From positions 76,131 through 140,130 of the forward strand of contig JAADHN010000166.1 of the NCBI GenBank assembly GCA_013151865.1: 64,000 nt of DNA, given 5' to 3'. The notes under the pieces are model-generated. The model was not told the DNA's origin. It did not search any database and was given only the letters and a program-made list of their open reading frames with translations. The translations under genes were made by a program, and so were the position numbers. The DNA comes from Kiritimatiellota bacterium. GTDB taxonomy: Bacteria > Verrucomicrobiota > Lentisphaeria > Oligosphaerales > JAADHN01. Below are positions 1-64,000 of the stretch, in pieces; positions within the stretch are counted from its first letter, which is position 1, and each line of letters begins with the position of its first letter.

Positions 1-59
1 ACAAAGGGGGCGTGAGCCGCGGGAGTTGTCGCTCTTCGCCAGGGGCTAGTCGCTGTCCG

Positions 60-230
60 CCTGAGGCGGACCCGTCTCTCCCGCCAAGCGGGATCGGCTG
101 CAGGGCGGCCTGCCCCGCTCAGCGGGACGAAGGTGGAAGGGCACGGACGCTTTCGGACGATCTTTCGCCGTTTCCGCCCGGAATGAACCCGCCGAGGGGT
201 GCATCGCCGAGTCCCGCTCGGCGGGAACGA
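60..230. repeat. Cluster of short CCCGC-N-GCGGG palindromes (dispersed repeat pieces)
   Basis: Three short palindromes of the form CCCGC-N3-GCGGG lie at about 78-93, 112-126 and 212-227. The first, read on the minus strand, resembles the core of the dispersed repeat described at 7784-7890 and 16915-17020 (cgatcccgc...ggcgggagag). No gene is visible between 1 and 330. Confidence 0.45.
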
Positions 231-329
231 AATCTCACCCAAAATCGCACTCGCGCGCGGCCACACACCCTTTGTGGCCGGGCTCCTCCTAACGCTGGTT
301 TTGCTCACGACGAGCCGAATTGAAGCTGA

Positions 330-812
330 CCTACGGCGCGTTGCGGCTACGTTCCACCGACGAATCGGATTTGGACCCGGCGTGGTACGTGGCCCCGCCA
401 TTCGTTCGGGACTTGCGCGGTCGCGTTGGATGGACTCCCGCATTTGGGCCACGAAGTTGCGTACAGTCTTGAATGCCTCGTCGAAGCCGGCGCGGGCGCC
501 GGCGCTGAGCCTGCGGACAAGATCGCTGTACCTGATGAGTTGCAGGAGTATGTCCGCGATCTCCGTCACCTGGCAGCAGTTGTTCCACGCGTTGGCGTCA
601 CTGCCGTAGTCGTGCCTCAGCTTGAACTCGTCGCCGCGCCGAACGCCCGTCGGCCGCCACAGATCCAACGTTCATGGTCCAGATGCGACGCTTACTTTTT
701 CTGGATGTTGAACTGTTGTTCGATGCTCTCTCTGCTGCATCCTCTTTTGTTTGCGATGATCGACACCTTGTCTCTGTTGGGCCGGTGGTCAGTGAGCCAC
801 GCCCAGAGCCCG
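330..812 (-). pseudogene. Degenerate C-terminal part of a DDE transposase
   Basis: On the minus strand two blocks in different frames resemble the C-terminus of a DDE-type transposase. The first block (about 812-692) reads LWAWLTDHRP, then IIANKRG and ESIEQQFNIQK, recalling the family pattern W-x-T-D, then IA-GR-RW-IE-x-FN-x-QK. It hits a stop at 692. About 50 bases later a second frame (about 640-361) reads DEFKLRHDYGSDANAWNN and then ITE-type helices (EIADILLQLIRYSDLV), matching the usual ELEH-Y-xx-D-NA-x-N plus IAHL-xx-L tail. The N-terminal catalytic part was not found. This is a remnant of an insertion sequence, not a functional gene. The family assignment is by pattern only. Confidence 0.55.
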
Positions 813-1138
813 CTCTCGCGTCTGCAAGCGTGTCTCCCACTCTCCCATGCCTCTGTTCGAGCCTGCGTGGCGTCCACGACCGCATCAAAACTCGACGCGG
901 CGGCGGTAATTCGCGCTTGCCTTACCGCGGCCGCGGGTTCCAAGACATTCTCCGCCCGGCCCCGGACACGTCCCTGGGGAAACGTTTTGTTCTGCACGGC
1001 ACCCTTCCCGGTTCGGAAACGCGCCCAGCAGTGTCTTCCGAGGACGGCAGCATGGTGGCGCCCCGAAACATCTGTATATTGAGACGGTTGCTCCAAACGT
1101 TTTGGGAACGGCCCAACCCGTTGACACAGGTGGCGCGC

Positions 1139-1474
1139 ATGTCTTCGTTTCACACCGTGAGGCACACGAGTCGGTTGGCCTTCCTCACCTGTTTGTGCGC
1201 CGTTGCGCCCGCTGCGACGCCGCATGTCATCCAGCTCGACGAGCGGGTGCTCCTGCCCGAAGACGGCTTGCTGCCGGGCAACGGCGACCTCTCGGCCAGT
1301 GTCCATCAGACCGCGGACCGAATCATTTGGCGATTCGGCAAGAACGACGTATGGGACAGGCGGCTGTATCCGAGCGACGACCTCTGCCGGGCGTGGCAAG
1401 ATCGGCTCGACCAGGGCGCACCGCCGGACGGCCACCTATCGACTCGCCAGAGGCACCCCGTGAAGGTGGGATAG
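1139..1474 (+). pseudogene. Truncated N-terminal fragment of a secreted glycosidase-like protein
   Basis: An ATG at 1139, preceded by AGGTGG, opens a 111-residue frame. It has a plausible signal peptide (about residues 1-26, ending near APAATPH) followed by LLPEDGLLPGNGDLSASV and IIWRFGKNDVWDRR. I recognise this as the kind of N-terminus (GNGDL plus WRFGKxDVWDRR) found on large secreted proteins of PVC bacteria, which normally run to many hundreds of residues. Here the similarity fades after YPSDD and the frame stops at 1474, so the rest of the gene is missing. It may be a deletion remnant linked to the transposase debris just upstream. Whether the short product is made is unknown. Confidence 0.45.
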
Positions 1475-1533
1475 CCCGCGCCGAAACGTGTGTGCGGCGG
1501 ACGCCGTCAGCAAAACGGCCGAAAGGTATCATT

Positions 1534-3390
1534 GTGCTGAAACTCGGTGTGGAAAGCGAAACTCGTTCCCCGGCGTGTGCCGGCCGGCCCCTGGGCGTTC
1601 TTGCCGCGGCCTGTTTGGGGCTGCCTGTGCTGTGGCTCTGGCTTTCCGCTGTCTTTGTCACGGTCGAACTCTACGACGGCTACGACGCCATTTGCAATGC
1701 CCGGTTTTTCATCGGAAACGGACCGTACTTCATCCCGAGTCGGGCCCCGCTCCTGGCTTTGGTGCTCACCCCGGCGGCATTACTGCACCGAGCCTTGGGC
1801 CTGCCGGCCTTGGCAGTATGGCCGTATCACCTGACCATGGCCGCATTGCACACCGCCTACTTGGTCGGGGTATTCGCCTTTCTCCGAAAACGACTTGGCT
1901 TGACCCCGGCCATGCTGGCCGCGTTCGCGTCTTCGGTCCTGAGCTTCGTGTTCTTCAGTTATGCGCCTTTCCTGAGCCGAGACATTGTTCCCGGCCTGCT
2001 GCTGATCGCCATGCTCGTGCTGACCGAACATTTTGTGGAACGACCGAGAATCGGAGTGTGGCTCGGTCTTGTGGCGCTGGGCGCCCTCTCCGTGTTGATA
2101 AAACAGACTTACGGCGTGTTCTGGGCGGCCATATTGGGGAGCCGTTGTCTGCCGTACTTGTTTCCGAAGCGGGTGTTTCGGAGAAGCGACTTCAAGACCT
2201 GGCTGGCGTTGACCGGCGGCGCGGTTGCCAGCGCTTTGGCATACTGGCTGATCATGGCCGTTGTGCTCAAGTCCACCTGGCCCCGGGAGCCGTTCCTCTT
2301 GTTGCCCTACAGGCAGCTCACGAAGGTGATGGAGCAATATCGCGGGACGGGCATCCGCTTCCCAATCTGGATTTATCTCCGGAATATGCCGTTCTATGGG
2401 TGGCTGTCACTGGCTGCGCTGGGTCCGGGCCTCTGGTACTGCCTGCGCGGCGACCGGTTTCGGCAAAGCCTGGCCCTGGTATGGCTGACGGCGTTCGGTA
2501 TGCTGCACTTGTCCGGTTTTCGGGAGGTTCGATACATGGCGTTCCTGGCGCCGCTGTCCGCTTTTCTCGGGGCCCATGCAATTGAAAAAGCTTTTCGACA
2601 CCGAGGCCTGTTGATAGCGGGCCTTGCGCTGTTGAGCCTGGACGTTTGGAGTGCCGGAAAAGAGGCGTTACGGCTTCGGGCCGGATTCTATCGGCGTTCG
2701 CCGGCGCGTCGATTCTGCGATACGCTCCTCGACAGCGACGGACGCCCTCGAAAGCCCGTATTCATGCAGGGGCCCCTGTCTTTCATGCCGCCGTTGAACA
2801 GTCCATTTGCCGGCGACCGATACCACCGCCTGTTTCATTTGGACAAACACCATCTCGTGTTCTTGTACGGCATTGCCCGCAGCGACCTTCGTTCCGTGCG
2901 CGATCCGCTGCACCAGTTGCGGACCGAGGCCGCGCTCTATCCCGGCTCCGTTCTCTTGACCGCCACTGCGCCGCTCGTGAATCCGGTTCGCTTTCGTGCC
3001 GGCCCGCCTGCAGGTATCGACAAGTTCGTGATGGCCGCGACGGTTTCCCGGAGGGTTGCGACGTTCGACCCCGTTGCGGCGGTCCGGAGTGGAATCGGGA
3101 AGGACGGTTTCAGGCTGATCTCAGTCGCCGGCCTGGGCAAACAACTCGGCAGCGTGTTGTGTCCTTGCCTGAAGACGCCCTCGGGGGACGCGCTCTTCCC
3201 GCTTGAGGTCGCCGGGCCGGACACTGTGCGAGTCCGGATGGACGGACCGGACCCGCCCCCCGCTCCCGGCGGGAAGCCATGGGAAATCTGGGGGTTCCAG
3301 GTTCGGGTCCTGGTTATTCCCGCCGCTTCCCGTCCCGGGCTGAGAATCGTCACTTCCCAAGCGCCGACCGGGAAGTCGGAACGTCGCTGA
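1534..3390 (+). CDS. GT39/ArnT-like polytopic membrane glycosyltransferase
   Basis: This is a 618-residue integral membrane protein of the dolichyl-phosphate-mannose mannosyltransferase / ArnT type, which moves a sugar from a polyprenyl-phosphate donor to an acceptor outside the cytoplasmic membrane. The first hydrophobic segment (about residues 19-40) is followed by a short extracytoplasmic loop with acidic residues (LYDGYDAICNARFF), as expected for the catalytic loop. About nine more hydrophobic segments follow up to about residue 390, then a soluble C-terminal domain of some 220 residues. The GTG at 1534 is chosen because GAAAGG lies 7 bases upstream and earlier sequence in this frame is unrelated. 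No sugar-nucleotide genes sit beside it, so the substrate is unknown. Confidence 0.65.
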   Translation: MLKLGVESETRSPACAGRPLGVLAAACLGLPVLWLWLSAVFVTVELYDGYDAICNARFFIGNGPYFIPSRAPLLALVLTPAALLHRALGLPALAVWPYHLTMAALHTAYLVGVFAFLRKRLGLTPAMLAAFASSVLSFVFFSYAPFLSRDIVPGLLLIAMLVLTEHFVERPRIGVWLGLVALGALSVLIKQTYGVFWAAILGSRCLPYLFPKRVFRRSDFKTWLALTGGAVASALAYWLIMAVVLKSTWPREPFLLLPYRQLTKVMEQYRGTGIRFPIWIYLRNMPFYGWLSLAALGPGLWYCLRGDRFRQSLALVWLTAFGMLHLSGFREVRYMAFLAPLSAFLGAHAIEKAFRHRGLLIAGLALLSLDVWSAGKEALRLRAGFYRRSPARRFCDTLLDSDGRPRKPVFMQGPLSFMPPLNSPFAGDRYHRLFHLDKHHLVFLYGIARSDLRSVRDPLHQLRTEAALYPGSVLLTATAPLVNPVRFRAGPPAGIDKFVMAATVSRRVATFDPVAAVRSGIGKDGFRLISVAGLGKQLGSVLCPCLKTPSGDALFPLEVAGPDTVRVRMDGPDPPPAPGGKPWEIWGFQVRVLVIPAASRPGLRIVTSQAPTGKSERR

Positions 3391-3766
3391 CCTTCCGCAC
3401 GCCCAACTCCCAAAACTCGCCGGGACGCACAAGCGGAACGGACGCGTGGGTTGACCTGCGATCAACATTTCGGTCCGCTTTCGCCGCATGGCACGACCCT
3501 CCCGCTCAGCCGGTTCGCCCTCCCAAAGTCATCGGCGGGGGCGAACGCTCGTTCTATCTGCTCGCCGCCAACTTGGCGTGGGTGAGTACTGGTTCCTTCC
3601 CATTGGCGCCGCAATACCCGAGGCGAATCGCAGACACCGTTGCACCGGTCCGAGTCGGAACTCCATCCTGCGACCGCGATGAGGCCGGGGATGCCCGAAC
3701 CTCGTTTCGTCGCTCACCCCGGCAACGACGCGCCTTTCGTCGTCGTATCCTCCCGTGTCCGGACGC
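3391..3766. other. Convergent intergenic region, nothing recognised
   Basis: About 376 bases separate the ends of two convergent genes. No gene, tRNA or clear terminator hairpin with a U-tract was seen. Confidence 0.4.
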
Positions 3767-6700
3767 TCATCGCACCAGCAGCACCCGCAATTCGTAAGGC
3801 TTCATCGGCAGTTCGAAGGCGGCCTTTCCCGGCCCGGTCGCGAGGATTTGAAGCCGACCTGCTTCGATCAGGTTCTGCCCTCGTCGGAGTACAGCCGGGA
3901 ACTGTACCGTCAATTGCACTGGACGGTCGTCGCAGTTGAGTATGGCGAGGCGGTTGCCGAAACGTCGGGCCCAGACACCGCCACGATACACCTTGGGTTC
4001 GACGTCCTTGCGCGGCGCCGCGGGCGGCTCCGCCGCATACCCGCCGGCAACGAAGGATGACGCGTCTTCGCCTTCCCCGACCGGTATGGCGCGGAACGCC
4101 CGGGCCCAGGCACGCAAATCGGACTCATGGCCGTAGGTGCCGCGCTCCCATGAAAACAGGTTGAGCGTGTGACAGTTTGTGACTGCGAGGCTGTAGGCGA
4201 TGGGTTCGAAATAGTAGCGTTGGAGCGGGTACATGGTGGCAGCCCCCCAGAAGCTCGTGTGGAACTCGCCCTGGGGAAACACGCCGCTTTCTTCCCAGTA
4301 ATTGTGGTACAACTCACACGCATTGCCTTCGGCGCCGTTGTACATCTGCGCCACGCCGGACGCATAATGGAATGCCTTCATCGCACCGTGGTTTCTGGCG
4401 TATTGCCCGGAGTAGGTGAAATAGCGGTCGGCGGCAATCATCATGCCCCGCTGCAGCAGGATGCCTTTGTCGTTCCGGAACAGGCGGGGATCTACGCCGT
4501 GATAAATCATGCACTGCAGGGGCGTGGTTCCACTCGGCCAGTAGATGTTCCAAGCCGGTGTCTCCGACGGCATGTCACAGCTAATCATCAGGTTCAGATC
4601 AGGACGATAGCTGCGCACGAGGTCCCGGCACCGCAGCCAAAATTGCCGAGTCTTGTCGCACCGCCAGCGGAGCCACCGGTCCCAGCAATTGGCACGAATC
4701 CATGCGTACGAAGTCGGCTTCCCGTCCGGCACGGCGATGCCCGTCTCGCGGCGAAAGAGGGCCACGTCCCATTTCGAGTACCCCGTGTATTGGTCGCTGG
4801 CGCCGAGGGTCGAACCGCCGAAACAGAGACCGATCTTGCCGTTGACACGGAACCCGACGGCCGGGACCGTGGGGTCCTTGCCGCAGGTCTCGAGGATCTC
4901 TTTCAGGGTGTCCAGCAACGCCTGTTGCACTTCCGGTCGCAACGGATCGGGCAACGGGGGCCGACTGCGAAAAAAGAATACCGGCTTGCCGTTCCGGTTC
5001 CGCAGCATGGAGTCCGCTGTAAAGCCGAACTTGCCTTCTGGCACCGACAAAGACGTGACGATGGGGATCACCTGGATGCCGACGGCACGGCATTGAGCCA
5101 GCAGTTCCGCCATCAGGTTTGCATCGCTGTGCGGCCACATCTTTGCTGGGTAGTAGGCCACGCCCGTGGTGTCCCCGCCGTCGACGGCATTGAACTCCAA
5201 GAGGTTGACACCGCAAAACCTCAAGTAATCGACAAAGCCGCGGACGGATGCCTTGCGTTCCCGCTCGGTCTGACCGCGGAACCCGTAGAGCCGATTGATG
5301 TACGCCGGGTGTGTCAAGTACATGCCGAGGCGCCGTTGCCGCCCGGGGGGGGCAAAGGTCGCGACCGGCCGTGAGGCGAGAGTATCAAGCAATTCGAACA
5401 GCCAGACATGGCTGACTGCCGCCCCGTTCAACGGATCGTCGCGGTCTTCCTCGACCGGCCATCGCGAAACGGTGAAACGGACCGCTCTGGTGCGGGGATA
5501 AAAGAGGAACCCGTGCTCGAAAACGCGCCCATCGCAGGGATACTCGCGCCCGGTGTAGACACCGCCGCCCACGTTGTCCCACGGCGGTTGGACTCGCAAT
5601 GTGGTGTATCGCTCGCGGTCATTCACGCTCTGGAACACCAGCAGGTGCGGATCTTGAGCGTGAACGCAAGTGACCGTGTAGGCGAAATAGGAAAGGCGCC
5701 GGCGTGCAGAGGTGAGCCGGAATTTTCTTCCGCCGATTTGGACCACGCGCGATTTGCCGCCGAGTCGACCGTCGTCGCTGAAGTCATGGTCCGTTTTGCT
5801 GCAATCGACGTGATCGACCAGTCGCACCCGGATGAAATCCGCGCCCGACGGCCCGCCGTTCCGGGCGATGTCGGCGATCACGGGTCGCGAGTCGATCGAG
5901 GCGAGCGCGACACGGGCGCCCTCGGCCTCGCAGTAGTAGACGCCGTCGGAGCCGCGCAGTGGGATATAGTCGACGCCATCGACCTCGATGGCGTCGTCCC
6001 GAGTGCGCCAAGCATGTCTGCGCCCCTGCGGGTCCACGAAAAAACCGTCTGTCGCCCGGGCGGCGGGTGTGCGCAGTTCCAGCGCGGCAGCAGGGGGCGA
6101 GCGCTGAAACAACGTCGATCCGACGCGTGCGTCGGGGCGATTCGCATAATAGCATCCGCGCACTTCCAGGGCGATGTCGATCTTGCCGCTATCCAAGAAG
6201 TATCCGGCGGTCGGACCGATGCGCATTGCGAACGACTCCGTATGTTCTCGACCGGCCTGCCACTGGGTCGTCGGCGTCGTGGGCTCGATGACGCACAAGT
6301 CGGCGAACGAGTCGTTGTCCTGCCGTCCCATCAGGACGACTGGATAGTCATGTTTCAACGGTTTCTCCACCCGCCAAGTGGCCGTGATCCGAAAGGGCGC
6401 GCCGACCGCGATCCGGCTTGGAAGTCTCGCCTGCTCCAGCACGAGAGGCTGCTTCGGTCCGAGATAGGGAAGCTCGAAACGAACCTGCGTCGCCCACGGA
6501 GCGCACGGCTGTTTCCCGACCGACGTGGCCCGAGCCCAGTGACTGTCGTCGAACTCAATGCCGGCCCAGCCGGGCTCCGCGTGCTTGGAAACACGCCATG
6601 AAGCGTCGCTGATTACGTGCACGAACGTACCGTCCCGAGCGGTACCGCCCAGCTCGAGCAACAACCCGGCGGCGCCGGGCGCCGCGTTGACGCATTTTAC

Positions 6701-7533
6701 GGCCAGCACGTTCTTACCGGGACGAAGGAGTGAAGCCACGGCGTAGGTTTCGGGCGTATACCAGTCGTCTCCTTTGCCGAGCAATTTGCCGTTCAAGTAC
6801 AATTCGTAACCATTGTCGCAGGTTGCAACCAGTATTGCCTCTCGCATCGGGCCGGGTACTTCAAACACCTTGCGCATGAAACGGGTGAGTTCCTTGTCCG
6901 TGCCGGACGACCAAATCCAATAGGCGTTCCATTTGCCTTGGAAAAAAGGACGCGGCGGTGCCGGCGGGGGGGGACGGTAAGGGTGAAACGTCTTCAAAAC
7001 TTCTCCCGCCGGAACGGAAATGCGGACATCCCTGACCGCGCCGGGGCAGAGCTGCCGCCGGAAGGCCATGAAGCCGCGCTTGTAGTCGTCATCCCGCAGC
7101 GTCGCCACAACTTTACCCCCCACGACGGCTCTGAAGCGCCCGCCCCGCCGACCCCTTCGACACGCACGTCGACCCACTCGCCGGACTTCGGCGCCGTGCC
7201 GGTTCGGCTCCCACAGAGATGCCAAAACGACTCGCCCGGACTGCGTTTCAGAAAACCGGGCGGGTTCCCACCGGAAGAGCGAGTGTCAATTCGGAAGAGG
7301 TAATACACATCGCTGTCGATGTCGTAACGGAACATCAACTCGACAAGGCCCGCCGCGTCGATACGGCATCGATACGATATGCTGAAGTCGCCGACGTCGT
7401 TGACATTCAGCAGTTGCACACCGCGGTCGAGCGTCATGTCTTTGGCTTTGAAGGCAGGTCCCCATTGCCGCCCAATCGCAGCCCCGGCAAAACAAAGAGA
7501 GAGCACGCCGATCTTCAACCACGTTCGTTTCAT
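3767..7533 (-). CDS. Giant secreted multi-domain glycosidase-like protein, frameshifted as read
   Basis: The ATG at 7533 (AAAAGGAG 10 bases upstream) starts a signal peptide (MKRTWLKIGV..., residues 1-22) and a concanavalin/DUF1080-like jelly roll (about 25-165). At about 7142-7150, inside a G-rich stretch, the frame must change: the first frame reads VRVEGVGG and the other continues GRFRAVVGGKVVATL. Restoring one base gives a protein of about 1255 residues. After a proline-rich linker (RPPPPAPPRP) comes a galactose-binding-like domain (WNAYWIWSSG, ELYLNGKLLGKGDDW), then beta-rich modules. A TIM-barrel-like region follows from RRLGMYLTHPAYINRLYGF through LRFCGVNLLEFNAVDGG to LNLMISCDMPSETPAWN, and a C-terminal beta sandwich ends it. 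Function is probably extracellular polysaccharide breakdown; substrate and catalytic residues are not assigned. Confidence 0.6.
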
Positions 7534-8398
7534 CCGCGAGCGCTCCTTTTCGGTATCCCCGCTTGCTCCTGTTCGCGCCGGTCCCGCTCAAGAGGTTTTG
7601 CGCCTGCCGCCGTCGTCGGACCGACTCGATTGAGGCTTCGTGTTTTTGACGTCTGCCCCCATCTGCCGGGCGGAAGTTCGTTTTACGCTGCGCGCAACGT
7701 CAGAAGTGCGTCATCGGACTCACCCACACGAAGCGAAGACCCCGCAACATGTACCGATTGAGCGCACGGTCCGGACGATTTCGTATGGAGGACGATCCCG
7801 CCGGGCGGGAGAGCCGTGTCTTCCGGAATGCGGCCGCGGAACGTTGCTTGCCGGCCGGCGAATGTGCGCGTTCCATTTGCGCGGCGCAGAGGAATTCCGG
7901 AAGAACGATGTTACGGTCGGCAACGTGTTGCGAGCCGCGGGGCCGACCTTGCAGAACCGGGCGACGTCGGAAGCTTTTTTGCAACATAGCGGACCTTGCG
8001 GCAAACACGAGTGAGACAACTGCGCTGCTCCGAGAGATTGCCAAGGTGCCGGGCTTGAAGGCGAGCCCGAACTCGGAGTACCGGACAACGCGTTTGACAC
8101 TGCCCATCGGCAGTCGTATCTTCAACGAGATAGAGGGTGCGACTCCCGGGGGTGCCGCTCAGCCCTGCTGTATTTCGCCTATTGCGATCATCCGCGGCGA
8201 CAACCCGGGTCGCATCCGGAACACCCCACGTCGTCCGAACCGGGTTGGCCCGGAGGGCGCCGATCGGTCCGGCCATGAAAATCGATGCTCGCGACCCGCG
8301 CAGGGCCCAACGATGCTTCCCTTGGCGATCTTGGCGGCGCGAGCGAAGCGGGCGCGAGGAATCCGGATTCGAACCAGTCAGCACGAGGACGGGTTGCC
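7534..8398. other. Divergent intergenic region carrying a dispersed repeat copy
   Basis: About 865 bases lie between the giant secreted-protein gene (minus) and the GT2 gene (plus). No coding sequence is convincing. The stretch 7784-7890 matches the dispersed repeat listed separately. No clear -35/-10 pair was found for the GT2 gene. Confidence 0.4.
7784..7890 (+). repeat. Dispersed intergenic repeat, copy A
   Basis: Contains tggaggacgatcccgccg followed by GGCGGGAGAGCCGTGT, nearly the same as bases 16976-17010, and further on gcgcgttccatttgcgc, similar to the exact 20-base string shared by copies C (56167-56186) and D (46368-46387, inverted). Confidence 0.55.
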
Positions 8399-9385
8399 AT
8401 GAGCCAAGCGTGCAAACGGCCGAACACACCGCGTGTGTCGGTCATCGTGCCGATCTACAACGAACAGGACACCGTAAGCGAGCTCTGCCGCAGGATCGAA
8501 GAGGCGCTCCGCGATTGGGGCAGCTACGAGGTCATTCTGGTTAACGACGGTTCCACGGACGGCTCGCGCACGGCAATCAACGAACGCTGCCGACAGGCGT
8601 CTCACGTGACGGCAGTTCATCTCCGTCGCAATTTCGGACAAACGGCCGCCATCATGGCGGGGATCGACGTGGCGCGGGGAGAAATCCTCGTTCCCATGGA
8701 CGGCGATCTGCAGAACGATCCGGCCGACATTCCGCGCCTGGTGGCGGAACTGGACAACGGTTTCGATGTCTGCTCGGGATGGCGCCGGGATAGAAAGGAC
8801 AACTTCGCACGACGAATCCTGCCCAGCCGTGCCGCCAATCTTCTGATTTCCTGGATTTCCGGCGTGCGGCTTCACGATTACGGATGCACCCTGAAGGCCT
8901 ACCGCCGGAAAGTGATCAAGGATCTGAGGCTCTACGGGGAGATGCATCGATTCATCCCGATTTATGCAACTTGGCAGGGGGCGCGAGTTACAGAACTGCC
9001 GGTAACGCATCACCCCCGCCGGTTCGGTCGGTCGAAGTACGGTCTGGAGCGGACGCTCAAAGTCGTGCTCGACCTCATTGTCCTGAAGTTCTTGGCGGAT
9101 TATTCCCAGAAACCGATCTATGTGTTCGGGGGATTCGGGCTGCTGAGCATCCTCGGCGCATTTGTGTGTTTCGGACTCATGGTCTACTACAAATTCTGGG
9201 GCGGAAAGTCATTCATCGCCACGCCCCTCCCCTCCCTGGTAACCATGCTGTTCCTAATGGGATTCATTTCCATTCTGATGGGGTTGATAGCCGAATTGGT
9301 CATGCGGACGTATTATGAATCGCAGGGGAAAAAAACCTACCTTGTAGACGAGGTCGTCCGTCCCTATCAAGCCGAGGAACAGTAG
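8399..9385 (+). CDS. Family 2 glycosyltransferase with C-terminal membrane anchor (GtrB/ArnC/DPM1-like)
   Basis: This 328-residue protein is a polyprenyl-phosphate glycosyltransferase of the GtrB/ArnC/DPM1 type, which loads a sugar from a nucleotide donor onto a lipid carrier on the cytoplasmic face. Residues 10-230 carry the GT-A fold: VSVIVPIYNEQ at the start, VILVNDGSTDGS, then the metal-binding MDGDLQNDP (DxD). Two long hydrophobic segments follow (YVFGGFGLLSILGAFVCFGLM and the segment around LVTMLFLMGFISILMGLI), typical of the subgroup. It starts at the ATG at 8399. Together with the GT39-like gene at 1534 it could form a donor-loading plus transfer pair, but they are 5 kb apart, so this is only a suggestion. 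Confidence 0.85.
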   Translation: MSQACKRPNTPRVSVIVPIYNEQDTVSELCRRIEEALRDWGSYEVILVNDGSTDGSRTAINERCRQASHVTAVHLRRNFGQTAAIMAGIDVARGEILVPMDGDLQNDPADIPRLVAELDNGFDVCSGWRRDRKDNFARRILPSRAANLLISWISGVRLHDYGCTLKAYRRKVIKDLRLYGEMHRFIPIYATWQGARVTELPVTHHPRRFGRSKYGLERTLKVVLDLIVLKFLADYSQKPIYVFGGFGLLSILGAFVCFGLMVYYKFWGGKSFIATPLPSLVTMLFLMGFISILMGLIAELVMRTYYESQGKKTYLVDEVVRPYQAEEQ

Positions 9386-9464
9386 CCCGAGCCCGGCGGC
9401 GTCCGAAAAAAGATTCGCGTCCAAGCGCGGTATTCCCGGGCACGGTCGAGTTCACCGCTTTTCT

Positions 9465-10202
9465 TCATTTCTGCGCCGAGAGGTTTTGTACAGGACAGCA
9501 CCGCACCACCCAGTGCAGGGGAAGAAGGGCCGACGGAATTGCACGAATTTTCTCCAAAGCCAGGGCGCCGTCAATGACACGGCGCAGAAGGGTCAGATCG
9601 AAGCGGTGCAGGTGCCATTCGTTCGCCCCTGCGGGAGAATCGTAACCCGAAGCAATTCCCGAGGTCTTTCCGCCCAGGACGAAACGCCGCATTCCCAACC
9701 GGCCGACCCATCCCTTCAACCGTTCGATCAACGGTTCGTTGGGAATCGTCAGAACCACCCGCGCGCCGGGTGCGGCCACCCGTGCAAGTTCGCGAACCAG
9801 CCGCCCGGGATGCGGAACATGCTCGATGACTTCCGTACACACCACGGTATTGAAAACACCGTCCGCAAAAGGCAGCTGTCGACCGTCTGCCAAGATGAGA
9901 AGCGCGGACCTTCCCGCCAGGCGAAAGCGTGCCTTTTCCCGGAGGATGTACTCGGACAAGTCGACTCCGACAAGACGCTCCGCGGAAAAGCGGCTCAACA
10001 CCATTCCCGCGCCGCAGCCGACCTCCAGAAGTTGCCTGGGGCTCCCTGCCGACTCCAACACGGCACGGACCCGGCCGCGTTCCACCCAACGGATGATGGC
10101 GCTGGAACGCAGGTGAAACCCCTCGCTATCATGTACCCGGCTCATTTCTTCGTTCCAACGCCGGTATTCCTCAGCATCTCGGAAAGAGCGTCGCGCAGGC
10201 AT
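9465..10202 (-). CDS. Class I SAM-dependent methyltransferase
   Basis: This 245-residue protein has the Rossmann methyltransferase motifs in order: motif I LLEVGCGAGMVLSRF (about residues 58-72), the acidic VGVDLS after strand 2, ADGRQLPFADGVFN, and motif IV-like VVCTEVIEHVPHPGRLV followed by VVLTIPNEPLIERL. The layout is that of methyltransf_11/UbiE-like small-molecule or glycan methyltransferases; the substrate cannot be told. It is convergent with the GT2 gene (79 bases apart). A perfect TATAAT at 10223-10228 suggests a very short leader. Confidence 0.85.
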   Translation of the reverse strand: MPARRSFRDAEEYRRWNEEMSRVHDSEGFHLRSSAIIRWVERGRVRAVLESAGSPRQLLEVGCGAGMVLSRFSAERLVGVDLSEYILREKARFRLAGRSALLILADGRQLPFADGVFNTVVCTEVIEHVPHPGRLVRELARVAAPGARVVLTIPNEPLIERLKGWVGRLGMRRFVLGGKTSGIASGYDSPAGANEWHLHRFDLTLLRRVIDGALALEKIRAIPSALLPLHWVVRCCPVQNLSAQK

Positions 10203-10897
10203 GGTTCCTCGCTGTCCATTGCATTATACTCATCGGAAACACGCCCACGTAAAAACCAAGGCGTGAAAGATGGACAGGCACTGTACAACCCAGGTCTCGA
10301 TTTGGCCAGGTTCACTCATTGTTCCGTGCAATGCCCCGGTCTCGTGCGAACCGATTCGCCGTCGCGGTCGCGCTGGCAGTTTGAGTCGACTCCGATTTCG
10401 AGGCGTCTCCCCTCGTAACTGATCGGTAGCTTTTCCGTCCAACTGTTCCCCGGGATTCGTGTCTCGAGCCATGCGAGGTTCGGACACCGGAGACTGAATG
10501 CCGACTCACGGACCTCTCGTTGCTCGGTCGGGCGGAGTCCGGTCATGCCCGTGGAGCGATTCAGCACTTGACGAGTCGCTCTGAGAGGATAGTTTCTCCG
10601 AACAGAACAACTTCGCCGAGGTGTCCGTTGAACGACAATCCCGGCCGCACGCCGACGGCGAGTGGACAGGACGGCTTGATCGACGGTATTCTTCCCTTGG
10701 TTCGGGTGCGTCGGAAACGGATGCGAAAGCGGCATCGGCGCGACGGGATGGAAACGGCCCGACAAATCGGACGGCATATTACAGATCTTCGGGACCGCCT
10801 CCAAGCCCCCGCTTTTGGGCCAAAAAGTCCGTGCAAAAGAGCATGTCCGGAGGCAGAGCCGGCAGAAGCGACCGTTCGTATTCCGGAGAGTGAGTCC
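10203..10897. other. Divergent intergenic region with possible LamG-domain remnant
   Basis: About 695 bases without a convincing intact gene. On the minus strand around 10690-10560 one frame reads LSFNGHLGEVVLFGETILSERL before a stop, resembling the end of a LamG/concanavalin domain (FNG-x-LGEV-x-F-x-LS-x-ER). A further minus frame near 10500-10320 (WLETRIPGNSWTEKLPISYEG) may be the same decayed gene. The evidence is short pattern similarity only. Confidence 0.3.
10223..10228 (-). promoter_or_regulatory. Putative -10 box for the methyltransferase gene
   Basis: On the minus strand a perfect TATAAT lies 20 bases before the methyltransferase start codon, implying a leader of roughly 14 bases. 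The -35 region is poor (TACGTG at 17-base spacing), so the call rests on the -10 box. Confidence 0.4.
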
Positions 10898-12805
10898 ATG
10901 TGGCGTCAGGCGGCAGAAAGCTTCGCTGTAGGTCTTTCGCTCGGCCCGGCCTGTTTCTTGAGCTGCGGCCTGTTCCATGGCGTTTTTCTCAGTCGACACG
11001 CCCGTCCGGAACGGCGGCCGGGACTCGAGCTTGCTCTGTTTCTGCTCCTCGGACGCCTGGTCGCCTACTTGGGGTTCGGTTTCCTGATCGGCATCCTGGC
11101 CATGACCCGGATCTGGACCCCGCAGCCGTGGATCCTGTTCACGGTCCTCGGCGTGCTGATGGCCGTGTACGCCGCCCTGCCCCCCGGCTCCGCCCAAGTC
11201 TGCCCTTCCACCGGACGACACTGGCATCACCTGCTTGCCGGCGCTTTTGCCTTGGGACTGCTGACGGGGGCCAGCCCGTGCCCCCCGTTTCTCGCCGCAG
11301 TCCTCATCGCTTTGCGCAGTCACGGCATGGGGGGGGCAGTGCTGACGTTTCTTGCGTTTTTCGTGGGAACATCGATCTACCTTGTTCCGGTATGGCTGCT
11401 TCCCGCGGCCCTGACGCCTCGCCTTCGTCGGCACTTGCAGCGCGTCAGTCGCCTGTTGGCGGCGGCGGTTGCGGCGTATGCGCTGACAACGGCCTGGCGG
11501 ACTTATTCGGGACCGCCGTTGCCGGGCCCGCGCCCGCCGGCGAGCGGCCCTGGGATCTCCGCCGTGGGCCCGGGGCCCGGACCACGCCGAGAGGCATCGC
11601 AACCGGCGACCGGCAAGACGGCCACGGTGCGGCCGGCAGCCGACCGTGGAGAGCCCGATCTCCCCCCCCCGGCCGGCAAAGACGTGGTCCCGCTGTTCAA
11701 GAAACCGGCGCCCACACGCAGATTCACCGAATCCATCCTGCGCCGCCTGGACCTCTCTCTGCACGAGGCGCAATACTGGTCGCCCATGGGCGAAGGGATC
11801 GTGCAGTGTCAGCTTTGTCCCACTCTATGCATTTTGGACAAAGGCGAGCAGGGCATGTGCCGGGCCCGGGTCAACATCGGCGGCAAACTCCGCACCATCG
11901 TCTACTCGCGACCCGTGGCAGTTCATATCGACCCGATCGAGAAGAAGCCGCTGTTTCACGTCCTGCCCGGCTCCCGAGTTTTCTCGATTGCGACTGCCAG
12001 CTGCAACTTGGGGTGCGTATTCTGTCAGAATTACGAGATTTCCCAGGCCGCCCCGGAGGAAGTGCCTCACTATCGTATGCCCCCGGAAAAGGTCGTGGCT
12101 CTCGCCATTCAAAACAAATGCCAAGGCATCGCCTATACCTACACCGAAGCGACCACGTTCTTCGAGTACATGCGCGACACAGCCCGGCTGGCCCGCAAAA
12201 AAGGACTGCGGAATTACTGGGTTACTTGCGGTTGGATCCAGGAAAAACCACTGCTCGAACTCTGCTCCGTCCTCGATGCCGCCAGTGTGGGCCTCAAGGG
12301 GTTCAGCGATGAGTTTTACGTGAAATACTGCAACGCACACCTGTTTCCGGTGCTTCGGACCCTCGAGATCCTGCGGCGGGAGCAGGTCGAATTCGAGATC
12401 ATCAACCTCATCATTCCCGGCGCCAACGACGACCCCGCCATGATTCGCGCCATGTGCAAATGGATCGTGCGCAAGCTGGGCCGGGACACCCCGCTGCATT
12501 TCACCCGGTTCCACCCGGATTACAAGCTCACCAAACGCCCGCCCACCCCATTGGCGACGCTCAAGCAAGCCCGCCGCATCGCACGCGAAGAAGGACTGCG
12601 CTATGTCTACGTCGGGAACGTGCTGGAACCGGGTCTCTCGAACACTGTCTGCCCGCAATGCGGAAAAGTCTTGATTCGGCGGGCCGGCTTTACCGTCCTG
12701 AGCAACAATGTGGAAAACGGACGGTGCAAATTCTGCGGTGCACGCATTCCCGGGATATGGACGCCTCTGGAACCGACGCCGCGCCCGACACCGAAGAAGC
12801 CGTAG
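10898..12805 (+). CDS. Fusion of a SafE/DsbD-like membrane domain with an AmrS-type radical SAM enzyme
   Basis: The 635-residue product joins two families that are usually separate. Residues 1 to about 200 form a six-helix membrane domain of the UreH/SafE/DsbD type, with paired small-residue/Cys-Pro motifs (LSLGPACFLSCGLFHG near the N-terminus, LLTGASPCPPFLAAV in the fourth helix region). A Pro/Gly/Ala-rich linker (about 205-270) leads to a radical SAM enzyme of the AmmeMemoRadiSam (AmrS) type: QCQLCPTLC and KGEQGMCRARVN, then the cluster motif CNLGCVFC at Cys369, Cys373 and Cys376, and a C-terminal zinc ribbon (CPQCG...CKFCG). The ATG at 10898 follows GGAGAG by 8 bases. I infer membrane-tethered radical chemistry, perhaps with thiol or electron transfer from the membrane half. 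No AMMECR1 or Memo gene is in the window. Confidence 0.75.
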   Translation: MWRQAAESFAVGLSLGPACFLSCGLFHGVFLSRHARPERRPGLELALFLLLGRLVAYLGFGFLIGILAMTRIWTPQPWILFTVLGVLMAVYAALPPGSAQVCPSTGRHWHHLLAGAFALGLLTGASPCPPFLAAVLIALRSHGMGGAVLTFLAFFVGTSIYLVPVWLLPAALTPRLRRHLQRVSRLLAAAVAAYALTTAWRTYSGPPLPGPRPPASGPGISAVGPGPGPRREASQPATGKTATVRPAADRGEPDLPPPAGKDVVPLFKKPAPTRRFTESILRRLDLSLHEAQYWSPMGEGIVQCQLCPTLCILDKGEQGMCRARVNIGGKLRTIVYSRPVAVHIDPIEKKPLFHVLPGSRVFSIATASCNLGCVFCQNYEISQAAPEEVPHYRMPPEKVVALAIQNKCQGIAYTYTEATTFFEYMRDTARLARKKGLRNYWVTCGWIQEKPLLELCSVLDAASVGLKGFSDEFYVKYCNAHLFPVLRTLEILRREQVEFEIINLIIPGANDDPAMIRAMCKWIVRKLGRDTPLHFTRFHPDYKLTKRPPTPLATLKQARRIAREEGLRYVYVGNVLEPGLSNTVCPQCGKVLIRRAGFTVLSNNVENGRCKFCGARIPGIWTPLEPTPRPTPKKP

Positions 12806-12828
12806 CACCGACTGCAGAGTGTGGGAAG

Positions 12829-13899
12829 ATGTCGATCCGGAATGTCAATAGCAAAAGGCCCACTGCCGGGTTGCTGGGCGCAATCTTCTGGATATGGGTC
12901 GGCCTCGAAAGTCGGGCCGGGACAATCGGACAAGAGCTGGAAGCGGCCTTGCGCCAGACCGGCGCGACGATCGAATCCAAGACGTTCGGTCTCAAGCCGG
13001 TTCGGCTCGTTTTCCGGGAGGGCGCCTGGCGGGTGGTTGAGTTTGAACCGCCTCTGCGGGTTACGGTTGTCGCGGTCCGGGGTTCGTCGGATCTCGACCC
13101 GGCCCTGGCCGAGGTTCGACTGCGCTTCGTGGACGGTGCAGAGACAACGGAGGTAACCCTTTGGCTGGCGCCCGAGGCCGGCGCGCCCACAAACAATCCC
13201 GTGCCGTTCCTTCTGGGGCTCGGACCGGAAGGCGTTCGCAACCTGACGTGGGACGTGCAGATGACCACGGACGACAGCCCGAGTCGGACCCCGGACAAGG
13301 ATCGAGTCGCGCTTTGGGTGCATCGCCATGCCGCCCGGCTCAAGGACCCCGAGTTTCTGATGGCCGTCAGCGACCACTTTTGGCACAACCAGGAGTTGGA
13401 CGATCCGCCGGGCAGTTACAATCGACTCGTGGACCTGAATCTGAGAGCGCTCGAGCTTGCTCCCCACGCGGTATCCCTCTACGGCACGACGGCTTGGCTG
13501 CTCTGGTCCAAATGGGTCTCATGGCAGCAGGATCCGAAGAGCATGCCCGGCGGCAAAACCAAACTCGACGAGGCGCTCGCGCTCCTGACCCGGGGCGACC
13601 GGGCAAATCCGGGAAATGCCGAGTTCCTCTGCGAAGCGGGATCGGTGTTGCTCCCCGTCATCCGATATCACCGGCCGGATTTGGCCGCTGTGGCGGAAGG
13701 CTACCTCCGACGCGCCGCGGAAACGGCGCAAGGCGGGAAGATTGCCGTCAAGGCGTGGCGGACTTATGCCGGACTTCTCTTCCGGGGCGGCCGATACGAG
13801 GAGGCGGCGCGCTGGTACCGTAAGCTGTTGGAAGCGGCCCCGGAAAGCGAAGTGGCCCGACGCAGGCTGCGGCAAATATCGGAACGGAAGACGAAGTAG
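12829..13899 (+). CDS. Secreted or periplasmic TPR protein
   Basis: A 356-residue protein starts 23 bases after the radical SAM fusion and is probably co-transcribed. An N-terminal hydrophobic segment (about residues 13-28, LLGAIFWIWVGLESRAG) looks like a signal peptide. Residues 30-150 form a beta-rich domain of unknown family. Residues 165-350 contain helical tetratricopeptide-like repeats, clearest at the C-terminus (AVKAWRTYAGLLFRGGRYEE, then WYRKLLEAAPES). TPR domains bind partner proteins; none is identifiable. The function is otherwise unknown. Confidence 0.65.
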   Translation: MSIRNVNSKRPTAGLLGAIFWIWVGLESRAGTIGQELEAALRQTGATIESKTFGLKPVRLVFREGAWRVVEFEPPLRVTVVAVRGSSDLDPALAEVRLRFVDGAETTEVTLWLAPEAGAPTNNPVPFLLGLGPEGVRNLTWDVQMTTDDSPSRTPDKDRVALWVHRHAARLKDPEFLMAVSDHFWHNQELDDPPGSYNRLVDLNLRALELAPHAVSLYGTTAWLLWSKWVSWQQDPKSMPGGKTKLDEALALLTRGDRANPGNAEFLCEAGSVLLPVIRYHRPDLAAVAEGYLRRAAETAQGGKIAVKAWRTYAGLLFRGGRYEEAARWYRKLLEAAPESEVARRRLRQISERKTK

Positions 13900-13988
13900 T
13901 TCCACGGCGCGGGGCGCGGGCCTGCAGAACGCGTATCCGACCGCACCGGCGCCGCTGGAGTCGGAAGGATTGGCTTTTTCCGGTCCGT

Positions 13989-15245
13989 TCAGGTCCGAAG
14001 GTGTCCGTTGCCCCGGGCAACCCACTTGTACGTGGTCAATTCTCGCACGCCTACCGGACCCCGAGCATGGAGCCGGTCGGTACTGATCCCCACCACGGCC
14101 CCCAACCCGTACGCACCGCCCCCCGAGAGGCGCGTCGAAGCATTGACCATCACGGAGGCGGAATCGACACCTGTCACGAAGCGCTCGATCCAATCGGAGC
14201 GCAACGACACAATGCCGTCGGTATGCCCGGACCCATACCGACTGATGTGATCGACGGCCGCATCGAGACCGTCCACAACCCGGATCGCCAGGACGGGCGC
14301 CAGGTACTCGGTCCGCCAGTCGTCCTCCGTGGCCAAGTCCATTTCCGGAACAATGCGGCGGCAACGCTCGCAACCGCGCAACGCAATCCCTCGCGCCCGG
14401 AGGGCCTCGGTGAGCCCGGGAAGCAGCCGTTCCGCACACGCCGCGTCCACCAGCAGGGTTTCCAACGCGTTGCAGACCTCGACCCGTTGGCATTTGGAAT
14501 TCACGGCCACCCCAATGGCCAGCTCTGCGGGGGCATCCGCAGCGATGTACAGATGACAAATCCCTTCGTAATGCTTCAAAACCGGCACCCGGCTGTGAGC
14601 GTTCACATGCTCGATCAGGCTGCGCCCGCCCCGGGGAACCAGCACGTCCACACTCTCGGTCAGCGTCAGCAGTCGATCCACCGCCGATCGCTCCGTGCTG
14701 CGCACGATCTGGATGCCTGCTTCCGGCAAGCCGACCCGTCCCAGGGCCGCGATCAAAGCCTCTGCAATGGCAACATTCGAGCGAAACGCTTCCGAGCCGC
14801 CGCGCAAAATGACCGCGTTCCCACTCTTGATGCAACACCCGGCCGCTTCGGCGGTTACGTTCGGCCGGGCCTCGTAAACCACCGCAACGACGCCGATGGG
14901 GACGCCAATGCGCTCGACGCGCAGACCGCTCGGACCGGTGAAGCCTTCGAGAACGACCCCAACGGGATCCGGCAGGTCCGCCAGCACGAGCAGGCGCCCG
15001 CACATGTCGTCGACGCGCTGTCGGTCCAGGCGCAAACGAGCGACCAGAGGCGCCGCGAGACCGGCCGCGTGTGCGTCGGCCACATCCCGGGCATTGGCCT
15101 CGAGGATGCGTTCGACATCGGCCGCCAGGGCATCGGCCATGGCTCGGAGTGCGGCGCTTCGGTCACGCCCCGAAGTCCGGGCCAATACCCGAGAGGCCCC
15201 TTTGGCCCGAACTCCGATCTCATTCATGTCCAAATTGCAGGGCAT
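13989..15245 (-). CDS. proA: Gamma-glutamyl phosphate reductase
   Basis: ProA reduces glutamyl-5-phosphate to glutamate-5-semialdehyde with NADPH, the second step of proline synthesis in the cytoplasm. The 418-residue length is normal. The aldehyde-dehydrogenase-fold signature is clear: VVYEARPNVTAEAAGCCIKS (nucleotide-binding region), then the catalytic cysteine in QRVEVCNALETLLVD, and the C-terminal VMVNASTRLSGGGAYGLGAV. The ATG at 15245 has GGTGAG 5 bases upstream; a second ATG 18 bases downstream is possible. The usual partner proB is not in the window. The gene is convergent with the TPR gene (89 bases apart). Confidence 0.95.
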   Translation of the reverse strand: MPCNLDMNEIGVRAKGASRVLARTSGRDRSAALRAMADALAADVERILEANARDVADAHAAGLAAPLVARLRLDRQRVDDMCGRLLVLADLPDPVGVVLEGFTGPSGLRVERIGVPIGVVAVVYEARPNVTAEAAGCCIKSGNAVILRGGSEAFRSNVAIAEALIAALGRVGLPEAGIQIVRSTERSAVDRLLTLTESVDVLVPRGGRSLIEHVNAHSRVPVLKHYEGICHLYIAADAPAELAIGVAVNSKCQRVEVCNALETLLVDAACAERLLPGLTEALRARGIALRGCERCRRIVPEMDLATEDDWRTEYLAPVLAIRVVDGLDAAVDHISRYGSGHTDGIVSLRSDWIERFVTGVDSASVMVNASTRLSGGGAYGLGAVVGISTDRLHARGPVGVRELTTYKWVARGNGHLRT

Positions 15246-15289
15246 CCTGACTCACCGGGAATCGCCACGAGACTTGGATCGATCCGCCT

Positions 15290-15958
15290 TCACGACGAAT
15301 GCGCGCAGCAGCAGGCTTCGAGTTGCTTGATACGGACGTTGCGGAACCAAACCGGGTCCCCGTGATCCTGGAACCCGATGTGCCCCCGTCGGGGCATGTC
15401 CTTGAAGGCCGTTTGGAACTTGTTCTCCGAGCCGTCCGGGTTCCGGCGCGGCTCGATCCATCGGTCCAGATCCATATCGATTATGGGTTTCTCGTTCAAG
15501 ACCACGGCGATCCGACTGCCTCGACAAGTGATGACCATACGATTCCATTCACCGGGCGCTTTGACAGCGTCCTGGGTCGGGGCCAGGCAGTCGTAGACGG
15601 CGCCGCAGTCGTGTTTGTCCGGGGGGACCTTGCCGAAGGTGTCCAGCAATTGGATCTCGATCCCGGTCTGGACCGGATTGCGAATATCGGCCGTGCGGAT
15701 GAAGACGCCGCTGTTGCTCTTTTCAGCAAGTTTGAACTCGAGATCCAGGACGAAGTCGCCGAATTGCTCCCGGGTCCAGATATACCCGCCGCCGGGTTTG
15801 AGAGCCATCGTGCCTGCTTCGACCGTCCACCCATCGGGCTTGAACTGCCATTTCGTGAGTTCACTGCCGTCAAACAGGACTTCCCACCCGGCGTCCTCCG
15901 AAGCGGAGGAGGCGCCGGCCACGAACATTTCGGAGATGCACAGCGCGAAAGTCTTCAT
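15290..15958 (-). CDS. Secreted DUF1080 (3-keto-disaccharide hydrolase family) protein
   Basis: This 222-residue protein has a signal-like N-terminus (MKTFALCISEMFVAGASSASE) and a single DUF1080 jelly-roll domain. Typical marks are WEVLFDGSELTKWQ, NSGVFIRTADIRNPVQTGIEIQLLD, GAVYDCLAPTQDAVKAPGEWN and GHIGFQDHGDPVWFRNVRI. In PVC bacteria this family is secreted and linked to glycoside turnover; recent work ties it to 3-keto-disaccharide cleavage. The ATG at 15958 has AAGGAG upstream, so it is preferred over the longer frame. It is followed by proA 44 bases downstream and preceded by the VOC gene 43 bases upstream, all on the minus strand, so the three may be one unit. Confidence 0.85.
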   Translation of the reverse strand: MKTFALCISEMFVAGASSASEDAGWEVLFDGSELTKWQFKPDGWTVEAGTMALKPGGGYIWTREQFGDFVLDLEFKLAEKSNSGVFIRTADIRNPVQTGIEIQLLDTFGKVPPDKHDCGAVYDCLAPTQDAVKAPGEWNRMVITCRGSRIAVVLNEKPIIDMDLDRWIEPRRNPDGSENKFQTAFKDMPRRGHIGFQDHGDPVWFRNVRIKQLEACCCAHSS

Positions 15959-16001
15959 CGGGGTCGTTTCTCCTTGTCTGAAAGCTTGGTTTGCCGGTCC
16001 G

Positions 16002-16421
16002 TCACGTCGCCTCATTCTGAAAAAACTCGATCAACTCACCGGCCGGGGCGCGGCAGAACGCGATCCGCACCGGGGTGGTGGACGGACGGCTCGGGATGGT
16101 TACGTCTTTGGGGGGGACGGTCACTTCGGCCCCGGCCGCCACGGCCCGGGCCAGGGCCGCGTCGCAGTCGTCCGTGCGCAGGGCAAAATGCAGGAACGGC
16201 CCCGAGGCCTCGTCCGCGGCCAAGCCCCCGGCAAAGATTTCGACATAGTTGCCGTTGCCGGCATCGAGCAGCACGGCCCGCCCGTCGCCTTCGCCCCAGG
16301 AGATCTTCTCGGCGAACCCGAGACCGTCCCGGTAGAAGGCAACAGCGGCCTCGAAATCGGCGGTCCGCAAGGCCACGTGATGGAACCCCTCGATCCCCGT
16401 CCCGGTCAGTTTCTCCGACAT
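16002..16421 (-). CDS. VOC/glyoxalase-family small protein
   Basis: The 139-residue product has two beta-alpha-beta-beta-beta modules of the vicinal oxygen chelate superfamily. The first begins GFHHVALRTADFEAAVAFYRD with His as a likely metal ligand; the second contains LHFALRTDDCDAALARA and ends in the metal-ligand Glu of GELIEFFQNE. Members act on lactoylglutathione, catechols or sugar derivatives; the substrate here is unknown. AGGAGA lies 7 bases before the ATG at 16421. Its position beside the DUF1080 gene suggests a role in sugar or aromatic catabolism. Confidence 0.8.
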   Translation of the reverse strand: MSEKLTGTGIEGFHHVALRTADFEAAVAFYRDGLGFAEKISWGEGDGRAVLLDAGNGNYVEIFAGGLAADEASGPFLHFALRTDDCDAALARAVAAGAEVTVPPKDVTIPSRPSTTPVRIAFCRAPAGELIEFFQNEAT

Positions 16422-17156
16422 GCGTGATTCTCCTTCTGATTCCGAACTTGACGGTACCATTCTTGCCGGTCGTCTCGGAACCCTCCGGAGTGCGCTCGAA
16501 CCCGCAAACCCGGCCGGATCGCCCGGACAATCCCGAGACGCCCTGTCAATCCGATTTCACCCGGCCTCCGCCCGGCGCCGCGAAACACGGACGGGGCCCT
16601 TGCCGCCGGCCTCACGCGCACGGTACAGCGGACCGACGGCACCCCGGGGGGTACTCCCGAAACATAACCGGTCGCGTTCCGGATACGAGGCCCCCGCGAC
16701 ATGCCGGGGGACGTTCGCTGCCGGCAAGACCGAAAGGGGGTCCCGGTTCCGGGACCGTCCCCCCGCCCCCCGGACGGCAAGGGACGGGAACCGTTGCCCG
16801 GAAGGCGTGCATCGACCGCCGCCGCACGCGGCGGGAGACGGGACCGTGGGCGGCCGGACCGCGGCCATGGCGCGAGATCTCCTGTCCCCGCTTGGTTCCG
16901 TCTTCAGGGCCTGTCGCTTTGTTTGGCTCGCGGGGACGCTCGCCCCCCCCACGTGCGTCGATTGCGTACTCAGGAATGGAGGACGATCCCGCCGCGCGGG
17001 AGAGCCGTGTTCTCCCCGATGCAGGGCAACAACCGACCCACTCTTCACGCGGCAGCAGGAATGAAACTCCCCGAGCATTGTGCGGAGTTCGCGATAGATT
17101 GGCTGAATGCCCCACCGCCGGTCAAAAAGGAGGCGTCCGACAAAAGGAACCGAATT
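16422..17156. other. Divergent intergenic region with dispersed repeat copy B
   Basis: About 735 bases between the VOC gene (minus) and the GHL6 gene (plus). The first 450 bases are extremely GC-rich without a coherent frame. Repeat copy B lies at 16915-17020. No gene is supported. Confidence 0.4.
16915..17020 (+). repeat. Dispersed intergenic repeat, copy B
   Basis: Reads cgctttgtttggctcgc, then a cgtcgattgcg block, then ggaggacgatcccgccg with the GCGGGAGAGCCGTGT arm. The first half aligns with copy C at 56036-56100 (cgctttgttgggctcgc ... gcgttgattgcg); the second half aligns with copy A at 7784-7820. Confidence 0.6.
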
Positions 17157-19130
17157 ATGCTCTCGTTCTTCCCAAATCGTATGGTGCACCTGGATTTTCA
17201 TACCGGTCCGGCCATTGCGGACGTCGGCCGGGATTTCGACCCCGAAGCTTTCGCCCGGACGTTCCTGGAGGCACGGGTGGACAGTGTCACGCTTTTCGCC
17301 AAATGTCACCACGGCCATCTGTACTACGACACGGCCCGTCCGGAACGCCATCCGGGGCTGCCGCGCGACTTGGATTTACTGCGCGAGCAGGTCGATGCAC
17401 TGCACGCAGTGGGCATCCGCGCTCCGATCTATCTCAGTGTACAAGTGGACGAGTTTGCCGCCCGAGAACACCCGGATTGGTGCGTCGTGACGCCGGACGG
17501 CAAGATCGCGAAACGAGGCGGTCCTTTGGCCGCCGGCTGGCACGTGCTGGATATGTCCAGTCCGTACCAGGAGTACTTGACCGAGCAACTGGCCGAAGTC
17601 TTGGCGAAATTCGCCCCCACGGACGGCATCTTTCTGGACATGTGCTGGGACCAGCCGAGTGTCTCGAAATGGGCTGTGGACGGCATGCTTGCCCGCGAAT
17701 ACGATCCGCAAAGCCCGGACGACCGCGCCCAATATGCCCGTGAAACCGCCCATGCCTACATGGCCCGATTCAAGGAAATGATCGACGCCGCCCATCCCCG
17801 GGATGTCCCGGTCGGGATCTGGTTCAACAGTCGCCCGAAGACCCACCTGGAAGAGGAAATCCGCTTCCTCCGCCACATCGAGATCGAATGCCTGCCGACC
17901 GGTGGGTGGGGTTACGCCTACTTTCCCTACGTCGCCCGTTTTGTCCGCCCTCTGGGTCTTCCCACCCTGAGCCACACCGGACGCTTCCACACCGGTTGGG
18001 GGGATTTCGGCGGAATCAAACCCGAGGCGGCGCTCATGTACGAATGCTGCAGCATTCTCAGTCAAGGCATGGCCAGCGGCGTCGGGGACCAGCTCCCGCC
18101 TCGGGGGGCGCCGGACCCCGCGGCTTACGACCTGATCGGTAAGGTGTACCGCCACATCGAGGCCTGCGAAAAATGGGTCCGCGGCGCCGAGCCCGTGAGC
18201 GAGGCCGCTGTACTCGTCGATCCGAAACACGGCGACCGGCCCGGACCGGAGGGGCTGGGCGTCGTTCGCAGTCTGCAGGCCTTGCGAGTCCAGTTCGATC
18301 TGGTTTCGACCGCGCGCGATTTCGCCCCATACGACCTCATCGTGGTTCCGGGGTCGATCTCCATCGACGTGGCGCTGTGCGAAAAACTTGAAGCGTTCCT
18401 GGCGACCGGCGGGGCCGTTTTGCTCTCCGGCCCGGCCGCCCTGAACGCCGACGGGAACCCCGCACTTCCGTCGTCCGGCATTGAAAGTCGTGGCGAGTCC
18501 CCTTTCACTGTGACGTACTTGCGCCCTGCTCCGGCAATCGCGACTTCGCTGCCGCGGACGGATTTCGCCGTGTACGAGCGCGGATTTCGCATGACCCCCG
18601 CTGCACCGGGCGCAGAAGTCCTGGCGCAAGTGGTCGAGCCCTATTTCGAACGGAATTACCGGCATTTCTGTTCGCACCGACAAACGCCCCCGGCGGAACT
18701 CAGCGCTTACGCCGCGGTGGTTCGGACCGACCGCGTACTGACCGTCTCGTTTCCAGTTTTCCGGGATTACGGCAAACACGGCAGTGCGGCCTGCCGCAAA
18801 CTGCTGGGCAAATGTTTCGACCTCCTTCTGCCAGACAAGCGTATCCGAGACGACGGCCCCACCCACCTCGAAGCCACATTCGTGCGGACCCCGCAACGGG
18901 CCGTGGTCCACTTGCTGAGCTTCATCCCTTCCCGACGATGCGAGGAAATCGACCTCATCGAAGACCCGCTGCCTCTCGTCGACATGCCGCTTTCGGTCCG
19001 GTTGGAACGCGAGCCGAAACGGGTGTTCCTCGCCCCCGAGGAACGTCCCCTGGACTTCACTTGGCGCGACGGGCGAGCCGAGGTCGTGATTACCGCGTTT
19101 GCCGGTCACTCGATGGTGGTGTTCGAATGA
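17157..19130 (+). CDS. Putative glycoside hydrolase of the GHL6 type with beta-galactosidase-like C-terminal domains
   Basis: A 657-residue protein without a signal peptide. It opens with the hallmark of hypothetical glycosyl hydrolase family 6: MVHLDFHTGPAIADVGRDFD, VDSVTLFAKCHHGHLYYDT, APIYLSVQVDEFAAREHPDW and PTDGIFLDMCWDQPS, forming an alpha-amylase-like TIM barrel over about residues 1-390. A glutamine-amidotransferase-like/beta-galactosidase trimerisation domain follows (YDLIVVPGSISIDVALCEK, LATGGAVLLSGPAAL), then a C-terminal beta sandwich (PSRRCEEIDLIED to the end). The likely role is hydrolysis of a fucosyl- or galactosyl-type glycan in the cytoplasm; the exact activity is unproven. 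AAAAGGAAC lies just before the ATG at 17157. Confidence 0.8.
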   Translation: MLSFFPNRMVHLDFHTGPAIADVGRDFDPEAFARTFLEARVDSVTLFAKCHHGHLYYDTARPERHPGLPRDLDLLREQVDALHAVGIRAPIYLSVQVDEFAAREHPDWCVVTPDGKIAKRGGPLAAGWHVLDMSSPYQEYLTEQLAEVLAKFAPTDGIFLDMCWDQPSVSKWAVDGMLAREYDPQSPDDRAQYARETAHAYMARFKEMIDAAHPRDVPVGIWFNSRPKTHLEEEIRFLRHIEIECLPTGGWGYAYFPYVARFVRPLGLPTLSHTGRFHTGWGDFGGIKPEAALMYECCSILSQGMASGVGDQLPPRGAPDPAAYDLIGKVYRHIEACEKWVRGAEPVSEAAVLVDPKHGDRPGPEGLGVVRSLQALRVQFDLVSTARDFAPYDLIVVPGSISIDVALCEKLEAFLATGGAVLLSGPAALNADGNPALPSSGIESRGESPFTVTYLRPAPAIATSLPRTDFAVYERGFRMTPAAPGAEVLAQVVEPYFERNYRHFCSHRQTPPAELSAYAAVVRTDRVLTVSFPVFRDYGKHGSAACRKLLGKCFDLLLPDKRIRDDGPTHLEATFVRTPQRAVVHLLSFIPSRRCEEIDLIEDPLPLVDMPLSVRLEREPKRVFLAPEERPLDFTWRDGRAEVVITAFAGHSMVVFE

Positions 19131-19158
19131 TCGACGGATTCGCCCTGATCTCGCCTTC

Positions 19159-19190
19159 CCTCTCCCACCATGATCGGACCGTGGGAGAGG
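19159..19190 (+). terminator. Stem-loop after the GHL6 gene
   Basis: A perfect 10-base inverted repeat, CCTCTCCCAC and GTGGGAGAGG, with a 12-base loop starts 29 bases after the stop. There is no U-tract, so it may be a terminator or an RNA-stabilising hairpin. Confidence 0.45.
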
Positions 19191-19413
19191 CCTCCCCTCC
19201 CAGCCCCGGGAGGCCCCGTCCGCGACGCTCCATGCCCAGGGCGCTTCCGGGCGCTGCTCGCCCCGCACGCCGCATGGAAAGCTGAAAGAATGCAGGATGC
19301 CGGCGCCATGTCCAATAAGTGGCCGGCAACGCAAGCGAATCCGGGAAAGGCGAACTACAATACTTGCGACCGATTCCCGTGGCATGACGGACGCGAACCC
19401 GTAGGAGAGCGAA

Positions 19414-20721
19414 ATGTACGATCTGAAACCCGCCGGCCTCTTCGCCCTGGATCGAGTTCGGGGAAATGCCCTCTGCATGACGCGCATGGAGCGAATGCTC
19501 GGGGCCTTGGGCAAGACCGTCGACGATGTGGAGTGGATCACCGAGGGGAACCTGCCGGAGATGGTGAAACGACTTGCCTGCCTCTGGCCGCCGACCGAGC
19601 CCCCCCCGGGAACGCCTCCCGGCTACACACGTCCCCTGGTTTTTACGACCATGGAAATCGGCGCACAACGCACGAACCTGGCTCCGCTGCAGGCGCGATG
19701 CGGCGGCCAAGCCGGCCTGCTGCCGGCTGTCTTCGGCCAAATGACCGCGGTGGAAGACCAGCATCCGCACGTTCGCGACCGACAGAACGATTGCGTCTGC
19801 TGGCCCACCATGAATTTCGGGACAGTGATGGGTTGCCCCCACGGCTGCCTCTACTGCGGGCAGGGGCGGGCCGGCAAACTCCTTGCCATCGCCCTCAACC
19901 TTGAAGAATACATGGAAAAAGTCGTGGGACCGGTCATCGAAACGTACCCGTGGAACAAGGTGTTCCGCATGATCCTGCACGGGGCGGACCTGGTCACGCT
20001 CGAGCCTGAATACGGCCTGTTCGATGTGTTCACCCGCAAGCTCGCCGAATACGAAGGCCGGTACGGATACTTCCACACGGCAAGCGCCCACCTGGACTGG
20101 GTCGCCGATCTGCCGCGGCGAGACCGACTGATCGGCGTGTGGAGCGTCACGTGCGACGCCGTGGCCCGGGATTTCGAGCCGGGCGCGGGGCGGGCCGCGG
20201 ACCGGTTCGACGCCGCCCGGAAATGCGGGGAATGGGGCGTGCCGGTGCGGTACAAGTTCAAGCCGATCATCCCGGTCCGGAACTGGCGCGAGGAGTACGC
20301 TCGGAGCATCGAATACGCGCTCCGACGCACGAGTCCGGAATCCATCGGGTTCTGCCTGTACATCTGGAATTCATTCGAGCACATGGAGCAAACCCTGCCG
20401 GTGGACTTGCTGGATCCGGTGTTTGTGGACGCAGCCCGGAAACACGCGGATGAAATGCGCGGTAAGCGCCAGTCCCCGTTCCCGCATGAACTGCGCAAAG
20501 AGGTTTACCAGTTCATGATCCGCGAAGTCCGCCGCTGGAACAAAGACGTGTTGCTCTACGTGAGCACGGAAACCCGGGAGATGTGGGACGAACTCGCGGA
20601 AGAACTCGGCCAAAACCCACGCGCTTACGTCTGCGGCTGCGGGGCCGCCGCCGTGCCCGGGGCCCGGTTGGAGCTGTCGCCCGGTTTCCGGTTCTCGACC
20701 TACCACCCGTCTCCGACCTGA
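19414..20721 (+). CDS. Radical SAM protein of the spore-photoproduct-lyase-like group
   Basis: The 435-residue protein carries a CxxxCxxC iron-sulfur motif at Cys141, Cys145 and Cys148 (GCPHGCLYCGQGR), preceded by about 135 residues of unassigned sequence. The barrel contains MILHGADLVTLEPEYG, YFHTASAHLDWVADL and VPVRYKFKPIIPVRNWREEY. The last two resemble the SPL/SplB family layout, in which long-range strands read out a damaged base or another bulky substrate. A Cys-rich CGCG sequence occurs near the C-terminus. No spore genes are in the window, so DNA photoproduct repair is only one option. The gene stands alone between convergent and tandem glycan genes. Confidence 0.65.
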   Translation: MYDLKPAGLFALDRVRGNALCMTRMERMLGALGKTVDDVEWITEGNLPEMVKRLACLWPPTEPPPGTPPGYTRPLVFTTMEIGAQRTNLAPLQARCGGQAGLLPAVFGQMTAVEDQHPHVRDRQNDCVCWPTMNFGTVMGCPHGCLYCGQGRAGKLLAIALNLEEYMEKVVGPVIETYPWNKVFRMILHGADLVTLEPEYGLFDVFTRKLAEYEGRYGYFHTASAHLDWVADLPRRDRLIGVWSVTCDAVARDFEPGAGRAADRFDAARKCGEWGVPVRYKFKPIIPVRNWREEYARSIEYALRRTSPESIGFCLYIWNSFEHMEQTLPVDLLDPVFVDAARKHADEMRGKRQSPFPHELRKEVYQFMIREVRRWNKDVLLYVSTETREMWDELAEELGQNPRAYVCGCGAAAVPGARLELSPGFRFSTYHPSPT

Positions 20722-20753
20722 TGCATCGCCGCCTACCGTCGCGGCGCCGGAGT

Positions 20754-21872
20754 TCACAGTCGCTTGAATTCCTCCACCACAGCTTTCGCCTTGGCAAAGT
20801 CGACGGCGGGCGGCAATACGCCCGCGGAAGTCAGGAAAACTTTCCGGCGGTCCGGGCAGGCCGCAAGATCCTGGCGCACACTCTCCACGATCTTCTCGAC
20901 CGACCCCAGCCAAAGTGTGGCATTGGTCCCGCCGATGAGCACCTTCGACGGCATGCGCGCGCGTCCTTCGGCCAGCGACACATCGCCCAGCGGACGGGTG
21001 GTATAGGCCTCGTTGGCCACGGCGGGGAGCGGATCGATCATTTCCAGAAGAGCGTTCAGGGCGCCGCACATGTGGTGAACCGGGATGCGGCCGTACTCCA
21101 GGCAGATCCGACCGTACTCGGCCAGGTGGGGGACACAGTACTTTTCGAACAATGCCGGACTCAACAGCGTGGTGGACGTGTTCTCGGTCAACCAAAACGT
21201 GTCGGCCGTCTCATACGGCATTCGCGCGCGCAGCATGCGCAATCGGTCGGCGTGCATCAGCTCGATCAACTCGTCGAACGCTTCCGGGGCGTCGGCCATG
21301 AGATAATAGGTATTCTCCGGACCGGCCAAGTGCTGCACCATGTCCATGAAAGGCGACGGCCCGCAGCCGCTTGTGGTGACCGCATCCAACGCCTCGATTC
21401 GGCCCTGGCGCTCACGGACCTTTTCCGCCCGGTCGAGATCGACGCGATAAACGGTGTCGAGATACACCCAACGCATCCGCTTCAGGTCGTCGGGGGTCTC
21501 GAGCATGAACCGACCCGGGTGCGTGGTCCCGGTGAGGGGATCGATCCTGTCTTCGCCGACCAGGGGACCGTCCGGGGTCTCGATGAGCCGGGCGACAGTG
21601 TCCGCAGTACGTTTCTGCGACCGCCGAACATGAGGGCAGTCCGCCGGGACCGGCAGACCGCAGCCGAGCAGGAGGTCGCAGCCGCAGGCACGCAGCAAAC
21701 GGACCTCATCCATGCTTGCGTAGGGCTCGGGCTGAGCGGACTTCCAGGTGCGGTTCGCCATTTTGAGCCACACCGGCAATCGGTCCGTCTCCTCGCCTCG
21801 AAGGCAGGCAAGAATACGTTCGCGACCGCTCATGGCCTCGTTCTTCACTCCTGCGACGCCGGTGGAATTCAT
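20754..21872 (-). CDS. Uroporphyrinogen decarboxylase-like / MtaA-type methyltransferase family protein
   Basis: The product, about 372 residues, has the UroD fold: SGRERILACLRGEETDRLPVW at the N-terminus, PDGPLVGEDRIDPLTG, FEKYCVPHLAEYGRICLEYG and VHHMCGALNALLEMI, then LIGGTNATLWLGS. The His-x-Cys in VHHMCG matches two zinc ligands of corrinoid methyltransferases of the MtaA type, so a methyl-transfer role is more likely than haem synthesis; the third ligand is not obvious. The ATG at 21872 has GGGGGACC upstream. A later ATG at 21833, which gives the usual family start MSGRERIL, is an alternative. Such proteins are abundant in PVC genomes beside glycan genes, but their substrates are unknown. 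Confidence 0.75.
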   Translation of the reverse strand: MNSTGVAGVKNEAMSGRERILACLRGEETDRLPVWLKMANRTWKSAQPEPYASMDEVRLLRACGCDLLLGCGLPVPADCPHVRRSQKRTADTVARLIETPDGPLVGEDRIDPLTGTTHPGRFMLETPDDLKRMRWVYLDTVYRVDLDRAEKVRERQGRIEALDAVTTSGCGPSPFMDMVQHLAGPENTYYLMADAPEAFDELIELMHADRLRMLRARMPYETADTFWLTENTSTTLLSPALFEKYCVPHLAEYGRICLEYGRIPVHHMCGALNALLEMIDPLPAVANEAYTTRPLGDVSLAEGRARMPSKVLIGGTNATLWLGSVEKIVESVRQDLAACPDRRKVFLTSAGVLPPAVDFAKAKAVVEEFKRL

Positions 21873-22007
21873 GGTTGAGGTCCCCCTGGCTGAAAAGCCC
21901 CGGCCCGAAGCCGCATCTCCGATTGCCGGCCCACGCCGCGCGCACATTGATCGTCTCGAAGCAACCCCGGCCGCTGTCGGGGCCCGTCGATCTGCCTGGA
22001 CCGGAAC

Positions 22008-22910
22008 TCATTGTTCTGCCTCGAGCACTTCAACCGCCAAAGCGGTGTATGCCGCCACCGGGAGATGCTCGGCCCGGGCGTCCAGCGCGAGACCACGGTC
22101 CTGAAAAACCTGTTTGACCCAGGCTTCTCCGTATCGGTTTTTCAGTAGGGAAAACGCTTTGCGTCGCCGTTGGCCGAAAACGGTCCGCGCCACATCGCTG
22201 ACGGCACGGCGGACACGAACGTCCGGCGGGTGGGGGCGTAGCCGGAGTTCGAGGAATACCGAATCGACCCGGGGTACCGGCCAGAACACCTGCGGAGGCA
22301 CCCGACGCAAGAGTCGTGGTGCGTAGGCGCACTGCACTCGCACCGAAAGCGCACCGAACGTCCGCGACCCCGGACCGGCCGCGATTCGTTCGGCGGTCTC
22401 CCGTTGCACCAACACGTGCACGGCATGGGGCGGATGCTCCAGAAGTGCGAACTTCGCAAGCAGGGGCGAAGCGATACAGTACGGCAGGTTGGCAATGCAG
22501 CGGAACGGGCGCCCCGTGAAAAGCTCGTCATAATCCAGTTTGCACGCATCCGCCTCGACCAGGGAAATCCCGGGGACATCCGCGAATTCCGCACGCAACC
22601 ACGCGGCGAAGCGGTGATCGACCTCGACCGCGGTCACCCGTGCCCCGGCCGCGAGCAGACACTTTGTCAGCAGTCCCGGGCCGGGACCGATCTCGAGCAC
22701 ATTGTCACCGGGTTTCGGCGCTGCGCTCCGCACCAGGGCATCGAGCATGTTGGGATCGAGCAGGAAGTTCTGTCCGAGTCGGCGGCTGGGACGCACCCCG
22801 AGTTCCCGGAGCAAGCCGATCAACTCCTGCTTGTGCAATCTGCCGGTTCGAGAGTTCACGCCCAAACTTCTCCGCTCGCGGCTACGGAATGTCCCGGATT
22901 CACCCGACAT
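22008..22910 (-). CDS. rsmA: 16S rRNA dimethyladenosine transferase
   Basis: RsmA (KsgA) dimethylates two adjacent adenosines in helix 45 of 16S rRNA during 30S assembly. The family marks are present: RRLGQNFLLDPNML, motif I VLEIGPGPGLLTKCLL, AVEVDHRFAAWL, the catalytic NLPYCIASPLL, and the C-terminal FGQRRRKAFSLLKN. About 300 residues from the ATG at 22910 (GGAG closely upstream), with an N-terminal extension of some 35 residues before the conserved start. It lies 49 bases after the HAD gene on the same strand, suggesting co-transcription. Confidence 0.93.
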   Translation of the reverse strand: MSGESGTFRSRERRSLGVNSRTGRLHKQELIGLLRELGVRPSRRLGQNFLLDPNMLDALVRSAAPKPGDNVLEIGPGPGLLTKCLLAAGARVTAVEVDHRFAAWLRAEFADVPGISLVEADACKLDYDELFTGRPFRCIANLPYCIASPLLAKFALLEHPPHAVHVLVQRETAERIAAGPGSRTFGALSVRVQCAYAPRLLRRVPPQVFWPVPRVDSVFLELRLRPHPPDVRVRRAVSDVARTVFGQRRRKAFSLLKNRYGEAWVKQVFQDRGLALDARAEHLPVAAYTALAVEVLEAEQ

Positions 22911-22959
22911 ACTCTCCGGACACCGAAGACGCCGGCGCCCCCGGAATCTCCCAAAACGA

Positions 22960-23796
22960 TCACTTGCCGCCGGCGTAGCGCAGGACGGCATCAATCGCTT
23001 CCGCGGCGCCGTCGTGATCGTTGTCGGCCACTACGAAGTCCGCCCCCAATCGGGTTGGGCTCGAGGCATTGCCCATGGCAATCCCCAACCCGGCGGCGGC
23101 GACCAGGGCCGCGTCGTTCTCACCGTCCCCAACAGCAGCGACCTGTTCGAGGCCGAGGCCGAGTCGACGGCAGAGGATCCGGACCGCCCGGAGCTTCTCG
23201 GCGTCCGGATGACAGAAATTCAGGATGCCGGACTCGGAGATCTGGGCCGCAAAGGGCGGCGCACCCCGACCTTCCCAACGGGCGAGCAGCGCTTCCCGGA
23301 CCCGCTCGATTCGGTCCGGGGCAAAACGGGCGAGATAGAGCAATTTCTCGACCGGACCGCCGGGATCGCGAAAGACCGACTCCGCGACGACCTCCACCAT
23401 TTCGCCGTTCCGCTCGATCAGCCAATCGTCCGTCGTGTGCCGCGTGCCCAGAACACGACGGCCGCTGAAGAGGACGACCGTAAACTCCCGGGCCCGCCCG
23501 AACGCGATCAACTCGGCCGTCACGTCGGGCGCAAGAGCCAGATGAAGCAGTCGGCGTCCGGTCCCCGGCTCAATCACCTCTGCGCCGTTGTTGCAAATCT
23601 GCGGAGTCCGCAAATCGAACTCGTGCACCCAATGCTCCACGGCCGAAAACATCCGTCCCGTGGCAAGAACAACTCGCAGCCCGGCCTCGACGGCCCGCCG
23701 CAGGGCGGCTTTGACGGCCGGCGACATCTCTTTCCCGGACGTAAGGAGTGTACCGTCCACATCCAGGACCAGAAGTCGGATTCTCGGAAACTTCAT
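22960..23796 (-). CDS. Cof-type HAD-IIB phosphatase
   Basis: The 278-residue protein shows the haloacid dehalogenase motifs: motif I LLVLDVDGTLLTSGK (nucleophile and acid Asp), motif II VVLATGR, motif III Lys in the HPDAEKLRAVR region and motif IV VAAVGDGENDAALVAAA, with a type IIB cap in between. Members dephosphorylate sugar phosphates and cofactors such as FMN or PLP. The ATG at 23796 begins MKFPRIRLLVLD; the earlier in-frame sequence looks non-coding. It is the upstream partner of rsmA. Confidence 0.88.
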   Translation of the reverse strand: MKFPRIRLLVLDVDGTLLTSGKEMSPAVKAALRRAVEAGLRVVLATGRMFSAVEHWVHEFDLRTPQICNNGAEVIEPGTGRRLLHLALAPDVTAELIAFGRAREFTVVLFSGRRVLGTRHTTDDWLIERNGEMVEVVAESVFRDPGGPVEKLLYLARFAPDRIERVREALLARWEGRGAPPFAAQISESGILNFCHPDAEKLRAVRILCRRLGLGLEQVAAVGDGENDAALVAAAGLGIAMGNASSPTRLGADFVVADNDHDGAAEAIDAVLRYAGGK

Positions 23797-24140
23797 GGGA
23801 TTTGCTTGTTTCGAGGGGATTACAGCGCGTTGCGGAATGGTTCGAGCGATCCTGCCGGAGTCGAGCATTCGTCCCGGCTTCAGATTGTTTCGAGACGGCC
23901 GACAAACCCTCGGCGCCTCTCCGGAAGGCATCGCGAAAGTTCACGGTCCGCAACCAGGCGCCACAGAGGCCGGCCCGCGGCCCCTTGTCCGACCAAGACG
24001 CCGGAGTATGTTGTCGGTTGGTTTCGGAATGTCAAGCCGTTCCGGGCGGGCGCGCCGGAACGCGTCCGAACGGCCCGGCCCCGACCGGGGCCCGTATGAG
24101 GGGCCGATCAGGGCCCAAGCAAACTTTGGAAGGGTTGAAA
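23797..24140. other. Divergent intergenic region between the HAD and oxidoreductase genes
   Basis: About 344 bases. The only recognised element is a minus-strand promoter-like pair at 24005-24035. No gene is visible. Confidence 0.4.
24005..24035 (-). promoter_or_regulatory. Putative sigma-70 promoter for the HAD-rsmA unit
   Basis: On the minus strand a perfect TTGACA (24030-24035) is followed after 19 bases by CATACT (24005-24010). The spacing is longer than the ideal 17. The leader would be about 200 bases. Confidence 0.35.
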
Positions 24141-25208
24141 ATGACGCCGGTGCGGATCGGTTTCGTGGGCGCAGGAACCATGGGGCAGATGGCCCACTTG
24201 CGGAATTACGCGGTGCGTGACGACTGCGTCGTGACAGCCCTGGCCGAACCGCGGGAGCGAACCGCGCAGGCCGTGGCGCAACGGTACGGGATCGAACGAG
24301 TCTACCCTGACCACCGGAGAATGCTGGAGGCCGAGGAACTGGACGGCGTCGTCGCGGTTCAGCCTTTCGAACACCACGCCGCCCTGTTGCCCGAGCTGTA
24401 CGCAAGAGTCCCCCGGGTTTTCACGGAAAAACCGCTGGCGTTGTCGGTGGAGGCCGGGGAGGCTCTGGTTCGACAGGCTGCGGCAAGCGGCTGCGTTCAT
24501 ATGGTGGGATACCACAAGCGATGCGACCCGGCGGCCGTTGCGGCCATGGACCTCATCGCCCGCTGGCGGAAATCGGGCGAGATGGGCCGAATGACGTACG
24601 TCCGCATCCTAATGCCTGCCGGGGACTGGATCGCCGCCGGATTCGAGGGACGGATCGATGCCGGCGACCCGCGACCCGCGATGCAGCTCGAGAGCGGCGC
24701 CAACGGCATGGACGGCCCCGAACTCGAGATGTACCGGTCCCTGGTGAATTACTATGTCCACCAAGTCAATTTCATGCGATTCGTGCTGCAGGAACCCTTT
24801 GCCGTGACGTATGCCGAGCCGTCGGGCGTCCTGATGGCGGTGCAAAGCGATTCCGGAGTGCCGGGCGTTCTCGAAATGTCCCCCTATCGGACGACCCGCG
24901 CATGGGAAGAAGAAGTACTGGTCGCTTTTGAGCGAGGTTATATCCGGCTCCGGCTCCCCGCACCGCTGGCAGTGCATCGGGCCGGGACCCTCGAAGTCTA
25001 TGAAGACCCGGGCGGCAATACGCCGCCGCGGCGCGTCCTGCCCACGCTCGAGTGGGAAGACGCCATGCACCGCCAAGCCGCAGCTTTTGTCCGGGTCTGC
25101 CGTGGAGCAGAGCCGCCGTGCGCCGCCGCGGAAGCACTCGAAGACCTGAAGATATTGCGCGACTACGTTCGCCTGCGTTTCGAACACCCCCAGGCAGGGC
25201 GCACCTGA
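24141..25208 (+). CDS. Gfo/Idh/MocA family NAD(P)-dependent oxidoreductase
   Basis: The 355-residue protein starts with the Rossmann motif RIGFVGAGTMGQMAHLRNY. It then has the family's catalytic lysine motif VFTEKPLALSVEAG and HMVGYHKRCDPA, followed by an alpha/beta C-terminal domain (residues about 125-345). Such enzymes oxidise or reduce sugars, inositols and amino sugars using NAD(P). GGAAGGG lies 6 bases before the ATG at 24141. It is followed 54 bases later by the VCBS gene on the same strand and sits in the glycan-related stretch, so a sugar substrate is likely but not defined. Confidence 0.88.
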   Translation: MTPVRIGFVGAGTMGQMAHLRNYAVRDDCVVTALAEPRERTAQAVAQRYGIERVYPDHRRMLEAEELDGVVAVQPFEHHAALLPELYARVPRVFTEKPLALSVEAGEALVRQAAASGCVHMVGYHKRCDPAAVAAMDLIARWRKSGEMGRMTYVRILMPAGDWIAAGFEGRIDAGDPRPAMQLESGANGMDGPELEMYRSLVNYYVHQVNFMRFVLQEPFAVTYAEPSGVLMAVQSDSGVPGVLEMSPYRTTRAWEEEVLVAFERGYIRLRLPAPLAVHRAGTLEVYEDPGGNTPPRRVLPTLEWEDAMHRQAAAFVRVCRGAEPPCAAAEALEDLKILRDYVRLRFEHPQAGRT

Positions 25209-25262
25209 ACGCGGCGGACCCGGAGCAGGAAACCTTCCTTGCCACGGAAAGGGACAACGGTC

Positions 25263-26363
25263 ATGCAACCGGTTCGATTCGAAAAGCGATTGATTGCCGA
25301 GGAGCGCTACGAAGCCGCTGCAGTGTTCGATGTGAACAATGACGGCGTGCCGGACATCGTCAGCGGCGCCTGGTGGTACCCGGGCCCGGATTTCACACGC
25401 CGGGAACCGGTTTCGCCGCTGGACGTGATCGACGGAGAGTACTACGACTGTTTCGCGCATATCCCCGTTGACGTCAACGGCGACGGCTATCTCGACTTCG
25501 TGACGGGCGGCTGGTGGGGCAAGACGCTGCGCTGGCACGAGAACCCCCGGGGGACGGCCGGAGCCGAATGGCCCGTGCATGAGATCGCCGAAGTGGGCAA
25601 TATCGAAACCATTCGGGCCTGGGACGTGGACGGGGACGGCGAACTCGAGATCGTTCCCAACACGCCGGGCGGGCCGCTCCGAATCTTCAAGCTCGTCAAG
25701 GACAATACGGGGCGAGCCACGGGAGAATTCCGCTCTCAACGCCTGTTCGACGGTCCGTGCGGCCACGGCCTGGGGTTCGGAGACATCAACAACGACGGCC
25801 GACCGGACTTCGTACTGGCCAAAGGCTGGCTCGAGGCGCCGGAAAACCCCGTCGGCGGAACATGGACGTTCCACCCCGAATTCGACCTCGGTTCCGCGAG
25901 TGTCCCAATCCTCGTGGCCGACGTCAACGGCGATGGTCTCAATGACCTGATCGTGGGCCAGGCGCACGGATACGGACTGGATTGGTGGGAACAACAGGTG
26001 GAATGCAACGGGACTCGCCGGTGGATACGACACCCCATCGATCCCTACTGCAGCCAGTACCACGATCTCCGGTGGCTGGACGCGGACGGAGACGGACAGG
26101 CCGAACTGATCACCGGGAAACGGTATCGAGCTCATTGCGGACGCGACCCGGGCGGTGCGGACCCCGTGGGCGTGTACTGCTTCAAATGGACGGGCGAGAA
26201 CTTCGCCAAGCAGGTCATCGACTACGGTCCCCCGTCCCAGGGGGCGGGGTGCGGCATCTTCTTTGCCATGGCCGACCTGAACGGAGATGGGCGGCCCGAC
26301 CTCGTGGCCCCCGGCAAAGACGGGCTGCACCTTTTCCGAAACACGACCGGCGGTCAGCCATGA
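25263..26363 (+). CDS. VCBS/FG-GAP repeat protein without signal peptide
   Basis: A 366-residue beta-propeller-type protein built from Asp-rich calcium-binding repeats. Seven DxNxDGxxD-like motifs are visible (DVNNDGVPDIV, DVNGDGYLDFV, DVDGDGELEIV, DINNDGRPDFV, DVNGDGLNDLI, DADGDGQAELI, DLNGDGRPDLV). This family normally sits outside the cell, yet the N-terminus (MQPVRFEKRLIAEERYEA) is not a signal peptide. Either it is cytoplasmic or the start lies elsewhere. GGAAAGGGA precedes the ATG at 25263. It is likely co-transcribed with the oxidoreductase upstream. The ligand or role is unknown. Confidence 0.8.
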   Translation: MQPVRFEKRLIAEERYEAAAVFDVNNDGVPDIVSGAWWYPGPDFTRREPVSPLDVIDGEYYDCFAHIPVDVNGDGYLDFVTGGWWGKTLRWHENPRGTAGAEWPVHEIAEVGNIETIRAWDVDGDGELEIVPNTPGGPLRIFKLVKDNTGRATGEFRSQRLFDGPCGHGLGFGDINNDGRPDFVLAKGWLEAPENPVGGTWTFHPEFDLGSASVPILVADVNGDGLNDLIVGQAHGYGLDWWEQQVECNGTRRWIRHPIDPYCSQYHDLRWLDADGDGQAELITGKRYRAHCGRDPGGADPVGVYCFKWTGENFAKQVIDYGPPSQGAGCGIFFAMADLNGDGRPDLVAPGKDGLHLFRNTTGGQP

Positions 26364-26430
26364 TGGCGGTAACAATTCTCGCATGTTGGAGCGACGGGTG
26401 GGCGCTCCCCGGCGCGGTCGCGGGGAAAGT

Positions 26431-26451
26431 GCGTCCCCCGGGACGCGTTTT
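26431..26451 (+). terminator. Rho-independent-like terminator after the VCBS gene
   Basis: A perfect 7-base stem GCGTCCC/GGGACGC with a 2-base loop is followed by GTTTT. It lies between convergent genes and would end the oxidoreductase-VCBS transcript. Confidence 0.5.
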
Positions 26452-26528
26452 CCGGCAGCCTGCGCTCCCCTGTCGCGCAGTGCGCCGATCCCGAGTGGCG
26501 CGGGACCACCGTTCGGCAACGGGCCGGA

Positions 26529-28061
26529 TCAGACCGACGACTGCCGGGAACGGTAGCGGCGGGTGTCGATGCCGTACTTGCGGATCTTGTATTGAATCAC
26601 ACGCTTGGTGAGCCCGAGACGCCGGGCTGCCACGGTCTGGTTCCCGCCGGAATCCTTGAGCGCCTCGGTAATCAGTTCCACCTCCAGGTTCTGCACCCGC
26701 AAAGTGAAATCCCCGTGCACCTCGCTGCGCGGCGCGTACCGGTTCATCTGCAGGGAAGGCGGCAGGTGGCGCCCGTGGATCACGTCTCCGTCGGCCAACA
26801 GTGCCGCCCGCTCGATCACGTTCTCGAGTTCCCGCACATTGCCGGGCCAGTGGTAGGCGGTGAGCATGTCGATGGCCGGCGTATCGATCCGCGTGACCTT
26901 CTTGCCCAATTCCTCGGAGAACCGCAGGATGAAATGGTCCACCAAAAGCATAATGTCCGCCTTGCCCCGTTCACGAAGCGGCGGGACGTGGATGGGAAAC
27001 ACATTCAATCGATAAAACAGGTCGGACCGAAACGTTCCTTCGATCACGGCGGCTTCCAAGTCGCGGTTGGTGGCCGCGATGATCCGCGCGCCGGTCCGCA
27101 GGGTCCGCGACCCGCCCACCCGCTCGAACTCGCGGCTCTGGAGCACCCGAAGCAGCTTGGCCTGGGCCGAAGCCGGCAATTCGCCGATCTCGTCCAGAAA
27201 CACCGTCCCGCCCCGCGCCCGTTCAAGGACCCCGACCCGGCGCTGAACAGCACCGGTGAACGAGCCTTTCTCATGCCCGAACAATTCGCTTTCGATCAGA
27301 GTCTCCGGGATCGCACCACAATTCACCTCGACGAACGGCTGATTGCGCCGGGGCCCAAGCTGGTGAATGAGTTCGGCCACCACGCCTTTGCCGGTCCCTG
27401 TCTCGCCCGTGAGCAGGACCGTCGTGCGGGCGTCCGCAACCCGCACAATCAAGTGCTGAATCTCCTGCATGGCCGGAGAGTTGCCGATCAGCCGCCCGAA
27501 TTCGCCACCGGGCCGGCGGGCGTGATGAAAGACTTCGAGCCGTTCCTCGAGTCGGCGCCGCTGCACGAACGGGGCCAGCAGGTCGGCCACCTCGCGAAGG
27601 AACGCCGTTTCCAGACCAGGGTCGGCGATCTTGGCCCGCTCCTTGTCGGCCGAGAGTGTGCCGATCGACTGGCCGCGGTAGAGGATGGGCACGCAAAAAA
27701 AGGAGACGGACGCCGGGTTGAGGTCGCGACGCAAACCGGAACGGTCGAGAAACTCTCCCTGCTCGAGACTGGCCAGATAAACCGGCTCGCCCGTGGCAAA
27801 AACCCGCCCCGTAATGCCCTCCCCCGCCCGGTACCGCATGCGCACCGAACGCGATGCCGGAATGTCCTCGACCGTGATCCCGGCCTGTACTTCGTCGCCG
27901 GCCTCGGTCATGAGCGCGATGACCCCCCGGCGCAGGGCGAAATCGTCCGAGAGCCACTCGAGCACCCGGCCCAACGCCTGCCGAACGTCTTCGGCAGCGC
28001 CCAGGTGCCGCGCGATCCGCGTCAGAAGCCGCAATTGTTCGTACGAAAAATCGTTCGCCAC
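26529..28061 (-). CDS. NifA-like sigma-54-dependent transcriptional activator (GAF-AAA+-Fis)
   Basis: A sigma-54 enhancer-binding protein with no receiver domain. A GAF sensor (about residues 10-165, containing VPILYRGQSIGTLSADK) precedes the AAA+ domain: Walker A GETGTGKG, sigma-54-contact loop GSFTGA (a Ser variant of GAFTGA), Walker B-like GGTVFLDEIGEL and arginine-finger region FRSDLFYRLNVFPIHVPPLRER. A Fis helix-turn-helix ends the protein (NQTVAARRLGLTKRVIQYKI). The GTG at 28061 is chosen because AGAGGG lies 8 bases upstream and the AT-rich stretch beyond looks intergenic. An ATG at 28190 is an alternative but lacks a ribosome-binding site and would run through the palindrome at 28159. 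It is divergent from gltB and probably controls it. The GAF ligand is unknown. Confidence 0.9.
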   Translation of the reverse strand: MANDFSYEQLRLLTRIARHLGAAEDVRQALGRVLEWLSDDFALRRGVIALMTEAGDEVQAGITVEDIPASRSVRMRYRAGEGITGRVFATGEPVYLASLEQGEFLDRSGLRRDLNPASVSFFCVPILYRGQSIGTLSADKERAKIADPGLETAFLREVADLLAPFVQRRRLEERLEVFHHARRPGGEFGRLIGNSPAMQEIQHLIVRVADARTTVLLTGETGTGKGVVAELIHQLGPRRNQPFVEVNCGAIPETLIESELFGHEKGSFTGAVQRRVGVLERARGGTVFLDEIGELPASAQAKLLRVLQSREFERVGGSRTLRTGARIIAATNRDLEAAVIEGTFRSDLFYRLNVFPIHVPPLRERGKADIMLLVDHFILRFSEELGKKVTRIDTPAIDMLTAYHWPGNVRELENVIERAALLADGDVIHGRHLPPSLQMNRYAPRSEVHGDFTLRVQNLEVELITEALKDSGGNQTVAARRLGLTKRVIQYKIRKYGIDTRRYRSRQSSV

Positions 28062-28158
28062 GCCTCCGGCCCTCTTTTTCTCATTCTCATGTCCCGAACC
28101 CGGGGTGTCCTCCGACGACCGCAACGCCCGGATCGATACCGATGTTTTGTCACATAAA

Positions 28159-28176
28159 TGTATCTTGCGAAATACA
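28159..28176. promoter_or_regulatory. Palindromic operator 1, TGTAT-N8-ATACA
   Basis: The 18-base site TGTATCTTGCGAAATACA lies just upstream of the proposed start of the NifA-like gene and about 178 bases upstream of the -12 element at 28354. It shares 14 of 18 bases with operator 2. Position and symmetry suit an enhancer (UAS) for the adjacent activator. NifA sites are TGT-N10-ACA; here the spacing is N12. Confidence 0.6.
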
Positions 28177-28341
28177 TTTTTGTAGTCCATGCCAAAACAA
28201 AACGAAAAATGTACCTGCAACCTTTCCGGTTCGGACGGAGTCAACAGAAGCAGGGACTCGAATGCAACGTCCTCGACATTCGCATGTTAAACGAACGGGG
28301 CGGCGCGCACGGCCGTCGGTTCCCACGGAAAACAATGGAAC

Positions 28342-28363
28342 GGTATGTATCCTGCTCCATACA
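28342..28363 (+). promoter_or_regulatory. Candidate sigma-54 promoter overlapping palindromic operator 2, upstream of gltB
   Basis: GG at 28342-28343 and GC at 28354-28355 are exactly 10 bases apart (CGGTATG-N4-CTGCT), fitting the -24/-12 spacing of sigma-54 promoters with a partial consensus match. The same bases contain operator 2, TGTATCCTGCTCCATACA (28346-28363). The start of transcription would be near 28367, giving a leader of about 107 bases before gltB. Confidence 0.5.
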
Positions 28364-28474
28364 CCAAGGCCCTAAACCGCCGGGACAGCCCCGGGCGCGG
28401 GACGAACGCGCGCCGGCCCGAAGTCGGTCGCCGGACGTCGCGGCGGGCGTGGAGCGAAACAGGAGAGTCGAGTG

Positions 28475-31400
28475 ATGCAGGGACCGAATCGGACCGAGGC
28501 GGGACCGTCCGGGACACGGCATTTACCGCAGCTTGCCGGCTGCAGCGCGGACGGTTCGCGTCCTGCGCATGGCTTATATGATCCGTCGTTCGAGCACGAC
28601 AGTTGCGGCGTGGGCCTGCTGGTGAACCTGAAGGGTCGGGCGAGCCATCGGTTGGTTGAACAGGCGGTGCGCATCCTGATCAACCTCGAGCACCGCGGCG
28701 CCATCGGCGGCGACGCGACCACGGGCGACGGCGCGGGGTTGTTGGTTCAACTGCCCGACCGACTCTTTCGGGAGTCGACCGGTCTGGAGTTGCCGCCTCC
28801 CGGGGACTATGCGGCGGGAATGGTCTTCCTTCCCACGGACAGAGCGGTCGCGGCGCGCTGCGTGAACTGCATCGAGGCCGCGGTCTCGAGCGAAGGCGCC
28901 CAGGTCATCGGCTGGCGCGACGTGCCGGTGGACTCGACGGGCCTGGGCGCACTCGCCAAAGCCACCGAGCCGGTCTTCCGGCAGGTGTTCGTGGATCGGG
29001 GCGAGATCCCACGCGAGGCGTTCGAGCGCAAACTGTACGTAGTCCGCCGCCAAGTCGAAAAACAGATCTCCGCCTGGACGGACGCGGATGCCGGCCAATT
29101 CTACGTCGCCAGCCTCTCTTCGCGAACGGTGGTTTACAAGGGCATGCTGACCGGGACGCAACTGTTGCGATACTTTCCCGACTTGAAAGACCGGGCCATG
29201 ACCTCCGCCTTTGCTCTGGTTCACCAGCGTTACAGCACGAACACGCTACCTGCCTGGGGATTGGCGCAACCGTTCCGTTACCTGGCCCACAACGGTGAAA
29301 TCAACACGTTGCGGGGCAACATCAACCGCATGCGGGCCAGGGAAGCGGACCTGGCGTCTCCGCTATTCGGCGCGGACATCGGGAAGGTCAAACCGGTGAT
29401 CGTCGAGGGCGGCAGCGACTCCGCCGTGTTCGACAATGTCCTGGAACTGCTGCTTTCCGCGGGTCGATCCCTGCCGCACGCGGTGATGATGATGGTCCCG
29501 GAGGCGTGGGGGGTCCGGTACCACATGAGCCAGGACCGGCGGGCCTTTTACGAGTATCACAGTGCGTTCATGGAGCCGTGGGACGGTCCGGCGGCGCTGG
29601 TCTTCACCGACGGATGCCGCTACATCGGCGGCACACTCGACCGGAACGGTCTCCGACCGTGCCGGTACACCGTCACCCGGGACGGCCTCCTGGTGCTGGC
29701 TTCGGAAAGCGGCGTCCTCGAGCAGCGTCCGGAGAACATCCTCTCGCGCGGGCGTCTGAAACCCGGACGCATGTTGTTGGTGGACATGGAGCAGCACCGG
29801 ATCGTCCCGGACCACGAAATCAAAGCGAAGATCGCCCGTTCAAAGCCGTACCGGCACTGGGTTATCGAGAACCGGATCGAACTGCGCGGGCTGCACAGTC
29901 CGCCGGAATTGCCCCCGGTCGAGCCGGCCCGTCTGCTGCATCTGCAGCAGGCCTTCGGCTACACCGATGAAGAGCTGAAACACATCCTCGGACCGATGGC
30001 GGACCGGGGTCAGGAGCCGGTGGGGTCGATGGGCAACGACGAGCCACTCGCCGTGCTCTCCAAACGGCCCCAGTTGCTCTACACGTACTTCAAGCAATTG
30101 TTCGCACAGGTAACCAACCCGCCCATCGACCCGCTCCGGGAAGAACTGGTCATGTCCCTGATGAGTTTTGTAGGACGCGAGCGCAATCTCTTGGACGAAA
30201 CCCCGGAGCACTGCCGCATGCTCAAGTTGCGCTATCCCATCCTGACGCCCGACGATTTGGCCCGTATCCGCCGCTCGAACCGGCCGGACGTGCGCGCGGC
30301 GGATGTTCCCATGCTTTTCCCGGCGGACGGCAACGGCGCGGCGCTTTCAAACGCCCTTGACGCGATGTTCCGTCGGGCCGAAGCGGCCGTGCGCGGCGGT
30401 GCGACTCTGGTGATCCTGACGGACCGTGGCGTGGACGCCGGACGGGCCCCGATCCCGGCGCTGCTGGCCGGGGCGGGGCTCCACCACCACCTGATCCGTT
30501 GCGGACTTCGCACGGCCGCGGGCATCATCGTCGAAAGCGGCGAGCCGCGCGAAGTCATGCACTTCGCCCAACTGCTCGGTTACGGTGTCAATGCGGTGTG
30601 TCCGTATGTGGCTTTGGCCACGGTGCGCGCTCTGGCGGCGGAAGGGCTGATCGAGTCCGGGCGGGACTGGGAGAACGGCCCCGTAGACCAGTACATCGCC
30701 GCCCTGAAAAAGGGCCTTCTGAAGACGTTCAGCCGTATGGGCATTTCGACGGTGCGCAGTTTCCTCGGTTCCCAGATATTCGAGGCGGTCGGTCTGAACG
30801 ATGCGGTCATCGAACGCTACTTCACCCGCACGCCGTCGCGAATCGGCGGGGTCGGCCTGGACGAACTGGCGGCCGAAGCCGTGTTGCGCCACCGCCGGGG
30901 TTTCCCTCGACGGGGCGGCGTACCGCGCCTACTCGAGATCGGCGGTCACTATCGGCTCCGGGCGGACGGCGAACAGCATTTGTGGCGTCCGGAAGCCATT
31001 TTTCACTTTCAGCAGGCGGTTCGGAACGACAGTTGGGAGGATTTCAAGGCGTATACCGTGCTGATGGACGATCAATCGGTCCAGCATCTCACTTTGCGGA
31101 GCCTACTCGAATTCCGCGAAGGGCGGCCGGTGCCCCTGGACGAAGTGGAGCCGGTCGAGAGCATCGTTTCGCGCTTTTTCTCGTCGGCGATGTCGCACGG
31201 ATCCATCAGCAAAGAAGCCCACGAGGCGATTGCGGTCGGCATGAACCGGTGCGGCGGACGGAGCAACAGCGGCGAAGGCGGCGAAGACCCGGACCGATAC
31301 CGTATCCGCCCGAACGGCGACGACCCAAAGTCGAAGGTCAAACAGATCGCCTCGGGCCGATTCGGCGTGACGACCCAGTACGCGATCAATTGCGAAGAAC

Positions 31401-33085
31401 TGCAAATCAAGATTGCTCAGGGCGCCAAACCGGGCGAAGGCGGGCAGCTTCCAGGACACAAGGTTTCCGAAGAGATCGCCCGAATCCGGCACACCACGGC
31501 CGGAGTCACCCTGATATCGCCGCCGCCGCACCATGACATTTATTCCATCGAAGACATCGCTCAACTGATCTACGACCTCAAATGTGTGAACCCGGCGGCG
31601 CGCGTGTCGGTAAAGCTGGTTTCGGAAGTCGGGGTCGGTACGATCGCCGCCGGGGTGGCCAAAGCCCGGGCGGACATGGTCCTGATCGCGGGGTACGACG
31701 GCGGCACGGGCGCTTCGCCGCTCACGGCGATCAAGCACGCGGGTCTGCCGTGGGAACTGGGACTTGCGGAGACGCAGCAGGTTCTCCGCGCCAACGGCCT
31801 GCGAGACGGTATTCGCGTGCAGGTGGACGGCCAGCTTCGCACGGGGCGGGATCTGGCCGTCGCCGCGCTGCTCGGGGCCGAGGAGTTCGGGTTCGCCACG
31901 ATCATGCTGGTCGCCCTCGGCTGTGTGATGATGCGGAAATGTCACCTGAACACCTGTCCCGTGGGGGTGGCGACCCAGGACCCGCGGCTGCGGGCGCGGT
32001 TCGCGGGCAGGCCCGAATACATTGTTCGGTTCATGCGGTTCATCGCCGAAGACTTGCGGCGGCATATGGCCGGCTTGGGATTCCGCACGGTGGACGAGAT
32101 GGTGGGCCGAGCCGACCGACTCGAATTCCGCCGGGCGGTGGACCATTGGAAGAGCCGGGGCGTGGATCTGTCCCGACTGCTCGCTCCGCTCACGGCGGAC
32201 AACGACCTCCCCCGCCGCTGCCTGCGGGACGGATGGCGGCAACCGGTGCGCTGCTTCGACGACCGGTTGCTCCGCAAGACCGAGGGCGCCTTGGAGCGCG
32301 GCGCCTCCGTGCGGATCGAGACCACGGTGCGCAATGTGAACCGAACGATCGGGGCCCGACTCAGCGGGGAAATCGTCCGCCGTCATGGTCCGGGCGGACT
32401 GGTGGACGATACCGTCGACCTGGTCCTGACGGGCTCCGTGGGGCAGAGCGCCGGCGCTTTTCTCGCCCCCGGCGTTTCGATCCGTATCGAAGGGGACGCC
32501 AACGACTATGTCGGCAAGAGCATGTCGGGCGGCCGCATCGTCATCGTACCGCCGGCCGGGGCGGAATTCATCCCCCACGACAATGTCATCATCGGCAACG
32601 TGGCCCTGTACGGCGCCACCGGCGGCGAAATGTTCGTGAACGGAATGGCGGGGGAACGGTTCGCCATCCGCAACAGCGGCGCGGTGGCGGTGGTCGAAGG
32701 CGTGGGCGACCACGGGTGCGAATACATGACCGGGGGGACCGTGGTGGTACTGGGGCGGACGGGCAACAACTTCGCTGCAGGCATGAGCGGGGGCGTGGCC
32801 TACGTTTATGACGAGACCGGCCTGTTCGATACACGCTGCAACCTCGACATGGTGGACGTGGAAACCGTTTATGCCCGGGAAGACCTCGGCGTCTTGCGGC
32901 GTCTGATCGACCGGCATTGCAGGTATACCGGCAGCGAGCGGGCCCGGATAATCCTCGATCATTGGGACGCCCATATCCCGTATTTCGTCAAAGTCATGCC
33001 GATCGACTACCGGCGTGCGCTTCAGCGGATGCGGGAACAGGTCCATCGCGAAGACGAAACGGTTTCGGCCACCGAGGAGGTGTGA
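28475..33085 (+). CDS. gltB: Glutamate synthase large subunit
   Basis: GltB makes glutamate from glutamine and 2-oxoglutarate. The 1536-residue protein has an N-terminal class II glutamine amidotransferase whose nucleophile should be Cys44 in HDSCGVGLLVNLKG, so a 43-residue propeptide is expected to be removed. Central and FMN domains follow (SGEGGEDPDRY; GYDGGTGASPLTAIKHAGLPW). The 3Fe-4S ligands are Cys1150, Cys1156 and Cys1161 in CVMMRKCHLNTCPVGVATQD, and a C-terminal GXGXG domain is present (MSGGRIVIVPP, GATGGEMFVNGMAGERF). AGGAG lies 9 bases before the ATG at 28475. It is the first gene of the long plus-strand cluster and lies next to the divergent sigma-54 activator. Confidence 0.97.
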   Translation: MQGPNRTEAGPSGTRHLPQLAGCSADGSRPAHGLYDPSFEHDSCGVGLLVNLKGRASHRLVEQAVRILINLEHRGAIGGDATTGDGAGLLVQLPDRLFRESTGLELPPPGDYAAGMVFLPTDRAVAARCVNCIEAAVSSEGAQVIGWRDVPVDSTGLGALAKATEPVFRQVFVDRGEIPREAFERKLYVVRRQVEKQISAWTDADAGQFYVASLSSRTVVYKGMLTGTQLLRYFPDLKDRAMTSAFALVHQRYSTNTLPAWGLAQPFRYLAHNGEINTLRGNINRMRAREADLASPLFGADIGKVKPVIVEGGSDSAVFDNVLELLLSAGRSLPHAVMMMVPEAWGVRYHMSQDRRAFYEYHSAFMEPWDGPAALVFTDGCRYIGGTLDRNGLRPCRYTVTRDGLLVLASESGVLEQRPENILSRGRLKPGRMLLVDMEQHRIVPDHEIKAKIARSKPYRHWVIENRIELRGLHSPPELPPVEPARLLHLQQAFGYTDEELKHILGPMADRGQEPVGSMGNDEPLAVLSKRPQLLYTYFKQLFAQVTNPPIDPLREELVMSLMSFVGRERNLLDETPEHCRMLKLRYPILTPDDLARIRRSNRPDVRAADVPMLFPADGNGAALSNALDAMFRRAEAAVRGGATLVILTDRGVDAGRAPIPALLAGAGLHHHLIRCGLRTAAGIIVESGEPREVMHFAQLLGYGVNAVCPYVALATVRALAAEGLIESGRDWENGPVDQYIAALKKGLLKTFSRMGISTVRSFLGSQIFEAVGLNDAVIERYFTRTPSRIGGVGLDELAAEAVLRHRRGFPRRGGVPRLLEIGGHYRLRADGEQHLWRPEAIFHFQQAVRNDSWEDFKAYTVLMDDQSVQHLTLRSLLEFREGRPVPLDEVEPVESIVSRFFSSAMSHGSISKEAHEAIAVGMNRCGGRSNSGEGGEDPDRYRIRPNGDDPKSKVKQIASGRFGVTTQYAINCEELQIKIAQGAKPGEGGQLPGHKVSEEIARIRHTTAGVTLISPPPHHDIYSIEDIAQLIYDLKCVNPAARVSVKLVSEVGVGTIAAGVAKARADMVLIAGYDGGTGASPLTAIKHAGLPWELGLAETQQVLRANGLRDGIRVQVDGQLRTGRDLAVAALLGAEEFGFATIMLVALGCVMMRKCHLNTCPVGVATQDPRLRARFAGRPEYIVRFMRFIAEDLRRHMAGLGFRTVDEMVGRADRLEFRRAVDHWKSRGVDLSRLLAPLTADNDLPRRCLRDGWRQPVRCFDDRLLRKTEGALERGASVRIETTVRNVNRTIGARLSGEIVRRHGPGGLVDDTVDLVLTGSVGQSAGAFLAPGVSIRIEGDANDYVGKSMSGGRIVIVPPAGAEFIPHDNVIIGNVALYGATGGEMFVNGMAGERFAIRNSGAVAVVEGVGDHGCEYMTGGTVVVLGRTGNNFAAGMSGGVAYVYDETGLFDTRCNLDMVDVETVYAREDLGVLRRLIDRHCRYTGSERARIILDHWDAHIPYFVKVMPIDYRRALQRMREQVHREDETVSATEEV

Positions 33086-33089
33086 TCTC

Positions 33090-34517
33090 ATGGGTAAACC
33101 GACCGGGTTCCTCGAATACGAGCGGGTGGATCCCCCGAAACGCCCGAAAACGGAACGTGTGCGCGACTTCGCGGAAGTCGAACTCCCCCTGGACCCCGAA
33201 CAGTTGCAGATCCAGGCCGCGCGCTGCATGGACTGCGGCATTCCGTTCTGCCACATGTCCGGATGTCCGCTCCGGAACGTGATCCCGGACTTCAACGACA
33301 TGGTCTACCGCGGCCAATGGCGCCGGGCCCTCGAGCTGCTGCACAGCACGAACAACTTCCCCGAGATCACCGGACGCATCTGCCCCGCCCCATGCGAGGC
33401 GGCCTGCACGCTGTCGATCAACCAACCGGCCGTAACAATCCGGCAGATCGAACGCCAGATCGTCGAGCGGGGGTGGGAGACGGGCTGGATCGTCCCGGAA
33501 CCGCCGGCGCACCCGAGCGGGCGGCGAGTGGCCGTCGTGGGGTCCGGCCCGGCAGGTTTGGCGGCTGCACAGCAATTAACCCGCGCCGGGCACGAGACCA
33601 CCCTGTTCGAGGCAGACGACCGGGTGGGCGGCACGCTCCGCTACGGCATTCCGGACTTCAAACTGGACAAACGCGTGTTGGATCGGCGCATCGCCCAAAT
33701 GTCGGCCGAGGGCCTGCGGATCGAGACCGGGGTGCGCATCGGCGAGGACATCTCGACCCACTACCTCCGCCGGTCGTTCGACGCGGTGCTGCTGGCAGGC
33801 GGGGCGCGGACCCCGCGCGACCTGCGCATTCCGGGCCGCGACTTGAAAGGCATTCATTTCGCCATGGACTTCCTGACCCAGCAAAACCGCCGGAACGCGG
33901 GGGACGCATTGCCGCCGGGCACGGAGATTCGGGCGGACGGAAAACGAGTTTTGGTCATCGGCGGCGGCGACACCGGCTCCGACTGCGTGGGCACTGCACT
34001 GCGCCAAGGCGCCGTGGATGTTGTCCAGATCGAAATCATGCCCCAACCGCCGGTCGAACGCTCGCCCGACACGCCTTGGCCCTTGTGGCCGCATCAGTTG
34101 CGCACTTCGTCCTCGCACGAGGAAGGCGGGAAGCGTCTTTGGAGCGTTCTCAGCAAGGAATTTGTGGGCGAAAACAACCGTGTGGCCGGCGTACGCGCCG
34201 CTAAAGTCGAGTGGACAAAAGCCCCCACCACTGGACAAATGAGTTTCCGCGAAGTCCCCGGGACGGATTTTCTAATCGAAACGGACCTGATTTTACTGGC
34301 GATGGGCTTTACAAAAGAGGGTAGTGCCGAGATATTGCGGGGGTATGGCGTCGAGGTGGATTGCGCCGGCCGCGTTGTACTCGACGCCGCCGGCATGACG
34401 ACCTTGCCGGGCGTCTTCGTGGCCGGAGACCTGGCCGCGGGCGCGTCGCTGGTGGTTCGCGCCATCGCCGACGGACGCCGAGTTGCCGAGTTGATAGACC
34501 GTTTCCTGGCCGGATGA
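33090..34517 (+). CDS. gltD: Glutamate synthase small subunit
   Basis: GltD passes electrons from NADPH through FAD and iron-sulfur clusters to GltB. The 475-residue protein has the N-terminal cysteine clusters (QAARCMDCGIPFCHMSGCPLRN; GRICPAPCEAACTLSIN), an FAD-binding motif VAVVGSGPAGLAAAQQL and an NADPH-binding motif VLVIGGGDTGSDCVGTALRQ. It begins 4 bases after gltB, with GAGGAGG 9 bases before the ATG at 33090, so the two are translated together. Confidence 0.96.
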   Translation: MGKPTGFLEYERVDPPKRPKTERVRDFAEVELPLDPEQLQIQAARCMDCGIPFCHMSGCPLRNVIPDFNDMVYRGQWRRALELLHSTNNFPEITGRICPAPCEAACTLSINQPAVTIRQIERQIVERGWETGWIVPEPPAHPSGRRVAVVGSGPAGLAAAQQLTRAGHETTLFEADDRVGGTLRYGIPDFKLDKRVLDRRIAQMSAEGLRIETGVRIGEDISTHYLRRSFDAVLLAGGARTPRDLRIPGRDLKGIHFAMDFLTQQNRRNAGDALPPGTEIRADGKRVLVIGGGDTGSDCVGTALRQGAVDVVQIEIMPQPPVERSPDTPWPLWPHQLRTSSSHEEGGKRLWSVLSKEFVGENNRVAGVRAAKVEWTKAPTTGQMSFREVPGTDFLIETDLILLAMGFTKEGSAEILRGYGVEVDCAGRVVLDAAGMTTLPGVFVAGDLAAGASLVVRAIADGRRVAELIDRFLAG

Positions 34518-34581
34518 ACAAACCCGCGCCGGGCCCGACAAGACGTGACTGACCACAAGGGGTTGGATCGACATACCCGAT

Positions 34582-36378
34582 ATGAATTCTGACGCTTTGC
34601 ATCCATACCGGACCCACACCTGCGGAGAATGTCGACTGGAACACGTTGGAGAGCGCGTGCGGCTCTCGGGTTGGGTTCACCGGGTCCGGGACCACGGGGG
34701 AATTATCTTCGTCGATCTCCGCGACCATTATGGGATCACCCAAATCGTGGTGCATCCCGAGCGCTCCTTCCACCGCGCCGCCGAGCGATGGCGCCTCGAG
34801 GCCGTGGTCTGTTTCACCGGGAGCCTCGTGGCCCGGTCCGAAGAGACGCGCAACCCCAAATTGGCCACGGGCGACATCGAGCTGGTCGCGGACGAAATGA
34901 CCGTCTTGAGCGAATGCGACTTCCTCCCCTTTCCCGTGGCCCAGGATCTGCCCTGCGACGAAAACGTCCGGTTGCGGCACCGTTTCCTGGATCTGCGCCG
35001 GGAACACCTTCACAACCGTATTGTCCTGCGGTCCCGGATCGTGGCGTCGGTCCGCGACCGCTTGCGGCGCATGGGGTTCCTCGAATACCAGACGCCCATC
35101 CTGACCCGCAGCTCGCCCGAAGGCGCCCGCGATTTTCTGGTGCCAAGCAGACTGCACCCGGGCCGTTTCTACGCCTTGCCGCAGGCCCCGCAGATTTTCA
35201 AGCAATTGCTGATGATCGGCGGCTTCGACCGCTACTTCCAAATCGCCCCGTGCTTCCGCGACGAGGATGCCCGGGCCGACCGTTCGCCCGGCGAATTCTA
35301 CCAGATCGATATGGAAATGTCGTTTGTCACCCAGGAGGATGTATTCGCGGCCGTAGAGGAGCTGTTCTCCGGTCTGTTCGCCGAGTTCACCACCCGGGCG
35401 GTCACTCCGACACCGTTCCCGCGGCTTCCGTACCGCCAGGCCATGCTGGCTTACGGCACGGACAAGCCGGACCTGCGCAACCCGTTGGTCATTCAGGACG
35501 CTTCGCACGTGTTTCGGGAGAGCCGGTTCAACGCGTTTCGCACTGAAGTCGAGAAAGGCGGTGTCGTCCGCCTCATTGCGGTCCCGGGGATCGCGGAACG
35601 GCCCCGCAGTTTTTTCGACAACATGATCGCTTTCACGCAGGGAATCGGCGGCAAAGGGCTGGGATACCTGGTATGGACGGAAGACGGCGTACGCAGTCCC
35701 ATCGCCAAGTTCCTCGGCAGCGCAGAGATCGAACGCCTGCGCAGCCTGACCGCCGCGGAACCGGGCGACGTGGTGTTCTTCGTGGCGGACACCGAGACAC
35801 GCGCCGTGCGGTTGGCCGGCGAAGTCCGACAGGAACTGGCCGTTCGACTCGATATCGTCGAGCGCGACGCCTACCGTTTCTGCTGGATCGTCGATTACCC
35901 CATGTTCGAATGGGACGGCGAGCACCGGCGCGTGGACTTCAGCCACAACCCTTTTTCCATGCCGCAAGGCGGGCTCGAAGCCCTCGAGGATCGGGACCCG
36001 CTCGAGGTGTTGGCCTACCAATACGACTTGGTCTGCAATGGCACCGAATTGTCCAGCGGCGCCATTCGCAATCATCGCCCGGACATCATGGTCAAGGCCT
36101 TCGAGATTGCCGGCTACTCCCGCGACGAAGTCGAAGACCGATTCGGCGGCCTGTTCCGCGCCTTGCATTACGGCGCCCCGCCTCACGGCGGCATCGCCCC
36201 GGGCCTCGAACGGACCATTATGCTCCTCACGGATGCACCGAATATTCGAGAAGTCACCCCGTTCCCTTTGAATCAGTCGGCCCAAGACCCACTGCTGGGC
36301 GCCCCGAGCGAGGTCTCGGAACGGCAGTTGCGGGAATTGCGTATCCGGTCCGTGTTGCCGCGCCGCAAGACGTCGTGA
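34582..36378 (+). CDS. aspS: Aspartyl-tRNA synthetase, bacterial type, possibly non-discriminating
   Basis: AspS charges tRNA-Asp with aspartate. The 598-residue protein has the OB-fold anticodon domain (LSGWVHRVRDHGGIIF), class II motifs (FLDLRREHL; FKQLLMIGGFDRYFQIAPCFRDEDAR) and C-terminal motif 3 (HGGIAPGLERTIMLL). His38 in RDHGG matches the residue typical of non-discriminating bacterial enzymes, where discriminating ones such as E. coli have Leu in RRRDLGSLIF. The second known determinant, Gly in the REG-RNP region of such enzymes, is Glu here (SEETRNP), so the evidence is mixed. It lies 64 bases after gltD in the same direction. Confidence 0.95.
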   Translation: MNSDALHPYRTHTCGECRLEHVGERVRLSGWVHRVRDHGGIIFVDLRDHYGITQIVVHPERSFHRAAERWRLEAVVCFTGSLVARSEETRNPKLATGDIELVADEMTVLSECDFLPFPVAQDLPCDENVRLRHRFLDLRREHLHNRIVLRSRIVASVRDRLRRMGFLEYQTPILTRSSPEGARDFLVPSRLHPGRFYALPQAPQIFKQLLMIGGFDRYFQIAPCFRDEDARADRSPGEFYQIDMEMSFVTQEDVFAAVEELFSGLFAEFTTRAVTPTPFPRLPYRQAMLAYGTDKPDLRNPLVIQDASHVFRESRFNAFRTEVEKGGVVRLIAVPGIAERPRSFFDNMIAFTQGIGGKGLGYLVWTEDGVRSPIAKFLGSAEIERLRSLTAAEPGDVVFFVADTETRAVRLAGEVRQELAVRLDIVERDAYRFCWIVDYPMFEWDGEHRRVDFSHNPFSMPQGGLEALEDRDPLEVLAYQYDLVCNGTELSSGAIRNHRPDIMVKAFEIAGYSRDEVEDRFGGLFRALHYGAPPHGGIAPGLERTIMLLTDAPNIREVTPFPLNQSAQDPLLGAPSEVSERQLRELRIRSVLPRRKTS

Positions 36379-36485
36379 TGTCTCTCGCGGGTCGCACGGT
36401 CGGCGACCGAGCCCGGGAAACGACGACGTTTTTGAGAATCTTTGTTGGAATCAGTCCGCCTTGAAGCGACCGTGACCGGGCCGGG

Positions 36486-38204
36486 ATGCGCCCTTCGCGG
36501 GAAACAGTGAAAGACCTTCTCGCCATGCCGCTGCCACCTCATGAGACTCGGCACCTGTTCATCACCGGCGGCGTTGTCTCCTCGCTCGGCAAGGGGATCA
36601 CCTCGGCCTCCATCGCACTCCTTCTCAAACAGCGGCGATACCGCGTCCGCATACAGAAACTCGACCCGTACCTGAACGTCGACCCCGGCACCATGTCCCC
36701 CTATCAGCATGGGGAAGTCTACGTGACCGAGGACGGCGCCGAAACCGACCTGGACCTGGGACATTACGAGCGATTCACCGGCATCGACTGCTCCCAGGAA
36801 AGCAATTACACCACCGGGCGGATCTACAGTTCGGTCATCGCCCGGGAGCGACGCGGGGATTACCTGGGCAAGACGGTCCAGGTCATCCCGCACATCACCG
36901 ACGAGATCAAGGCCGCGATTCGCTCCATGGATAGTGACGACGTGGACATCGTCATTACGGAAATCGGCGGGACCGTGGGCGACATCGAGTCCCTCCCCTT
37001 CCTCGAGGCGATCCGTCAGTTCCGGCATGAAGTCGGCCCCCAACGCGCCCTGTTCATCCACCTCACCCTGGTGCCCTTCATTCGCGCCGCCGGCGAGCTG
37101 AAGACCAAACCCTCTCAGCAGTCCGTGGCGGTGCTCCGCGAAATCGGGATCATCCCGGATATCCTCATCTGTCGCAGCGAAAACCCGTTGGCGGACGAAC
37201 ACCGGGACAAGTTGGCGCTGTTCTGCAACGTCGAACGGCATTTGGTCTTCGAGGAACTCGATGTGGCCCACACCATCTACGAAGTCCCCCTCGAACTGGC
37301 CCGGCAGGACGTGGACAAGTACATCATCGAGCTTCTCGGGCTCCATGTGAACGACATCGACTTGGAGGCTTGGTGCGATTTCGTCAACCGCTTGATCGAA
37401 GGGGGCGACCGGGAGGTGGAAATCGCGGTGGTGGGCAAGTACATCAAGCTCCGGGACGCGTACAAGAGCATTTACGAAGCGCTGACTCACGCGGCCGTGG
37501 CAAACAATGTCACGCTCAAGGTGCGGTCGGTCGAGGCCCAGGACGTGGAGGATCGGTCCGCCGAGGCTCTGCTCGCCGGGGTCGACGGAATTCTGGTGCC
37601 CGGAGGATTCGGCTACCGGGGAATCGAGGGAAAAATCGCCGCGGTCCGGTACGCCCGGGAAAACGGAATCCCCTTCCTGGGCATCTGCCTGGGCATGCAA
37701 TGCGCCGTCATCGACTTCGCCCGAAATGTGTGCGGACTCCGCAATGCCAACAGCGCCGAATTCGACGAGAAGACCCCGGAACCGGTGATCCACCTGATGG
37801 AAGCACAAAAGAGGATTCTGAATATGGGCGGCACCATGCGACTCGGCAACTGGACGTGCCGTATCCGCCCGGGATCCCGAGCGGCCGCGGCATACGGACT
37901 GGACGAAACCCACGAACGGCATCGGCACCGATACGAATTCAACAACAAGTACCGGGACGCGTTCGCCGCAAACGGCATGCACGCCACCGGACTGTCGCCG
38001 GACGGACACTTGGTGGAAATCGTCGAGATCGACGGACCTGCTTGGTTCGTAGCCTGCCAGTTCCACCCGGAGTTCAAGTCCCGCCCGTTGGCGGCCCATC
38101 CCCTGTTCCGTGATTTTGTCGCGGCATCGGCCGAACGGCCCCCCGGCCGGCCGGTTTCGAACGCCGAACAGGCTCTGGAACAACCGAAAAACGTTTCCGT
38201 GTGA
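36486..38204 (+). CDS. pyrG: CTP synthase
   Basis: PyrG converts UTP to CTP with ATP and the amide of glutamine. The 572-residue protein has the N-terminal synthase domain ([59 protein letters not shown]) and a class I glutaminase domain with nucleophile in [16 protein letters not shown] and the catalytic His-Glu pair in [11 protein letters not shown]. Starts at 36486, 36507 (GTG) or 36525 are all possible; none has a strong ribosome-binding site and the conserved sequence starts near residue 22. It is 107 bases after aspS. Confidence 0.96.
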
Positions 38205-38249
38205 GGCCCCGCCGGAGGTGGAACGCCTCCTCGACAGCGCGCGGCCGAC

Positions 38250-38359
38250 CTGTCGCCGGGCAGCCGGCGACAGCGGGAACCCCCAGGCTGGGGGGCTCGC
38301 AGTTGCGCGCTATCTCAGGATTGCCGGGATGAGATTTCCGGGTCGGCGAGGCGACCCGG
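38250..38359 (+). other. Three consecutive hairpins between pyrG and purF
   Basis: Stem 1 is CTGTCGCCGG/CCGGCGACAG with loop GCAG (38250-38273). Stem 2 is CCCCC/GGGGG with loop AGGCT (38280-38294). Stem 3 is CCGGGTCG/CGACCCGG with a 6-base loop (38338-38359). None has a U-tract. They could end or attenuate the upstream transcript, or separate two transcription units within the cluster. Confidence 0.5.
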
Positions 38360-38442
38360 GTTCCGGATTGCTTCGAGACCATCGGCACGGCCCCCACCCC
38401 GAGAGACGTGAGGTGGCGGAAATCGAGTAGGGACCAACCCCC

Positions 38443-39882
38443 ATGACCTTCCCAAAAGCCCGTGAGCACTGCGGCCTTTGCGGCGTATCCGGCGGGGAGT
38501 CGATCCTGGAAAGGGTGCATCTCGGTCTGCATTCGCTGCAACACCGCGGCCAGGAAGCGGCGGGAATCATGGTGAACGTGGACGGCCGATGCCGAGTCCA
38601 TAAGAGCGCCGGCTTGGTGGACGCCGTATTCCGGGCGATCCCGCTCGATTGGCGGCAATGCCGCAACCTCCCGAGGGCCATCTCCCATGTCCGCTATTCC
38701 ACCGCCGGCGGCTCGAAAGAGAACAACGCGCAGCCGCTCATGGTCGAAATGGCCGGTCAGCGAGTGGGCATTGCGCACAACGGGACACTCTGTAACGCCC
38801 TTTCGGTCCGCCGCAAGCTCCAGCACGAGGGCGTCATTTTCCAGACCACCACCGACACCGAATTGATCTTGCATCTGATGGCGCGTTCTCTCACCAAACG
38901 ACATCACGGCGACCTGTGGGAGGCCCTGGAAGAGGCCCTCGGAGAAGTCCGCGGCGCTTTTTCGCTGCTGCTCATGAGCCACGATTACCTTGTTGCCGTG
39001 CGGGACCCTTTCGGCTTTCGCCCGTTATCTATCGGCGACTTCGACGACGGCGGCTACATGGTGGCCAGCGAAACCATCGCCCTCCAAGTCGCCGGTGCAC
39101 GCTACCTCCGGGAAGTGGCTCCCGGAGAAATGGTCATCTGGGGCCCCAACAACACCATGGTCAGTCACCGGTTCGCGGAGTCCCCCCGCCGGGCCCACTG
39201 TATCTTCGAGCACGTCTACTTTGCCCGGCCCGGCAGCTTTGTTTTCGGCGACAGCGTGTACGAAGTCCGCAAAGCCATGGGCCGGCGGCTCGCCCGGGAA
39301 GCCCCCGTGGACGCGGACGTGATCGTGCCCGTCCCGGACAGCGGCATGTACGCCGCGCTCGGGTATGCCGAAGAGTCCGGCATCCCCCTGGATATGGGTT
39401 TGACCCGGAACCACTACGTGGGCCGCACCTTCATCGATCCCGGCATCACGTCGAGACGCAAGATGGTCATGCGCAAACTGCAACCGATCGTCGAGGCGCT
39501 TCGGGGCAAACGCGTCTGCCTGATCGAGGACAGTATCGTCCGAGGTTCCACCAGCCGCGCCCGGGTCCAAACCCTGCGCGACATCGGCACCAAGGAAGTC
39601 CATATGCGGGTGAGTTGCCCGCCGCACCGGTTCGGTTGTTTCTTCGGCATCGACTTTCCGCGACGCGAAGAACTGTTGGCCAACAAAGTCCCTCCGGACC
39701 AGCTTTGCCGGACTCTCCGCCTGGACAGCCTTGTCTACCTTTCGCAGGAAGGTATGCTGTCCTGTGTCAAGGCCTTCAAACCTGAAGATTACTGTTGCGC
39801 CTGCTTCGACGGCAATTACCCGACCCCTCCCGAGCTGGTCGAGAACCCGACATTGCCGTTCTTCGATGCCGGCGGTCCCTGA
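38443..39882 (+). CDS. purF: Amidophosphoribosyltransferase
   Basis: PurF starts purine synthesis by moving the glutamine amide onto PRPP. The 479-residue protein resembles the Bacillus-type enzyme: a short propeptide precedes the nucleophile Cys10 ([12 protein letters not shown]), and the N-terminal class II glutaminase contains [18 protein letters not shown] and VGIAHNGTL. The phosphoribosyltransferase half has the PRPP loop [16 protein letters not shown]. Cysteines matching the 4Fe-4S cluster of the Bacillus enzyme are visible in [24 protein letters not shown] and the CxxC of [11 protein letters not shown]. It is followed by carB 17 bases later, so it is probably one transcript. Confidence 0.97.
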
Positions 39883-39899
39883 GCCGAGGAAAAAACTGC

Positions 39900-42800
39900 A
39901 TGCCCAAACGCGAGGACATCGAGACAATCCTGCTGATCGGCTCCGGACCGATCATCATCGGCCAAGCCTGCGAATTCGATTATTCCGGGACCCAGGCGTG
40001 CAAGGCCCTCCGGGAAGAAGGCTACCGGATCGTCCTGGTCAACAGCAACCCGGCCACCATCATGACTGATCCGGAGTTTGCCGACCGGACCTATGTCGAG
40101 CCGTTGACCACGCCGTTCCTGCAAGAAATCATACGCCGGGAGCGGCCCGACGCACTCCTCCCCACCTTGGGCGGACAGACCGCCCTCAATCTTGCCATGG
40201 AACTCCATGAACAGGGAGTGCTCGAACGTTATCACGTCGAAATGATCGGGGCCAATGCGGAGGCCATCCGCAAAGCCGAGGATCGGGACTTGTTCAAGAC
40301 CGCCATGCAGGAAATCGGCCTGGACCTGCCGCGCAGCGGTTCGGCCCACACCCTCGAAGAAGCCCATGAAATCCGACGCGAAATCGGAGCTTTCCCGGTA
40401 GTCGTCCGCCCGGCATTCACTCTCGGAGGCACCGGCGGCGGGATCGCACGCAGCGAAGACGAATTGTCCGAAATCGTCGAGCAAGGCCTCTCCTACAGTC
40501 CGATCACCGAAGTTCTGATCGAGGAATCTGTGCTGGGCTGGAAAGAATTCGAACTCGAGGTCATGCGCGACCGCAAAGACAATGTGGTCATCGTCTGCTC
40601 GATCGAAAACTTGGACCCCATGGGTGTCCATACCGGGGACAGTATTACCGTGGCCCCGGCCCAGACCCTCACCGACCGCGAATACCAGAGGTTGCGGGAC
40701 GCCACCCTGGCCGTCATGCGCGCCATCGGCGTGGATACCGGCGGTTCGAACGTCCAATTCGCCGTGAACCCCGAAACCGGGCGAATGGTCATCATCGAAA
40801 TGAACCCCCGCGTCTCCCGCTCGAGCGCGCTCGCCTCGAAAGCCACCGGCTTCCCCATCGCCAAGATCGCCGCCAAACTGGCTGTCGGGTATACACTCGA
40901 TGAAATCCCCAACGACATCACCCGTGAAACGCCCGCCTGCTTCGAACCTTCCATCGACTACGTGGTCACCAAGATCCCCCGGTTCGCTTTTGAAAAATTC
41001 GCCGGCTCGGACAGCACTCTCGCCACTCAAATGAAGTCCGTCGGTGAAACCATGAGCATCGGAAGGACCTTCAAACAATCTCTGCAAAAGGCACTTCGGT
41101 CTCTAGAAATCGGACGGCACGGTTTCGGCGCGGACGGAGGCGATGGTCCCTTCGAAGCCATGTCGGACACGATCCTGGCCGAAGAACTCCAGCGCCCGAA
41201 CCCGAGCCGACTCTTCCTGATCCGGGAAGCCTTCCGACGCGACTGGAGCATCCAGCGCGTCCACGAATTGACGTGGATCGACCCCTGGTTCCTCGACCAC
41301 TTGGCGGAACTGACGGCCTTCGAGCAGGAAATCCGCCGGGCCGGCGCACTCGAGGGCCTCGCAGATCACCCCGAGCTGCTCCGGCAGGCCAAGGAATTCG
41401 GCTATTCGGACCACCAGATCGCCTGGCTCCTGGACGCGACCGAAGACGACGTCCGCCGCTTGCGACACAAACTCGAAATCCTGCCCGTCTATGCGCTGGT
41501 AGACACGTGTGCCGCGGAGTTCGAAGCCTACACCCCCTACTTCTATTCCACATATGGCGATCTGGACGAAATCCGCAAGTCCGAGAAACGCAAGATCATG
41601 ATACTCGGCGGCGGTCCCAACCGAATCGGTCAGGGCATCGAATTCGACTACTGCTGTGTTCATGCCTCCTTCGCGTTGCACGAAGCCGGGTTCGAGACGA
41701 TCATGGTCAACAGCAACCCCGAAACCGTCAGCACCGATTACGACACCTGCGACCGGCTCTACTTCGAGCCTATCACACTCGAAGACGTTCTCCACATCTA
41801 CCGGCGGGAGGCGTGCTGGGGCGCCATCGTTCAGTTCGGCGGCCAGACCCCTTTGAACATCGCACTCGACCTGGAGCGCAACGGCGTCAACGTGATCGGC
41901 ACGCCGCCGGCGGGCATCGAATCGGCCGAGGATCGGGAGTTCTTCAAGCAGCTCGCCGGGCGCCTCGGGGTCCTCCAACCCCAGAACGGGACCGCCGTCA
42001 CGCTCGAGGAAGCCACCCGGATTGCGGCGGAAATCGGCTACCCCGTCCTGCTCCGTCCGTCGTTCGTGCTTGGCGGGCGCGCCATGGTCATCGTTTATGA
42101 AGAACCGGCCCTGCGCGCCTACATGGAAGCGGCCGTCCAGGCCTCCCCCGGCCGACCCGTGCTCATCGACAAGTTCCTCGAAGACGCCGTCGAAGTCGAC
42201 GTGGATTGCATCGCCGACGGTGAACACGCCGTCATCGGGGCCATCATGGAACACGTCGAACGCGCCGGTGTGCATTCGGGGGACAGCGCCTGCATCATTC
42301 CCGCCGTCAGCCTGGCGCCGGCGGTGCTCGACACCATTCGCCGCCACACGTACGGGTTCGCCCGTGAACTCGGAATCATCGGCCTCATGAACGTCCAATA
42401 CGCCGTCAAGGACGACGAGGTCTACGTGCTGGAAGTGAATCCCCGGGCCTCGCGCACGATTCCCTTCGTGAGCAAGAGTATCGGCGTACCGCTGGCCAAA
42501 CTGGCGGCCCTGGTCATGGCCGGGGGCAAACTGCGCAACCTGGGCTTCACCGATGAAGTGGCCGTCTCCCATTTCTCGATCAAAGAGGCGGTCCTGCCTT
42601 TCGTGCGGTTCCCCGGCGTGGATATTACGCTCACTCCGGAAATGAAGTCCACCGGGGAAGTCATGGGAATCGGCCACGACCTCGGCATCGCCTTTCTCAA
42701 GAGTCAATCCGCCGCCGGAAACCCCCTGCCGGAAACCGGCAACGTCTTCCTGAGTGTGTGCGACCGAGACAAACCCCGTGTAACCGAGCTGGCGCACCGC

Positions 42801-43169
42801 CTCATCGCGCTCGGCTACCAGATATACGCCACGCGGGGCACGGCCACGGTCCTCTGGGAAAACGGCATCCAGGCCCAGGCCTTGTTCCGTATCTCCGAAG
42901 GCCGGCCCAATGTGCTCGATATGGTCCGAAAAAAGCGGATCGGCTGGATTGTCAATACCCCATCGGGCGCCGTGCCCCGGCGAGACGAACTCCGCATGCG
43001 CGGCGAAGCCGTCCGGCGCGGCATCCCGATCACCACCACCATCGCCGGCTTCGAAGCCGCCGTGCAGGGACTTCAAGCCCAGCGCGGCCGGAACGATATC
43101 GAAGTCTGCAGCCTCCAGGAATACCACGAGACCATCGGCGGCAAGCCGCCCCGGGAGACCGCTCCATGA
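39900..43169 (+). CDS. carB: Carbamoyl-phosphate synthase large subunit
   Basis: CarB makes carbamoyl phosphate for pyrimidine and arginine synthesis from bicarbonate, ATP and ammonia delivered by CarA. The 1089-residue length is normal. Two homologous ATP-grasp halves are seen: the first with [19 protein letters not shown] and [15 protein letters not shown], the second with [18 protein letters not shown] and [18 protein letters not shown]-terminal allosteric MGS-like domain closes it ([34 protein letters not shown]). GAGGA precedes the ATG at 39900. The order carB-carA is the reverse of the common carA-carB. Confidence 0.97.
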
Positions 43170-44338
43170 CCCAAGCGCCTCAACCGCACTGGAACTGGAA
43201 GATCCGACGCAAACGGGAGGCTTTCCTCGCCCTCGAGGACGGGTCCGTTTTCCGCGGCTGGTCCTTCGGTGCACCCCGAGATTCCCTCGGCGAAGTCGTC
43301 TTCAACACCGGAATGACCGGGTATCAGGAAATCCTGACCGACCCCTCTTATCACGGCCAAATCGTCACAATGACCTACACGGAGATCGGCAATACCGGCG
43401 TAAACTTGGACGACATCGAGTCCCGGCGCATCTTTGCAAACGGATTCATTGTCCACGAATTGAACCCGCCTCGCAACTGGCGGGCCACGACCCCGTTGGA
43501 CCGCTATCTGCGCGAAGAAGGCATTCCGGCCATAGCAGGCGTCGACACCCGGGCGCTCACGACCAAACTCCGCGTCGCCGGGACCCAAAAAGGTTTCCTT
43601 TGCACCAGCGGAGAAATAGACGAAAGCCGGGCCGTCGCCAGGGCCCGGAGCTGGAGCGGCCTCGACAACCAGGACTATGCGGCACGGGTCACCGTCGACA
43701 CGGCTTTTGCCTGGGACCCGCACGGCGACCTGACGTGCTCGTGGGGCGTTGTCGATTCCTCTCTGCCCGAGCCGGACCTCACCATTGCCGCCTGGGATTT
43801 CGGCATCAAATGGAACATCCTCCGACGGCTCCGCCAACACGGTATGGCGGTTACCGTGCTCCCGGCCTCGGCCTCGGCCGAAGACGTCCTGCGCCTGAAC
43901 CCCGACGGCGTCTTCCTGTCCAACGGCCCCGCCGATCCGGCCGCAGTGAAGTACGCCATAGAGAACATTCGCGCCTTAATCGGCAGGGTCCCCATTTGGG
44001 GAATCTGCCTCGGGCACCAGTTGCTCGGCCTGGCGCTCGGGGGGCGGACGTTCCGGCTCAAGTTCGGACACCACGGCTGCAATCACCCGGTCATGGATCT
44101 CCAAACGCGCAAAGTGGAAATCACCTCCCAAAACCACAATTTCGCGGTGGACCCGGATTCACTCGATCCGGCCCATGTCGAAGTGACGCACTTGAATCTC
44201 AACGACCAGACTGTCGAGGGGATCCGACACAGGACGGAACCCCTCTTTTCGGTGCAATACCACCCCGAGGCGGCCCCGGGGCCCCATGACGCACAATACC
44301 TGTTCCGGCGTTTCCGGGACCTCATCGCCGGGGCGTGA
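43166..44338 (+). CDS. carA: Carbamoyl-phosphate synthase small subunit
   Basis: CarA hydrolyses glutamine and channels ammonia to CarB. The 390-residue protein has the N-terminal CarA domain ([35 protein letters not shown]) and a class I glutaminase domain with nucleophile in [17 protein letters not shown] and the His-Glu pair in [14 protein letters not shown]. Its ATG overlaps the carB stop in an ATGA of 4 bases, a clear sign of translational coupling. Confidence 0.97.
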
Positions 44339-44491
44339 CGCACCGCCACACTCGGGGCCGCCACCCTCGAACCGGGCGGATGGCCGCAAACACGGACCCC
44401 CTTGCAGCCAACATTGCCACCTGAAGCCCGGCGTCGCACCAAAAGCGCCAAGACGCGCCCTCCGGAGGTGTGTGCGTCCCCGGCGGCGGAG

Positions 44492-44521
44492 AAAACCGAT
44501 TCGACACGGTCCCGGTTTTTT
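44492..44521 (+). terminator. Possible rho-independent terminator between carA and guaA
   Basis: AAAACCG (44492-44498) pairs with CGGTTTT (44513-44519), and the region ends in six T residues at 44516-44521. The stem is weak and the loop is long, but the T-tract is the only such run in the intergenic region. Confidence 0.35.
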
Positions 44522-44613
44522 CATGGCCCACAACATTGACCTGCACAGAGAGTGCGGGAAGAAACGCCCGACGTGCGAGTGCTTGCGTTCGGCACAGCAA
44601 GAAACCACTGATC

Positions 44614-46161
44614 ATGGCGCGATTTCAGCACCAGCGTATTCTGATCCTGGACTTCGGCTCCCAATACACGCAGCTCATTGCCCGCCGCGTACGGGAAGCC
44701 CGGGTTTACTCCGAAATCGTCGACTCGGCCATCGATGTCGAGGACGTCCGCGCCCAAGGACCGGCCGGCCTGATCCTCAGCGGCGGACCGGCCGGAGTCC
44801 ACGATCCGGATGCTCCGGGTTGCGATCCCCGTATCTTCGACCTCGGCATCCCCATTCTGGGCATCTGCTACGGACTGCAATGGATGAGCCGCCGGTTCGG
44901 CGGTGAAGTCCGCCGCTCCGGGTCGCGCGAGTACGGCCGCGCCGAACTCGAAGTCGTTCGGGAAGATCCCCTCTTCGCCGGGCTCCCCAATCGCTTCCGG
45001 GTGTGGATGAGCCATGCCGACGAAGTCGAACGACCGGCCCCGAATTTTCATGTGGTGGCGCGCAGCAACAGTGTCCCATGCGCCGCCCTGGCCCACGACC
45101 GGCGCCCGATTTGGGGCGTCCAGTTCCACCCGGAAGTGGTCCATACCAAGTTCGGCAAGCGCATCATCCGCAATTTCGCCCGCCGTATTTGCGGGTGCAG
45201 GGGAGATTGGACCCCGAAAGCGTACCTCCGGCAAACCCTGGAAGACGTCCGGGCGCAGGTGGGCGAAAACCGCGTGATTTGCGGACTCAGCGGCGGGGTC
45301 GACAGCTCCGTGGCCGCCACACTCCTGCACCAGGCCATCGGCGCCAACCTCACTTGCATCTTCGTGGACAACGGCCTGCTGCGGCACCGCGAGGCGGAAC
45401 GATTGCTCGAGACTTTTCGGCGACATCACCGGCTCGATGTTCGTTTCGTGGACGCGGCGGACCGGTTTTTGGACCAACTCGAAGGCGTGACGGAACCGGA
45501 GATGAAACGCAAGATCATCGGTCATCTTTTCATTGATGTCTTTCGCGAAACCGCCGCCGACATACCCGGCATCCGGTTCCTGGCCCAGGGCACCACCTAC
45601 CCGGATTTGATCGAAAGCTCCGGGATCGGACAACACGCCGAAGTCATCAAGAGCCATCACAACGTGGGCGGTCTGCCCGAAAAACTCGGGTTCGAACTCG
45701 TCGAGCCGCTTCGGATGCTTTTCAAGGACGAAGTCCGCGCCTTGGGCAAAGAACTCGACCTGCCCGATGAAATCGTCTGGCGACAACCATTCCCGGGGCC
45801 GGGACTCGCCGTGCGGGTGCTTGGCGAAGTCACTCGCGAACGGCTGGAAATCCTCCGACAGGCGGACCGGGTCGTCATCCAGGAAATCAAAGCCGCCGGT
45901 TGGTACCGCCGCGTCTGGCAAAGCTTCGCCGTGCTGCTTCCGGTGCAGACCGTGGGCGTCATGGGCGACGGCCGAACCTATGAGAATGCTGTCGCCCTCC
46001 GGGTCGTCCACAGCACCGACGGAATGACCGCTGACTGGGTCCACCTGCCCCACGCCCTACTGGAAACCATCGCCACGCGAATCACCAATGAGGTCCACGG
46101 GGTCAATCGAGTCGTGTACGACATCACGTCCAAACCCCCCGGCACCATCGAGTGGGAATGA
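44614..46161 (+). CDS. guaA: GMP synthase (glutamine-hydrolysing)
   Basis: GuaA aminates XMP to GMP. The 515-residue protein has an N-terminal class I glutaminase (ILDFGSQYTQLIARRVRE; nucleophile in ILGICYGLQWMSRRFGG; His-Glu in GVQFHPEVVHTKFG), an ATP-pyrophosphatase domain with P-loop GLSGGVDSSVAATLLHQ, and the C-terminal dimerisation domain (RQPFPGPGLAVRVLGEVT; GVNRVVYDITSKPPGTIEWE). It is the last gene of the cluster, 275 bases after carA; a weak terminator lies between them. Confidence 0.97.
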   Translation: MARFQHQRILILDFGSQYTQLIARRVREARVYSEIVDSAIDVEDVRAQGPAGLILSGGPAGVHDPDAPGCDPRIFDLGIPILGICYGLQWMSRRFGGEVRRSGSREYGRAELEVVREDPLFAGLPNRFRVWMSHADEVERPAPNFHVVARSNSVPCAALAHDRRPIWGVQFHPEVVHTKFGKRIIRNFARRICGCRGDWTPKAYLRQTLEDVRAQVGENRVICGLSGGVDSSVAATLLHQAIGANLTCIFVDNGLLRHREAERLLETFRRHHRLDVRFVDAADRFLDQLEGVTEPEMKRKIIGHLFIDVFRETAADIPGIRFLAQGTTYPDLIESSGIGQHAEVIKSHHNVGGLPEKLGFELVEPLRMLFKDEVRALGKELDLPDEIVWRQPFPGPGLAVRVLGEVTRERLEILRQADRVVIQEIKAAGWYRRVWQSFAVLLPVQTVGVMGDGRTYENAVALRVVHSTDGMTADWVHLPHALLETIATRITNEVHGVNRVVYDITSKPPGTIEWE

Positions 46162-46562
46162 GTCGATCCCCCGTGACACACCCGGGTCCGAGGATGCCGG
46201 CAGTCGAGACGCCTCGGCCGCCGGGAGGGCGGCCCCGCAACGCTTCGATTCTCGAGAAGCCATCGCGGCCCGGCTCCCCTGAGGCATCCTCTTGCCCCGC
46301 CGCGGCCTCCGGCGAAGACGGCACAGCCGCGCGCACGTGCGGCGACGAGGGGCCGGTTCGCCGGAGCGCGCAAGTGGAACATGCGCACTGGAAGGCTCGT
46401 TGACAACGTCTCGGTTCGCCTGCCGGGACACACGGCCATCTGGGCCGGCGGGATGATCTCCATGGATTCCCGAACCGTGCGCTCCTTTAATTCGCGCACC
46501 TCGAGGCTTGCGCGGGTGACCGCCCAAGGCGCGTACGCGCCCCCAGGCGACCCGCGGACACA
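46162..46562. other. Intergenic region with an inverted dispersed repeat copy
   Basis: About 400 bases after guaA. Copy D of the dispersed repeat lies in inverted orientation at 46360-46470. No gene is seen. Confidence 0.4.
46360..46470 (-). repeat. Dispersed intergenic repeat, copy D (inverted)
   Basis: Read on the minus strand it contains tgcgcatgttccacttgcgc (46368-46387), identical over 20 bases to 56167-56186 in copy C. A gatcatcccgccgg...ggccgtgtgtcccgg stretch resembles copy A. Confidence 0.6.
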
Positions 46563-47951
46563 ATGCGAAGGACGGCCCCCCGAATGCCATCTCCCCCGAA
46601 AAAACCTGCGGAAACCGCGCCGCTGGCTTGGCTGGCCTGGACCGAAACCCCTCGGAATCGGAAGATTATCCGGAACCTCTTCCTTTTCCTCGGTCTGGTG
46701 CTTCTCGCCGTGACCGTCCGGCGCGCGGGCTGGGGTTCCAGCGAATTCGACGGTTTCCAGGAGATCTCCCTGAAGTGCGTCCTCGGCACAGCGGACCCCT
46801 ATGCCGACCTAGGGCATATCCGGGCCTACCCGCCCCTTTTCGGCATCCTTTTCCTCCCGTTTGCAGCCTTCGGTGCCACGCCTGTCGGCATGGCCGTGGG
46901 TGGCGGGCTGTTCGGACTGTTGTCTCTCGTGCTCTACACCGCCTCCGTTCAACTTTGGGCACGGGTGACCACGCGGAGCGATTCGCCGCCATTCCGCTTT
47001 GTCGTTTTGCTGTGGGTGGCCCTTTCACCGCTCTTTATCGACACCATGTTCCGCTGCGAAACGGACGTGTTCGTCCTCTTCCCGCTGGCTTTGGGCGGAT
47101 ACTGGCTCCTGGGGCCGCGCCGCCGACAGGTCGCCGCTGGAATCGCTCTCTCTTTTGCCGCCTCTCTGAAGGTCATCCCCATCGTTTACGGCGGGTTTCT
47201 TCTGTGCTGCCGAAAATGGTGGCGTGCCGCCGCCGGCATGGCGGCCGGCGGTCTCGTCCTCTGTGTACTGGTTCCGGCGGCGGTCTGGGGACTTCCCCGT
47301 ACCACCGCCCTGTATCGTTCCTGGATCGAAAACGTGGTGGCCCCCTACCACTCCGGCGGCGCAACCAGCTTCATCTCCAGTTCCTACCGCTCGGCCAATC
47401 AGTCCATGACCGCGGTCGTCTTCCGGTACCTCACCCCGGTAGACGCCGGCAAGGGAATGTTCGATCACCATTGGTTCAAAGTCAACTTTCTGAGTATCTC
47501 CATGGGCGCCGCGGCGCGCATTGCGGCCTTGCTCCGGGCTGCGGCGGGACTTGGAATGCTGGCCCTGTGGATCAGGTTCGGCAACCGGGGCGGTGCGTCC
47601 GCTTCCCGGGACGCCGCCCTGTTCGCCAGCGTCCCGCTGTGCATGCTCTTTCTCAGCGAGGTTTCCCTGACCACGCATCACCTGCTCCTGCTTCTGCCGT
47701 TCGGGCTGCTCGCGGGCCGCACCCTCGCCCCGGACGCCACGCCGTTCGAGCGAAACCGCGCCCCCCAGTGGGCGCTCCTGGCATGGATCACGCTGCTGTT
47801 GGGCGCGTTCCCCTTTCTCAAGGCCCTGGGGTCCACGTTCTTTGCAACCCTGGCATTGTGTTACGGCACCGTCCGGGTCGTGTTCCAGGCGGACCGCCTC
47901 GGCCCGACCCTCGCGGACGCCGCACAGGGCGTTCCCAACGACTCGGAGTGA
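46563..47951 (+). CDS. GT87-like (DUF2029) polytopic membrane glycosyltransferase
   Basis: This 462-residue protein has about ten hydrophobic segments and the arrangement of the DUF2029/GT87 mannosyltransferase-like family. An early acidic extracytoplasmic loop occurs before YAD-x-HIRAYPPLFGILF, and YRSANQSMTAVVFRYL is the middle conserved block. Such enzymes add sugars from polyprenyl-phosphate donors to lipids or glycans. The start may be 46563 or 46584. It opens a new plus-strand group and ends 26 bases before the decayed rubredoxin-reductase gene. Confidence 0.7.
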   Translation: MRRTAPRMPSPPKKPAETAPLAWLAWTETPRNRKIIRNLFLFLGLVLLAVTVRRAGWGSSEFDGFQEISLKCVLGTADPYADLGHIRAYPPLFGILFLPFAAFGATPVGMAVGGGLFGLLSLVLYTASVQLWARVTTRSDSPPFRFVVLLWVALSPLFIDTMFRCETDVFVLFPLALGGYWLLGPRRRQVAAGIALSFAASLKVIPIVYGGFLLCCRKWWRAAAGMAAGGLVLCVLVPAAVWGLPRTTALYRSWIENVVAPYHSGGATSFISSSYRSANQSMTAVVFRYLTPVDAGKGMFDHHWFKVNFLSISMGAAARIAALLRAAAGLGMLALWIRFGNRGGASASRDAALFASVPLCMLFLSEVSLTTHHLLLLLPFGLLAGRTLAPDATPFERNRAPQWALLAWITLLLGAFPFLKALGSTFFATLALCYGTVRVVFQADRLGPTLADAAQGVPNDSE

Positions 47952-47977
47952 ACCCCGAACCGAGAACGGGCCCACCC

Positions 47978-48642
47978 ATGTCTGAAACAAGCGCTTCCTG
48001 GCAATGCACCGTCTGCGGTTACGGCCGGCGCGGCGCGGGCAAAGCCGATTTCGAACCGCAAGTGGCGGAACCGGCACCGCAGGAAACCGCTGAACCCGCC
48101 GCATGGAAATGCCTGAACTGCGCCTGCGTTCACGCCGGTGCCGCGCCACCGGGGTCCGCCCCAACAGCCATTTGGCCCGACGCGTCGGGATCGAGGTCAG
48201 TAAGGGGGTTGTCGTGAACTATCATCTGCGAACTTCGCACCCGGACGTCTTCGCCGCCGGCGACATCGCCGAACACCGGGGCCTGCTCTACGGCAGTTGG
48301 GCCGCGGCCCGGTACCAGGGCAGTATTGCCGGCATGAACGCCGCGGGCCTGGGCGTCGAGTTCGGCGGCCTCCCCAGATCCAACCCCCTGAAAGTTCTGG
48401 GGCTCGACTTGGTCAGTATGGGACAGGTCGAACCCGAAGACGGCAGTTACATGGTCTTGGAGGAAGAGTACGACATAGCCTATTACCGTTTCGTTTTCCA
48501 CGACAGCCGCTTGGTCGGTGCGGTGTTCGTCGGGGACGCTTCGGCGGCCGCCGGCGCCAGAAAGCACATCGAACAACGCACCGATTTCTCGAAGCAACTC
48601 CGGCAATCCGTACCGGCCCACCAATTCGCATGGGGACTCTGA
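47978..48642 (+). pseudogene. Gutted rubredoxin-domain NAD(P)/FAD oxidoreductase remnant
   Basis: The 5' frame (47978-48217, 79 codons) has two half rubredoxin-like knuckles, WQCTVCGYG and WKCLNCACVHAG, each lacking the second CxxC partner. From about 48149 a different frame reads the C-terminus of an FAD oxidoreductase: GVRPNSHLARRVGIEV, then HPDVFAAGDIAEHRGLLYG and AARYQGSIAGMNAAG, ending at 48642. The large middle part with the FAD and NAD(P)-binding domains (some 250 residues in such enzymes) is missing and the frame shifts at the junction. I read this as deletion debris from a rubredoxin reductase used in oxygen defence of anaerobes. An assembly error could also explain it. Confidence 0.6.
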
Positions 48643-48673
48643 CGCCCTGCGTCCCCGAAAAGGGGAACACGTC

Positions 48674-51600
48674 ATGCCGCCGAACCGGCATCGATTCGGG
48701 AAGCAGAAAGCCGCACCGGCGCTCACGCAGCAAATCCTGGCGGCCGCCGCTCTTGCCTGCCTCGTTCCGTCTGAAGCGGAACCCGTCACGCAATACACGT
48801 CCTGCGACCTGTCGGCGGTCTTCAACCGCTCCCACCTGCACGCTCCTTTCTACCGTGGAGAAGCCGAGGACTTCGGCTGGCTGAAACCGGGCGTGCTGAA
48901 AGTGGCTGTGCCGTCCCGCCGAGGAAGAGAAATCTCGGTGCCGTTTCGGATCCTCGATCCTGCCGGAAACAACGATAAAAGCCTGATCGTAACCGGCGGA
49001 AGAAAAAACGATTTTCCGGACTGCTTCCGGGTCCCGATCTTCCGCGCCGGAGTGCGCCGGGTGTACGTCCTCGGCTTGGCCGGCGGCTGGGTCGGCCCGG
49101 AACGCGGCACCCCTCTCGGCGATGTCACGCTCCGGTTCGACGACGGCAGCGAACTCCGCAAAATGTTGCGCGCCGGGATCGAGATCGACGACTGGGTTCG
49201 GCACACGGCGACAGGTGCCGCCTTGGCGGTTGCCCGGGGCCCCGGCCGCGCCGGCCCCCATGCCGATGTGCTCGCCATCGACGTCCCCGACTCGCAGCGG
49301 AGCCGCGTCCTGACGTGGCTCGTGCTCGACGACCGGGACCCCGCCGTGTCCTTGACGCTGTTTGCCGTTACGGTCGAAGAGGCGCCGCCGCCCGACGCCG
49401 ACAGGCGACGCACGGCCGCCGCCCGGCGTGAAGTCGCCCGACTGGCGCCCGTGCTCGAACAACGGATGGAGAAAAGCGTTGCCGCTTTGCGCCGAAACGG
49501 GTTCGAAGCCGAAGCGACACAATTCGAACGCACATTCGCTCAGCTCCGGGTGTCGCTCGAAAAGCCCGGCCCGGTCTCCCCGGAAGCCTTGGTGGCCGTC
49601 CTGCCCCGAATCGAGCGCCTTGCGGACTCCGCAACCCGCCTGACCCGCAAGCGCCGTTTTTCCCGTAAGCCCGATCCGACGGCCCCCACCTTTCCCGCGC
49701 CGTCCGATTATATGATCGTCCTGAATCGCTTCCCGCTATGGGCCGAACGCGGCTGGCACGACGGCTACCGCGGCGACCCGAAACTCGGCTGGTTCGGCCA
49801 GGGCGGCAACGGCGAGAACAGCCTCCGGACACTGGCGAACTTCGTCTTCGTCTATTGTCTGCTGGCCACCGACGCCCTGTACGATCCGACGCCCAGCGGC
49901 GTGAGCCGGGACGACCTGCTGCACCACGCCCGTGCCGCCATTCGATACATGACCCGTACTCACGTCAGCGGAGACCTGCCCTGCAATAACGGCAAGCCCT
50001 GGGGAAACCACTGGCAATCCGCCTGGTGGACCGCCAAGATGGCGGCCGGCGTCCAACTGCTCGGGGATCGACTGTCCCCCCGAGAGAAGGCCGCTGTAAA
50101 ACGGGTCGTCACCCACGAAGCGGACCGGCATTTGGCACGGCCGGCACCGTCGGGTCTGCGGAACGACACCAAGGCCGAGGAAAACGCGTGGGACAGCGAA
50201 ATCCTGGCGTGGGCCTCCGGTCTCTACCCCGAGCATCCGCACGCCTCCGCCTGGGAACGGAAAGCGCGCGAGTTTTTCATCAACACTCTCTCCGTGGCCG
50301 CCGACCGCACCGACGCGACCCTCGTGGACGGCCGGCCGGTGCGAGACCAAGTCTATACCCAGAACGTTCACCCGGAATTCACCATCGAAAACCATGGCGC
50401 ATATCATTTCGGTTACATGGCTTGCCCTCTACACTCTCTCACTTGGGCGTGGAATGCCTATGTCCGCACCGGACGTCGGCCGCCGCAGGCCCTTTTTCAC
50501 CATTTCCGGGATGTTTGGAATACGATCCGCCACACCGCTCTGTACAACGGTCGCTTCGCGTACCTCGGCGGCAAAGACTGGGCACGGTATGCTTACGGCC
50601 TCTATTTTGTTATGCCGCCCCTCGTTCTCCTCGGAAACGAGTTCGGCGACGCCGACGCGCGCCTGCTCGAAAGGCAGCGCTTCCGAACCTTCGAATGGGA
50701 GCAACGCGGCAACGGGGACGGCGGCTTTTTCGGCGACAGGTTCACTCACGACGCGGTACGCGGCTGGCCGTCCGAGTATGAGACCGACGCCGCCTGTCTG
50801 CTGGCCCTGTGCCGACTCATGCACCGCGGCCGCCTTTTGATTGCCCCTTCGACGCCCGAAAGCTTCCAGCAAAGCGTGACTGGCGTTTTCTCGAGTCGCA
50901 GTTGCGAATGGACTCTGGCGCGAACGCCCAAGGCATTCGCCGCCTTCAGTTGGCGCACGCTGGACCGCGTCCACCAAATGGGAATATTTGTCCCGGCAGG
51001 CTGCGACGATATGGCGGAATGGGCGCCGGACAATCTGCTCGGCAGCCTCCGCATTCGTGGGGAAAACCTCCGAGAACGTACCGTCGAGCACCGGGAGCGC
51101 CTCGGCCCCGTCGCCTTCACCACCGCCGGCGTGATCCAACACCGAATTCGCGGGACCGTTGCAGCAACTCGATCCCTCTGTTTCGCCGCGCTGCCAACCC
51201 ACGGCGCGGCGGTTCTGATCGACTTTTGCGTCGCAAACCGCGACATCATCGTCGACGGCCGCGCCGGACTCGATTTCCGCCTGCCGAACGACATATTCAA
51301 CGGCAACAGCCGCACACTGACTTGGTCGGGCGGCCACACCCGACTGCGGGGCGTCGGCGGCACACCGCACAAGATCGCGGCAGTCACGCCCTGGCTCAAT
51401 GTCGACGGGAAGCTCGGACTCGTCTGCCTCGGGAACGACCGTCTGACAATTCACGACGTCACGGCCCGAAATGCACCTTGGGCCAGCCTGCTCTGCGAAC
51501 GGATCGCCTGGGACGAACATTTCGGCCCGGAAACGTTCCGAGCCGGGGATCGACTCCGACGATTGGCTTTCGTCCTGGTTGCAGGCGACGCGCTGGCTAC

Positions 51601-51883
51601 CCGGGCGTGCGCTGCCGAATCGCGGCTGCTCGAGACGGTCCCGGCAGACACGTCAGTCGCGGTCGCGGTCACCTTGCCTGCCGGCGGTCCCGTCGTGGTG
51701 GTCGCGAACTTCGCAAACAGGCCGCAGGACGTGCGTCTGAATTGCCCCCCGAAGCTTCGCACATGGATGACCGGCCCGGAGACCTCAGTTGAAACCGGCC
51801 AAGTGCGGGTGCGCGTCCCGCCGCGATCGGCCACGGTGTTCTCACCCGCTGTAAGCACAGAAAAAGCACCCCTAAACGAGTGA
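48674..51883 (+). CDS. Very large secreted protein with alpha/alpha-toroid lyase-like middle
   Basis: The 1069-residue protein starts at the ATG at 48674 (AGGGG about 9 bases upstream) with a signal-like segment (ALTQQILAAAALACLVPSEA). Residues 30-260 are beta-rich (YTSCDLSAVFNRSHL, LGDVTLRFDDGSEL). The middle (about 340-720) is helical, with NWHYNWxxxE-like features such as NGKPWGNHWQSAWWTAKMAA, NDTKAEENAWDSEILAWASG and EFTIENHGAYHFGYMACPL. This suggests an alpha/alpha toroid as in heparinase/alginate-lyase families. The C-terminal 330 residues are beta-sandwich-like. Probably an exported polysaccharide lyase or hydrolase; the family is not firmly recognised. Confidence 0.65.
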   Translation: MPPNRHRFGKQKAAPALTQQILAAAALACLVPSEAEPVTQYTSCDLSAVFNRSHLHAPFYRGEAEDFGWLKPGVLKVAVPSRRGREISVPFRILDPAGNNDKSLIVTGGRKNDFPDCFRVPIFRAGVRRVYVLGLAGGWVGPERGTPLGDVTLRFDDGSELRKMLRAGIEIDDWVRHTATGAALAVARGPGRAGPHADVLAIDVPDSQRSRVLTWLVLDDRDPAVSLTLFAVTVEEAPPPDADRRRTAAARREVARLAPVLEQRMEKSVAALRRNGFEAEATQFERTFAQLRVSLEKPGPVSPEALVAVLPRIERLADSATRLTRKRRFSRKPDPTAPTFPAPSDYMIVLNRFPLWAERGWHDGYRGDPKLGWFGQGGNGENSLRTLANFVFVYCLLATDALYDPTPSGVSRDDLLHHARAAIRYMTRTHVSGDLPCNNGKPWGNHWQSAWWTAKMAAGVQLLGDRLSPREKAAVKRVVTHEADRHLARPAPSGLRNDTKAEENAWDSEILAWASGLYPEHPHASAWERKAREFFINTLSVAADRTDATLVDGRPVRDQVYTQNVHPEFTIENHGAYHFGYMACPLHSLTWAWNAYVRTGRRPPQALFHHFRDVWNTIRHTALYNGRFAYLGGKDWARYAYGLYFVMPPLVLLGNEFGDADARLLERQRFRTFEWEQRGNGDGGFFGDRFTHDAVRGWPSEYETDAACLLALCRLMHRGRLLIAPSTPESFQQSVTGVFSSRSCEWTLARTPKAFAAFSWRTLDRVHQMGIFVPAGCDDMAEWAPDNLLGSLRIRGENLRERTVEHRERLGPVAFTTAGVIQHRIRGTVAATRSLCFAALPTHGAAVLIDFCVANRDIIVDGRAGLDFRLPNDIFNGNSRTLTWSGGHTRLRGVGGTPHKIAAVTPWLNVDGKLGLVCLGNDRLTIHDVTARNAPWASLLCERIAWDEHFGPETFRAGDRLRRLAFVLVAGDALATRACAAESRLLETVPADTSVAVAVTLPAGGPVVVVANFANRPQDVRLNCPPKLRTWMTGPETSVETGQVRVRVPPRSATVFSPAVSTEKAPLNE

Positions 51884-51900
51884 GCGCGGCTCGCGCGCTC
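51882..51900 (+). terminator. Stem-loop at the end of the large secreted-protein gene
   Basis: GAGCGCG and CGCGCTC form a 7-base stem with a 5-base loop, overlapping the stop codon. No U-tract follows, so termination is uncertain. Confidence 0.3.
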
Positions 51901-52073
51901 GCTCGGCGCGCGGCAAGAACAATAACAGGCTGCGCCCTTTCCCCGCGACGTCCCGGAATTCATCGGGCTCGGGCTGACGGCAATACGGTTGAGTCAGGTG
52001 GGCGGGGGTCGCCGCTCGGAGGCGCCTCCCACATTCCGGTGGCGGAAAAGTCAACCGCATTGGGCCTCACGGC

Positions 52074-52667
52074 TCAATACCCGACGCCGAGCAATACACG
52101 GTCGTTCGAACTCGGCGCATACGGCATTTCCCGCGGCAGCGGCGCATCTTCCATCCCCTCCCGGTACACCCGTGACCCACGACGCCAAAACCAGGGAGGA
52201 ATGGGGTGCTCCCGGGACCATAACCCCATCTTTGCAACCCGCGCTTTCTCCATGGCCCGCCGCAATTCCGCGGACGAATCGGGACGCGCCCATGCCAACC
52301 CTTTTTCCACCAGCTGCAGGTTAATCCATTGTTTGCCCACATACACACGCCCCAACAGGCGCCCCCGCCCATCGAAAAAGCGATGCACGATCCGCACCTC
52401 CCGATCCGCCAACGCCTTTTCGAGGAATTTCTTGGCCTGAAGCCCGTACGGCTGGCTCAATTCCGGGGTTTCGGCCCCCAGTAATCGCACTTGGTGCTCG
52501 ACACCTTTTCCGTCCAGAAGACGAAAGTTGTTCCCATCGACCACCCGCGCCGCACGCCCGATCAATTCGAGCCAACCGTGCGGCCGCAACGCACCACCGT
52601 GGGCACGTCGCACCAAGGCCAGGGAAAGCGCCACCAGAAAACCGACCAAGAACAGAGGTCGCATCAT
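52074..52667 (-). CDS. Exported SNase-like (thermonuclease family) protein with altered metal ligands
   Basis: The 197-residue protein has an N-terminal signal/anchor (LFLVGFLVALSLALV) and a staphylococcal-nuclease OB fold: RVVDGNNFRLLDG, VRLLGAETPELSQPYG, and GRLLGRVYVGKQWINLQLVEKGLAW. Against S. aureus nuclease, Arg35, Glu43 and Arg87 are kept as Arg61, Glu69 and Arg107. The calcium ligands Asp21 and Asp40 become Asn46 and Glu66, so activity may be reduced or changed. Its ATG overlaps the stop of the RNase D gene by 4 bases (ATGA). Confidence 0.8.
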   Translation of the reverse strand: MMRPLFLVGFLVALSLALVRRAHGGALRPHGWLELIGRAARVVDGNNFRLLDGKGVEHQVRLLGAETPELSQPYGLQAKKFLEKALADREVRIVHRFFDGRGRLLGRVYVGKQWINLQLVEKGLAWARPDSSAELRRAMEKARVAKMGLWSREHPIPPWFWRRGSRVYREGMEDAPLPREMPYAPSSNDRVLLGVGY

Positions 52668-53887
52668 CGTTCGGTTCTCCTGTTCCCGCGACTGCAGTCC
52701 CGCCGCCCCTCCACGCCCGGGTCAGCGGCGACTGTCCCTACGGCAGGCAGCACGTCGGCGCCCAGACGGCGCGTAAGTTCACGGTAAACCGCCACACCGA
52801 ATTCGTCCCGGCGCCAGCCTCGGAGCAGACGCGACTCCGGTTCTCGCGTCCCGCGACCGGCGGACCGTACCAACGCTTCCACCTCCGTGCGGGTGGCCAG
52901 GCACGACCGCGGCACGCCCAATCGGACGGACGTCTTCGAGAGACGTGCCCACGCAACGGCAAACGCTTTCTTCTCGGAGGGGCTCATCCGCAACACCGTA
53001 TGTCGTTCCGGCAAGTCTGCTTGGCCCGTCGCGATACGGGCCCTTGCGGACGCCGCCACTCGTGCCGCCTCGGGCAGGAACGACCGCACCTTTCGCGCTT
53101 GCGAACGCCACATGCCCGCCAAGTCCGCGTCGCGAACGCGACGGCCACCGGCCACACGCAGGAGCACGGCGTCCGGGATGATGCGCCGGGGGCGGCAGTC
53201 TTCGCGCCGGGCGACATCTTCGCGCCACTGTGCCAGCTCGCCGAGGACGTACGCGGCGGCCGGGTCCAGACGCCCCCAGCCCCGGACCGTCTGCAAGAGC
53301 GCGGCGCCGACGGGGTCGGGGGCCGCGGAATGCACGGCAGCCTCGGCAGAATCCTCCAAGACCCAGGCGAGACGGCCCAAGCGTTCCAATTCGTCCACCA
53401 TCAATGGATAGGTCTCTGCAAGGTGCCTCACGTCGTCCAAAGCGTACGCAATCTGCTCGGGACGCAACGGGCGGGAAACCCAATCGGTGAATTGTTCCGT
53501 CTTGTCCACCTCGATGCTCAGGAAATGCCGGATCAGGGCCGCGTAACCGATTTGCTCGCCCAACCCCAACAGGCCGGCGCCAATTTGGGTGTCGAGGATC
53601 GGAATCGGCAGGACACCACATTCACGGGAGATGATCCGGGCGTCCTGATCCAGGGCATGGACGACTTTGATCAGGTTGGGCGCGGAAAAGACCGACCGGA
53701 GCGGTCCCGGATCGGTAATGCGGGTCATATCCACCGCAACCGCCCTGTCGGGTGTCCCAAGTTGGATCAGACCTAATCGAGGCAGGTAAGTGCGCGTCCA
53801 CGTGAACTCCGTGTCCAGCGCACACCAATGGCGGCCCATCAATTCGCGGCAGAAGGAGGCAAGGTCGAGATTCGAAGTGATAACCAT
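52664..53887 (-). CDS. rnd: Ribonuclease D-like 3'-5' exonuclease
   Basis: The 407-residue protein has DEDD exonuclease motifs: ExoI CALDTEFTWTRTY, ExoII VVHALDQDARIIS and ExoIII region EQIAYALDDVRHL. Helical C-terminal regions resemble HRDC domains (LAQWREDVARREDCRPRRI). RNase D trims 3' ends of tRNA and other stable RNAs. The ATG at 53887 starts MVITSNLDLASF, with AAGGG about 12 bases upstream. The C-terminus overlaps the nuclease start, and rpoZ lies 139 bases upstream. Confidence 0.88.
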   Translation of the reverse strand: MVITSNLDLASFCRELMGRHWCALDTEFTWTRTYLPRLGLIQLGTPDRAVAVDMTRITDPGPLRSVFSAPNLIKVVHALDQDARIISRECGVLPIPILDTQIGAGLLGLGEQIGYAALIRHFLSIEVDKTEQFTDWVSRPLRPEQIAYALDDVRHLAETYPLMVDELERLGRLAWVLEDSAEAAVHSAAPDPVGAALLQTVRGWGRLDPAAAYVLGELAQWREDVARREDCRPRRIIPDAVLLRVAGGRRVRDADLAGMWRSQARKVRSFLPEAARVAASARARIATGQADLPERHTVLRMSPSEKKAFAVAWARLSKTSVRLGVPRSCLATRTEVEALVRSAGRGTREPESRLLRGWRRDEFGVAVYRELTRRLGADVLPAVGTVAADPGVEGRRDCSRGNRRTER

Positions 53888-54026
53888 CCGAGAGGGGGCC
53901 CTTCCAATCCGGGCGACCGCTGTCGGACCGCCCGAGCCTCCCCCCCGACAAAGGCCGATGAGGGTAGCCGGCCGCGACGGATGGATGAACCGACCGCGAC
54001 GCCGGAGAACGGTCGGGGCCGGGGAA

Positions 54027-54239
54027 TCAGTCCTCGGGAATCTTGACGAGAATGCGCTCGTCGGCAAGTTCGCGCAGGGCGATATCCAGGTAACTCAACT
54101 CGTCCTGGGGGGACACGGGAACCAACGGACGCGCGCCCCGAGACAGTTCGGCGGCACGGCGGGACGCCGCGTTCACCAGGATGCATTTGTCGGGAATCTT
54201 GGCCAGCGCAGCTTCCAGAGTTTTCGGATCGATCGCCAT
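54027..54239 (-). CDS. rpoZ: RNA polymerase omega subunit, short form
   Basis: The 70-residue product contains the core omega pattern: ALAKIPDKCILVNAASRRA, AELSRGARPLVP and IALRELADERI. Omega helps assemble and stabilise the RNA polymerase beta-prime subunit. AGGTG lies 5 bases before the ATG at 54239. The extension before this ATG is unlike the family. It is the first gene of a minus-strand group with rnd and the nuclease, downstream of a good promoter at 54419-54447. Confidence 0.75.
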   Translation of the reverse strand: MAIDPKTLEAALAKIPDKCILVNAASRRAAELSRGARPLVPVSPQDELSYLDIALRELADERILVKIPED

Positions 54240-54720
54240 AGAACACCTGCAAAAATGTGAAGTTCGCAACACGGCAAAACACGACTGGCCCACCCCGGTC
54301 CGCACCGGATGTTCAAGGGACCGTCTGTAGAGGGCCGACACCGACCCGCCGGAAACGGGGAACCAAAGGCCACCAACAAAGATCGGCCCCGGCCCGTGAA
54401 CTTGAGCAGTTGACCTGTACTATAGTCCGCTGAGCGGACGGCTGCAAGCACAAGCCTGTTCCCCGGTTCGACCGCCGTGGAGGACAACAGCAACGGCACG
54501 AGACGGCGCTTGGGAAAGTCACGCTTTTTTTACACCGCATTGGACGCCCGTGTGCCTCGACGGCGGCCTTCAATCACGGCGAGATCCTGGACGCAGAATG
54601 GCCGACCGGCGGAAACACAATCGCGCGAGGGAGTATTTGCCGTGGAACGTGCTATAGTTCAAACTGCTTCTATTCCATGCGTTCAACACTTGTTCACGGT
54701 ACTCGGAGTCTCGTTCATAG
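54240..54720. other. Divergent intergenic region upstream of rpoZ and the nitronate-monooxygenase-like gene
   Basis: About 480 bases hold the rpoZ promoter above. A second TATAGT lies at 54653-54658 on the plus strand but no suitable -35 is seen 16-18 bases upstream. No gene is visible. Confidence 0.4.
54419..54447 (-). promoter_or_regulatory. Sigma-70-type promoter of the rpoZ-rnd-nuclease unit
   Basis: On the minus strand TTGCAG (54442-54447) and TATAGT (54419-54424) are 17 bases apart. The spacer and first flanking bases contain the perfect palindrome GTCCGC-TGA-GCGGAC, which could be an operator. The leader to rpoZ is about 170 bases. Confidence 0.5.
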
Positions 54721-55839
54721 ATGGATATGCCCGCTCTGCGAATCGGCGATTTGACGTGCTCGGTTCCCATCGTCCAAGGCGGCATGGGCGTTGGGATCTC
54801 TCTTTCGGGTTTAGCGGCAGCCGTCGCCGAACAAGGCGGGATTGGAGTGCTCGCAAGTGTCGGCCTCGCGATGCTGCGAACGGAAAAATCGGCGCGCAAA
54901 GCGCATATCGAAGTGCTGACGGACGAGATCCGAAAGGTCCGCGAGAAAACCCGCGGCGTTCTCGGCGTCAATATTATGATGGCACTGACCAATTTCTCCG
55001 ATCTGGTCGAAACCGCCATTCGTGAAAAAGTTGACATTATCTTTTCGGGAGCCGGCCTGCCCCTGAACCTGCCGCGCTACTTGACCGAGGGCGCCAAGAC
55101 CAAGCTGGTTCCGATCGTGTCGTCCGGTCGTGCGGCCGCATTGATTTGCCGCCGGTGGCTCCGTTCTTTCAATTACTTGCCGGACGCCTTCGTTCTCGAA
55201 GGCCCTCTGGCGGGGGGACACCTGGGGTTCCGGCGTGAGCAGATCGACGATCCGTCGCAGAACCTGAAGGCCCTGCTCTCGGGCGTGCTGGAAGCCGTTA
55301 AGCCGTACGAAGAAAAGTGCAATCGCCAAATCCCGGTTATTGCAGCCGGCGGCATCTACACGGGCCAGGATGTGTACGAAATAATCGCTGCGGGCGCCGC
55401 CGGGGCACAGATGGGGACCCGCTTTGTCGCCACCGACGAGTGCGATGCGGACCAAGCTTTCAAAGAAGCGTATCTCGCGGCCAAGGAAGAAGATGTGCGA
55501 ATCATCAACAGTCCGGTTGGCCTGCCGGGGCGGGTCATCCGCAACGAATTTGTAGACAGTATCGAGAAAGGCGAACGGGTCCCCGTGCGCTGTCCGTTTC
55601 GCTGTCTGATCAATTGCGACAGCACCAAGACCCCCTACTGCATCGCCGAGGCATTGCTGAACGCCGTGCGGGGAAAGCTGCGCGAAGGCTTCGCGTTCGC
55701 CGGCGCCAATGTGCATCGCGTTTCGGAAATCGTGTCCGTGAAAACGCTGATCGACTCTCTGCAACGGGAATACCGGCTTGCTGCGAGCGCGAGTGCCTGC
55801 AGCCAACAGCCGCGCCCTCCGACGCCCCGTGCGCCGTGA
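54721..55839 (+). CDS. Nitronate monooxygenase / FabK-family FMN oxidoreductase
   Basis: The 372-residue protein is a TIM-barrel FMN enzyme: IVQGGMGVGISLSGLAAAVA at the N-terminus, GVLGVNIMMAL, FVLEGPLAGGHLGF and IPVIAAGGIYTGQDVYEII, then AQMGTRFVATDEC (phosphate-binding). The family includes nitronate monooxygenases and the enoyl-ACP reductase FabK. The His typical of nitronate monooxygenases is in the GGHLG motif, also present in FabK, so the exact reaction is open. It is monocistronic as far as visible. Confidence 0.85.
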   Translation: MDMPALRIGDLTCSVPIVQGGMGVGISLSGLAAAVAEQGGIGVLASVGLAMLRTEKSARKAHIEVLTDEIRKVREKTRGVLGVNIMMALTNFSDLVETAIREKVDIIFSGAGLPLNLPRYLTEGAKTKLVPIVSSGRAAALICRRWLRSFNYLPDAFVLEGPLAGGHLGFRREQIDDPSQNLKALLSGVLEAVKPYEEKCNRQIPVIAAGGIYTGQDVYEIIAAGAAGAQMGTRFVATDECDADQAFKEAYLAAKEEDVRIINSPVGLPGRVIRNEFVDSIEKGERVPVRCPFRCLINCDSTKTPYCIAEALLNAVRGKLREGFAFAGANVHRVSEIVSVKTLIDSLQREYRLAASASACSQQPRPPTPRAP

Positions 55840-56224
55840 GGGGACACCCCGGGGGGTAAGACGTTCCAAGGCGCGCCTTGCTTCCGCTGTTTCAATCCAC
55901 GCCCGGGATTTCCCCGCCCCACAGCACCTTGCCCGCCGGAGGCCATCGCCGAATCGGGCCAAGTTACGCCCCCCCCGACAGAATACGCCTGCCCGCCACG
56001 CCCCAGCCGTTCCACGCCCCATCAAGAAAGCCTGCCGCTTTGTTGGGCTCGCGATGCGCTCCCCCCTGGTGCGTTGATTGCGCCCCCCGGGAAGGGAGCA
56101 CGATCCCGGCGGGTGCGGGGTCCGCCGGCCGGCGGCAGAGGGAAACATGGCTCACAAATCAACCAATGCGCATGTTCCACTTGCGCCCCTCAGCGAGCTT
56201 TGGGGGTCGACCCCGCTCGGTTGT
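55840..56224. other. Convergent intergenic region with dispersed repeat copy C
   Basis: About 385 bases between convergent genes. Copy C of the dispersed repeat spans 56036-56203. No gene is seen. Confidence 0.4.
56036..56203 (+). repeat. Dispersed intergenic repeat, copy C
   Basis: Reads cgctttgttgggctcgc near 56036 (as copy B), a gcgttgattgcg block, cgatcccggcggg, and tgcgcatgttccacttgcgc at 56167-56186 (identical to copy D inverted). This is the most complete copy and links the two halves of the element. Confidence 0.6.
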
Positions 56225-57664
56225 TCAAGCCAAGCCGAAACGCCCGAACAACTCGGCCGGGGCCTGAATCTCCCGCAAGCCGTCCGCCAGCAGTTCCTGC
56301 ATTCGGCGGAGCTGTTCCGGTGCGGAGTCCGCAATGTCATGTTCTTGTTTGGGATCGTCGGGAAGGTGATAAAGGTACGTGCCGGCGCGCTCGGGATTGG
56401 GACGAGCATTCTTGGGCCCCACCCGACGGCGGACGCCGTCGAAAGGCCCCCAATCGTCCGAGGCCCATTTACTCTTGATGATCGAATAGGAAAAGAAAGG
56501 GGCCTCCGGGGCACTGACGCCCTGAACCAGAAAATAGTCGCCGTCGCACAAATAAACGGCCTGCCCGAACTCGCCGAAAAGCACGGAGCCGCGCGGATCG
56601 GGGGCGTCGGGATCTTCGAGAAAGGGCATCAGACTGCGGCCATGCAGACCGGCAGGCGAGACCACCCCGACCGCGTCGCAGAGTGTGGGAAAAAAGTCCA
56701 CAGGCTGGACGAACTGCCCGAGCCGCCGTCCTCGACTGGACCGGGGGTGACGGATGATCAAAGGGATGTGCGAAATCTCGTCCCACAGCACCCAGTTTTT
56801 TCCGGTCCGGCCGTGATCGCCATTGTGCGTGCCATGGTCGCTGGTCAGGATGATCAAGGTGTTGTCGAGCAGTCCGAGCCGCTCGACCCGGTCGAGAAAA
56901 TACCCGAACCACCGGTCCACTAGAGTGACTTCGGCGGCATACAGCGCTTGGGTCCGTCTCAGTTCGGCCTCGGTCAGCCGCCCCGCAACCGGCGCGTACG
57001 GCGCCACCACATACTCCTTGCCGGCAAAGTCGGTGTCCGCATAAAGATCGATATAGTGTCTGGGAGCGTCCCAAGGCTCGTGTGGATCGAACGAGTCGAT
57101 CATGAGAAAAAAGTCGTCGTGCCCGGCGTGGTGCTCGATCCATCGCGCAGCCCGGCGGAAAACCTGGGCGCAAAACCAGTCTTCCTCATCGCGTCGCAGG
57201 CGGATGGCATTTCGGCGGTGCGGTTCGTCGGGTCGTACGTGGTCCGGATAGTCGAGGGCCCGCCTGCCGAACTCGACGTCCGAATCGGTGATAAAGCCAT
57301 CCCTCTCTTGGCCCCGGACCAAGTCGAAGCCGGTGAAGTCGCGCCAATAACTGCCGGCGTCTCGGCCCCAATGGTGGTAAACGTCCGTGATGAAGTACGA
57401 GGTCTTTGCCGCGGCGCCCAGCACGGCCGGCAACGTCAGGTCGTCGAAATCGAGCCCGCCCCAACCCCGCCGGGGAAATTCAAAGCGTCCGGTGAGAATG
57501 TCGCGCCGACACGGCAAGGTCGGATACGAACCGATGTAGGCGTTTTCGAACACGGCGCCCTGCGCCGCAAACCGGTCGATGTTCGGGGTATGGATCCAGG
57601 GATTGCCATAGGCCCCGGAGTGGTCTCGCCGCCAAGTGTCCAAAACGATCAGGATGGTGTTCAT
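56225..57664 (-). CDS. Sulfatase/alkaline-phosphatase superfamily protein with Thr at the nucleophile position
   Basis: The 479-residue protein has the sulfatase fold: ILIVLDTWRRDHSGAYG (metal-binding Asp), LTSDHGTHNGDHG (Asp-His) and GKNWVLWDEISHIPLIIRHP. Sulfatases need Cys or Ser in C-x-P-x-R, which becomes formylglycine. Here the aligned sequence is SYPTLPCRRDILTGR, so Thr49 holds that place (T-L-P-C-R). Thr is the nucleophile in phosphodiesterase and phosphomutase relatives, so this may be a phosphoesterase rather than a sulfatase. No signal peptide is seen. It lies 123 bases after the pseudopilin gene on the same strand. The ATG at 57664 is chosen because the conserved start follows at once. 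Confidence 0.8.
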   Translation of the reverse strand: MNTILIVLDTWRRDHSGAYGNPWIHTPNIDRFAAQGAVFENAYIGSYPTLPCRRDILTGRFEFPRRGWGGLDFDDLTLPAVLGAAAKTSYFITDVYHHWGRDAGSYWRDFTGFDLVRGQERDGFITDSDVEFGRRALDYPDHVRPDEPHRRNAIRLRRDEEDWFCAQVFRRAARWIEHHAGHDDFFLMIDSFDPHEPWDAPRHYIDLYADTDFAGKEYVVAPYAPVAGRLTEAELRRTQALYAAEVTLVDRWFGYFLDRVERLGLLDNTLIILTSDHGTHNGDHGRTGKNWVLWDEISHIPLIIRHPRSSRGRRLGQFVQPVDFFPTLCDAVGVVSPAGLHGRSLMPFLEDPDAPDPRGSVLFGEFGQAVYLCDGDYFLVQGVSAPEAPFFSYSIIKSKWASDDWGPFDGVRRRVGPKNARPNPERAGTYLYHLPDDPKQEHDIADSAPEQLRRMQELLADGLREIQAPAELFGRFGLA

Positions 57665-57787
57665 GGAAGCTTCTCGGGATGCGGAGATCGGGGTTCGGGA
57701 GAACACCGACTTTCGCCCACCGCCACGGCGAAGGACTCACTTGATCGGGCGGGTGCTGTGCGACCGCAATCGCCGGGCAAGCGAGCG

Positions 57788-58414
57788 TCAGTTGTTTTGA
57801 TGGCCCCAGAGATACTGGGCTTGCGTACCGCTCCGGATGCTCTCGCGCTTGCGCCATTTCACATGGCCGTCGAGATAGCCGATGTTTGCGCCGTCGTTAT
57901 GGACGACTCCCACATTGGCGTAATAGGGCGCGGCCCACATGGTTGGAGAATAGCTCTCGAACGGGCAGTACATGAATCGACTCCAACCGATCGGATGGGC
58001 GGTGTTTCTGTCGGCGATGACCATGACTTCAGACGGGCGTTTCCAGTAGCTGAGCGATGCCGCAACCGTCGGATATATCGTCCGATAGGGCATGTGCGGA
58101 TAGCTCCAGGCGTATCCGAGCGGGGCACTTTTCTGGCTCGGACAGACCAGAATCTTGGTGTCCGTGAAATAGGGCTGGGTTACCACTTCCCAGCCCCCTA
58201 CGCCGTCCGCGTAGCCGTAGGGCAACGATTCGAAATCCTGCGAGTACATGGTGATGGCCAGCATCAGTTGTTTCACATTGGCCGTACAACTGGCCTGAAG
58301 CGCCTTGTCGCGGGCTTTCTGCAGAGCCGGCAGGAGCATGCTGGCCAAGATGGCGATGATGGCGATCACCACGAGCAGTTCGATCAGAGTGAAGCGACTC
58401 CGGGACTTGCGCAT
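57788..58414 (-). CDS. Type II pseudopilin-like protein with H-X9-DG motif
   Basis: The 208-residue protein begins [20 protein letters not shown] and continues [17 protein letters not shown], a class III prepilin-type N-terminus with Glu12 as the +5 residue. The residue before the cleavage Phe is Arg instead of Gly, as is usual in Lentisphaerota. The C-terminal [16 protein letters not shown] is the H-X9-DG signature. Such proteins are exported surface proteins of PVC bacteria, often beside sulfatases and glycan enzymes as here. AAGGAG lies 9 bases before the ATG at 58414; a promoter is visible 230 bases upstream. Confidence 0.85.
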
Positions 58415-58741
58415 TCCAGTTTCTCCTTTTTGGGTTGACCTCGCAAAAAACGCGCAACCGCCACAGCGGGTCCCTCGACGCGCGACCTCGACCCCGCTCG
58501 ACGGGACACAATACTTGCGGCCGAATCCCACCGGGGTGACGGAGATCGAGTTCGTGAACCCGGCGCGATTCACGCGTACGAGCACACGATGGTGCTGGTA
58601 GGGACAGCAGAGCGGTTGCTTCTTTCTTACACCGATTGCAGAAGTCTCATTATACCCATTCGAGCTGGAGCGGACAAGAGGACATTCCGAGAAAGTTCCC
58701 GATTGTCAGAGCTGCGCCGCTCTCGGACTGTCCTCGAACAG
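58415..58741. other. Intergenic leader upstream of the pseudopilin gene
   Basis: About 327 bases between tkt and the pseudopilin gene, both minus strand. The promoter at 58649-58677 lies here, and the leader of about 228 bases has no recognised riboswitch. Confidence 0.4.
58649..58677 (-). promoter_or_regulatory. Strong sigma-70-type promoter upstream of the pseudopilin gene
   Basis: On the minus strand TTGTCC (58672-58677) and a perfect TATAAT (58649-58654) are separated by exactly 17 bases. Confidence 0.6.
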
Positions 58742-60730
58742 TCATGCCCGACCGAGATACCGTCGGACCCGCGCCGCAACCGACTCGGGTGTGAATCCAT
58801 ACTTCTCGGCCAAGATCTTGGCAGGGGCCGAATCGCCGAAGCGATCGACACCGAGGGTCAGTCCGTCCAACCCCACGTATCGCTCCCAGCCGAACGTGGT
58901 CCCCGCCTCGACGGCCACTCGTTTTCGGCAGTCGGGCGGCAACACGGCATCGCGATAAGCTTTGTCCTGACGGTCGAACAGCTCCCAGCTCGGCATGGAC
59001 ACGAGGCGGACGGCAATCCCGTCCCGGCGCAGCAACGCGGCGGCTTCGAGTGCAAGCGACACCTCCGAACCGGTGGCAATGAGCACCAGCTCGAAGTCGT
59101 GGTCCTCGCTGAGGACGTAGGCGCCCCGAGCCAAATCGATTCGAGCGGCTTGGTCGGGGCTGAAGTTCCGGACCGTCTGGCGGGTCAGAAAGAGCGCCAC
59201 GGGCCCCTCGGCGTGCTGCAAAGCTGCGGCCCAGGCATGGGCCACTTCATGTGACTCCGCGGGACGAATCACGGTCAAACCCGGAATGGAGCGACACATA
59301 TCCAGATGCTCAATCGGTTGATGCGTAGGGCCGTCCTCACCCACAAAAATGGAATCGTGCGTAAACACGAAGACGACAGGCAGCTCTTGCAGGGCCGCCA
59401 AACGCAAAGCGGGCTTCATAAAGTCGCTGAACACGGTGAAGGTCGCGGCGAAGGGCAAGACCGTGCCATAAAGGGCCATTCCGTTGGAGCATAATCCCAT
59501 ACAGAATTCGCGGACGCCGTAGTGGAAATTCCGGCCGGCCCGTTCGGTGGCGGTGAAGTCGGCTTCGTCGGTCAGATAGGTCTTGGTCGAAGGCGCCAGG
59601 TCGGCCGCCCCGCCGCAGAATGCCGGAACCAATGCAGCGACGCGTTGCATCACGGCACCGCCGCTCGACCGGGTGGCGGTGGGTTTGTCCGGAATGGCGG
59701 AAAGCAGTTCGTCGAGGATGTTCTCCGGGACTTGCCGGGCAAGCAGTCGGTCGAGCAGTCCGGCTTTTTCGGGTTGGGCGCCCCGGAAGGTCTTGAGACG
59801 GGCGTTCCAGGCCCGGGCCTCCGCTCTCAGCTCTTCGGCCCGGCCGTGACACATTTCGCGAACTTCGCGCGGTACGTGGAACGGCTGATCCGGGAACCCA
59901 AGGTTTCGACGAAGTGCGGCCATTTCCTCCGCGCCCAGCGGGGCTCCGTGCGTCTTGTGGCTGCCCGCCAGGTTGGGTGCACCGTAACCGATGGTGGTCC
60001 TGCCGACGATCAGGCTCGGCTTCGTGGCGCAGGCGACCGCCTCTGCGAGGGCCGCATCGATCTGCCGGGCATCCTGCCCGTCGATGTGCTGCACGTGCCA
60101 GCCGTAAGCTTCAAAACGTTTTCCCACGTCCTCGCTGAACGCCAGGGCGGTACTGCCTTCGATAGTGATGCGATTGTCGTCGTAGAACACGACCAGATTG
60201 TCCAGTTCCAGGTGCCCGGCCAGGGAGGCCGCCTCGTGGGTGCAACCCTCCATCATGCATCCATCACTCGACAGCACGAACATGCGCTGATCGAAGAGTT
60301 CGTCCTCGCCCATGCGCGCCGCGAGTTGCTTGGCCGCCATGGCCATGCCCACCGCAGTGACGAAACCGCTGCCGAGCGGGCCGGTCGTGACCTCGACGCC
60401 GGGTGTGTGGCCGTGCTCCGGGTGGCCCGGGGTGAGGCTGCCCCACTGCCGGAAACGCTTGAGTTCGGCCAGCGGCATCTCGTACTCGAAAAGGTGCAGG
60501 AGGGAATAAAGAAGAGTCGAGCCGTGGCCGGCAGAAAGCACAAACCGGTCGCGACCGAGCCAGTCTGGGTCGTCCGGGTTGTGCCGCAGGAACTTGTACC
60601 AGAGCAAGAATGCGAAGTCCGCGCACCCCATGGGCATGCCGGGATGCCCGGAGTTGGCCTCTTGAACACCGTCGGCCGAAAGAATGCGGACCGTGTCGGC
60701 TGCCCTGCGGAGGAGTTGAGTGTCGGTCAT
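58742..60730 (-). CDS. tkt: Transketolase
   Basis: Transketolase moves two-carbon ketol units in the pentose phosphate pathway using thiamine diphosphate. The 662-residue protein has ANSGHPGMPMGCADFAFLLW, FVLSAGHGSTLLYSLLHLF, the TPP/Mg region SSDGCMMEGCTHEAASLAGH with DDNRITIEG, the second-domain VFTHDSIFVGEDGPTHQPIEH, and the usual C-terminal domain. The TPP motif starts SDG rather than GDG. It is single on the minus strand. Confidence 0.96.
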   Translation of the reverse strand: MTDTQLLRRAADTVRILSADGVQEANSGHPGMPMGCADFAFLLWYKFLRHNPDDPDWLGRDRFVLSAGHGSTLLYSLLHLFEYEMPLAELKRFRQWGSLTPGHPEHGHTPGVEVTTGPLGSGFVTAVGMAMAAKQLAARMGEDELFDQRMFVLSSDGCMMEGCTHEAASLAGHLELDNLVVFYDDNRITIEGSTALAFSEDVGKRFEAYGWHVQHIDGQDARQIDAALAEAVACATKPSLIVGRTTIGYGAPNLAGSHKTHGAPLGAEEMAALRRNLGFPDQPFHVPREVREMCHGRAEELRAEARAWNARLKTFRGAQPEKAGLLDRLLARQVPENILDELLSAIPDKPTATRSSGGAVMQRVAALVPAFCGGAADLAPSTKTYLTDEADFTATERAGRNFHYGVREFCMGLCSNGMALYGTVLPFAATFTVFSDFMKPALRLAALQELPVVFVFTHDSIFVGEDGPTHQPIEHLDMCRSIPGLTVIRPAESHEVAHAWAAALQHAEGPVALFLTRQTVRNFSPDQAARIDLARGAYVLSEDHDFELVLIATGSEVSLALEAAALLRRDGIAVRLVSMPSWELFDRQDKAYRDAVLPPDCRKRVAVEAGTTFGWERYVGLDGLTLGVDRFGDSAPAKILAEKYGFTPESVAARVRRYLGRA

Positions 60731-61054
60731 GGTTTTCAGTCCCTTTTCCTGTCTGACCTCATCAGTTCATACACTTCGTCGCGAGAGGGCGTAGTTCATA
60801 CGGATGCATGAGCCATCTGCTGCGATGACGCATTTTACACATCATCAGAACATTGCCGTCGCCCACCGACTGAGGCGGCGTTTCAACACAGCCCCGCTCG
60901 GCGCTCGACGCAATGACCTGAGTCTCTCAGGTCGAGCGTTCGGTTGGGTCGCGTCTGTCCATCGAATACGGCGAACGTGTTTTTTGACCGGCGCTCCGAG
61001 AGCAATCCCGGGGGAAGGCCGCCCCTGCGGTCGGGGCCACGGCCTCGCAAACGC
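60731..61054. other. Intergenic region between the MFS gene and tkt
   Basis: About 324 bases. It contains the hairpin at 60915-60933. No gene or confident promoter was found. Confidence 0.4.
60915..60933 (-). terminator. Hairpin downstream of the MFS gene
   Basis: GACCTGAG and CTCAGGTC form a perfect 8-base stem with a 3-base loop, 120 bases past the MFS stop. There is no U-tract, so it is a candidate only. Confidence 0.35.
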
Positions 61055-62278
61055 TCACGACTGCCGCGTACGCCGGCGCAAATTGTGTCCGGCCACCGCA
61101 AGGCCAAGTAGGGCCAGGATCCCCGGCCAGGCCCCGGCGGGCCACGGGTTGCCGCTGCTCTTGTCCACGCACCAGCCGATCACGGGGGCGAGGATCATGG
61201 CCAAGCCGGAGTCGAGTTGAGAGTTGACCGAGAGCACGGTGGCCCGGTTTTCGGAGTCCGAAACCGTGCCCAGGCGCCCCACCATGTTCGGTCGCCACAG
61301 ATTCTGAAGCACGGCCAAAACCAGGAAGCAGAGGATCGCCACCGTATGGACGCGACCGAGCAGAACCAACGCCAACACAATATAACCCGCCGTATTCAAT
61401 CCCCAAAGCACGCGCACAGCCCGTTTTTCGCCTCCGCACCAGCGTTCCACAAACAACGCCGATTTCCGGGACGCCAGCCCTTCGAGCAGGTACAGCAAGG
61501 TGAAAACGGCCCCGATCAACACGGCGCTCCGTTGCGCATTTCCCAGGCCCGCCAGGAGTGGCAGGCCCAGTGCGGTGGTACGCAAAATAGGCTGCACGTA
61601 GTCTTTGGCGGCCTTGTATGGGCCTTCGAACAGAGCGGCTTCGGCCAACAAACCACGCAGGCGGGGCCGCCGGAAAGTCTGGACCAATGCTCGGCCGAAC
61701 AGCCGGACGAAGCCGTGTTCCGTCCGCTTCGGCGTCCGGTCACGGGGGTAAAACATGAAATTGACCAGCCCCAGCAGGTACGGAAACACAGAGAAGAAAA
61801 ACACCCGGCTGTAGTCCCCGGTGACAAACACCAGGACTGCGGCGACCATTGCGCTCAGAGCCGAACCGAATTTGGACCAAGACCGGGTAAAGCCGTACAC
61901 CCGGTTGCGTTCGGCCAACCGCCCCTCGGCCTGGAGCCAATCGAAGATGATGGCCTTGTGCGTACCGGTCCGGAACGCTTCGCCAACGCCAAACAGCAGC
62001 ATGCCCAGCCCCAACAACCGGACATCGCGGAAAGCGCCGAGCAACAGGAACGACAGGCAGTAAGCGACAAAAGAGGCCATCATCGAGGCCCTCTTGCCGT
62101 AGGCGTCGGCAATCACGCCCGTGGGCACTTCAAGCAGATTCACCACCAGGGACTTGAATCCGATCAGCAATCCGATCTGGAAGTAGGACAGGCCTTTTTC
62201 GAGAAAGGCCAACAGCAGGAAAGGCTCGAAGTACCGCTGATTCTTGAGAAAACCGTAGAGCGAGAAATGAAAGATCAA
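61055..62278 (-). CDS. Major facilitator superfamily transporter
   Basis: The 407-residue membrane protein has about twelve hydrophobic segments and the MFS loop 2-3 motif in GVIADAYGKRASMMASFVAY. The substrate is unknown. The first codon is TTG at 62278, whose TTGA overlaps the TGA stop of prfB, so translation is probably coupled to prfB; no upstream ATG or nearby downstream start gives the full first helix (YFEPFLLLAFLEKGLSYFQI). An unrelated transport function coupled to a release factor is odd. Confidence 0.8.
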   Translation of the reverse strand: MIFHFSLYGFLKNQRYFEPFLLLAFLEKGLSYFQIGLLIGFKSLVVNLLEVPTGVIADAYGKRASMMASFVAYCLSFLLLGAFRDVRLLGLGMLLFGVGEAFRTGTHKAIIFDWLQAEGRLAERNRVYGFTRSWSKFGSALSAMVAAVLVFVTGDYSRVFFFSVFPYLLGLVNFMFYPRDRTPKRTEHGFVRLFGRALVQTFRRPRLRGLLAEAALFEGPYKAAKDYVQPILRTTALGLPLLAGLGNAQRSAVLIGAVFTLLYLLEGLASRKSALFVERWCGGEKRAVRVLWGLNTAGYIVLALVLLGRVHTVAILCFLVLAVLQNLWRPNMVGRLGTVSDSENRATVLSVNSQLDSGLAMILAPVIGWCVDKSSGNPWPAGAWPGILALLGLAVAGHNLRRRTRQS

Positions 62279-63388
62279 TTCTGCGGTCTCCTCCGAGTGC
62301 GCAGAAAGGCTTCGATGAACCCGTCGATGTCCCCGTCCAGTACCGCGGTGGTGTTGCTGGTTTCGTGTCCGGTTCGCAGGTCTTTCACCATTTGGTACGG
62401 CTGAAGTACATAAGACCGGATCTGACTGCCCCAGGCGTTATCGGTCTTTTTCCCCTGGAGTGCAGCCTGCTCCTGGCGGCGTTTCTCTTCTTCAAGCTGG
62501 TAGAGGCGCGCCCGGAGGACCTTCATGGCCGTGCTGCGGTTCTTGTGCTGCGACCGCTCGTTCTGGCAGGTGACCACGATGCCCGTCGGAATGTGCGTGA
62601 TCCGCACAGCGCTGTCCGTTTTGTTCACATGCTGGCCGCCCGCGCCGCTGCTGCGGTAGGTATCGATGCGCAGGTCGTTCTCGTTGATGTCCACGTCGAT
62701 GGCTTCATCCACCTCGGGGACCACGTCCACGGCGGCGAATGAAGTGTGTCGGCGTTTGTTGGAATCGAAAGGCGAGATTCGCACCAGGCGATGCACGCCG
62801 CGCTCGCACGCGAGGTTCCCGTACGCGTACTCGCCGTAGATCATGACCGTGGCGCTCTTGATGCCCGCCTCGTCGCCGGGCTGCCGGTCCAGGAACTCGG
62901 TGGTGAAGCCCCGGCGCTCCGCCCAACGCAGGTACATGCGCAACAGCATGTTCGCCCAGTCGCACGACTCGGTGCCGCCGGCCCCGGCATGAACGGACAG
63001 GATGGCATTGTTGGCGTCCATCTGCCCGGAAAGAAAGCTCATCAGTTCAAGCTGATCAAGGGCCCGGCTCAGTTTTTCCCAGGTCGGTCCGGCCTCTTCG
63101 AGCATCTCGGACTCGCCTTCTTCCATGGCGGCCAATTCCGCCAGCACGGCGAAATCCTCGATTCGGGCCTCGAGCTTTCGGAACGGCTCGAGGGTGTTCC
63201 GCAGCTTGCTCACCCGGGCAACGGTCTTCTGAGCCGTATCCCGCTGATCCCAGAAGCCCGGTGCACTCATGGTCTGTTCGAGTTCGGCCAGCTTCTTCTT
63301 GCAGCCGGCGATGTCAAAGAAACCCCCTCAAGTAGTCCAGGCGCTTGTGTGCCTGGGCCACTTTGTCGTGGAGTTCTTCAAGAGTCAT
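62275..63388 (-). CDS. prfB: Peptide chain release factor 2, with programmed +1 frameshift
   Basis: RF2 releases peptides at UGA and UAA codons. The gene starts at the ATG at 63388 (GGAGG upstream), codes 24 residues (MTLEELHDKVAQAHKRLDYL, then RGFL), meets an in-frame TGA at 63316-63314, and continues in the +1 frame (GAC at 63315) for 346 residues, total 370. The codon-recognition motif SPF (RISPFDSNKRRHTSF) and catalytic GGQ (SSGAGGQHVNKTDS) are present. This is the classic RF2 autoregulation: low RF2 lets ribosomes shift. The stop TGA at 62277-62275 overlaps the start of the MFS gene. Confidence 0.97.
63313..63328 (-). promoter_or_regulatory. RF2 programmed frameshift site
   Basis: On the minus strand AGG GGG TTT CTT TGA C (63328-63313) matches the canonical RF2 site: a Shine-Dalgarno-like AGGGGG three bases before the slippery CTT and the UGA stop. 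The usual TAT codon is TTT here. Confidence 0.95.
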
Positions 63389-63453
63389 AACGAATCCTCC
63401 GAAGGCAACGTCGCTCGCGGCGGGACCGCGGCACAGTGAGATTGGAAGCTTGG

Positions 63454-63482
63454 AACTTAGCCTTCGGACGCCCCCGGGTCAA
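63454..63482 (-). promoter_or_regulatory. Sigma-70-type promoter upstream of prfB
   Basis: On the minus strand TTGACC (63477-63482) and TAAGTT (63454-63459) are separated by 17 bases; the leader to prfB would be about 60 bases. Confidence 0.5.
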
Positions 63483-63547
63483 GCGCCGACCGGTGAGACC
63501 CGACCCCTGAAATGGAGCACAAGTGCGGCGGCTCTCGTTTCGGGAAA

Positions 63548-64000
63548 TCAGGCGGTGGGTCGGACGCGCCTCAGATCGAGCTTTTGCGCGTCGGTACCCA
63601 ACACCTCCAATTCCGCCACGTACCGTTCGTGCAAACGCCGGGCCACACCGGGTCCGTCACGGATGATGTTGCGTTCCTGCCGGGGATCGGAGGGCAGGTG
63701 GTAAAGTTCGGAAGGGGCCTGGTTCCCGGCGTACAGCAGGGCGTACTCACCGTCGAGGACAGTCGAGTATGCACGAACGTTGGGGTTCGTGGGCAAGGTC
63801 ACGCTGTTGATCGCGAAGTCGCGTACACTGTCGGCTTCGCCGCGCAACACGGGAGCAAGACTAAGACCGTGCAGTCCCGGCGGCGGCTCGACGCCGAGCA
63901 GGGCAAGCAGTGTTGGAGCCAGGTCTACGTGCTGGCACAGCGCGTCCACATGACGGGGCGCCTGCCCCGGCGCGCGAACCAGCAGCGGACAGTGGCCTAT
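63548..64000 (-). CDS. Sulfatase C-terminal part (continues past window edge)
   Basis: The reading frame enters from the right edge and codes 150 residues with the sulfatase C-terminal pattern: GHCPLLVRAPGQAP, VDLAPTLLALLGVEPPPGLHGLSL and the terminal YHLPSDPRQERNIIRD. The catalytic N-terminal part is outside the window, so its active-site residue cannot be checked. It ends 65 bases upstream of the prfB promoter region. Confidence 0.85.
   Translation of the reverse strand: MGHCPLLVRAPGQAPRHVDALCQHVDLAPTLLALLGVEPPPGLHGLSLAPVLRGEADSVRDFAINSVTLPTNPNVRAYSTVLDGEYALLYAGNQAPSELYHLPSDPRQERNIIRDGPGVARRLHERYVAELEVLGTDAQKLDLRRVRPTA

Follow-up and report, generated by a model that had tools for sequence, protein, structure and literature searches.

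Known nitrogen regulators and the present locus

In Escherichia coli, the sigma-54 promoter of the glnALG operon is preceded by two strong NtrC enhancer sites, with weak sites nearer to it; NtrC has governor sites at glnA and also regulates itself negatively at sigma-70 promoters (PMC3870243). In Desulfovibrio vulgaris, DVU1949 is described as a one-component sigma-54 activator whose regulon covers several operons for nitrogen metabolism and transport; autoregulation was proposed for it, although its own gene has no conserved sigma-54 promoter nearby (PMC4641369). One motif group of the Desulfovibrio sigma-54 activators consists of TGT and ACA half-sites 12 bp apart, and GSFTGA is counted there as a functional variant of the GAFTGA loop (PMC4641369).

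The locus studied here lies in a stretch of 64,000 nucleotides (the window). The activator gene (26529..28061, minus strand, with a GTG start codon near 28061) encodes a protein of GAF, AAA+ (sigma-54 interaction) and Fis-type HTH domains (Pfam GAF/Sigma54_activat/HTH_8), and it is divergent from gltBD on the plus strand, i.e., gltB for the large subunit of glutamate synthase (28472..33085; NF008730, 1720 bits vs. a cut-off of 1047) and gltD for the small subunit (33090..34517; TIGR01317, 650 bits vs. a cut-off of 448). As in sigma-54 enhancer-binding proteins, PF00158 and PF02954 were both present in the activator, with a GAFTGA-type loop that reads GSFTGA in its sequence. The genome also contains rpoN and several other sigma-54 activators (8 matches).

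By its description, DVU1949, likewise a single-component sigma-54 nitrogen regulator, comes closest among the known regulators. The arrangement between the activator gene and gltB, with two strong upstream sites, weak sites nearer to the promoter and probable negative autoregulation, resembles that of NtrC at glnALG. Unlike NtrC, however, the activator has a GAF domain instead of a receiver domain, and no response-regulator domain was reported by Pfam. The GAF, AAA+ and Fis-HTH layout is common to NifA, and nifA was the best NCBIfam model (TIGR01817), although the score of 447.9 bits was under the cut-off of 528.85; nifH had no match in this genome. None of the site shapes of NifA, NtrC, GlnR and NtcA was found in the intergenic region of the window. 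The NtrC-type GCAC-N7-GTGC was absent there and counted 0 in the relatives, and the NifA-type TGT-N10-ACA was absent from 28065-28471 and not enriched in the relatives (10 vs. 7.2 expected). A GlnR-like shape was mildly enriched in the relatives (3 vs. 0.4 expected, z 4.3).

A conserved element upstream of nitrogen genes

Fourteen orthologs of the activator, at 65-73% identity and with nearly identical recognition helices, were found in the same order. None of the 14 had gltB beside it in the flanks examined, and therefore the regulator's own upstream DNA can be viewed independently of gltB. In the relatives, i.e., genomes of the same order, the DNA preceding gltB, amtB and the activator genes contained ACA-N4-TGT 47 times against 7 expected (z 14.4). 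The longer form G(A/G)TACATT..TGT recurs upstream of the activator orthologs and is rare in these genomes, mostly with 0-3 copies each; in six of them one copy lies at the activator. Unsupervised discovery, by expectation-maximisation from random start positions with shuffled input as the null, yielded GRTACATTTNTGTNNC from the activator upstream set (log-likelihood 102 vs. 33-37 for the null) and, in a separate run, TNTACAATTTTGTAAA from the gltB upstream set (106 vs. 33-44). The two matrices also recognised each other's regions: the activator matrix matched 5 of 22 gltB regions (0.44 expected) and the gltB matrix 8 of 14 activator regions (0.28 expected), while the joint matrix matched 14 of 29 amtB regions (0.58 expected), which were in neither training set.

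Adjacent elements in the upstream regions studied were 29 or 30 bp apart in 15 of 30 pairs, and shuffles gave almost no pairs. The element, here called an upstream activator sequence (UAS), was seen in twos or threes with a spacing of 29-30 bp, about three helix turns, at the amtB loci L217, L222, L223, L224, L229, L237, L241, L245 and L246. Distant homologs in metagenome bins of Deltaproteobacteria, Syntrophus, Spirochaetaceae and Treponema also have the element upstream, in two cases with the 29-30 bp spacing.

A good site was not found upstream of the close orthologs L035, L038, L039 and L044, the last with only 151 bp of upstream sequence, and several gltB and amtB genes of family f8 have strong sigma-54 promoters without a UAS match. 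The f8 activators (44-46% identity) have a different upstream motif, ATGGC...GCCAT, unrelated to ACA-N4-TGT; a common inverted repeat like ATGGC-N6-GCCAT was likewise seen upstream of f8/f9 activators of about 45% identity (L047-L061). The bare core ACAWWWWTGT is not predictive alone, since its genome-wide count in the window's own genome (11) was near that of the reversed control (10); at 8 of those 11 sites no adjacent convincing sigma-54 promoter was found.

A probable UAS array and candidate sigma-54 promoters

When the window was scored with matrices built from the relatives only, the two best matches in the 64 kb, about 6-9 bits above the next, both fell between the activator gene and gltB. 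UAS-A (GATACATTTATGTGAC, 28149..28164, minus strand, 16-19 bits) precedes the start of the activator gene by about 100 bp, a position kept in most orthologs. UAS-B (AATACATTTTTGTAGT, 28171..28186, plus strand, 16-18 bits) lies 22 bp from UAS-A; it was recovered independently by motif discovery on the gltB upstream regions and fits the gltB-derived matrix best. The weak UAS-C (GGTACATTTTTCGTTT, 28200..28215, minus strand, 7-10 bits, rank 4-7 in the window) is 29 bp from UAS-B, which is within the preferred spacing of the relatives, and the 22-bp spacing of two strong UASs was observed in this genome only. Judged from sequence, the region 28149-28215 is a real, conserved and functional-looking sigma-54 enhancer array of a familiar kind.

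In most cases among the relatives, 85-140 bp separate the element from the GG-N10-GC promoter of gltB or amtB downstream of it. The candidate sigma-54 promoter of gltB in the window, ACGGTATGTATCCTGCT (GG-N10-GC; 28340..28356, plus strand), with a start expected near 28367, was the best in 28187-28471 (best-in-region shuffle P = 0.023). It is weak: a matrix made from gltB promoters of the relatives gives it 5.5 bits, against 14-22 bits for most of those promoters themselves, and its distance of 163-185 bp to the UASs exceeds the usual one. The relatives, and in this genome amtB, have sites some 100 bp ahead of GG-N10-GC promoters. The best UAS match in the whole genome, GATACATAATTGTATC, precedes an operon that contains a porin-like gene and amtB; a second, weaker UAS follows after 30 bp, and TTGGCAACCAAACTGCA lies 98 bp downstream of the second. 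In the locus L206:1501-3016 (contig C155, near 26704) the porin-like gene is seen to begin this operon, with the UAS doubled at 30 bp. In genome G006, a single array is common to a divergent activator and amtB, on the same plan as activator and gltB in the window.

With a probability of roughly 0.8, these observations are best explained by a UAS array of the divergent NifA-like regulator that activates gltBD, serves amtB and probably represses the regulator's own gene. The region 28149-28215 would consist of two strong and one weak 16-bp UASs with the consensus GRTACATTTNTGTNNC and an ACA-N4-TGT core, to which the divergently encoded nitrogen-assimilation regulator probably binds as dimers. 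From there, a DNA loop would bring it into contact with the sigma-54 RNA polymerase on the weak promoter 28340-28356, and nitrogen shortage would then lead to activation of gltBD. The amtB operon, with the genome's best UAS, would be served by the same regulator. The array may also tune transcription of the regulator itself, probably by repression, since in the relatives the element coincides with its sigma-70-like promoter. Against this reading stand the weak match and unusual distance of the gltB promoter, the orthologs and f8 genes without a UAS, the different motif of the f8 activators, the poor sigma-70 match at UAS-A in the window (see below) and the chance that another Fis-type activator is the binder.

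The two palindromes

An earlier note on this DNA had read the region as two matching palindromes, TGTAT-N8-ATACA, recognised by the activator. Palindrome 1, TGTATCTTGCGAAATACA (28159-28176), and palindrome 2, TGTATCCTGCTCCATACA (28346-28363), do lie exactly where it placed them, with 14 of 18 bases identical and centres 187 bp apart; the spacer between GG (28342-28343) and GC (28354-28355), which palindrome 2 overlaps, is exactly 10 bases, and the setting is AT-rich (33% G+C in 28140-28220 vs. 63% in the window). No other TGTAT-N8-ATACA with up to one mismatch occurs in the window (0.11 expected), and the two exact copies in the 6.2-Mb genome are both at this locus (1 for the reversed-pattern control). 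However, as a recognised unit the motif was not supported: none of the relatives examined carried it ahead of the activator gene, gltB or amtB, its class TGT-N12-ACA was not enriched in them (z -0.9), and a scan of 60 genomes gave no orthologous occurrence, an outcome which the note itself had named as refuting. On that scan and the upstream regions, TGTAT-N8-ATACA was rejected as a conserved motif. By their coordinates, UAS-A and UAS-B, with their distance of 22 bp, turn their inner half-sites towards one another, and these halves together read TGTAT-N8-ATACA; palindrome 1 is a by-product of this arrangement. Two facing sites can thus make a true enhancer array look like a wrong palindrome. 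The proposal that the first site is an enhancer survives in that it falls within the UAS array of a sigma-54 activator, beside the activator gene and upstream of gltB; its motif was misread.

Palindrome 2 repeats the TGTATC-N6-NATACA geometry in which the inner halves of the two strong UASs face each other, and the outer halves are missing. A match to palindrome 1 of 14/18 or better arose in 28187-28471 in 0.05% of dinucleotide shuffles (P = 5e-4, the test being post hoc), and chance is an unlikely source of the resemblance; a coincidence is nevertheless possible. It is very unlikely that the activator recognises TGTAT-N8-ATACA as such, with palindrome 1 as the enhancer and palindrome 2 as a second true site occluding the gltB promoter. 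Such recognition would agree with two exact, genome-unique copies close together, with their resemblance, and with the TGT and ACA half-sites 12 bp apart known in Desulfovibrio (PMC4641369). However, relatives with a nearly identical recognition helix lack the motif at the same genes, its class is not enriched, and the two UASs account fully for palindrome 1. Occlusion of the candidate gltB promoter by palindrome 2 is in itself a possibility. Palindrome 2 could also be a weak extra contact, through inner half-sites only, which limits gltB at a high activator level in a governor-like manner. This is compatible with the UAS array reading and draws on the shared geometry, on the low chance of such a resemblance and on the NtrC governor sites at glnA (PMC3870243), and a low-affinity contact restraining gltB is possible, yet doubtful: as an ACA-N4-TGT UAS, palindrome 2 scored below zero with the relatives' matrices, and among 40 strong sigma-54 promoters in the relatives none carried the palindrome and 35 lacked even one half-site nearby (5/40 had one). 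The relatives used in judging its conservation lie outside the genus and family of this genome, and therefore a recent, local function is still conceivable.

Probable autoregulation and the likely binder

Recurrence of an element upstream of a regulator's own gene is the usual signature of autoregulation. The orientation of the element is the same at nearly all activator orthologs, and in 6 of 9 genomes, where 0.35 would be expected, its TACATT is preceded by a TTG at a distance of 16-17 bp; for these reasons the element appears to hold the -10 box of a sigma-70-type promoter. Occupation of this site would be expected to shut off the activator gene, in the way that E. coli NtrC acts on the sigma-70 promoters of its own operon (PMC3870243). 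At UAS-A in the window, a TTG at the -35 position was not found, the -35 match being poor, and a scan of 28060-28480 for a consensus sigma-70 promoter and a terminator gave nothing. Autorepression, which the earlier note had suggested for the gltB promoter, is likely; the sigma-70-like promoter of the activator gene has better support as its place than the gltB promoter.

Two further explanations concern what the array serves and what binds it. It is rather unlikely that the array serves the activator's own gene only, with gltB on an unrelated promoter and the position of the array incidental to it. Most relatives do retain the element at the activator gene without an adjoining gltB, and the sigma-54 match of gltB in the window is weak. 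On the other hand, gltB elsewhere in the order has its own UAS upstream of strong sigma-54 promoters, so that loss of UAS control at this gltB would be an exception, and UAS-B is the site that best fits the gltB-derived matrix. That the ACA-N4-TGT sites are bound by a different protein, for instance a repressor or a further sigma-54 activator of the Fis type, appears improbable. The genome has several other sigma-54 activators, and f8 genomes retain sites even where the activator has diverged; however, most orthologs carry the element ahead of their own gene, as do distant homologs in other phyla.

Wider occurrence and further observations

Little is known about how nitrogen is regulated in phyla with few cultivated members. 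In the literature searched, no report of ACA-N4-TGT for a nitrogen regulator was found. A more far-reaching reading is put forward tentatively and with less than even confidence: ACA-N4-TGT doubled at 29-30 bp may be the operator of a widespread, undescribed GAF-type class of sigma-54 activators that replaces NtrC in the nitrogen assimilation of several phyla, and the doubled operator may supply the -35 and -10 boxes of the regulator's own promoter (TTGTNN-N16/17-TACATT). If this were true, one DNA unit would act as enhancer at the targets and as off-switch at the regulator's own gene. Because the operator is defined and its double spacing fixed, members of the regulon can be looked for in any genome of these groups, and binding can be tested directly.

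Some further sites and homologs were observed. A strong UAS match, GGTACAAATTTGTATG (18.8 bits), lies at a contig end beside a large ORF in the window's own genome (L252:1498-1513, contig C115); a sigma-54 promoter was looked for at this site and not found. A metagenome bin labelled Holophagaceae contains an activator of 61% identity (L092:6001-7524), far nearer than those of other named genomes, which could possibly be caused by transfer or by a binning error. In G017, the ACA-N4-TGT element also precedes nifE, a further likeness to NifA, with a good sigma-54 promoter between as read from the displayed frame; at this locus (L064:1498-1750, contig C379) GGTACATTTTTGTGATACC lies about 220 bp upstream of the nifE-like gene, with the sigma-54-like promoter between them. 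The same genome also encodes nifH and a second NifA-like gene.
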